A stretch of DNA of 31,718 nucleotides from a virus: positions 1-31,718 of the IMG/VR virus record IMGVR_UViG_3300044712_002160. One strand, 5' to 3'. Shown one piece after another: positions 1 to 31,718 of this stretch. The notes below the pieces were generated by a model. That model was not told the origin of the DNA. It saw only the letters and a program-made list of their open reading frames with translations, and did no database searches. The translations under genes were made by a program, and so were the position numbers. Position 1 is the first letter of the stretch. The number at the start of each line of letters is the position of its first letter.

Positions 1-61
1 CTTTTCCTTCCCCATACGCAGCGGTTATCTCTTCTTCGTTTGGCACGCGGAGCGGTTCCAT
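1..61 (-). CDS. possible N-terminus of a transposase (IS66-like?), cut by the window edge
   Basis: The minus-strand frame starting at the ATG at 61-59 stays open to the left edge and reads MEPLRVPNEEEITAAYGEGK. The pattern LRxPxxEEIxAAYxxG resembles, from memory, the start of IS66-family transposases. Only 20 residues are visible. No terminal inverted repeat was found. An in-frame TGA lies upstream, and a TTG between it and the ATG is an alternative start. If correct, an insertion sequence borders the accessory block on its left. It could equally be the start of an unrelated gene. Confidence 0.3.
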   Translation of the reverse strand, partial: MEPLRVPNEEEITAAYGEGK

Positions 62-136
62 CTCGCTGATTGTCTCTGCCTTTTCCGTTTTTGACAACCC
101 AGAAAAATAAATTCACTGAGCAGTTACGATTTCATT

Positions 137-433
137 GTGCATGCCAATAATTATGAGTTTGAGAAGTTGTGTCTACTTTTAGACGGCATTGCAAAAAGTT
201 ATCCAGCGCAAAACAGAGTAGCAATAGTGGGGGGAACGTATGGTGATGAAATAATTCGTGCGGCTAATGCAGTTCAATCATTAGGTTTTGACACTACCAT
301 TGTTACCCGATATTGCATTTCGGAAAACGTCTTTATTAATCTTGATGATGTGATTGACTTGCTAAATGCTGAAAGAAAGAAACTTTTAGGCGACTTGCTG
401 GACGACTTTGATGAAGAATTTGATGATGAATAG
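137..433 (+). CDS. hypothetical protein, acidic C-terminus
   Basis: This is a 98-residue protein of unknown function. The start is a GTG at 137 with no convincing Shine-Dalgarno sequence, and an in-frame TGA lies 45 nt upstream, so the start is uncertain or the gene may be a 5'-truncated remnant. The middle (about residues 27-60) alternates hydrophobic strands and helices, with VAIVGGTYGDEI and a conserved-looking Cys in TRYCISENV. This loosely resembles the C-terminal half of isochorismatase-like alpha/beta hydrolases, but that is weak. The last 15 residues are strongly acidic (DLLDDFDEEFDDE). It is followed by an 80-nt gap and the DUF6173-like gene. AT content is higher than in the restriction gene downstream, which fits horizontally acquired DNA. 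Confidence 0.5.
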   Translation: MHANNYEFEKLCLLLDGIAKSYPAQNRVAIVGGTYGDEIIRAANAVQSLGFDTTIVTRYCISENVFINLDDVIDLLNAERKKLLGDLLDDFDEEFDDE

Positions 434-513
434 GGCAGCCCACACATTGCCCAGCTCGAACACGGGCGTAACTTTTCCCCTTTAGTTTGTTGCTAGCTCT
501 CAAGGAGAGTATT

Positions 514-918
514 ATGGATTTTGGAAACCTGGATGACGTCCGTAAACAAATCAACCAAATCAGTGAAGCAATGAAAGTTCCAATGCAGTCACTATATGAT
601 GTCGCAAAAGATAATCCTGCACAGTGGACTTATGAGCGCCTGACAAAATATATAAAGGAATTCGAAAACGAATTAGATGATGAGCATGAAGTTGGCGCCC
701 GATTGGTCTCGTTTGGAAACGCGGTGACTTTTTATATTTCAAAACTTGGCTATTACGGCCCTGACATTATTTGTTTTTATGGCGTTGGAGAAAAAGGCGA
801 GAAGTTCCAATTGATCCAAAATATTTCTCAACTTAGCGTTTTGCTTATGGCATTACCAAAATTGGAAAAGAAAGTTCGAAGAATAGGCTTCGAACCAAAT
901 ATTGATTCTAAAAAATGA
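514..918 (+). CDS. DUF6173-like protein
   Basis: This is a soluble protein of 134 residues. The ATG at 514 is chosen because AAGGAG at 502-507 sits at good spacing; an in-frame start at 487 lacks such a site. The central and C-terminal part contains ELDDEHEVGARLVSFG, then GYYGPDIICFYGV, QLIQNISQLSVLL and a terminal RRIGF. From memory this combination matches the DUF6173 family; the match is by eye and the family has no known function to transfer. No signal peptide, membrane segment or catalytic motif is visible. The stop codon overlaps the start of the next gene by 4 nt (ATGA), so the two are probably translationally coupled. Confidence 0.6.
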   Translation: MDFGNLDDVRKQINQISEAMKVPMQSLYDVAKDNPAQWTYERLTKYIKEFENELDDEHEVGARLVSFGNAVTFYISKLGYYGPDIICFYGVGEKGEKFQLIQNISQLSVLLMALPKLEKKVRRIGFEPNIDSKK

Positions 919-1121
919 AAACCTTTCGCATCATTCTCGGAATTCTTGCCATCATCCCGATCGGGTTGATGGTCGCGTCCATTGCGGACCCAAAGATGAC
1001 CGCGCAAAATTCCAACATGGAGATGATCTTCCTGCTGGTTGGCGTTCCCATCCTGGTGCTCAATCTCTGGGCCTGGGATGCGCCGCAGATCATCAAAAAA
1101 CTATTCGGGGTAAAGGAATAA
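915..1121 (+). CDS. small two-helix membrane protein
   Basis: This is a 68-residue protein with two predicted membrane segments: about residues 5-24 (IILGILAIIPIGLMVASIA) and about 37-54 (MIFLLVGVPILVLNLWAW). A short polar stretch links them and the tail is basic. It starts inside the stop codon of the DUF6173-like gene (ATGA overlap), and the TPR-like gene follows 4 nt later, so the three form a tight cluster. Function is unknown. Its codon use is more GC-rich than the two genes around it. Confidence 0.55.
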   Translation: MKTFRIILGILAIIPIGLMVASIADPKMTAQNSNMEMIFLLVGVPILVLNLWAWDAPQIIKKLFGVKE

Positions 1122-1125
1122 AACC

Positions 1126-1761
1126 ATGCCAATATCTTCAAAAATATTATTTTCAGAATATCCACTTGGAATTCAATTTGTTTTATTGACGCATCTAGAA
1201 TCAAGTGATGCTGAAACAATGAAAAGAGCCAGAAAAATTGAAAATGAAATAACAGATAGAAACACAAAAGGAATATCCCTGGAAAAATCAGGCGATCTCA
1301 AAAAGGCGATTGAAGTTTATGAAAATAACGTATCAATCTTTGCCGATACACAACATCCTTACGAGCGCTTGAGAATTATTTATACCAAGCAAAAGAAATA
1401 TGATGATGCCATTCGAGTTTGCCAGGCATTTATTAACATGAGCAAGCAACTTGAACGGGTAGTTTTATTGGAGCTAAAAGATAAAAATCTCGCTGAAAAA
1501 GTAGGCGATATTCAAGAATACGATGTAAAGATCAATAAAATATTACGCCTTCAACATCGTGATAAAACTGGCTTATTACCGCCAAGTTTCAAAAAAATAT
1601 CTATTGCCCCACCAGTTTATAAAGTCAAAGAATCATTACCAAAACAAAAAAGATATTTCCCTTGGAAAGTTATTGGTATTATCTTTGCTATTCTCTCTTT
1701 ATCATTTTTCGCCTGCTTTGCTTTTGGTCTATTTCTTAGCGCAATTGGATATGGTAAATAA
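1126..1761 (+). CDS. TPR-like protein with C-terminal membrane anchor
   Basis: A protein of 211 residues. Residues about 38-110 look like two or three tetratricopeptide-type helical hairpins: a repeated A-x-x-x-Y/C-x-x pattern in DLKKAIEVYENNV, HPYERLRIIYTKQKKYDDAI and RVCQAFINMSK. A basic, proline-rich linker follows. A single strongly hydrophobic segment near the C-terminus (about 183-206, IIFAILSLSFFACFAFGLFL) should act as a tail anchor, leaving the TPR part in the cytoplasm. TPR domains usually bind partner proteins, but the partner here is unknown. The gene is very AT-rich and lies 4 nt after the small membrane protein gene. Confidence 0.6.
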   Translation: MPISSKILFSEYPLGIQFVLLTHLESSDAETMKRARKIENEITDRNTKGISLEKSGDLKKAIEVYENNVSIFADTQHPYERLRIIYTKQKKYDDAIRVCQAFINMSKQLERVVLLELKDKNLAEKVGDIQEYDVKINKILRLQHRDKTGLLPPSFKKISIAPPVYKVKESLPKQKRYFPWKVIGIIFAILSLSFFACFAFGLFLSAIGYGK

Positions 1762-1867
1762 CCGATAATCGTGTATCTCCTCCACCCTGGCTCCATAACG
1801 CCTACGCACGCGACAGCGGCGAGATGCGTTAGAGTTCATTAAAAAATATCAATCTAAAAGGTGAATC

Positions 1868-2122
1868 ATGACTTCTCAAATTCTCGTATACATTCTTCTG
1901 GGAATTGCGTCAATTGCTTACGCGTTTCTTCTCAACACGGATAAAGGGAAAAAACTCGCATCAGAATATACCTGGGCGAGTGTTGTGATTGGTACTGGCA
2001 TTGTTCTCCTGGCGCTTTGGTTTCTTATTTCACATAATAGCTGGCTACAAGTGGTTATATCGTTTGTCGTAGCGGGATCCCCTATGATTGCACGAAGTTT
2101 GATTAACAAAACCAGAAAATAA
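1868..2122 (+). CDS. small membrane protein
   Basis: An 84-residue protein with three hydrophobic segments: about 4-22 (QILVYILLGIASIAYAFLL), about 37-54 (ASVVIGTGIVLLALWFLI) and about 58-73 (WLQVVISFVVAGSPMI). Basic residues sit between segments one and two and at the C-terminus. AAGGTG is placed 6 nt before the ATG. A 106-nt gap separates it from the TPR-like gene; I see no terminator or promoter of note there. Function is unknown. Confidence 0.55.
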   Translation: MTSQILVYILLGIASIAYAFLLNTDKGKKLASEYTWASVVIGTGIVLLALWFLISHNSWLQVVISFVVAGSPMIARSLINKTRK

Positions 2123-2186
2123 ATTTCCAAATCCCTACAACATCCGCATGATACGACAGGTACTACATCCTGAGCTGTAACAAAAT

Positions 2187-5168
2187 ATGACTGCTTCCAC
2201 CGCTCCTGCCATCATCTATAAACTGATCGAAACCTTCGAGCAGAACCTGGACGCGTATCGTTCGAGCAAGAACGAGACGGAGCTGCGCCGCGAGTTCCTG
2301 GATAAGTTTTTCACCGCGCTCGGTTGGGACGTTGCCAACGAAAAGGGCTACGATGAAGCTGGCAAAGAAGTGATCCACGAATTCTCAGTGGATGTTTCGG
2401 GGCAACAGAAAAAAGCGGATTACGCTTTCCGCGTGGGAAGGGGCGAGAAGTTCGACTTTTTGGTGGAAGCGAAGAAGCCCTCGGTCAAGGTGGAGTCGAG
2501 CCAGGACGCGGCGTTCCAGATCCGCAGGTACGGATGGAGCGCCAAACTTCCGATCAATATCCTGACCGACTTCGAGCACTTTGCTGTTTACGACTGCCGC
2601 GCCAAGCCAAGTTATAACGATAAGGCTTCGATGGGGCGGACCATGCTGGTGCATTACAAGGAATACGCGGAGCGGTGGGATGAAATCGCTTCGGTCTTTT
2701 CGCCCGAGGCGGTGCGCAAGGGTTCGTTTACCAAATACACTGAAGGGTTGAAGGGTAAGAAGGGAACGGCGGATGTTGACGATGCCTTCCTGCAGGAGAT
2801 CGAACGGTGGCGTGAGTTGCTGGCGAAGAATATCGCCTTACGAAATGATGATATTGACATCCCAGGCTTGAACTATTCGGTGCAGATGATCATCGACCGC
2901 ATCGTCTTTTTGCGGATCTGCGAAGAGCGCGGCATCGAGCCTGAAAACCAGCTGCAGGAAATCGCCAGCGGGGATGGCATTTACCCTGAACTGTGCGACC
3001 TGTTTAAGCGGGCAGACACCAAATACAACTCTGGCCTGTTCCACTTCAAACAAGAAAAAGAGATCGTCAGCCGTCCCGATGACCTGACCCTCGGCCTCGA
3101 CATCGACGACAAGGTGCTACGGGACATCATCTCGAATCTGTATTACCCGAAAAGCCCCTATGCTTTTCTCTACATCCCGTCCGATATTTTGGGGCAGGTG
3201 TACGAACGCTTCCTGGGCAAGGTAATCCGCCTGACTGCTGGCCACCAGGCCAAGGTGGAAGAGAAGCCCGAAGTGCGCAAGGCGGGCGGCGTCTATTACA
3301 CACCCACCTATATCGTGGAGTACATCGTCATCAATACACTTGGAAAATTGTTAATCGGATTGACTCCAAAAGAAGCGGCAAAACTTAAAATTGTTGACCC
3401 TGCCTGTGGTTCTGGAACATTCCTGCTTGGCGCGTTCGAATATTTGCTGGCATGGCATTTGAAATGGTATAGCGAAAACGACCCCGAAAAATGGGTAAAG
3501 GATAAGGCGCTTGTAAAAGTTGAAAATGATTACCGCCTGACGACATCCAAGAAAAAAGAGATTTTGCTAAACAACATTTACGGTGTGGATATTGACGCGC
3601 AGGCTGTGGAAGTGACGAAGCTCTCGCTGTTGCTCAAAGTGCTGGAAAATGCCAGCGGGCAACTTGAACTCGGCATGGAGCGCATCTTGCCTGATTTGGG
3701 AAATAATATCAAGTGCGGCAACTCGCTGATCGGATTTGATTATTTTGAAGGCCAATTGTTCCCCGACGATGAAGAGCGGGCGCGCGTGAATCCCTTTGAC
3801 TGGCAGCGTGAATTCCCCGAGGTGTTTGCGAAGGGCGGGTTTGATGTGGTGATTGGAAATCCACCCTATGTGAGACAGGAAGAATTGATCGCTTCGAAGA
3901 ATTATTTCCAATCTCACTACAAAACCTATATCCCCACTGCCGACTTGTATGTAAGTTTTATAGAAAAGGAATTGGGGTTGCTTAAAAATAGCGGCTTATT
4001 TGGGATGATTGTCTCAAATAAATGGCTGCGTGCTGCTTACGGGGAACCATTGCGCAAGTTTTTAGTAAGTGATGTGACGCTCACACAAGTTATTGATTTA
4101 GCGGGCTTGCCCGTTTTCGAAGGCGCAACTGTTCGCACAATTATCTTATTGTGTTCGCCCGTTCCCGATAAACAGAAAAGTTTCAAATATCTTGCACCAC
4201 TTCCAATCGATGATTTTAGGAAAATTCAGAGTGGGGTTGATTTGCATGTTGAATTTGAAAAAAAATCAATTGAACTAAAGATTTCCGATTTGAAATCAGA
4301 AGGCTGGGCCTTTTCAAACGTAAAATCGGCGGATTTGCTCTCAAAACTGACCAGCAAGAATATTCCAATAACCCAATATATAAACGGAAAACTTTATTTT
4401 GGTATCAAAACTGGATTGAATAAAGCCTTTGTCATTGATCGCCAAACTCGCGACGAACTTATCAGGAAAAACCCGCAAAGCAAAGAGATTATTAAGCCGC
4501 TTTTGGTAGGAAAAAATGTTAGACGATATTCTGCGGACTTTGCCGAAAATTATTTAATTTGGACATACATTGGCGTATCAATCCAAAAACATCCAGCAGT
4601 ATTCGAACATTTGAAACAATTTCAAGCCGAATTAGAGAATCGTTGGGATAAAGGCGAGCATTGGTGGGAGCTTCGTGCCTGTGACTATTATGATAAATTT
4701 GCAACCTCAAAAATAATTTATCCAGATATAGCTACTTCCTGCCGCTTTTATTTGGATGCAGACGGATATTTTGGGACTAATACAACTTACTTTATTCCAA
4801 GTGATGATAAATATTTGCTTGGTATCCTTAATTCAAAATTGGCACAATTCTTTTTTACACAAGTTTGTGCTGGCCTTGAAGGTACTGGAACAATTTACCT
4901 GCGTTTCTTTGGACAATATATTCAGAATTTCCCTGTCCGATCTTTAGATATTAACGAATCCGCCGAAAAAGCCCAGCACGACAAGATGGTCGCGCTCGTG
5001 GAGCAGATACTGGCGCTGCACAAATCGCTGGCGGGGGCGAAGAGTCCGTCGGAGAAGGAACGGTTGGAACGACAGATCGAGGTCACCGATCGGGGGATCG
5101 ATACGCTGGTCTATGAGTTGTATGGGTTGAGTGAGGAAGAGATCAAGATCGTGGAAGGGAAAAAATAA
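2187..5168 (+). CDS. type IIG restriction-modification enzyme (Eco57I-like, fused nuclease, methyltransferase and specificity domains)
   Basis: A single 993-residue chain expected both to methylate adenine in a DNA target and to cut near unmodified sites. The N-terminal domain (about 1-150) has a PD-(D/E)XK arrangement: REFLDKFF, D78 in KKADYAF, then E94-A-K96 in LVEAKKP. Residues about 360-620 are a gamma-type N6-adenine methyltransferase: GGVYYTP, motif I DPACGSGTF from D404, YGVDIDAQAVEV, and motif IV NPPYV from N558. The region about 720-930 is a TaqI-like target-recognition domain (KLYFGIKTG, LVGKNVRRY, FGTNTTYFI, LLGILNSKL). A short helical tail follows. All catalytic motifs are intact and the length is usual for the family. 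The recognition-domain part (about 3940-4950) is more AT-rich than both ends, which suggests domain exchange. It converges on the D12 methyltransferase gene. Confidence 0.92.
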   Translation: MTASTAPAIIYKLIETFEQNLDAYRSSKNETELRREFLDKFFTALGWDVANEKGYDEAGKEVIHEFSVDVSGQQKKADYAFRVGRGEKFDFLVEAKKPSVKVESSQDAAFQIRRYGWSAKLPINILTDFEHFAVYDCRAKPSYNDKASMGRTMLVHYKEYAERWDEIASVFSPEAVRKGSFTKYTEGLKGKKGTADVDDAFLQEIERWRELLAKNIALRNDDIDIPGLNYSVQMIIDRIVFLRICEERGIEPENQLQEIASGDGIYPELCDLFKRADTKYNSGLFHFKQEKEIVSRPDDLTLGLDIDDKVLRDIISNLYYPKSPYAFLYIPSDILGQVYERFLGKVIRLTAGHQAKVEEKPEVRKAGGVYYTPTYIVEYIVINTLGKLLIGLTPKEAAKLKIVDPACGSGTFLLGAFEYLLAWHLKWYSENDPEKWVKDKALVKVENDYRLTTSKKKEILLNNIYGVDIDAQAVEVTKLSLLLKVLENASGQLELGMERILPDLGNNIKCGNSLIGFDYFEGQLFPDDEERARVNPFDWQREFPEVFAKGGFDVVIGNPPYVRQEELIASKNYFQSHYKTYIPTADLYVSFIEKELGLLKNSGLFGMIVSNKWLRAAYGEPLRKFLVSDVTLTQVIDLAGLPVFEGATVRTIILLCSPVPDKQKSFKYLAPLPIDDFRKIQSGVDLHVEFEKKSIELKISDLKSEGWAFSNVKSADLLSKLTSKNIPITQYINGKLYFGIKTGLNKAFVIDRQTRDELIRKNPQSKEIIKPLLVGKNVRRYSADFAENYLIWTYIGVSIQKHPAVFEHLKQFQAELENRWDKGEHWWELRACDYYDKFATSKIIYPDIATSCRFYLDADGYFGTNTTYFIPSDDKYLLGILNSKLAQFFFTQVCAGLEGTGTIYLRFFGQYIQNFPVRSLDINESAEKAQHDKMVALVEQILALHKSLAGAKSPSEKERLERQIEVTDRGIDTLVYELYGLSEEEIKIVEGKK

Positions 5169-5273
5169 ACATATGTCGACTCTGCTTGCAATTCTCACTG
5201 GTTGTTGCAGTTAGAATCGCCTTTAAAACATTACAATGTTGATCTCCCGACAAATTTGGAATATGGAATTTAC

Positions 5274-5305
5274 AAAAAATTGCCGCCAGATTGAATTTTG
5301 ACGGC
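5274..5305 (-). terminator. probable intrinsic terminator of the D12 methyltransferase operon
   Basis: On the minus strand an imperfect stem (GCCGTC.. pairing with ..GGCGGC, one mismatch) is followed by AA and a six-T run at 5279-5274. It lies 24 nt after the D12 methyltransferase stop codon. The rest of the 160-nt gap to the type IIG gene shows no other clear signal. Confidence 0.55.
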
Positions 5306-5328
5306 CTTTCGCACCAATCAATTTTAGG

Positions 5329-6189
5329 CTAAAGATCTTTATGCTTAATCCGGTCTAATAGCGCAGGTGAGATATATAGCGATTCGTATTTTTGAGAAGA
5401 TTTTCCTAATAAGGTAGCCTGAGATGATCTACCTGCCCTCAATTCACGATGGAGTAAATTTAAGTGTTCAGGTAGTTTTTTCCCATAATGTTTTCGACCA
5501 GTTCTTCCATCATAACTAACCAAGTAACTTATTCCTCGTTTGTTAAGCACTTCTAATGTGCTGACAAATTCAACATAATCCACGCTCTGAAAGTATCTCG
5601 AATCGCGATTTCCACATACCCCTTGATAGGGCGGATCCAAATACACAAAATCATCTGTGTTGGCTGTAATAACAAATTCCTTATAGTCCATTGAAGTAAA
5701 TATTGTTTTACCTTTCAACAATGATGAAATGCTGATGAGCCGTTGTCTCATCTCTTCAGGCGACACCCCATATCTGCGATTATCAGGGCTTTGATTAAAT
5801 TCCCCATTTCGGTTATAACGTACAGACCCTGTAACACAACGTGATAGTAAATATAGAAGATGGTCAGGGCGGCCAAAAATATTAAATTTTTCTCTTATTT
5901 GGTAATAAAACCGAAGATCTTTATGTTGGGCATTCCAAAGTCGTTTGTACTTACTGGATAGCTGTATCGGTGTATTAATAATTTCTTCCCACAATAGCAT
6001 CAAAGGTTTATTTAAGTCGTTAAGATGAAACGATTGGGATAGGTTACTCGAAGATGCAGCTAAAGAGACTGCTGCCGACCCAGCAAATGCTTCGATAATT
6101 CGTTGATTTCCAGGGGGAATATAACTTAAGATCTGAGGAGCTAAATAGCGCTTACTTCCCTGGTATGGAAAAGGAACAGGAATCTTCAT
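5329..6189 (-). CDS. D12-class N6-adenine DNA methyltransferase
   Basis: A methyltransferase of 286 residues that transfers a methyl group from S-adenosylmethionine to the N6 of adenine in duplex DNA. D12 (Dam/DpnM-like, alpha class) features are in order: PYQGSKR at 8-14, the AdoMet-binding motif EAFAGSAAV with F35-x-G37, LNDLN at about 57-60, and the catalytic DPPY at 185-188. The region between is the expected target-recognition insert, with RYNRNGEFN. It starts 5 nt after the GHKL ATPase-nuclease gene, so the two are almost certainly co-transcribed and this enzyme probably protects host DNA from its partner. It could instead be a solitary methyltransferase that happens to be adjacent, but the tight spacing argues against that. 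Confidence 0.92.
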   Translation of the reverse strand: MKIPVPFPYQGSKRYLAPQILSYIPPGNQRIIEAFAGSAAVSLAASSSNLSQSFHLNDLNKPLMLLWEEIINTPIQLSSKYKRLWNAQHKDLRFYYQIREKFNIFGRPDHLLYLLSRCVTGSVRYNRNGEFNQSPDNRRYGVSPEEMRQRLISISSLLKGKTIFTSMDYKEFVITANTDDFVYLDPPYQGVCGNRDSRYFQSVDYVEFVSTLEVLNKRGISYLVSYDGRTGRKHYGKKLPEHLNLLHRELRAGRSSQATLLGKSSQKYESLYISPALLDRIKHKDL

Positions 6190-6194
6190 AAGAA

Positions 6195-8252
6195 TTAATC
6201 GTTTCGATCTTGGGTACCAAGCCCCAACTTCCTCTTTGATGCTGAACGGTGAATTGCTCCAGGCTGAAGAATCTCTCGGGTCCGGGCTACCTCCCTTTCC
6301 TTTCGGGAAAAATTATCGTTATTAATATCGCCATCCAATATAGCTTGGTAATGCTCATAATATGAACGAGTTTTTTTGTATATATCACTCCATAGCTTTA
6401 TTTCTCCATCAGTTCTACCTTCCCAGGCAGTCTTTGTCGGTTCAGTAAGATTAAGCGTACCGCCACATATCATAACCATAAATACATTTTTTCCTCCAGC
6501 CTTTGCCAATCTTTCTTTATACGTCTCTAGGCGATGCAATTCATCTAGTTCAACGGAATGTTCAGAACGCTTAATCTCAATTACTACCAATTTTTGATCT
6601 TCGCCGAGTGCTAAAAAATCATAGCGCATTCGCTCATCTTTATCTTTAATATCTTGTGCATGCCACTCTCTTAACTGTGTAGATATTCTTTTCTCCTCAG
6701 AAAGCACCTGCCATTCTGGGTTCAAAATCCACGGATACCCTGCTAAAAGATCATGCATATTATCAGCTTGCTGGGAGGAGGCTGTTTCTGGGGCGTTATT
6801 TACGATCATAAAGTGAAATTTTTCAATAACTTCTAATCTACCTTTAACAACCTCAAGAATGGCGCGGCTTTCCAAGACCTTCCACTCGTGAAGGTGAGTT
6901 AACAATACTTCTAATTGATCAGGGTTCTCGCTGGCATCTTCTATTTGGCTAATAACATCATGAAAATGCCTATACTCATAGGCCCTGACTAAAGAATCTG
7001 CTAATTGATATGCACGATCTGTGTCCGTTTCCGCTTTTCCCAATTGCTTTAGAAATTTAGATACTTGATTTTGCGATGTTTTATCCATGCGATGGATACG
7101 CTCGTTGATCTCTGGAATTTGCATAACTGCAGATTCCATACGCTCACCTTTTAGATCTGACCATTCACGCAATGCTCTCCTCGTCAATTCGTCCCCCCAC
7201 TTTCTTAATTCAAAACTCCCCTCATCAGCCCAGTCAATTTCTTGCCTGTCAGTCGATATCAAATCCGATTCATCATCAATGCTCTCATCAATATAATCAG
7301 CCTCAATTTCACCAGTCATGTATCTCGTCCAGTGTAACCCGGATGCTGATCCTTCAACATGAAAATAAAATGGTGGTGCTTGAGCAGTCTTACCTTTAAC
7401 GTAAATTGTAAAGCCTTGTAATTCCTTTGATCTAATATTGCTCTTCGTAAATGCATACCAATAACGAACTTTTCCTCCATCAGGAAGTTCTGCTTCTTTG
7501 AAGCCGTTCTTTGGGAAGCGCTGATCAATATCAAGTTCTGGTTCACTAATCAAAATATCATTAATATTGATTTGCATCTCTCCTCGCACACGTCGACTAA
7601 ATCTTCGGCTTAGTGATTCACGAAGTGCAGTTATATTCGGAGGCGATTTGTGCTTCAAGTCTCGTAGTGTAATTCTTGTGCCGCTTTTGCTTTTTTCGTT
7701 ATCTGGCCGAAAACCAATTATTCCGGGAATTTCTAGCAGTTTACTTTCCCCGGCATCCGTCTTTAGATCTCTTATATCTAAAGTTAATTTAGTGGATAGG
7801 TTTTTTGTCCAAGTCAAAACTTCAACTCGATTTGCCAATCCAAAACCTGCAAGTTTTCCAATTCCTTTTCTGCCCATAATTGGCCTTTTCTTAGAAATAC
7901 TTCCATCTACAAGGCGCCGATTTCTACCAACAACTAAGTATTGATTCTCAACATCATCATCGGTCATGCCAATACCATTATCGGAAATACATATTTCACT
8001 TGTTGTTGATTGATATTCCGCTTCATCTGGAATGATGATATTAACTATTGTTGCACCAGCATCCCAGCTATTGGCAACAAGCTCTGCAATAGCTATATCT
8101 CGGCGCTTATACATTTGAACCCCTAAATGTTCAAGCGTACGACCTAAAACTCTGAGGTGAAATATTCTTTGATTCGTTAGCGGAAGGATTCCATTTGAAG
8201 GCATTTCAGACCTCTTATAATCTTGTTCATCAATTCTGGTCATTACTTGCAT
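6195..8252 (-). CDS. GHKL (Hsp90/MORC-like) ATPase fused to a C-terminal PD-(D/E)XK-type nuclease domain
   Basis: This protein of 685 residues has two recognisable parts. The N-terminal GHKL ATPase has the N-box ELVANSWDAG (E57, N61, D64), G1 box DNGIGM at 91-96, and G2 box GRKGIGKLAGFGLA at 127-140; all ATP and Mg-binding positions look intact. Residues about 190-350 resemble the transducer region of Hsp90/MutL/MORC proteins. Residues about 390-480 are helical. The C-terminal part (about 495-600) has DLLAGYPWILNP, then D545 in RYDFLAL and E559-I-K561 in VVIEIKRS, a PD-(D/E)XK core similar to Shedu-type (DUF4263-like) nucleases. ATP-driven dimer clamping coupled to DNA cleavage is the inferred activity. 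It heads an operon with the D12 methyltransferase, matching known associations of MORC-like ATPases with restriction-modification genes. It is divergent from the recombinase gene. Confidence 0.85.
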   Translation of the reverse strand: MQVMTRIDEQDYKRSEMPSNGILPLTNQRIFHLRVLGRTLEHLGVQMYKRRDIAIAELVANSWDAGATIVNIIIPDEAEYQSTTSEICISDNGIGMTDDDVENQYLVVGRNRRLVDGSISKKRPIMGRKGIGKLAGFGLANRVEVLTWTKNLSTKLTLDIRDLKTDAGESKLLEIPGIIGFRPDNEKSKSGTRITLRDLKHKSPPNITALRESLSRRFSRRVRGEMQININDILISEPELDIDQRFPKNGFKEAELPDGGKVRYWYAFTKSNIRSKELQGFTIYVKGKTAQAPPFYFHVEGSASGLHWTRYMTGEIEADYIDESIDDESDLISTDRQEIDWADEGSFELRKWGDELTRRALREWSDLKGERMESAVMQIPEINERIHRMDKTSQNQVSKFLKQLGKAETDTDRAYQLADSLVRAYEYRHFHDVISQIEDASENPDQLEVLLTHLHEWKVLESRAILEVVKGRLEVIEKFHFMIVNNAPETASSQQADNMHDLLAGYPWILNPEWQVLSEEKRISTQLREWHAQDIKDKDERMRYDFLALGEDQKLVVIEIKRSEHSVELDELHRLETYKERLAKAGGKNVFMVMICGGTLNLTEPTKTAWEGRTDGEIKLWSDIYKKTRSYYEHYQAILDGDINNDNFSRKEREVARTREILQPGAIHRSASKRKLGLGTQDRND

Positions 8253-8433
8253 ACCTGCCTGTAGCTATTATAGCAGAATCAGATTCAGGTACTTGGGGCC
8301 AGATGCTTTGCAATTATAATCACTTAAGTTCATCACTATGCTATTATCCACGCCAACTGTTACTAGACTTGACCATAAAATATTCCCTTCTAATGTCCAC
8401 TAGCGCGAAATCGGCTATAGCTACCAAAATACG
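8253..8433. promoter_or_regulatory. divergent intergenic region with TATAAT boxes
   Basis: This 181-nt AT-rich gap separates the minus-strand ATPase gene from the plus-strand recombinase. A perfect minus-strand TATAAT lies at 8272-8267, 14 nt before the ATPase start, but I see no good -35 for it. A palindromic ATTATAAT at 8313-8320 supplies TATAAT on both strands; on the plus strand TTGGGG at 8293-8298 is 16 nt upstream as a weak -35. TTGACC at 8369-8374 is a second plus-strand candidate. The gap probably carries both divergent promoters. If the recombinase belongs to the phage, this may also be a prophage boundary, though no direct repeat could be tested within the window. Confidence 0.4.
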
Positions 8434-10074
8434 ATGACCGCCAACCCCCTCCACGCTCCTCCATCTGCCCTCAGCCCAGGCTCCACAGTTTGGGCTTATT
8501 TGCGCGATAGCGGCGGCCCCAACCAGGATCGTTCCATCGAACAACAGCGCAACATCGTCACAGAATACTGCCTGGCGCATAATCTCGTTCTTAGCCGCGT
8601 CTTTTCCGATGTCCACAAAAGCGGCGGCACCACTGCAGGTCGTGACCAGTTTGAGCAAATGGTCGCCACATCCGCTTCCGAAGCGGACCGCCCTGCGGGG
8701 CTGATCATCTGGAACTTTGCCCGCTTCGCCCGCGACGTGGACGACTCCCAGATCTACAAAGGCATCCTGCGCAAGCGCGGCATCGTCATCCACTCACTGA
8801 CCGATGACATCCCAGAAGGCCCATTCTCTGCCGTCATCGAAACCATCATCCACGTGGCCGATGAACAAAAGAAAAAGGAAGCCGCTCTCGGCTCCTGGCG
8901 CGGTTTGCGTCATATCGTCAAGCAGGGAGCCATTCCAGGCAATCCCCCGCGCGGCTTCAAGCGCGAACCGCTCAAGGTCACCAGCGAAGACGGCACAGAG
9001 CGCACCGCCCACCGCTGGGTCCCTGATCCTGATCTCATTCCCCTTATCAAAAAAGCTTTTGCCATGAAAGCCGCGGGAGCCAGCCTGATCCAGATCCATC
9101 AGCTGGGAATATACGGTTCACTCAATTCCTACCACACCTTTTTCAGTAACAAACTTTACATCGGTGTCCTAGAATATGGCGACATGACCATCCCCAATTA
9201 CTGCGAACCGATGATTGACCTGAAGACCTGGGATGCCGTCCAGAAGATCCTCGATCTGCATGCGGACCGTCAGCATATCTCTCAATCCGAAATCCATCCC
9301 CGCCGCCGAACGCAGATCGCCAATTACCTCCTCTCTGGGATCTCTTACTGTAGCCGCTGTAAGGCACCCCTCAGCGGACTCACTGCCACCCAGCGCAGCG
9401 GCACCAACTACACCCGCTATGCTTGCACCCGTGCCAAACGTCGCCACGATTGCGACCTGAAACCCATCCCCGCCAAACAACTCGAACAGATGGTCATTGG
9501 CGAACTCTCCGCCTTCTTCGATGATCCAGCCAACCTTCAGGCCCTCCTCGATGCAGACCGAGAACAGGCCTTGACCATCTCTGCCGAAATAAAAGAACAA
9601 GCCAAAGCTGTCCAAAAAAAACTGACGGCTTTGCAACGCTCCATTGCCAATATTACTGACGCTATCGCCGAGCGCGGCCACAGTAAATCCATACTCGAAA
9701 AACTGGATAGCCTCGAACGCCAGGAAACAGAACTCCAAACCACCCTGCACTCCATCAAGACCTCCGCCCCCAAATCGCCCGAACCGATCAGCCTTGAAGA
9801 GCTGACAGCCTTCGGAAAGAACATCGCCGCCCACTTGCGCTTCCAGGACAACCTCACCAGGCGAGCCATCCTGCACACCATCGTCAACCAGGTATTCGTG
9901 GACCGCATCCAAAACCATGTCTACGCAATCATTTACATCCATTCCCCCAGTCCCAGAGAACCCGAATCTCCAGAGGATTGTTATACTGTGCCTAAATCGC
10001 CAACTACCGTGGGGGCACCTCTCTATAGGCACAGTATCAAACTGGTGTATGAAATAAAACATCCCCGTCGCTGA
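8434..10074 (+). CDS. large serine recombinase (phage-type integrase)
   Basis: A 546-residue site-specific recombinase that makes double-strand exchanges at short att sites through a serine-DNA intermediate. The N-terminal catalytic domain (about 18-165) has AYLRDSGG with Arg24 and nucleophile Ser26, then QDRSIEQQ and RFARDVDDSQIY. The recombinase domain follows (about 175-290, IPGNPPRGFK). A zinc ribbon uses C306, C309, C331 and C340. A coiled coil at about 385-450 and a final beta-rich segment complete the usual layout. No Shine-Dalgarno sequence precedes the ATG, so translation may be leaderless or weak. The 3' end carries a 12-bp inverted repeat, and the stop codon lies in the loop of a terminator hairpin. 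It converges on the tail fibre gene, so it is most likely the integrase of the adjacent prophage, although its left neighbours do not settle this. Confidence 0.93.
   Translation: MTANPLHAPPSALSPGSTVWAYLRDSGGPNQDRSIEQQRNIVTEYCLAHNLVLSRVFSDVHKSGGTTAGRDQFEQMVATSASEADRPAGLIIWNFARFARDVDDSQIYKGILRKRGIVIHSLTDDIPEGPFSAVIETIIHVADEQKKKEAALGSWRGLRHIVKQGAIPGNPPRGFKREPLKVTSEDGTERTAHRWVPDPDLIPLIKKAFAMKAAGASLIQIHQLGIYGSLNSYHTFFSNKLYIGVLEYGDMTIPNYCEPMIDLKTWDAVQKILDLHADRQHISQSEIHPRRRTQIANYLLSGISYCSRCKAPLSGLTATQRSGTNYTRYACTRAKRRHDCDLKPIPAKQLEQMVIGELSAFFDDPANLQALLDADREQALTISAEIKEQAKAVQKKLTALQRSIANITDAIAERGHSKSILEKLDSLERQETELQTTLHSIKTSAPKSPEPISLEELTAFGKNIAAHLRFQDNLTRRAILHTIVNQVFVDRIQNHVYAIIYIHSPSPREPESPEDCYTVPKSPTTVGAPLYRHSIKLVYEIKHPRR
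9983..10037. repeat. 55-bp dyad inside the recombinase 3' end, possible attachment site
   Basis: The arms ATACTGTGCCTA (9983-9994) and TAGGCACAGTAT (10026-10037) are perfect 12-bp inverted repeats separated by 31 bp, centred at 10010. Attachment sites of large serine integrases are about 40-55 bp imperfect dyads, often next to the integrase gene, so size and place fit. The dyad is within coding sequence, which is unusual. The inner halves show little symmetry. It could instead be an mRNA structure or a chance repeat. Confidence 0.4.
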
Positions 10075-10087
10075 GACGGGGATGTTT
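10057..10087. terminator. bidirectional intrinsic terminator between recombinase and tail fibre gene
   Basis: A perfect 13-bp stem (AAACATCCCCGTC with GACGGGGATGTTT) closes a 5-nt loop. On the plus strand it is followed by GTTTTTAG; on the minus strand its own final T run and ATTTC follow. The recombinase stop codon (10072-10074) is in the loop and first stem base. It can end both the recombinase transcript and the long phage late transcript. Confidence 0.88.
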
Positions 10088-10118
10088 GTTTTTAGCACAT
10101 GAACAAATACACCGTGGA

Positions 10119-11639
10119 TTATATTTCCATATACTCGATGTAGCTCCCTGCCAATACAATCGTATTCCCTGCATTGGATGTGTTTTGCGCCCATTGGAAT
10201 ACCCAGTTGTTGCTGGCGTTTTCTTTTTGCACAATGCCATCAAATTCGATCAAACCGCCAGCCGTGCCAGTGCCCAAAATAGAGATGGTTGTTCCCGTGG
10301 CTGTTATTTCTGTTCCCTCGGTTTCCGTCCCCGACCCGCATGGTGTGCAATGCCAATTGTAATAAGAACGCGTCGGGGTTCCGCCCGCCACATTGCGCCA
10401 TTTGAAATCTGCCGCGGCTGGCGTGTCGAACCAGATGCGCCCGCGGATGGCATATTTTTTGTTGGCGGACATCGCGAACAAAAGTTCCGAATCGGTTGTT
10501 AACGTTGTGTTCGCAGCTCGGCTTTCGTCGCTCGTTTTGCGGACGGTCGTCCAGCGTGGCAATGCCAGATGTGCATCAATTTGCGCGTGCGTGTTGGTGC
10601 CTACATCTCCCAAACTGTTGTGAGGGATGGGTAAATCATTGATCAGGTACGAGTTCCCCGCCAGTATATTGATAGACCTGTTCATTTCCCATCTGCTGGT
10701 GGTAGCCCGCATCCACGTCATTAGAGTTGCATCCACAAGAGACATATCATCGATATATCCATTGAATGAAGCCCCCAATGTGATGAAGATATTGGCGTAA
10801 GTTGCTCCAACAGGAGCCGTGCTGGGAATGCCAATGGAGCGCTGCCAGGTAGCTGTATCTCGATCCTCCTCCAATAGATCATGTCTTTCTATAAGAGTCC
10901 CGCCGCTACTGGCATTCCAATACTCAATCTGCACTCTGAAATCTGCCGAAAAAACAGAACGTCTTGAAAATAATTGGAATAAATATATTTTTCCTGCCGT
11001 AATCGCAAAACGCGCTGCAGAACGAATTACTTGTATCCCAGAATATGGACCAATCATGAGGGCAAATGACCCGCCATGAACAACATCTGATGTGATGGAG
11101 GCGTTTGAGGCGAGCGTTACATTCCAGTTGGATAAGCCTCCGCTTTCGAAATCACCATCCACGATCATATTCGAATTGCCGCGGCGGGCATTGGATATTA
11201 ATACCAACCCTGCATGGCTATTTTCTGCAAAGATGTATGATGAATAGAGGTCGCCCACAAAGTTGTTTCTGGCTTTGAATTCCAGGGGGACGTGGTCGTG
11301 AGTGAGAATACCATCATCGCCGAGTGAAACATCGCCGCCACCCGCCACGGATTTGCCAGTGTCTGCATCCACCCAGAATTGCGGTGTCCCTTTTGCATCA
11401 AGGGCAGCCATGTAACCCTCAATGCCAAGCATTTCTTGCAAGGAATACGGTGAGATGATAAAGCGCAGATTTCCAGCATCATCTACAACACGGACCTGTT
11501 GTGGGTCTGGTTCAGTCGTGTCCATCCCGCGCCCGATCAACGCATACACCAGGCTTTCCAGCGATGCCACCCGTTTTCGCAGATCGTTTTCCTCCCCCAT
11601 AGTCAGTCCAGCAAGCATGTCACTCAGATCAGGATCCAT
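10119..11639 (-). CDS. tail fibre / receptor-binding protein
   Basis: A virion protein of 506 residues at the end of the late operon. The ATG at 11639 is preceded by GAGGAG at good spacing; an in-frame start 15 nt upstream is less likely. The N-terminus has a short coiled coil (ENDLRKRVASLESLVYALI, about 17-35). Next comes a small beta region with LDAKGTPQFWVDADTG. A carbohydrate-binding-like jelly-roll domain begins with NMIVDGDFESGGLSNWNV and spans about 155-310. The C-terminal domain (about 365-506) is beta-rich, contains an HCTPCGSG loop and ends GSYIEYMEI, typical of receptor-binding heads. It overlaps the hub gene stop by 11 nt. The likely role is host-surface recognition, possibly of a glycan. 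Confidence 0.8.
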   Translation of the reverse strand: MDPDLSDMLAGLTMGEENDLRKRVASLESLVYALIGRGMDTTEPDPQQVRVVDDAGNLRFIISPYSLQEMLGIEGYMAALDAKGTPQFWVDADTGKSVAGGGDVSLGDDGILTHDHVPLEFKARNNFVGDLYSSYIFAENSHAGLVLISNARRGNSNMIVDGDFESGGLSNWNVTLASNASITSDVVHGGSFALMIGPYSGIQVIRSAARFAITAGKIYLFQLFSRRSVFSADFRVQIEYWNASSGGTLIERHDLLEEDRDTATWQRSIGIPSTAPVGATYANIFITLGASFNGYIDDMSLVDATLMTWMRATTSRWEMNRSINILAGNSYLINDLPIPHNSLGDVGTNTHAQIDAHLALPRWTTVRKTSDESRAANTTLTTDSELLFAMSANKKYAIRGRIWFDTPAAADFKWRNVAGGTPTRSYYNWHCTPCGSGTETEGTEITATGTTISILGTGTAGGLIEFDGIVQKENASNNWVFQWAQNTSNAGNTIVLAGSYIEYMEI

Positions 11640-12660
11640 TTTGATTCTCCTCAAGAATTGATAGTGCTACGCCTTCAACAGTTCCGCTATCGGCCATGCC
11701 CCAGATACGCACGCGGTTTTGTGTGCCGATCATGCCATTTGCTCCATAACCAGCATTGGAATTTTCAAACGGAAGCACATTCCCCAACCGCAGACGCTGA
11801 TAGGTATTGTCCACATTGGTGGCCGTGGCCTTGAACATATTTCTCGGCCAGGCCAGGCGTGCCAGTTGTTGTTGGGTGAGCGCTTGAACTCCTGCAGCTT
11901 CGCCCGCATCCACATCAATGCGCGTGGCCTGCAGGCCATATTCTTCTATGCTGGAGCGGCTCCTTGCCAGGAAATGAGTTCGTATTTCCTGGTTATTCCC
12001 CACGCCCAAGATCGCATTCTTGATCGGGCCAGTCTCGCTGAGTGAGTCCTCGTCTATTTTGCAGTTGCGGTCATTCAGGCTGCCGTCCACAACGGTTCCC
12101 TGCCGCTCATACCAGTTGAGATAGAGCCTGAGTTTATTGTTCACGATTTGCGGAACAATCTCCCACTCATGGCCGCTCTGTTTTACGATCTGTGCAATGT
12201 TCTCCATCAGCAACGTGGCGGGCGAGATGAACGTGCCGCACCTGGTGCCGCCAGTAAAAATATTGCCAGCGCGGATCAATGTATCATCATCTTCGTTCGC
12301 GATCTTGATGATCTGTTTGATACACACTCCCGCCGTATTCAGGATGCCATAAGGGATAGTGTAGGACCCGATGCGGTCGCTGAAAATGCCCTCGGCAGAA
12401 TAGGCAAAATGCTTGTTGGTGCCGCCTCCCCAGGAGCGCGGCGTGTCCAGCCGTCCCACCCAGTTATCCAGCCCGTTATCGTTGAAAACCACGATCCAGT
12501 TCTTGAACCGCAGGTTTGATTTGATGTTCTTGGGGTTGGACACAGCCAGGGTAAACCTGCACTCTCCAACAGAATTGATACCCTTCGATTTCTGGAACAC
12601 GCCATCGAATTCATCGAGCAGGTTGCCGCGGCGGTCAAAGAGATAAGCCCAACTCGCCAT
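11629..12660 (-). CDS. tail hub / tail-tip protein (gp37-like or Tal N-terminal-like)
   Basis: A protein of 343 residues from the ATG at 12660, one base after the distal-tail gene stop (TGAGATG), so it is translationally coupled. An upstream in-frame start at 12681 would overlap that gene. The N-terminus reads YLFDRRGNLLDEFDGVF, followed by FTLAVSNPKN and a WVGRLDTPRS segment, the pattern of siphovirus hub proteins that cap the tube with a gp27-like fold. No peptidase or lysozyme domain is attached, so it is shorter than classic Tal proteins. Position between distal-tail protein and fibre supports the call. It should sit at the tail tip and hold the fibre. Confidence 0.72.
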   Translation of the reverse strand: MASWAYLFDRRGNLLDEFDGVFQKSKGINSVGECRFTLAVSNPKNIKSNLRFKNWIVVFNDNGLDNWVGRLDTPRSWGGGTNKHFAYSAEGIFSDRIGSYTIPYGILNTAGVCIKQIIKIANEDDDTLIRAGNIFTGGTRCGTFISPATLLMENIAQIVKQSGHEWEIVPQIVNNKLRLYLNWYERQGTVVDGSLNDRNCKIDEDSLSETGPIKNAILGVGNNQEIRTHFLARSRSSIEEYGLQATRIDVDAGEAAGVQALTQQQLARLAWPRNMFKATATNVDNTYQRLRLGNVLPFENSNAGYGANGMIGTQNRVRIWGMADSGTVEGVALSILEENQNGS

Positions 12661-12661
12661 C

Positions 12662-14866
12662 TCACACCACCAGAACATCATCGTAGGATGTCGTAATGGT
12701 CAGACCAGTCACCCCGCCTTCCGAATAAACCATTGGATTTTCACCAGGCTGAAACTCCATCCAGTTCGCCTGGGTGTTGGGCACCAACAGCATGGAACGA
12801 TGGGGCTTGCCATCCGACAGGGTCTTGACCGTTTTTGCCGCACAATCCACCTCGATCTCCTCGTTCAGCTTGATCGTCCCCACCAGCTTGAAATAATGGC
12901 CCGTTGCGGCATTGAGCATCTGGCCGTTGATCTCATACGAGTTGGTGTTCCACGACCCCATTGAGACCGTCAATGGAGAGACGGTTTCGTACTTCAGCGA
13001 ATTGGTTTCGAGCGCGGAGTAATATCCCACACCGCCCGTCTGGCCTGCGTTCTGCGTCCCATAGAAACGGACCCGCAAATATTTATAGCCCGTTCCCATC
13101 GTATATGGCCCGACCGTGACAGGTGAGCCCCACGAACCTGCGCTGGCGGGGCTGGTCACAACAGACACGGCCTCCCAGACGATCCCATCCTTCGATTTCT
13201 CCAGCTTGGCATATTGCGGCCAGACAGATGATCGATAGGACTCATAAACCCATGAGACCACGCGGTCGATCCCAGCGGGTTCGTAAACGCTCCAAATGAT
13301 GTCGCCTGCCTCGTAACGCCATGTGCCGTTTTTGTAGATGCTCTGCATGAGCATTCCCATTTCCGTGAATGGATCGGCAGTCTCGTCCAGGTGGTTGCCT
13401 GTGTAAACTTTGCTGGCCTTATCCCGCGGATAGGATGTCTGCTCGATGGAAGATTTCCACGCATTGGCGCGCAGTCCCTCACTATCGCCAAATTCGGTGT
13501 AATCACGCGTGGTGTTATCGCTCGTGGTTTGACTCACGATGGGCTTGCGCGTGTCGTCTGTGACCTGGGCGGTCAGGTTGGGATTTCCGCAATACAACCA
13601 GCAATCATGCTCGATAAAAATCACAGACGCTCCCACGCTGTGTGCGCCCATGGAAGTATCGTTGATGTTTCGAGCGTCGATCACCATGCTGAAGCGGACA
13701 GGGTCCCTGCTGGTAAAGTGGAACGCCTCGTTATCAATCTTGACCACCCCGCTCTCTGGCAGCGCCGAAAGCGCCGTGCGGTTGGCGGTCGTGACCTTGA
13801 AATTGAGCTCAGAGATAGCACCTGAGCCTGCGACTGCCGTGCCCAATTCCAGGGCGATGCCCATCCCCTGGCGAGCTACATGCCAGATGCGTGTGGTGGC
13901 AGAGTTTGGATTTTGGATCCAGATATTTTGTTCCAGATCGTCAACGTAATATCTCAGATCGGTTCCGTCTGCCTTCATGCGGCTCAGGTAAATCTTGACA
14001 TTATCGGCGAACGCTCTCGCAGTGGTGCCGCCGATGCCGCGTGTGACGCCTGTCAGGTTTCCGCTGTTCGTTCCAGTGCGCCCAGTCCAGGAGATTTGTT
14101 CCTGGTTCACGCCATCGTCAATGTAGCCCATCCCGTATGTCCCGATCAGAGTTCCGTCTCCAGTCAGAGTATCGTATGGGATGGTGGTCTGCACGTTGGT
14201 GATACCTGCGCCGTTGTTGATCTGCACATAGTTGGCCGTATCCTTCACCCAGGGTCGCGTGTCCATGTCGGAATGAGTAAGGCATAGCCCGTAATACGAA
14301 AACCCACGGTCCGTGTTGGGATTGGTCACCGCCACCCATTTACGCCAGAGAAAACCATCTGCCCTGACTGCCGTCCATTTGAATCGGAATTTTGGCAGGG
14401 TCTTTTTGTTGCCGCTGGTGCTCATACTTTTTGTGGCGGGGCTGCTGGTCACGCTCCAGGACACTCCCGTGTTGGCCTTGCGCCACATGCGGCTTGGCAC
14501 ATCGTAGATGACCTTGACTACCCAGCCCTTGGCTTTTGTTGCCTGGAACGGGCGCACATTCATATACCACTGCTGGCCATTGACATCATCCTCGATGACC
14601 AGCGGATGCAGTTGTTTGGTTTCGTTATCCAGCACAGCGATCAAATTCCGATAGGCGGTTTGCTTGTCCCTGGCATCAATGGATATGGTTGCCACGAGCT
14701 GTCCCATTTCCTTCTTAAGGCCGCTGATGATCGGATCGGCCTCGCCCGTGGTCACTATGCTGGGCGTGATGTTCGGAAGGATATTAGGATTATCGCCCTC
14801 TTTCAACATGGCAAAATAATCGCCATTCTTCAGGCTAAAGTTGTTTTCGGAAACAATACGCCACAT
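12662..14866 (-). CDS. distal tail (Dit-like) protein with large insertion
   Basis: A protein of 734 residues, far longer than a minimal distal-tail protein (about 250-300). The N-terminal 150 residues contain ISIDARDKQTAYRNLIAVL and WYMNVRPFQATKAKGWVVKVIY, like the ring-forming domain of siphovirus tail proteins. The C-terminal 80 residues have IEVDCAAKTVKTLSDGKPHR, WMEFQPGENPMVY and a final TTSYDDVLVV, typical of the galectin-like half. The long middle carries GNLTGVTRGIGGTTARAFAD, a segment common in phage tail proteins, and a discoidin-like stretch (about 520-630, SKDGIVWEAVSVV to YLRVRFYG). The insertion suggests added carbohydrate binding at the tail tip. It starts 3 nt after the tape measure gene. 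Confidence 0.75.
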   Translation of the reverse strand: MWRIVSENNFSLKNGDYFAMLKEGDNPNILPNITPSIVTTGEADPIISGLKKEMGQLVATISIDARDKQTAYRNLIAVLDNETKQLHPLVIEDDVNGQQWYMNVRPFQATKAKGWVVKVIYDVPSRMWRKANTGVSWSVTSSPATKSMSTSGNKKTLPKFRFKWTAVRADGFLWRKWVAVTNPNTDRGFSYYGLCLTHSDMDTRPWVKDTANYVQINNGAGITNVQTTIPYDTLTGDGTLIGTYGMGYIDDGVNQEQISWTGRTGTNSGNLTGVTRGIGGTTARAFADNVKIYLSRMKADGTDLRYYVDDLEQNIWIQNPNSATTRIWHVARQGMGIALELGTAVAGSGAISELNFKVTTANRTALSALPESGVVKIDNEAFHFTSRDPVRFSMVIDARNINDTSMGAHSVGASVIFIEHDCWLYCGNPNLTAQVTDDTRKPIVSQTTSDNTTRDYTEFGDSEGLRANAWKSSIEQTSYPRDKASKVYTGNHLDETADPFTEMGMLMQSIYKNGTWRYEAGDIIWSVYEPAGIDRVVSWVYESYRSSVWPQYAKLEKSKDGIVWEAVSVVTSPASAGSWGSPVTVGPYTMGTGYKYLRVRFYGTQNAGQTGGVGYYSALETNSLKYETVSPLTVSMGSWNTNSYEINGQMLNAATGHYFKLVGTIKLNEEIEVDCAAKTVKTLSDGKPHRSMLLVPNTQANWMEFQPGENPMVYSEGGVTGLTITTSYDDVLVV

Positions 14867-14869
14867 ATC

Positions 14870-16945
14870 TCAACGCCTCTTGTTCAAAAATTCGAGAATG
14901 TCTTGCATGGTGGTCTGCGGACCTGCATTCTCCATCCGCACACCGTTGATGTTGTAGGTGTCACCGCTGATGGTCTGCGAAGATCCAGCGGCCAGCATGG
15001 AACCGAGCGATGTCTGGAATTGCAGCCCCGCCGAAAAGTTCGGCAAAGCGCCGCGGGTGAGGTCGCTCATGGCGCTGTTGATGCCGCGCAGTCCCAATTC
15101 CAGGGGCGTGGGCGAGCCAGGCGTCAACCAACTGGGCAAGGTCATGTTTTCGAGCGCGGTGGTCATTTTCTTGATCCAGTCCGTGATCTTCTGGAATAAG
15201 TCCTTGATGGCAGTCAGCGCCTCGGCAAATTTCCCGCCGAAGAAATCCGCAATCGGTTGAAGTTTCGGGAGCACGTTGGTGTCGATCCATGCAATTGCTT
15301 TTTTGATGTTTGGCAACAGGGTGTTCACCCAGATCTCTCCCAACTTTTGCACCGCCGCGCCCACGATCGTGCTGATGGCATTCCCGAGCGCCACCAGGAA
15401 CGGAAACAGCACCGTGCTCAACCAGTTCCACACGCTCTGGATGGCAGGCCATAGAACAGTTGTCCAATAGTTGGATAACATTTGCAGCGCAATGGGGATG
15501 TTGGTTTGCAGCCAGGTGACGAGCTGCATAAAGATCGGTTGGAACTGAGTCCACAGCGCAGTCAACTTGGTTTGGATGCCGCCCCAGTTGTTGGTCCAGG
15601 CTTGGTAGACCAGATATGCTACGCCCGCCAGCAAGGCCATGATGGCAATAATGGGAGCGAGCGCGGTGATGGCTGCAATTGCCGCTGGAATTACGGTGGT
15701 GTACACAAACGCGGCAATCGCCACGCCAATGGCTGCCAGTGCAGCAATGACGATGCCCTGATTGTTTTGCAGGAATGAAACGAAACTGAAAAACGCATCC
15801 ACGATCACAGGCAGGTAGGCAGCGCCTTTCTCGGCCATGTCGCCGATCCAGTTGGCAATCGCCTGGATTGCCGCCTGCACGTCGGGGCGCTCGAATATTT
15901 TGGCGATCACGTCAATGATCTTTATGGCCACCGCCATCAGCTTATCGCCCGCAGGTGCGAATGCGGTCGTGACCTTATTTTTGAACATGGTCAACCGTTC
16001 GCCCCAGTCCATTGTGGCCGCGGCGGCATTCATCACCGCGCCGTCTGCATTTTCCAGCAATGGGATCAGATCTTCGAATTCCAGTTTCCCATCTTGAATT
16101 GCTTGCGCCAATGCAGGCCCAGCGCGTGAACCAAACGTCTCGACGGCAATGTTCAACGCATCGGTGGGCGTCTTGGCGCTTTGGATTAAATCAACAGTTT
16201 TTGTGAGACCTTCGTTGAGCGGTGTTCCATCCGCCGCAAATTTTGCAGCGGCAGTTTTCAGCCCCATCATGGCATTCTCGGCATCAATGCCCGCCTGCGT
16301 CATCGATGCCATAAATGCCGCGGATTGCTCGAAGCTCATGCCGTACTGTTGCAGGATCGGTCCGCTCGACAGCATTTGTTGCATGAGCGCATCCACAGGA
16401 GCGCCAGTATTTTGAGCCGCCGTAAAAAGAACATCCAGGCTTCCCGATGCCTGGTCAAGCGGGATGTTCCAGTTCTGAACCATCTGTGAAAACGTCTGTG
16501 CGTTGGCCGAGGCGTCTGTGCCTGTCAAACGGCTGAATTCCAGAACATTGGCAGTCATACCCTGCAGTACAGGCCCGCTGGCTCCCAGCGATGAATTGAG
16601 AATCCCGATTGCATTGGCGGCAGTCTCTGCGTCCGTGGGCACAGACGTAAACACTGTTTTGAAATCCTCCTGCAAGCCCGCCAGTTCAGCGCCTGTTGCG
16701 CCTGTGCGAGTCTGGATGGCATCGTAGGCTTCATCCAGCGTATTGGCGGAACTCCACATCAGCGCGGTGATGGCCACCACGGCAGTGGCCGCGGCCATGA
16801 TGCCAGCTGCCAACAATGCGCCGCCTGCCACGCCAATGGCCTGCAACGCGGTCAACGCCTGCGGACGGGCAGAGTTGATGTCCTGGATCAGGCCAGCAGA
16901 ATCGGCAGCCAGGTCAAGAACAGCCTCACCGAGACTATTAGACAT
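14870..16945 (-). CDS. tail tape measure protein (TP901-type)
   Basis: A protein of 691 residues that sets tail length and occupies the tail lumen. The start is the ATG at 16945 with GGAG upstream; it overlaps the frameshifted chaperone ORF by 8 nt. Residues about 25-65 are hydrophobic. Residues about 70-330 form the conserved tape-measure block (YDAIQTRTGATGAELAGLQ, PVDALMQQMLSSGPILQQYG, AGIDAENAMMGLKTA). A hydrophobic region at about 390-450 could insert in the host membrane. The rest is helical with regularly spaced Trp, and the C-terminus is short. At about 0.15 nm per residue this predicts a tail of roughly 100 nm. No sheath gene is visible, which supports a siphovirus. Confidence 0.93.
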   Translation of the reverse strand: MSNSLGEAVLDLAADSAGLIQDINSARPQALTALQAIGVAGGALLAAGIMAAATAVVAITALMWSSANTLDEAYDAIQTRTGATGAELAGLQEDFKTVFTSVPTDAETAANAIGILNSSLGASGPVLQGMTANVLEFSRLTGTDASANAQTFSQMVQNWNIPLDQASGSLDVLFTAAQNTGAPVDALMQQMLSSGPILQQYGMSFEQSAAFMASMTQAGIDAENAMMGLKTAAAKFAADGTPLNEGLTKTVDLIQSAKTPTDALNIAVETFGSRAGPALAQAIQDGKLEFEDLIPLLENADGAVMNAAAATMDWGERLTMFKNKVTTAFAPAGDKLMAVAIKIIDVIAKIFERPDVQAAIQAIANWIGDMAEKGAAYLPVIVDAFFSFVSFLQNNQGIVIAALAAIGVAIAAFVYTTVIPAAIAAITALAPIIAIMALLAGVAYLVYQAWTNNWGGIQTKLTALWTQFQPIFMQLVTWLQTNIPIALQMLSNYWTTVLWPAIQSVWNWLSTVLFPFLVALGNAISTIVGAAVQKLGEIWVNTLLPNIKKAIAWIDTNVLPKLQPIADFFGGKFAEALTAIKDLFQKITDWIKKMTTALENMTLPSWLTPGSPTPLELGLRGINSAMSDLTRGALPNFSAGLQFQTSLGSMLAAGSSQTISGDTYNINGVRMENAGPQTTMQDILEFLNKRR

Positions 16946-17593
16946 GGCGCACTCCAATCCCCATCAGCTTCAAAATGCCAGGCGTGGCTTTGTGCGCTGC
17001 GGGTTTGACATCTGCGACGCTCATCCATTTCTTCAACATGCTTTCACGGTCCTTTTGTTTCATATTCGGCAAACTCTCAACCTCAGCCAGCGTCAATTTC
17101 AATTCGGCCTGGCGGGCGGGCAGTTCCTTGAGATACGCATCAATGGCTGCCATTGGCATGTGGCTGATGTCGCCAAATGGCAGGCCATACCAAAATGTCA
17201 GCGTCGTGAAGACCTGGCCCCAGTCGGGCGGCGTACTTTCTCCAGAGCCAGTTTCGGCGCTTTTTTTGATTGTGTTTCCGCAAAGTAATATTCGAGCACG
17301 CGGCTTTTTTCCATGAAAGTCATTTTGCTCAACGGCAGTTTCTCGCAGAGAATTTTGAGCATGTCATCCACGGCCTTCGTCAGCCGTTCCGCGTCCTCGG
17401 TCGAAGGATCCTTCACATCCATGCGTTGCAGTTCGTTCGCTTCAACGCGCAAACGCTGGAATCGGACGATCTGCTCGGGCCCGAGCGCCTCCAGCATCGA
17501 AAGATCGTAGCGTGCGCCGTCTTTGATGATGGTCACGAACGTGGCCTGTCCGAACAGTTCATCCAAATTGAGTGGTTGTCGTGTGGTGGTCAT
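16938..17593 (-). CDS. tail assembly chaperone GT-type fusion made by -1 frameshift
   Basis: Predicted 218-residue product: 111 residues of the upstream chaperone frame up to the seven-A site, then 107 residues in the -1 frame. The shifted frame reads SAETGSGESTPPDWGQVFTT, then FWYGLPFGDISHMP and a basic helical tail, which is clearly protein-like although its first 34 codons have no start codon of their own. Lambda G/GT and many other long-tailed phages use the same arrangement: both products coat the tape measure during tail assembly and are absent from the virion. The frame relationship (-1) and position between tail tube and tape measure are as expected. The ATG at 17159-17157 could alternatively start a short separate protein. 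Confidence 0.85.
17198..17593 (-). CDS. tail assembly chaperone (G-type, unshifted product)
   Basis: A 131-residue helical protein. The ATG at 17593 is chosen because GAGGAAC lies just before it; an in-frame ATG 33 nt upstream falls inside the hairpin. It contains LDELFGQATFVTIIKDGARYDLSMLEALGPEQI, a helical PLSKMTFMEKSRVLEYYF segment and a basic tail (RRPTGARSSRR) after the slippery site. The family acts with the frameshifted form to hold the tape measure protein before tube polymerisation. It lies directly downstream of the tail tube gene. Confidence 0.85.
   Translation of the reverse strand: MTTTRQPLNLDELFGQATFVTIIKDGARYDLSMLEALGPEQIVRFQRLRVEANELQRMDVKDPSTEDAERLTKAVDDMLKILCEKLPLSKMTFMEKSRVLEYYFAETQSKKAPKLALEKVRRPTGARSSRR
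17261..17267 (-). promoter_or_regulatory. programmed -1 ribosomal frameshift site (A AAA AAA)
   Basis: In the chaperone frame the codons read TCA AAA AAA GCG, giving the heptamer A_AAA_AAA. Slipping back one base keeps AAA pairing at both sites and enters the open -1 frame, which continues to the stop at 16938. The upstream frame ends at 17198, 61 nt further on. I did not find an obvious strong stimulatory hairpin just downstream. Confidence 0.82.
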
Positions 17594-17607
17594 TGTTCCT
17601 CGAAGGT

Positions 17608-17635
17608 CAGTGACCAGTGGTTTCACTGGTCACTG
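17608..17635. repeat. perfect 12-bp-stem hairpin between tail tube and chaperone genes
   Basis: CAGTGACCAGTG and CACTGGTCACTG form a perfect stem with a 4-nt loop. Related shorter units (ATCAGT, GATCACTGG) follow at 17636-17650. There is no T run on the minus strand, so it is not a standard terminator. It sits 17 nt after the tail tube stop codon and may shield the upstream mRNA end or reduce downstream expression. The sequence style resembles short interspersed palindromes. Confidence 0.75.
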
Positions 17636-17651
17636 ATAACTGATCACTGGA

Positions 17652-18230
17652 TTACAGCGCCGCCGCATCCTGGTATTCGATAACGCCGAAGCGGTCGGAT
17701 TCTGTGGCCGCGCTCAAATCCTCGAGCGCTTCGAATTTGATGGGGATCACGGCTTCACCATCCTTGGTGAATTCGACTTCCACGTCATCATCGAAATAGC
17801 CGCGCGGGATGTAATACTGGCCTGGATAAGCGCCATACGGGGAACTGCCGCGGAACAGGATGGCATACTCGTCCACATCCGCACCCGAATACAGTTTCAG
17901 TGTGCGCGTGCCGATGGTGCCTGCGCCTGGGGCAGTATCGGTCACGGTGTTGCCAAGCACGTCCGCCAGGTTCTCGAGCGTGTTCTGCTGCAGGTTGGTT
18001 TCCACGGTCACGCCCTCTTCCGTGCGGACCGCTTTGACCTTGCTGGTATGCTGGTCTGGCGTAAAGGACTCGACCTTGCTGGTCTTGGTCACTTTCACGC
18101 CGTCCTTGGTGTATCCCAAACTGCGCCATGCTCCGCTGGGCGTGGCGGTAAGCGCAGGTTTGGCGGTGTTCGCGGGAGCGATGTACAGCGTTCCCACGCC
18201 AACCAGGATTTCATAGGGTTGAGTTGACAT
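17652..18230 (-). CDS. major tail (tube) protein
   Basis: A 192-residue beta-rich protein whose hexameric rings build the tail tube. Features include VGVGTLYIAPANT near the N-terminus, WRSLGYTKDGVKVTKTSKVE, then EEGVTVETNLQQNTLENLAD and a C-terminal VEVEFTKDGEAVIPIKFEAL with DRFGVIEYQDAAAL; these match the usual siphovirus tube pattern (variant strand, helix, beta hairpin). AAGGAG precedes the ATG. It follows the 65-residue gene by 3 nt and is directly upstream of the chaperone pair, its normal place. Confidence 0.9.
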   Translation of the reverse strand: MSTQPYEILVGVGTLYIAPANTAKPALTATPSGAWRSLGYTKDGVKVTKTSKVESFTPDQHTSKVKAVRTEEGVTVETNLQQNTLENLADVLGNTVTDTAPGAGTIGTRTLKLYSGADVDEYAILFRGSSPYGAYPGQYYIPRGYFDDDVEVEFTKDGEAVIPIKFEALEDLSAATESDRFGVIEYQDAAAL

Positions 18231-18233
18231 GCG

Positions 18234-18431
18234 TTACTCCTTGATTGCGTAACCGATTTTGTACAGGCGCTCGGCGGTGGCTTCGTCCACTTCGGCACAG
18301 CCTTCGGCATCCACCGTCACGCCAGTCACCGCCCGACCTGGGCGGAGTTTGATGCGGACCATCTTCTTTTCCGCTGCTTTGTTTGCCGCGGGTTGGACGG
18401 CCTTATTTTCGAGTTCTTTCTGGTCTTTCAT
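18234..18431 (-). CDS. small conserved-type phage protein of unknown function
   Basis: A 65-residue protein. The first 25 residues are charged and Ala/Lys-rich. The rest reads VRIKLRPGRAVTGVTVDAEG then VDEATAERLYKIGYA, a small beta-beta-alpha module resembling short proteins often found near phage neck genes. Its start overlaps the upstream stop by 4 nt (ATGA) and the tail tube gene begins 3 nt after it. A neck or tail-assembly accessory role is inferred only from position. Confidence 0.65.
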   Translation of the reverse strand: MKDQKELENKAVQPAANKAAEKKMVRIKLRPGRAVTGVTVDAEGCAEVDEATAERLYKIGYAIKE

Positions 18432-18841
18432 GCGATAGCCTCCTCGCCGATCTTGACGCCAAAAAACACCACGCCAAGATCCATTTTTAGGATTTCGTCA
18501 TAGGGCATGGAGAGCCCTGATTGTTGGATAAAGTTCTGGACCAGCGCAACGCCTTTTGATGTACTCACGGCGAACCGCGCATTTGCCCGACTGAGCGCCA
18601 CCAGCTCGCGCCATACATCCACGATCTTGATCTGGTCATCTGCGTAGATACGGATTTCGATTCGCACATCCGCAAGCGGGGCATAGATTTCGGGGTTGCC
18701 GCCGTCCAAGTGGACCGACACGCCCGTCTGCGTTTCGCTCCAGCCTTCGCCATAACGATGTTTAGCCGCGACCCGTCCGCTCACAGATGTCAGCGCGGTT
18801 TCCAGCCAGGTGATGATCGTCTCAAGTGGGTCGATGATCAT
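18428..18841 (-). CDS. tail completion / tail terminator protein
   Basis: A protein of 137 residues. It begins with a helix (PLETIITWLETALTSVSGRV) and continues with strands such as GVSVHLDGGNPEIYAPLADV, IEIRIYADDQIKIVDVWREL and a final DLGVVFFGVKIGEE. This alpha-beta layout and its place just before the tail tube gene match the tail terminator family that caps the tube end at the head. Starts and stops overlap both neighbours by 4 nt (ATGA). Confidence 0.7.
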   Translation of the reverse strand: MIIDPLETIITWLETALTSVSGRVAAKHRYGEGWSETQTGVSVHLDGGNPEIYAPLADVRIEIRIYADDQIKIVDVWRELVALSRANARFAVSTSKGVALVQNFIQQSGLSMPYDEILKMDLGVVFFGVKIGEEAIA

Positions 18842-19284
18842 TTGAGTTGATACTCCTTCAGGATGTTAGGCATCAGTGCCTTGGCTTTGTCCAGGCCGAT
18901 CACCAGAAAGTGATAACCTGAAAAATTTCCGCGTCCTTCGGAATTGCTATGGCCTTGATGGACTGGCAAGGCATATTGCAAACCGCTGCCAAGTTGTAAC
19001 GTGATCTGGCTGCCCTCGATGGCCGCTTCCACGTTTGCGCCGCCAAGCTCGGGAGTTCCTGCTTCAGGCGGAACGTTATCGCCTGCCCAGTCATAGCCTG
19101 GCTGCGCAGTATGGATCGAGCGCCGCAGGGTGCCAGTGATCACGCCGTGGCCTTTCGTCAGTTCCTTCTTCGAGAAACCTTCAGCCACCAGGCCGAATTT
19201 ACCCAGTGCCTTGGCGACGTTGGTTTGCGTGGCCAGCACGACCTTGGGACCGTTCCATTTGCGGAAGTGTGCGCCGCGTGCCAT
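18838..19284 (-). CDS. HK97 gp10-like neck / tail-component protein
   Basis: A protein of 148 residues with the hallmark GVITGTLRRSIHT segment (usually written TGxLRxSI) and a later SGLQYALPVHQGHSN, where a chain Y/A-x-x-V/E-H-G is typical of the gp10-like family. An N-terminal helix (VVLATQTNVAKALGKFGLVA) precedes it. The family is found between head-closure and tail-terminator proteins and helps join head and tail. The ATG overlaps the upstream stop (TAATG), with AAAGGA before it. Confidence 0.82.
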   Translation of the reverse strand: MARGAHFRKWNGPKVVLATQTNVAKALGKFGLVAEGFSKKELTKGHGVITGTLRRSIHTAQPGYDWAGDNVPPEAGTPELGGANVEAAIEGSQITLQLGSGLQYALPVHQGHSNSEGRGNFSGYHFLVIGLDKAKALMPNILKEYQLK

Positions 19285-19640
19285 TACGAAATCCTTTCCA
19301 GCATGGCGGTTTGATGGTGAACGCTCCTGGAGCGATGTGGCAGAACTTCCGTCACCACAAATGCATCTCGAACGATGATTCCATCTTCCATCGTCACCTT
19401 ACTGATCCTGGCGCGCTCATTCAGGCTCACACCTGGCATCACCAACAATTTACAAACGGTCTGCACCACGCTCTCCTGTCGCTCCGTGCTCCACACGCGC
19501 TGGCGTTGGGTCACCAGCCTGCAGTGCACGTCTTGAATCGGTGCATCGTAGGCCTTGACCGCATTGTTGTATGTGTTCACGCCTCCGCTGACGGGGTTCT
19601 CGATCGTGCATGTGTGCAGCAAAAAAGCATCCAGGCTCAT
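19284..19640 (-). CDS. head closure (stopper) protein, head-tail joining family
   Basis: A protein of 118 residues, beta-barrel-like in pattern: LLHTCTIENPVSGGVNTYNN, IQDVHCRLVTQRQRVWSTER, VVQTVCKLLVMPGVSLNERA and DGIIVRDAFVVTEVLPHR. This resembles SPP1 gp16-type stoppers that seal the head after packaging. It starts 2 nt after the upstream stop (TAAccATG) and overlaps the next start by one base, consistent with translational coupling through the neck genes. Confidence 0.8.
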   Translation of the reverse strand: MSLDAFLLHTCTIENPVSGGVNTYNNAVKAYDAPIQDVHCRLVTQRQRVWSTERQESVVQTVCKLLVMPGVSLNERARISKVTMEDGIIVRDAFVVTEVLPHRSRSVHHQTAMLERIS

Positions 19641-19642
19641 GG

Positions 19643-19972
19643 TTACATCTTGAACGCGCCAACGGTCACGCTGGTGACTCCAGAATAATCCACGTACACT
19701 TCGCCGCTCTGGTTGTAGATGCCAGGCGCAAGCGGGCCGATCAGCTTTTCTGCGCCAGCACCCACAGTGACAGTACGATCTGAAACGGTCAGATCATCTA
19801 CCGTGCCAGGCGTCTGGATCGTGACGGTGACGGAACCAACTCCCGCATTTTTGACATGCAGATAGGTGTTGCCATCATTCGCGAACGAGTTGCCATCCAC
19901 ATTGGCGGCTGCCAGGCTGTGGGTCAATCCCGTTTTCACGATGGTTTGAACAGTCAATGCGCTTCGTGCCAT
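19643..19972 (-). CDS. small beta-sandwich virion protein (possible head decoration or neck protein)
   Basis: A 109-residue protein without charged helices, rich in Val, Thr, Gly. The segments NTYLHVKNAGVGSVTVTIQT, PGTVDDLTVSDRTVTVGAGA and EKLIGPLAPGIYNQSGEVYV form an Ig-like or jelly-roll pattern seen in small phage proteins near the connector genes. Similar proteins are annotated as decoration or neck proteins; the exact role cannot be told here. GAGGAG precedes the ATG at good spacing. Confidence 0.65.
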   Translation of the reverse strand: MARSALTVQTIVKTGLTHSLAAANVDGNSFANDGNTYLHVKNAGVGSVTVTIQTPGTVDDLTVSDRTVTVGAGAEKLIGPLAPGIYNQSGEVYVDYSGVTSVTVGAFKM

Positions 19973-19982
19973 TTCGATCTCC

Positions 19983-20489
19983 TCAGACGGCCTTGAACAA
20001 TAGCCGTCTCATCGTCTTGTTGAATTCAGCATCCCAATTATCGGGAGCGGTGAACGAGTATTCGCCAGCGACACTTTCACTTTTCATGGCCGTGCGTTCC
20101 AGCACCAGGCGCACCAGGTCAATAACCACCTGTTTGCGGACCAGTCGGTCATCGGTGGGCTTGTAGATCACGGTCATGCGATCTCCCCAGCGGCTACCTG
20201 ATGGCAGGCGCTCGATCACGCCGCCGCCCCATGTCCGATACTGATCAGAGGCAAGCGCGTTCTCGTCTTCGGTGATGCTCACCACCGCATAGATCTCGGT
20301 GGGCATGAACAGGAATTCACCCTCACCGCGAAAGATCTTCGTGATGGTGGTTTCCATTGCATCAGTTTGCGGAGCGCCAACGCGCTGTGTGATCTGCGCC
20401 TCGATGCGGTCAATAATCGCCTGGAGATTTGCATCTGTCAGGCTGGTTTTAACAAGGGGACGCACTTCCGCTGGGGTGACAAGACTCAT
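19983..20489 (-). CDS. head-tail connector (adaptor, gp6-like)
   Basis: This is a 168-residue mostly helical protein. It opens with VTPAEVRPLVKTSLTDANLQ AIIDRIEAQI, the standard start of gp6/gp15-like connectors, continues with a central beta hairpin (VVSITEDENALASDQYRTWG), and ends in helices (KQVVIDLVRLVLERTAMKSE, then FNKTMRRLLF). Twelve copies are expected to extend the portal. It is the first neck gene after the capsid genes, separated from them by a strong hairpin; GAAGGTG precedes the ATG. Confidence 0.88.
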   Translation of the reverse strand: MSLVTPAEVRPLVKTSLTDANLQAIIDRIEAQITQRVGAPQTDAMETTITKIFRGEGEFLFMPTEIYAVVSITEDENALASDQYRTWGGGVIERLPSGSRWGDRMTVIYKPTDDRLVRKQVVIDLVRLVLERTAMKSESVAGEYSFTAPDNWDAEFNKTMRRLLFKAV

Positions 20490-20504
20490 GGTTCACCTTC
20501 TGAA

Positions 20505-20536
20505 ATTCCCATCTCCGATAGTTCGGAGATGGGAAT
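20505..20536. repeat. perfect 14-bp-stem hairpin between capsid-module and connector genes
   Basis: ATTCCCATCTCCGA pairs perfectly with TCGGAGATGGGAAT around a TAGT loop. It lies 21 nt after the stop of the 143-residue gene and 15 nt before the connector ATG. Without a T run it is not a classic terminator. It may protect the capsid mRNA 3' end or lower neck-gene expression. Confidence 0.8.
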
Positions 20537-20557
20537 AGAAATAAGATGGACGGGGAA

Positions 20558-20989
20558 TTACGCAGTGCCTTCGGCGGGGCTGACGTGCAGCTCGCCCGCG
20601 TTGGTTTCGGGGCGATAGCGTCCGCCGTACAGAATGGCGATGCACGCCACGGGAGTGGCCGCACCTGCGTTCGGTACGGCAATGGACGGGCGGACGTACT
20701 GCTTGGCCGGGCGATGGATGTCCAGCATGGTGGCTCCATCCGTGCCAACTGCAGTGGCGAATGCCACTGAGGTGCCTTCCAGATCCTGGACAGTTCCAAA
20801 AGCTGGATCGGTATCCTGCTGGCCTTTGATGGTGAAGTTCAGCGCCTCGCCTTTGAGAGCCAAAACGTAGAACGCCACGCCTTCGTATCCACTCATATCC
20901 ACGCCAGCGCCAACGAGAGTCTCGTTGTCAGCGGCCTTGATAACCTGCGGAACGACTTTCGTATCTTCGTACATGGTTTTGAACAACAT
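20558..20989 (-). CDS. possible capsid decoration protein
   Basis: This protein of 143 residues lies directly after the major capsid gene. It is beta-rich: MLFKTMYEDTKVVPQVIKAA, GYEGVAFYVLALKGEALNFT, GATMLDIHRPAKQYVRPSIA, then ATPVACIAILYGGRYRP. The pattern and position resemble small head-stabilising proteins found downstream of capsid genes in siphoviruses, but the family name is not certain. GGAGAAAAACC precedes the ATG, a strong ribosome site that fits high expression. A head-fibre or other structural role is equally possible. Confidence 0.6.
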   Translation of the reverse strand: MLFKTMYEDTKVVPQVIKAADNETLVGAGVDMSGYEGVAFYVLALKGEALNFTIKGQQDTDPAFGTVQDLEGTSVAFATAVGTDGATMLDIHRPAKQYVRPSIAVPNAGAATPVACIAILYGGRYRPETNAGELHVSPAEGTA

Positions 20990-21037
20990 GGTTTTTCTCC
21001 TTCAAATCTTTGATTTTCAGGTGGCGGAGCGCTTCGC

Positions 21038-22309
21038 CTACGCCTTGATCTTCAGATGGTAGAACGCCTCGGCCAACACGGGCATGCCATCGGTTTCCTT
21101 GCGGCCGATGAAGCCAGTCTGGTCGGTTTCCAGGTAAAGCTGGTCCGCGCGGACGATGCTCAGGTTGAGGCTGTCCACGATCCAGTAATACTGGAAGTCG
21201 CCGATGGTAGCCACCAGTTCGTTGTCCTTGTAGGCGTCGTTGGTATCCAAGCCAGTCGGATACTGGTCGGAAACTTCATACTGCCAGTCAAGGATTTTGT
21301 TCGGGGTGCCGCTGCTCAAGCCAGGCTGCCACAGGTACTCGTTGCTCACGCTCTTGAACAGGCGCACTTTGCGCAGGAAGGAACGGTTGCACAGGATTTT
21401 GGCATTGCCCATGTAAGAAGCGGGCAGGCTGTAGGCCCAGTTGATCACATCATCTGCCGCCAGGGTGTTGGACGCGGCGGTCGTGTATTTTGAAATACCG
21501 CTCCAGCCAAGCAGGCCCATGGGGCCGTTGGAGCTGACGCCGTTGATGAATGCGTTTTCTTCTGGAACCGCAAAGCGGACGGCCATGCGGGTCAAGACCC
21601 AGTTTTCCACATCGTACAGTTTGCCCGCGCGGAGTTCGGTATTGCTGATCTTGATGCGCTTGGCAAGTGGCTTGGGATTCAGCACGCGACCGCCAAACGG
21701 TTTGACGGTGTCGTTGCTGCCCGACTTGATCTCGGTGGTCCACTCGGCATCGCTCAGGTCGTTATCGGCAGACGGGGTGATGCTCGCGCCGCCAGGGATG
21801 GCGGGCAAGACACGGGCGATGCGGCGCATGGCGCTGACGGGATCCTGTTTCTGGATCAATTCGGCGCGCTGTGTATCTGCAACCAGATATCCACCCGAGG
21901 TCGCAGGGCTGGTGGCAAGGTCTTTCTTCTCGCCTGTTTTCCAATACAGGGCATTGGCGATGGCGATCTTCGCCTCGTTGTCATCTGCAAAGCGTTCGAT
22001 GGCGGCGGGATGGTAGCCATAGCCTTTGAGCAGGCTCTTAATCTCGACGCTCACGCCCGCGCCTTTCGCTCCGCCGTTGCTGTTGATCGGCAGGTCGGTG
22101 GCAGGTTGGTTGAAGAAATCGCCCGCTCCACTCACGCGTTCGCGGCGCTTGGCATCGGCGGTCTTGGAGTCCACCTGGTCCAGCAGAGTGTCCACTTCGT
22201 TGGACTTATCCGCGGGCATGTCCTTGCCCTTGAACTCATCCAGGATGGACTTGGCGCGTGCGTACAGTTGGTTGGCTTCGTCATAAAGCCGTTTGACTTC
22301 GGTATCCAT
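21038..22309 (-). CDS. major capsid protein (HK97 fold)
   Basis: A protein of 423 residues. The ATG at 22309 is chosen for the AAGGAG before it; the longer frame to 22435 lies within the protease gene. Residues 1-50 form an acidic/basic coiled coil (VKRLYDEANQLYARAKSILD), the delta domain that acts as internal scaffold and is normally removed by the prohead protease. The body follows the HK97 plan: an N-arm (about 60-120), then GGYLVADTQRAELIQKQDPV, the VRFAVPEENAFINGVSSNGP segment of the spine and P-domain, and the A-domain with IGDFQYYWIVDSLNLSIVRA near the end, closing with VLAEAFYHLKIKA. It lies between protease and decoration genes as usual. Confidence 0.93.
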   Translation of the reverse strand: MDTEVKRLYDEANQLYARAKSILDEFKGKDMPADKSNEVDTLLDQVDSKTADAKRRERVSGAGDFFNQPATDLPINSNGGAKGAGVSVEIKSLLKGYGYHPAAIERFADDNEAKIAIANALYWKTGEKKDLATSPATSGGYLVADTQRAELIQKQDPVSAMRRIARVLPAIPGGASITPSADNDLSDAEWTTEIKSGSNDTVKPFGGRVLNPKPLAKRIKISNTELRAGKLYDVENWVLTRMAVRFAVPEENAFINGVSSNGPMGLLGWSGISKYTTAASNTLAADDVINWAYSLPASYMGNAKILCNRSFLRKVRLFKSVSNEYLWQPGLSSGTPNKILDWQYEVSDQYPTGLDTNDAYKDNELVATIGDFQYYWIVDSLNLSIVRADQLYLETDQTGFIGRKETDGMPVLAEAFYHLKIKA

Positions 22310-22334
22310 TGGGTTGCTCCTTGTTGATTTAATG

Positions 22335-23126
22335 TCAGTTGAATTGTGCGAGCATACATTCCGCCGCTCGCAGGCGTTTCTCCAACAGTGCCGAGTGCAG
22401 ATTTTTCTGCGGCTCTGCGGCTGTAAGCAGATCATTCAATGCTGCCATCGCGCCTTCCATCGCGCTGATGGCATTCGATACTTTTTCCCTGCTGGCCGTG
22501 CTCAACACACGTCCTTCTTTCATCTCGGCGACAAGCGCATTCCACTTTTCGAGATAGGACTTCACCAGCATTTCATCTGGGTTGTTGCTTCCATCCGATG
22601 ACTGCGGGTTCGCAGACTGGGGATTGTTGGATTTCAGAATCGCCGCCTTCACAGCACGTATCTCCGTCAGGGCGTTCATCCCCAGCGGGACAGGCGAGAT
22701 TTCGTACAGCTTCACCTCGCGCAGGTGGCGGACGGTCCTTCGATAGTTCATATCGCCTGGCAGATCCTCGAAGTCGAACTTGACCGCTTCATATCCAAAT
22801 GAACCTTCGGTCAACGCGCCGTCTCTCATCAGCGCCCAGGCCTCCTTCCCCCAGAACGAATCCAGGGTGAGCCTTCCAGAAGCGAACAGTCCCACCTTGT
22901 CTTCCTGAAGCACCGCAGGCGGTGGGCCGATCAATTTGCTCCAGTCGTGCGCATAAAACACCTTCACGCGTTTGCTGCGCTCGCTGATGGTCTTCAGGAA
23001 CATGCCTTCATGGGCAACGTCGCAACCATCATCCACATTTCCAAAAATCGAAAAATGACCTTCATATTGGCCTTCGTCCCCAGTCGCTTTGAATTCCACG
23101 CTGGCTGATTTATATTCCATGTCCAT
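22335..23126 (-). CDS. HK97-family prohead serine protease
   Basis: A protein of 263 residues that cleaves the capsid scaffold domain during head maturation. The catalytic candidates are H60 in VFYAHDW, S109 in LTEGSFGYEA, and E142 in KLYEISPVPLGMN; the YEISPV and SFGY motifs are family hallmarks. The fold is beta-rich up to about 160. A linker rich in Asn/Ser/Pro follows, then a helical C-terminal tail (about 190-263, GRVLSTASREKVSNAISAME), usual for the family and possibly self-cleaved. AAGGAG precedes the ATG. Position between portal and capsid genes agrees. Confidence 0.93.
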   Translation of the reverse strand: MDMEYKSASVEFKATGDEGQYEGHFSIFGNVDDGCDVAHEGMFLKTISERSKRVKVFYAHDWSKLIGPPPAVLQEDKVGLFASGRLTLDSFWGKEAWALMRDGALTEGSFGYEAVKFDFEDLPGDMNYRRTVRHLREVKLYEISPVPLGMNALTEIRAVKAAILKSNNPQSANPQSSDGSNNPDEMLVKSYLEKWNALVAEMKEGRVLSTASREKVSNAISAMEGAMAALNDLLTAAEPQKNLHSALLEKRLRAAECMLAQFN

Positions 23127-23138
23127 ATCTGGCTCCTT

Positions 23139-23381
23139 TTATTCTTTCTCAAAAAATTCTTTGGCTTGTTCAGCGGTTTGAATGACTGTCAACTTTACGA
23201 AATCATCCATTCGCTCGACTGCATACAGCACATCTGTTTCGGGATGCGAGAATTGGCGGAAATAATCGGCGTCGTAGCGTACGCCTTCGATGATGATGAC
23301 CTCGTGCCCGTTGCTCCAATCGCGCTCGATGCTGAGCGGCTGATTGGGCTGATGGGGAATTTCCTTGATAAGTTGTTCCAT
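23139..23381 (-). CDS. small hypothetical protein between portal and protease
   Basis: An 80-residue acidic protein with no recognised family. It contains HEVIIIEGVRYDADYFRQFS then VLYAVERMDDFVKLTVIQTA and an EQAKEFFEKE end. The start at 23381 is chosen because it lies 4 nt after the portal stop with AAGG upstream; an in-frame ATG at 23408 would overlap the portal end by 23 nt. The strand-turn-helix pattern with IEGVRYDADYF suggests a small folded domain. Role unknown; it may assist head assembly because of its position. Confidence 0.6.
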   Translation of the reverse strand: MEQLIKEIPHQPNQPLSIERDWSNGHEVIIIEGVRYDADYFRQFSHPETDVLYAVERMDDFVKLTVIQTAEQAKEFFEKE

Positions 23382-23385
23382 CTCA

Positions 23386-25404
23386 TCAACCTTGATCTGG
23401 CTTTCCATCGCCGAAATAGGGAACGGCAGCACGGGTGCAGTTCGGATGCTCCAGAACGTGATTGCTGAAATAATCCAGGGTCCATATCTGGCCGTTCGCC
23501 TGTTTGCATTCCTCGTCATCATCGGTGGAGCCGTTGTCCAGGATCTCCACCAGTTCCACGCCTGCCGCTCCATACCTGGCTGCCGTGGCATTGTTTTGCG
23601 CCTCGCCCAATTCCGTGCGGGCAATGACGCTGGCGCGGTCCTTGTAGGTTTCTTCCACAATATCCCGCAGGCCTGGCTGGTTATCATCGCCACGCACCAG
23701 TTGATCCACAGACCAGCCGTTCTCATTGCCGTACTTCAGCACGTTGCGGATTTCTTCCATCGTGGTGTCGGTGATCTTTTTCACCTGGTACGCAGCGCTT
23801 TCCAATGCTGCCGTTACGATGGGATCGGTCAATTCGAAATTTATTTCAACTCCCAATGTATGGTTCCAGGTGTTCCAGGAGAGTTGAATGATTTCGACAT
23901 AATATTTCTTGATCAGCGCTTCCAACTTTTTGCTGTCATCACCCGTGATCAAGTCATCAGGATTGGGCAGGTCCGATTTTTTGCTTTTGCCAGCGCGTTC
24001 CACCACGCGGTCGGAGAGTTGGCTGAAATATGCATCCACGTCGCCTTCCATCCGCCTGGCGGTCTGCATTCTGATCTTTTGCAGGTTGCGACCAACAGAA
24101 CGCATTCCACTGCGCTTGGATTTTTCTTCCACGTAACGCGTGTACACTTTTTGCACATCGTTCGCACTGCGGTCCACAACGCCATCTCCCCTGGCGCTTA
24201 CAAACTCGGTCGCAAGGGAAATCAGATAAACATCATCGCCCGCATCGGGTTTCATTCCCAGTTCTTGTTTGGCCTGGGTGCGTGTCAACAGACCTCGATT
24301 GAACGCATCCACCACGCGCAGCCATTGATCTTTTTTCTGTTCCTGCAACGCTCCCACATTGCGAATGTCGAACCACAAGGTGAAATCATTTGTTTCGTTG
24401 AAATCATCTCGCAGTCCATTCAGTAATTCGCTGGCCAGCGAACGCCACAAGGCCATCAATGTTTGTTCGGTGAATGCCTTGCGCGCGGCAGTGTCGCCGT
24501 AGTCCGAGCGTTTGACGCCCACGTTCAAGCCCGCCACCGAAGGTGGAACTTTGAAATTCGCAGCAATGCGCGTCTCGGGAATGTCTGCCAGCGTCTCTGC
24601 TGCAAGTTTGTTCAGGTCAAAACCCATCTGATCGACCTTCATGCCGCTGGTGATAAATGCAGGTTCGCCACGCGAGTGTTTCGCAACCCACTTCCTGCCC
24701 ATCGCATCTTTTTCTTCCTGCGTAGGTTCATCTCCCTCTTCCAGCGTGATCACCACGGGCGGGACGGCATTGTTCTTCAACAGCGAGAAGATATAGGACG
24801 TGGCTTCCGTATCTCGATCCACCTCTCGGGCAGATAATTCAACAGCACCAATACCCTTCCATGGGTTTTCAGGATCGATCATCCATTTCCAGTGGATCAC
24901 ATCGTTTTTGGAGATTGGAATGATTGTTCCGTCTCCCGCGTCATATTCATAATGCGAAACAAAACCTTCGAGTACGTTATGCCCTGCAATGGGAGTGAAT
25001 TGCAGGTCGGAAAACGGCCATAAAGCGACTACCTTTCCGCTCTGTGAACGTTGTTTCCAGATGTAGCAATTTCCGCCGATCGGGGCGTATGTGATGACAA
25101 ATTGCATAAACTCGGCCATGCCCATATCAGGATTTGGCCGTTTCAACAATGTGTTGATCGGGTGTTTGTAATTCGGGATAGAGCGCCCTTCCTCTTCGTA
25201 GCCAGCGATCAGTGGTGGCTCGGGGAAGGTTAATTGCAGGGTCGTTGAACAAGCGCTAACCACCGCGTTCTTTTTATATCCATCCCGCACCAACATCCGC
25301 GCTGAAATGGCAGTAAAGGCATAGCGCGTGAATTCTGGAAAGAATGAAAACGCTCGTGCAAAAGTGATTGCCGCTTTGCTAAATAACCGCTTGAAAAAAT
25401 TCAT
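23386..25404 (-). CDS. portal protein fused to MuF-type head morphogenesis domain
   Basis: A protein of 672 residues. Residues about 1-400 form an HK97-type portal: SACSTTLQLTFPEPPLIAGY near the start, HPINTLLKRPNPDMGMAEFM, GNCYIWKQR, NDVIHWKWMIDPENPWKGIG, and the helical wing AGLNVGVKRSDYGDTAARKA with FTEQTLMALWRSL. A mostly helical stretch joins it to a C-terminal MuF domain (about 560-665): DRASVIARTELGEAQNNATA, then VEILDNGSTDDDEECKQANG and NHVLEHPNCTRAAVPYF. The portal is the DNA channel of the head; MuF proteins are minor head proteins usually encoded by the next gene. Here one frame covers both with no stop or shift. GAGG is placed before the ATG, 7 nt after the terminase stop. Confidence 0.9.
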   Translation of the reverse strand: MNFFKRLFSKAAITFARAFSFFPEFTRYAFTAISARMLVRDGYKKNAVVSACSTTLQLTFPEPPLIAGYEEEGRSIPNYKHPINTLLKRPNPDMGMAEFMQFVITYAPIGGNCYIWKQRSQSGKVVALWPFSDLQFTPIAGHNVLEGFVSHYEYDAGDGTIIPISKNDVIHWKWMIDPENPWKGIGAVELSAREVDRDTEATSYIFSLLKNNAVPPVVITLEEGDEPTQEEKDAMGRKWVAKHSRGEPAFITSGMKVDQMGFDLNKLAAETLADIPETRIAANFKVPPSVAGLNVGVKRSDYGDTAARKAFTEQTLMALWRSLASELLNGLRDDFNETNDFTLWFDIRNVGALQEQKKDQWLRVVDAFNRGLLTRTQAKQELGMKPDAGDDVYLISLATEFVSARGDGVVDRSANDVQKVYTRYVEEKSKRSGMRSVGRNLQKIRMQTARRMEGDVDAYFSQLSDRVVERAGKSKKSDLPNPDDLITGDDSKKLEALIKKYYVEIIQLSWNTWNHTLGVEINFELTDPIVTAALESAAYQVKKITDTTMEEIRNVLKYGNENGWSVDQLVRGDDNQPGLRDIVEETYKDRASVIARTELGEAQNNATAARYGAAGVELVEILDNGSTDDDEECKQANGQIWTLDYFSNHVLEHPNCTRAAVPYFGDGKPDQG

Positions 25405-25411
25405 CTTTGCC

Positions 25412-26977
25412 TCAGCCTATACTGCTCTTGCGGTGCGATTTGTTCATTTGCAATAACTTGCTGTACGCGCTCGATGCCGCGTCGACCTGGTCGTCATTGC
25501 GGCCGCGCGGGAAGGCAATACATTCGTCAATAAATGCTTCGTTCCAGGCTGCCTGAAACAGATGGATTAGCCCGCCCTGGAAACCGCTCTCCAATGGCTC
25601 GGAACGCGTTTCTTTATCTCCAGACACAGGCTCGAAGAAAACGGGAAATCCCATCAGATTACGATTGGTAGCTTCTGCCGAATCCTTGCCAGCCGAGCCA
25701 GGATCCTGTTGGTGCCAGATAAATACCTTTCCGTATTTCTCTTGATCGGCCTTGGCTGTTTCGTGCATTTTCTGGTCTCGCTCGTAGGATGACCATTTGC
25801 CGCGCACAATGTCGATGATGTAGAAATAACCATCCGAACAGTACGCCATCAGCACGCCCGCAGTGAAATCGCCTTTCGTAGAATTGGCCTTGTCCCAATA
25901 GCGGAGAATGAATTTGATCGTCACGCCCTCAGGCAATTTGGCGACTGTGCGAATCCATTCCCGTTTGTAATGCTGACCATCCTTCGCGAATGGCGATTGC
26001 TCGTACAACGCCTCAAAATCATAGACGCCAATATCCGCCCGCGCGGATGCCATCCATGCCTCGTCGTACCACTGCGGACACAACGCTGCGCCGCCCGACC
26101 GTCCCAGCGGATCGGCCAACGGCAAAAAGATGCCATCCCGCATCAACCTCCGCTGCTCTTCCACGCTGGCGGGATATTTATCCAACGCCAGCGCAGGCAT
26201 GCACACGATCTCGTACTGGCTTGCCAATGGATCGCTCACCATGCGTTGCATCAATCGTCCTGCCAGATCGTCTTGGTGCCAGCGCGTATGGAAGATCACC
26301 ACAGCTGCGTTAGGGCGTAAACGAGTGCGCGCCGCTGATTTGAACCAATCGTCCACCAAGTCCCGCCGCCCCTCGGACTCGGCCTCTTCGCGGTTCTTGA
26401 ACGGATCATCAATGATGAACAAATGGGCGGGTAGACCAGTAATACCGCCGCCCACGCCAGCTGCTTTCACGCCGCCCCGATACGGCTTCGCCAAATCCCA
26501 CGCCTCGGTCGAGCGTGAATCGGACGATAGTTCAACGGGCCAGATCTTGTTGCTCTTGCTTCCAAAGACAGCCTGGTATTCCTCGGTCGTGATCTGGTCT
26601 CGAATGTGACGACTGTGGGTGGTTGCCAGGCTCTCGCCGTAGGAAGTCAAAATGATGCGACTGTCAGGCAACAGGCCCAATAGCCAGGCAGGGAAATGCC
26701 TGGACGCAATCTGGCTCTTGCCGTGCTGAGGCGGCATGAAGATCATCAGACGCCCAATGCCCTGCTTGCCGCCACTGGCAATATACAAAGCCACCTGTTG
26801 CAACTTCGCCGCCAGCAATCGGATATGGGGGGGAGTCTCATAGCGTGGATCCACATACTGGCAGAAAGACAGGAAATTCCTGCGTGCTTTCACGCGCAGG
26901 TCTTTCTCGGTCTTGGCCTCCGATGGAGTCAAAAGAAGATCAGCTGCTGGAAACATCTTCCTCTTCCTCAAGCGCAT
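25412..26977 (-). CDS. terL: terminase large subunit
   Basis: The DNA packaging motor and headful nuclease, 521 residues. The ATPase has a Walker A-like MPPQHGKS at 81-88, TSYGESLA as motif region, and Walker B LFIIDDPFK at 186-194 followed by an acidic pair in REEAESEGRR. The C-terminal RNase H-type nuclease has D362 in RYWDKANSTKGDF, DIVRGKWSSYE, and a final NDDQVDAASSAY. All expected motifs are intact. An internal ATG at 26956 preceded by GAGGAAGAGGAAG is an alternative start (514 residues). The gene overlaps the small terminase gene and ends 7 nt before the portal. Confidence 0.95.
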   Translation of the reverse strand: MRLRKRKMFPAADLLLTPSEAKTEKDLRVKARRNFLSFCQYVDPRYETPPHIRLLAAKLQQVALYIASGGKQGIGRLMIFMPPQHGKSQIASRHFPAWLLGLLPDSRIILTSYGESLATTHSRHIRDQITTEEYQAVFGSKSNKIWPVELSSDSRSTEAWDLAKPYRGGVKAAGVGGGITGLPAHLFIIDDPFKNREEAESEGRRDLVDDWFKSAARTRLRPNAAVVIFHTRWHQDDLAGRLMQRMVSDPLASQYEIVCMPALALDKYPASVEEQRRLMRDGIFLPLADPLGRSGGAALCPQWYDEAWMASARADIGVYDFEALYEQSPFAKDGQHYKREWIRTVAKLPEGVTIKFILRYWDKANSTKGDFTAGVLMAYCSDGYFYIIDIVRGKWSSYERDQKMHETAKADQEKYGKVFIWHQQDPGSAGKDSAEATNRNLMGFPVFFEPVSGDKETRSEPLESGFQGGLIHLFQAAWNEAFIDECIAFPRGRNDDQVDAASSAYSKLLQMNKSHRKSSIG

Positions 26978-27605
26978 CGCCCTGGTTGATCTCGTTTACC
27001 CCAGCGGCCAACTCATCCAGAGTTTCCTCATCGATCTCACGCGGCCCGCTCGATCCCTTGCGCTTGAACAAAGCCACCAGCTGTGACGTGGGCACATCAT
27101 CGCCAGTCATGCGCAGGAACAATTCCAGGTGTTTGGCAAATTTATAGTCAGAGCCAGACTTCTTCACGCCCTCGATCAATTGATGGAATGCGTCTGCACG
27201 GTGATCCCACAGTTCTGACGATTGCAAAACCGCCACCATTGAATCAATGGCAGGGTTCTTTTTGCGCCAGGTGCTGATCGCCCGATCGCTGGTCAAATTC
27301 AAAACCCGCTTTGCCAGTTCTTCCTGCGATTTCGGATTTCTGTTTTCTTTGGGAGTGGATGCCCACGCAATATAAGCGGCTTGTCGCCACGGCCATCCAC
27401 CGTTGAGCAACTGTTCGAAGCGCTCGAACCATTCAGGCTGGGTGGGCAATCCCTTTAAAGCATACAAAGCCGAACGTCCCGCTTCGGATTTCAGGCGGGC
27501 TTCCTCGACAGACATTTCATCCAGTTCCACTTCGGGCAACTCCAGCCCAAGCGCCAACTGGCGAAACTCATCAGGCAATTCAAACTTCGGCTTTGCGACA
27601 GGCAT
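26940..27605 (-). CDS. terS: probable terminase small subunit
   Basis: A protein of 221 residues. The centre (about 85-125) has KSQEELAKRVLNLTSDRAISTWRKKNP, a helix-turn-helix of the kind found in phage small terminases that bind pac or cos DNA. Helical regions flank it and the C-terminus is strongly acidic (EEEEDVSSS). It lies immediately before the large terminase and overlaps it, and its ATG overlaps the endolysin stop (TAATG). The assignment rests mostly on position plus the helix-turn-helix. Confidence 0.75.
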   Translation of the reverse strand: MPVAKPKFELPDEFRQLALGLELPEVELDEMSVEEARLKSEAGRSALYALKGLPTQPEWFERFEQLLNGGWPWRQAAYIAWASTPKENRNPKSQEELAKRVLNLTSDRAISTWRKKNPAIDSMVAVLQSSELWDHRADAFHQLIEGVKKSGSDYKFAKHLELFLRMTGDDVPTSQLVALFKRKGSSGPREIDEETLDELAAGVNEINQGDALEEEEDVSSS

Positions 27606-28420
27606 TATGACAACTCGCTCTTTCTCTGTTCCAGGAACTTGATCATCCGCTGCACTTCATCCAGTCGGACAGATCGTTCTACATCCAGCGGCATAGCGGG
27701 GGGCGAATTGGGGGTCGTTGAACTCACACTCACGCTGATAAACAAACTGCCATCGTATTTCACCGCCGCGAACTCTGGCCGCAGGGACCACAACCGCGCC
27801 CATTGATCGTTTCCCACGTCCACCAGCTCCACGATCTTCAGTACATCGTTTTTCGCCACGCCGCCCAACGCGGGAGCCGTGGCACTGGCCGCACTGCGGA
27901 TGTACAAGCTGCTGGCAATCACACTGCCAGTCAGTCCAGGTTTTCCAAACGCGCGTTCGGTCAGGTACGGAAGCGGGTCAACCGTCCAGCCCTTCCAGGT
28001 TTTGACGAAATCGATCATGGACGGCTGGTTCGGTAGGATCACCTCAAAATGGAGATGGCTGCCGCTCGAAGCACCGTCGATAGGATCGTCATCCCCAGGC
28101 TGCCCTCCCATCTCGCCGATCTGCTGTCCGCACACCACTGCATCCCCGATCATCACGTTGATCTTGTGCAGGTGGGCATAGAGCGTGTCATACATCCCGT
28201 CCTCGTGCTGGATGATTACGAAGCGACCATAACCATGCTGGTTGTACAAACTGACATCTGCCACGACCCCATCTGCCGCGGCGTAGATTGGAGCGCCAAC
28301 CCTGCCAGCAATATCCAATCCCATGTGACGATACGTGGGTGCGGGATACATGGACGCGTTGATGTTTCCCCAGCGCTGAGCGATTTGTAAATTGGGAGAT
28401 GTAGGAAATGAATAGTTCAT
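27605..28420 (-). CDS. M23-family peptidoglycan endopeptidase with SH3-like domain (endolysin)
   Basis: A protein of 271 residues. The LytM/M23 zinc metallopeptidase core spans about 28-140: first motif HMGLD (H32, D36), GYGRFVIIQHEDGMYDTLYA, HLH at 83-85, and the catalytic HLHFE (H122, H124). The zinc ligands H32, D36, H124 are all present. An SH3-like cell-wall binding segment follows (about 165-225, VIASSLYIRSAASATAPALG). There is no signal peptide, so release should depend on the adjacent small membrane proteins. It cuts peptide cross-links in peptidoglycan. Its start overlaps the stop of the membrane/coiled-coil gene (ATGA), as in a lysis cassette. A virion-associated role is less likely given its neighbours. 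Confidence 0.88.
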   Translation of the reverse strand: MNYSFPTSPNLQIAQRWGNINASMYPAPTYRHMGLDIAGRVGAPIYAAADGVVADVSLYNQHGYGRFVIIQHEDGMYDTLYAHLHKINVMIGDAVVCGQQIGEMGGQPGDDDPIDGASSGSHLHFEVILPNQPSMIDFVKTWKGWTVDPLPYLTERAFGKPGLTGSVIASSLYIRSAASATAPALGGVAKNDVLKIVELVDVGNDQWARLWSLRPEFAAVKYDGSLFISVSVSSTTPNSPPAMPLDVERSVRLDEVQRMIKFLEQRKSELS

Positions 28421-28761
28421 GCTTTGCCCTTTGAGCGTTCTTGACTGCGCGCCTCGTGTGCGGAAAGGGTTCCATGCAATGAAGCAACTTCTTTTGCGAT
28501 GCTCTCAATCTTGTCTGCCAGGCGGCCAATCGTCACACCGTTGGCCTCACGTTGCTCTCGCAGGAAATCCGCATTCTGTTTTCGCTCTTCCGATAGGAAC
28601 TCGCGGATGGATTGCGATTCTGACGTTCGTGATTCTCGTTCTGCCTTGAGCCACTTATCCAGGTAATACAGAAATACGATCACCACAACGACAACAATCC
28701 CAGCTAGGGGGATTTGCGATAAAACGCTGTATGCACCTTCTGTCAATGGCATAAGAATCAC
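28417..28761 (-). CDS. small membrane protein with coiled-coil tail, holin-like (BhlA/UviB-type)
   Basis: A 114-residue protein with one membrane segment (about 17-34, IPLAGIVVVVVIVFLYYL). A basic and charged coiled coil follows (about 38-105, KAERESRTSESQSIREFLSE). This is the layout of BhlA/UviB-type holin-like proteins. Two starts lie three codons apart: GTG at 28761 and ATG at 28752 (MILMPL). The GTG is given as the longest form; the ATG may be the main start. The best ribosome site, AGGAGG at 28785-28790, lies within a perfect hairpin upstream. The gene overlaps the endolysin gene by 4 nt. Confidence 0.75.
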   Translation of the reverse strand: MILMPLTEGAYSVLSQIPLAGIVVVVVIVFLYYLDKWLKAERESRTSESQSIREFLSEERKQNADFLREQREANGVTIGRLADKIESIAKEVASLHGTLSAHEARSQERSKGKA

Positions 28762-28764
28762 CGT

Positions 28765-28787
28765 AGGGGCGGGGTCTCCCCGCCCCT
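28765..28787. repeat. perfect 10-bp-stem GC hairpin upstream of the holin-like gene
   Basis: AGGGGCGGGG and CCCCGCCCCT form a perfect stem with a TCT loop. On the minus strand the AGGAGG at 28790-28785 runs into the 5' arm, and the start codons follow the 3' arm by 4 and 13 nt. No T run follows, so it is not a standard terminator. It may control ribosome access to the holin-like gene. It also resembles, from memory, a GGGGCGGGG palindrome found between genes of some environmental bacteria. Confidence 0.75.
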
Positions 28788-28798
28788 CCTGGTAAAAG

Positions 28799-29209
28799 TT
28801 ATTTCATGACGATCTTGGCGGGCTGGAAACCCTTGATGGTGGCGTGGATGCCGAACGCGCCCAAAACGGACACGAGCAACATCAACCCAATCGCCACCGA
28901 TGGCGCAGCCGCGGCAGGCACCGCCGAGAGAAGAGCATGAAGAAAATAAATGGTGGTAGTCACGATGGATGCACTGATGGCAGCGCCCCATCCGCTCAGA
29001 TCAGCCCCGACGAGTTTGGAGACAGACTTGAGGCCTTGCGTCACCACGTAGCCGATGCCCATCGCGAGTAGCGCCTGCAACTCAGCGGGCAGAGTCAAAT
29101 CGGTGGCAGGCGGGTCGCTGGGTCCCACACCCTGCGCGAACGCAGGCGCAACTGCAACCGCCAGCACGACCACAATAGCGAACAGAACGAACAGACGAAA
29201 ACCTTTCAT
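28799..29209 (-). CDS. membrane protein with signal peptide-like N-terminus, putative second holin or lysis protein
   Basis: A protein of 136 residues. The ATG at 29209 is chosen because AGGAG lies 6 nt upstream; a longer frame to 29257 would start within the terminator region. The N-terminus (MKGFRLFVLFAIVVVLAVAV, then APAFAQG) looks like a signal peptide with an AFA-Q cleavage site. Three further hydrophobic stretches lie at about 45-60, 73-92 and 96-122 (AISASIVTTTIYFLHALLSA; VAIGLMLLVSVLGAFGIHAT). It is the first gene of the lysis-structural operon, directly after the leader terminator. A holin or pinholin-like role is inferred from position and topology only. Confidence 0.65.
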   Translation of the reverse strand: MKGFRLFVLFAIVVVLAVAVAPAFAQGVGPSDPPATDLTLPAELQALLAMGIGYVVTQGLKSVSKLVGADLSGWGAAISASIVTTTIYFLHALLSAVPAAAAPSVAIGLMLLVSVLGAFGIHATIKGFQPAKIVMK

Positions 29210-29255
29210 TGCAAACTCCTTTTTGGAATATTCCCCGCTCCGCTCGGAGATTAAC

Positions 29256-29294
29256 AAAAAAAAGCGCCCGCCGTGATATTGTCACGACGAGCGC
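29256..29294 (-). terminator. strong intrinsic terminator in the late-operon leader
   Basis: On the minus strand GCGCTCGTCGTGA pairs with TCACGGCGGGCGC (13 bp, two G-U pairs, 5-nt loop), directly followed by an eight-T run at 29263-29256. It lies between the candidate promoter at 29386-29358 and the first lysis gene, whose ATG is 47 nt beyond the T run. A smaller 6-bp hairpin (29309-29323) lies just upstream on the same transcript. Confidence 0.9.
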
Positions 29295-29357
29295 TCTACT
29301 CGTTGAATTTTGGCCCCGCCAAATGCTAGGCCTGCGGAGTTATTTAGTTGTGCCTCA

Positions 29358-29386
29358 ATCTTAAAACCAATTCATCCCCGCGTCAA
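29358..29386 (-). promoter_or_regulatory. candidate promoter of the lysis-structural operon
   Basis: On the minus strand TTGACG (29386-29381) is followed after exactly 17 nt by TAAGAT (29363-29358): five and four matches to the sigma-70 boxes. A transcript would start near 29350 and meet the intrinsic terminator about 55-95 nt later, before the first lysis gene. It is the only good promoter-like sequence I noticed in the 252-nt gap at 29210-29461. Confidence 0.5.
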
Positions 29387-29410
29387 GAGTCGCACGCGTG
29401 TTCTATTAAG

Positions 29411-29453
29411 CGACAAACGCCCTGGATGAGGGGGGCATCCTGAGCGCTTGTCG
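29411..29453. repeat. long imperfect hairpin (18-bp arms) after the small gene cluster
   Basis: On the minus strand CGACAAGCGCTCAGGATG pairs with CATCCAGGGCGTTTGTCG with one mismatch and two G-U pairs around a C-rich 7-nt loop. It starts 9 nt after the stop of the 72-residue gene. There is no T run, so it may be a rho-type stop, an mRNA end structure, or a repeat of REP type. Confidence 0.7.
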
Positions 29454-29461
29454 AGCCGAAA

Positions 29462-29680
29462 TTATAAAAGAACTTTTGCGCCTGTCAATACTTCTGCAAC
29501 CTGTGCTGCTTCCTCCAATGTCCAATTCAACTGCCGTAACCATTCCACCTGCCGCCATCCGATGCTTCTCAACTCGCTGGCGTCCTCTCCCAGCCTGCTG
29601 ATCTTGGAAAAACAATGCTGGAGCTTGTTCAGCTCCAGCGTGTAAACTTCCTTCGGGTCGGTTGTGTATTTGACTGCCAT
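29462..29680 (-). CDS. hypothetical phage protein
   Basis: A 72-residue helical protein, unrecognised. It has LELNKLQHCFSKISRLGEDA and WRQVEWLRQLNWTLEEAAQV; the last segment (about 50-68) could be a helix-turn-helix-like pair but lacks a clear turn signature. AGGA lies before the ATG, 2 nt after the upstream gene stop. It is the last gene before the leader hairpin, so it ends the methyltransferase cluster transcript. A regulator of late transcription is possible because of its location, but nothing in the sequence proves it. Confidence 0.6.
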   Translation of the reverse strand: MAVKYTTDPKEVYTLELNKLQHCFSKISRLGEDASELRSIGWRQVEWLRQLNWTLEEAAQVAEVLTGAKVLL

Positions 29681-29682
29681 GT

Positions 29683-29955
29683 TTATCCTGCCTCAACGTA
29701 TTCCCCAGTTTCGTGCAGGCGATCCCTAAGGTCTCTCAGTGTGCTGGCGATGTCGCCCAGGTCGCCAACGTGTCCCCAATGGTGCCCGCCCTGCCCGCTC
29801 GCCCGCCGATCATGCTTCTCCAATCCTGCCTCGATCTGCTTCAGCAACTTCCTGATCTCGGCCTGCTTTTCCTCGTATTTCTTCAGGCTGGATTCTCGGC
29901 TGGCCATGTTGCGCTTCTTGGCGTTCGCTTTTCGGATTTCAAGGATTGTTGTCAT
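29683..29955 (-). CDS. hypothetical basic coiled-coil phage protein
   Basis: This is a 90-residue protein, not recognised. Residues 6-50 are a basic then mixed-charge helix (IRKANAKKRNMASRESSLKK, EKQAEIRKLLKQIEAGLEKH), a Gly/His segment follows (GQGGHHWGHVGD), and a second helix ends the protein (LRDLRDRLHETGEYV). The basic N-terminus could bind nucleic acid. It starts just after the 87-residue gene stop (TAGccATG) and is followed 2 nt later by the 72-residue gene. Confidence 0.6.
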   Translation of the reverse strand: MTTILEIRKANAKKRNMASRESSLKKYEEKQAEIRKLLKQIEAGLEKHDRRASGQGGHHWGHVGDLGDIASTLRDLRDRLHETGEYVEAG

Positions 29956-29957
29956 GG

Positions 29958-30221
29958 CTATGCTTCCTCTTCAATCGTTTCTTCGTCTTCTTCCATCTCT
30001 TCCTGCAACCGCTCGATCCAGGTATCGCAGTTCAGATCTCGGCTCAGAAAGCCATGTTCATCCGATGCCATGATCTTCAAATGATCCACCAGGTAGGCTT
30101 CTGCGTTGTAGTCATCTGTTAGCCTGACCGCCTCGTCCAAAAGCGAGATTGCTTCTCTCAGAAGATCTTTCGCTTCTTCGATGTTCTCAATGGCCTGTTC
30201 GTACTCTTCTCTGGTTTTCAT
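29958..30221 (-). CDS. hypothetical acidic phage protein
   Basis: An 87-residue, strongly acidic helical protein, not recognised. The N-terminal half is a helical hairpin (YEQAIENIEEAKDLLREAIS, LLDEAVRLTDDYNAEAYLVD); the middle has DEHGFLSRDLNCDTWIERL with one Cys; the tail is nearly all Glu and Asp. AAGGAG precedes the ATG. A 53-nt gap separates it from the ParB-methyltransferase gene. Acidic small phage proteins sometimes mimic DNA, but that is not shown here. Confidence 0.6.
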   Translation of the reverse strand: MKTREEYEQAIENIEEAKDLLREAISLLDEAVRLTDDYNAEAYLVDHLKIMASDEHGFLSRDLNCDTWIERLQEEMEEDEETIEEEA

Positions 30222-30274
30222 GATTCACTCCTTTGTGTGTGATGTTGTCAGTAGGCCGTAGGAGTGATAGGAAG

Positions 30275-31510
30275 TCAAGCCATGAGAATCGGCACCTGTC
30301 CGCTGAACTGTGCCCACCTCTCGATCACCACCGCCGCGTAAAGTGGATCCAGTTCCACCGCCCTGCATCGGCGATTCAACTGCTCGCAGACGATCAGTGT
30401 TGTCCCACTGCCAACGAACGGGTCCAGCACCACATCACCAGGCAGGGACGAGTTCACCAATGACCGCTCTACCAATGGAAGCGGCTTCATCGTGGGATGA
30501 TCTTCACTGCGCTTCGGGCGATCAATCTGCCACACGTCGCTCTGTTTGCGGTCCACCACTTCACGGAGTCTCCCCGCGTCGTTTCGCCAGCCGTACCACA
30601 GCGGCTCGAACTGGGTGTGATAATCCTTCCTCGAAAGCACCAACTGATCTTTCATCCAGATGATCGTGCTCGACCAATGGAAACCATAATCACGCAGTGC
30701 CTTGTCGATCACAGGCCATTCCTGAGCGCTCATCACCAGATAGATCAACGCACCCTTCTCACTGAAGTCGTGCATATTCTTTACAGCCGCTCGAATGAAC
30801 TCAGGAAACTTCTCGCCCAGATTGTCGTTCTTCATCGTCCGCTTTTTATATCCCTGTGCATTTTGATCTTCGATGTTCCCGCCATAGTCCACATTCCAAG
30901 GGGGGTCCGTCCACGTGATCTGCGCCAACTCACCCTGCAACAGCATGGTCAACACCGCCGCGTCGGTACAGTCTCCGATTGCCAGGCGATGCTCTCCCAG
31001 CTTCCAGATCTGCCCCTCTTCTGTTTTCCATTTTGCGACCAGCTCCTCTCCATGCTCCACCAGTTCAACAGGATCCGCGGTCTCTTCTTTCACGTGTTGA
31101 TCCACGTCCATCAATAGTCTCTGTAGTTCCTTGTCCAGGAAACCGAGCGAATCCATGTCCATCCCTGCCGCGGCGTCCTCTGCGATAACGGATGCATCCC
31201 ATGCCAAGTCCAATTCTGCCACGCGGTTATCCAGGTATGCCAGCCTGCGCGCTTCACCTGTACCATCATCCAAGTCCAGGTCTTCCCGTTGCACAACCAC
31301 CAACTCGTCCCGACTCGATGGCACAATGCGGACCTTGAGTCCTGCCTTCCTCGCCGCGGCCAGCGTCTTGTTCCCAGCAATGATGCGTCCGTTCTTGTCG
31401 CTCAGAATGGATCGTCCCGCTCCCAGTTCCGTCACCGATTGCTCGAGTAGTTCTCGCCCGCGCTCCGTGCCCTTGTTGGCGTTGCGATCATCGAATTTCA
31501 AATCAGTCAT
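30275..31510 (-). CDS. ParB-like domain fused to DNA methyltransferase (N4/N6, beta class)
   Basis: A protein of 411 residues. The N-terminal part (about 1-110) resembles a ParB/sulfiredoxin-like domain: RGRELLEQSVTELGAGRSIL, then GRIIAGNKTLAAARKAGLKV, a G-N-x-x-x-x-A-A-x-x-x-G signature. The methyltransferase follows with catalytic DPPW in ITWTDPPWNVDYGG (about 205), a target-recognition middle, and the AdoMet motif LDPFVGSGTT near the C-terminus (about 370). The order catalytic motif before AdoMet motif marks the beta class of amino-methyltransferases. It probably modifies phage DNA to evade host restriction. It overlaps the partial methyltransferase gene by 8 nt, and their C-termini are similar, suggesting duplication. 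Confidence 0.9.
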   Translation of the reverse strand: MTDLKFDDRNANKGTERGRELLEQSVTELGAGRSILSDKNGRIIAGNKTLAAARKAGLKVRIVPSSRDELVVVQREDLDLDDGTGEARRLAYLDNRVAELDLAWDASVIAEDAAAGMDMDSLGFLDKELQRLLMDVDQHVKEETADPVELVEHGEELVAKWKTEEGQIWKLGEHRLAIGDCTDAAVLTMLLQGELAQITWTDPPWNVDYGGNIEDQNAQGYKKRTMKNDNLGEKFPEFIRAAVKNMHDFSEKGALIYLVMSAQEWPVIDKALRDYGFHWSSTIIWMKDQLVLSRKDYHTQFEPLWYGWRNDAGRLREVVDRKQSDVWQIDRPKRSEDHPTMKPLPLVERSLVNSSLPGDVVLDPFVGSGTTLIVCEQLNRRCRAVELDPLYAAVVIERWAQFSGQVPILMA

Positions 31511-31718
31511 TCTGAACCTCGACTTTGATGGGGGTCTTTCCCGTCAGGATATTCCAGCGCTCCAGTGTAGCCGCCACGTACACTGGGCTGACATCTACAC
31601 CACAGCAGACCCGTTTCATCACCTCGCAGGCGATCAGTGTCGTGCCGCTTCCCAGGAACGGTTCGAACACGATCTCGTTCTTCCTGGAATAAAGCATCAG
31701 ATGCCGCAACGGCAGTTC
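31503..31718 (-). CDS. DNA methyltransferase, C-terminal part (cut by the window edge)
   Basis: The frame is open to the right edge; 71 residues are visible. They include IVFEPFLGSGTTLIACEVMK, the AdoMet-binding motif, then GVDVSPVYVAATLERWNILT and a short tail. This is the C-terminal end of a beta-class N4/N6 amino-methyltransferase like the next gene, whose matching end reads LDPFVGSGTTLIVCEQLNRR. The true start lies outside the window. It overlaps the next gene by 8 nt, so the two are co-translated. Confidence 0.88.
   Translation of the reverse strand, partial: ELPLRHLMLYSRKNEIVFEPFLGSGTTLIACEVMKRVCCGVDVSPVYVAATLERWNILTGKTPIKVEVQND

Follow-up and report, generated by a model that had tools for sequence, protein, structure and literature searches.

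Described systems with GHKL nucleases or D12 methylases

The paraMORC3 class was defined in 2008 by Iyer, Abhiman and Aravind as proteins consisting of a GHKL ATPase domain, an S5 domain and a C-terminal nuclease of the restriction endonuclease fold with an E-D-ExK motif (PMC2292703). In that survey, genes of MORC and paraMORC proteins were located mainly in restriction-modification (R-M) neighbourhoods, and the accompanying methylases were mostly cytosine-specific and rarely adenine-specific (PMC2292703). BbrUII and HgiDII, for which an NCBIfam model (NF050001) exists, belong to a related family, and M.HgiDII is a 5mC methylase for the sequence GTCGAC (PMC5867850). A further relative, VcSduA, is a Shedu type I protein with an N-terminal GHKL ATPase and a C-terminal PD-(D/E)xK nuclease, both of which are required for defence. 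It has been tested against phages and is reported to act as a single-protein system, with no methylase described (PMC12137116). D12 adenine methylases are known from another type of system. In type II R-M systems such as that of Hymenobacter plasmid pHsw3 (PADLOC PDLC03566 and PDLC03341), the D12 methylase is combined with a restriction enzyme of about 240 aa containing an HNH domain.

Organization of the locus

The DNA analysed here, called the window in the following, comprises bases 1-31,718 (31,718 nt) of IMG/VR virus record IMGVR_UViG_3300044712_002160. According to the list of open reading frames, a gene for a protein of 685 aa extends on the minus strand from base 8252 to base 6195 and is followed on the same strand by a gene for a D12 adenine-N6 methyltransferase of 286 aa (bases 6189 to 5329). 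Only the five nucleotides TTCTT separate the stop codon of the first gene from the ATG of the second. The initial annotation had described a gene for a GHKL ATPase with an intact D12 gene 5 nt downstream, and the open reading frames, Pfam matches and an alignment of 66 homologues agree with it in coordinates and motifs. For the larger gene, the true start is probably the codon of M17 (base 8204), resulting in a protein of 669 aa, since a Shine-Dalgarno-like sequence, AAGAGG (8211..8216, minus strand), is located 6 nt before this ATG and homologues begin near this position. An imperfect palindrome without strand assignment, detected in a repeat search (5323..5348), is located where the D12 gene ends (3'), between this gene and a convergent gene for a type IIG restriction enzyme (2187-5168, plus strand). 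A scan for consensus promoters produced matches at chance level, and a search of E. coli genomes at the DNA level yielded no match.

The setting is that of a mobile element, and a second restriction enzyme and an integrase are encoded nearby, as initially described. The type IIG protein is a complete fusion of restriction and methylase functions with an HSDR_N nuclease, an Eco57I/N6 methylase and a TaqI_C specificity domain (PADLOC PDLC03604, 5.7e-206). The GC content of its gene drops from about 0.55 to 0.36 toward the 3' part specifying specificity, which hints at an exchanged specificity region. On the other side of the operon, a large serine recombinase is encoded as integrase (8434-10074, plus strand). 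In a related phage, phage-type genes for a primase and a regulator are present on the side of the integrase that corresponds to bases 1-8252 of the window. A related phage (L327, 8342-9160) encodes an HSDR_N_2-domain protein directly upstream of its serine integrase, on the same side as the restriction genes of the window. No direct repeats that could represent attachment sites were detected in bases 1-10400, and the prophage boundary was not located. In the phage part, a gene on the minus strand (30275-31510) specifies an N6/N4-type DNA methylase preceded by an N-terminal region that, in our reading, resembles ParB.

The two genes of the operon are closely matched in base composition. GC content and third-position GC are 0.38 and 0.31 for the first gene and 0.40 and 0.31 for the D12 gene, compared to 0.50-0.58 and 0.52-0.75 for the phage genes and the integrase and 0.47 and 0.55 for the type IIG gene. 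These values are consistent with a joint arrival of the two genes. Unrelated genes at the left end of the window (137-1761) also have a low GC content (0.33-0.38), and composition is therefore supporting evidence and no proof of joint arrival.

Domain structure of the GHKL nuclease

The 685-aa protein consists of a GHKL ATPase domain, an S5-like transducer domain, a helical middle region and a C-terminal PD-(D/E)XK nuclease domain. It matched Pfam HATPase_c_3 (4.5e-22) and, over its full length, phrog_6203 (2e-94). The ATP-binding region, approximately residues 27-149 (7806..8174, minus strand), contains the N-box residues E57, N61 and D64, the motif D91-x-G-x-G and a loop from G127 to K133, with little or no variation among 66 homologues; E57, N61, D64, D91, G93, M96, K129, G130, G132 and K133 are strictly conserved across the 66 aligned sequences. 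An AlphaFold model of the whole protein, built without three plasmid homologues, had a mean pLDDT of 84.7. In Foldseek searches, this model matched the ATPase modules of MORC3, MORC2 and the Hsp90-type protein TRAP1 across about 400 columns. In the alignments to the MORC3 and MORC2 modules, which comprise GHKL and S5 domains, TM-scores normalized by target were about 0.5-0.57, indicating that the predicted domain following GHKL is S5-like.

The nuclease domain comprises residues 470-645 (6318..6845, minus strand) and was recognized by its motif, by family profile and by fold matches. The core D545/E559-x-K561 noted initially is present and conserved, but it was incomplete, as E489 has to be added to obtain the motif E489-D545-E559-x-K561. 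In the alignment of 66 homologues, no substitution occurs at E489, D545 or E559, while position 561 is lysine in 59 and methionine in seven. A profile constructed from 63 homologous C-terminal domains detected NucS (1.7e-5), EndoMS (1e-4) and Shedu SduA (2e-4) among solved structures. A separate model of the C-terminal domain (pLDDT 93.9) was most similar to EndoMS/NucS (9e-6 to 1.4e-5), and E. coli SduA followed with 1.7e-3. Pfam SduA_C (DUF4263) was matched by 36 of the 63 C-terminal domains; no match was obtained with the window protein or with its C-terminal domain alone, although the fold is shared with SduA. The domain is thus predicted to adopt the NucS/SduA fold, with NucS/EndoMS being nearer, and at the level of the fold the assignment as a nuclease is well supported. 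This agrees with the earlier view that a GHKL ATPase is fused to a nuclease-like domain.

In seven paraMORC3 homologues (L090, L091, L028, L098, L100, L015 and L103), E-x-M replaces E-x-K in the nuclease core. The substitution is always the same, and the surrounding sequence is EFMRP in six of them and resembles it in all, which hints at an active site that is changed but still functional.

Relationship to known GHKL nucleases

All features of paraMORC3 proteins were found: intact GHKL motifs, an S5-like domain, for which the evidence is from fold comparison only, a nuclease of the restriction endonuclease fold with E-D-ExK, and linkage to R-M genes. The protein is a member of the paraMORC3 class, known ATP-using restriction enzymes. 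The initial annotation recognized no common named system. This view has to be revised, because the description of paraMORC3 in 2008 (PMC2292703), the NCBI model for BbrUII/HgiDII and the tested VcSduA (PMC12137116) already exist, and the GHKL nuclease itself is not new. With model NF050001, the window protein scored 242.7 bits in two matched stretches. The equivalog cut-off is 550 bits, and the protein is accordingly a distant relative of BbrUII/HgiDII and not an equivalog. A homologue from phage PhiR44_1 (L002), which is annotated as 'ParaMORC3' and has a Dcm gene beside it, reached 751 bits. While the architecture is shared with BbrUII/HgiDII, no C5 methylase gene is present near the gene of the window. 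Compared to VcSduA, the order of ATPase and nuclease is the same, but VcSduA is reported to function without a methylase and the window protein lacks a direct match to SduA_C.

Two further groups of proteins were also observed. Two GHKL proteins resembling VcSduA (L166, 5007-6773, and L163, 1-1746) form a long separate branch; the first matches SduA_C, and no C5 gene was detected in the available sequence around either of them. In two other loci (L140, 4944-6920, and L025, 4926-6920), a paraMORC3-like gene is located downstream of a large adenine methylase gene in one operon, with no C5 gene. The methylase is of the DISARM type (DrmMI, 1071 bits in L140), and L140 has a P-loop ATPase gene in addition. 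The two loci possibly represent a DISARM-related variant.

Methylase genes associated with GHKL nucleases

Genomes, viral contigs, plasmids and phages were searched for homologues by conserved motifs and with capped numbers of matches, so that further members linked to D12 may exist. For determining methylase partners, non-redundant homologues with at least 90 bits were counted, including the window, and those below 90 bits were left out. Genome matches below about 40 bits were mostly proteins of about 630 aa matching in the ATPase region only, as expected of HtpG-like chaperones. C5 genes were predicted with a model built here, which was checked against GenBank annotation for six plasmids and one phage and against the NCBI dcm model for the two closest relatives.

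A C5 cytosine methylase gene was present within 500 bp in 87 of 100 homologues, and in 70 of the 81 for which at least 1.5 kb was available on both sides. Within the same distance, a D12 gene was found once, in the window. All 87 homologues next to a methylase gene of a kind covered by the models thus possess a C5 enzyme, in contrast to the D12 adenine methylase of the window. Among 400 genomes drawn separately from the phylum to which one homologue (L034) belongs, seven homologues were detected, including L034 itself; six of these had a C5 gene and none had a D12 gene in the short stretch of sequence covered. A prevalence of homologues lacking D12 had been named beforehand as a result that would refute the initial interpretation, and this result was obtained. 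The D12 gene is therefore a local replacement of the usual partner and not a conserved component of a two-gene system, as had been envisaged, and the view of an uncatalogued defence system linked to D12 is not upheld. The pair was found a single time in the collections searched, so the link between GHKL nuclease and D12 is not supported by conservation, and this was counted against an exchange of partners.

The window protein forms a clade with its closest relatives, L089 (58% identity) and L009 (45%), with an SH-aLRT support of 100. In both relatives, a C5 gene is located upstream and overlaps with the gene for the nuclease, by about 20 nt in L089 and about 8 nt in L009. The two C5 methylases share only 36% identity with each other, and the nuclease lineage of the window may therefore not have one fixed specificity. 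A scan tuned to this clade revealed no further close member, and scans of viral sequences with either the GHKL protein or the D12 protein as single query detected no close relatives. There was no sign of a local domain swap in the nuclease that could have caused the change of partner, as identity to L089 takes a smooth course (0.38-0.82 in comparison segments of 60). In L009, a Lentisphaerae genome, genes for an OLD/AAA-type ATPase and a Vsr-like protein follow the pair of C5 and paraMORC3 genes (7126-9343).

The D12 methylase and its relatives

The second protein of the operon matched MethyltransfD12 (PF02086, 7.2e-32), TIGR00571 above its cut-off and PADLOC MTase_II (PDLC03341, 2.9e-78). By these matches it is an alpha-class adenine-N6 methyltransferase, with the DPPY motif starting at residue 185. 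Relatives with more than 200 bits were detected at 19 loci representing 18 distinct sequences. At 16 of these loci, the D12 gene adjoins a gene of one family of HNH restriction enzymes of about 240 aa (PADLOC PDLC03566, Pfam HNH), and one of the three remaining loci is at a contig end. The methylase of the window belongs to the same subfamily. It is 48% identical to that of plasmid pHsw3 (L169) and up to 58% identical to those of viral contigs, and 46 residues are invariant across all 20 aligned members of the subfamily, including the window. In every segment, it is as similar to the D12 proteins paired with HNH enzymes as these are among themselves. From this similarity over the whole length, it probably recognizes the same target. 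The restriction enzymes differ, HNH proteins in the one case and a GHKL-PD-(D/E)XK enzyme in the window, and neither the window nor any of the GHKL loci contained a match to a model of the HNH partner.

Deriving the target from residues of Dam was abandoned, as both the start of the protein ('PYQGSK') and the stretch following RYN are different in Dam. A characterised relative was not found. The loci L247-L263, L169 and L170 constitute a coherent type II R-M family of HNH (PDLC03566) and D12 genes on phage contigs and small plasmids. Both gene orientations occur in this family, and a conserved N-terminal segment precedes the HNH domain.

A probable partner exchange between R-M systems

Linked genes for a nuclease and a DNA methylase, both intact, as in type II R-M systems, are present in the operon, and the proposal of an R-M module with D12 as the likely guard is supported. 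Domains, intact catalytic residues, operon structure, the lack of a C5 gene and the affiliation of the D12 protein to another kind of system are direct readings of the sequence. They suggest a natural exchange of partners between two R-M systems. The locus is likely to be a type II-like R-M operon beside a prophage integrase in which an m6A D12 methylase has replaced the ancestral m5C guard. Both enzymes would then be active, with ATP gating cleavage and the operon restricting phages. The paraMORC3 protein would be the restriction enzyme. By analogy to MORC, MutL and Hsp90, two subunits may close their GHKL domains upon ATP binding and clamp DNA, and the clamp would bring the C-terminal PD-(D/E)XK nuclease, which is NucS/Shedu-like, into place for cleavage at unmethylated sites. 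In the lineage of the enzyme, protection of these sites is normally the task of a cytosine-C5 methylase; in the window, this role would fall to a D12 adenine-N6 methylase whose family otherwise guards an HNH enzyme.

A change of the guard from m5C to m6A requires that both methylases cover one site, and we infer that the GHKL nuclease and the D12 enzyme act on the same site. If so, the HNH enzymes and the GHKL enzyme are predicted to be isoschizomers or to have nested sites. A precedent for one site being guarded at different bases is provided by the isoschizomers NruI and Sbo13I, the guard being a probable m6A methylase for NruI and a probable m4C methylase for Sbo13I (PMC2890505). M.NruI is not of the alpha class according to the analysis of its authors (PMC2890505), and it is a precedent only and not a relative of the D12 methylase of the window. 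As for the way in which the exchange occurred, a tentative scenario, possible but doubtful, is that recombination took place between two unrelated R-M systems whose targets are identical or nested and that the guard passed from cytosine-C5 to adenine-N6 while the GHKL enzyme was kept; paraMORC3 enzymes may tolerate such exchanges by sensing site methylation loosely in the DNA-clamp step and not at one fixed base.

Three other explanations were considered. The GHKL protein could be a Shedu-type defence protein that, like VcSduA, senses ends or structures of phage DNA and needs no methylase, the D12 gene being an unrelated neighbour. The match of the C-terminal family profile to SduA, the SduA_C matches of 36 of 63 domains, E. 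coli SduA among the top fold matches and the reported defence by VcSduA as a single protein (PMC12137116) point in this direction. This explanation appears unlikely, however, since the VcSduA-like members without a methylase, L166 and its sister L163, are far off in the tree, the C-terminal domain of the window has no SduA_C match, the closest relatives have overlapping C5 genes, and the D12 methylase is from a family of restriction guards and not of orphan enzymes.

Alternatively, two decayed R-M systems could have been joined by chance, the GHKL enzyme having lost its C5 methylase, or being guarded by a host C5 enzyme encoded elsewhere, and the D12 methylase having lost its HNH partner. The usual partner of each gene is indeed missing from the record, to which this statement is confined, and there is one example of the pair. 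Such a junction is rather improbable, because the two genes are intact, retain every catalytic residue and form one operon with a gap of 5 nt and matched GC and third-position GC, and a restriction enzyme that is intact but has no guard should be harmful to its host.

That the D12 enzyme serves the phage, for example by shielding prophage DNA from host restriction, and does not guard against the GHKL enzyme is very improbable: D12 methylases are common among phage genes and the viral record contains the further methylase gene at 30275-31510, but the nearest relatives of the D12 protein guard HNH restriction enzymes, D12 proteins of named phages are far more distant (31.8% identity at best), and the D12 gene differs in GC content from the phage structural genes.

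Implications

New in the operon described here is the partner, an adenine methylase in place of the usual cytosine methylase. R-M systems are usually viewed as tightly locked pairs, as the host loses its protection if the methylase does not fit. With a natural exchange between two unrelated families, the way in which a new guard becomes fixed could be tested directly, and such an exchange predicts one recognition site common to two unrelated restriction enzymes. Self-protection of a paraMORC3 enzyme would in this case be accessible to standard long-read sequencing for m6A, and this would help to clarify how nucleases gated by a GHKL domain distinguish the DNA of the host from foreign DNA.
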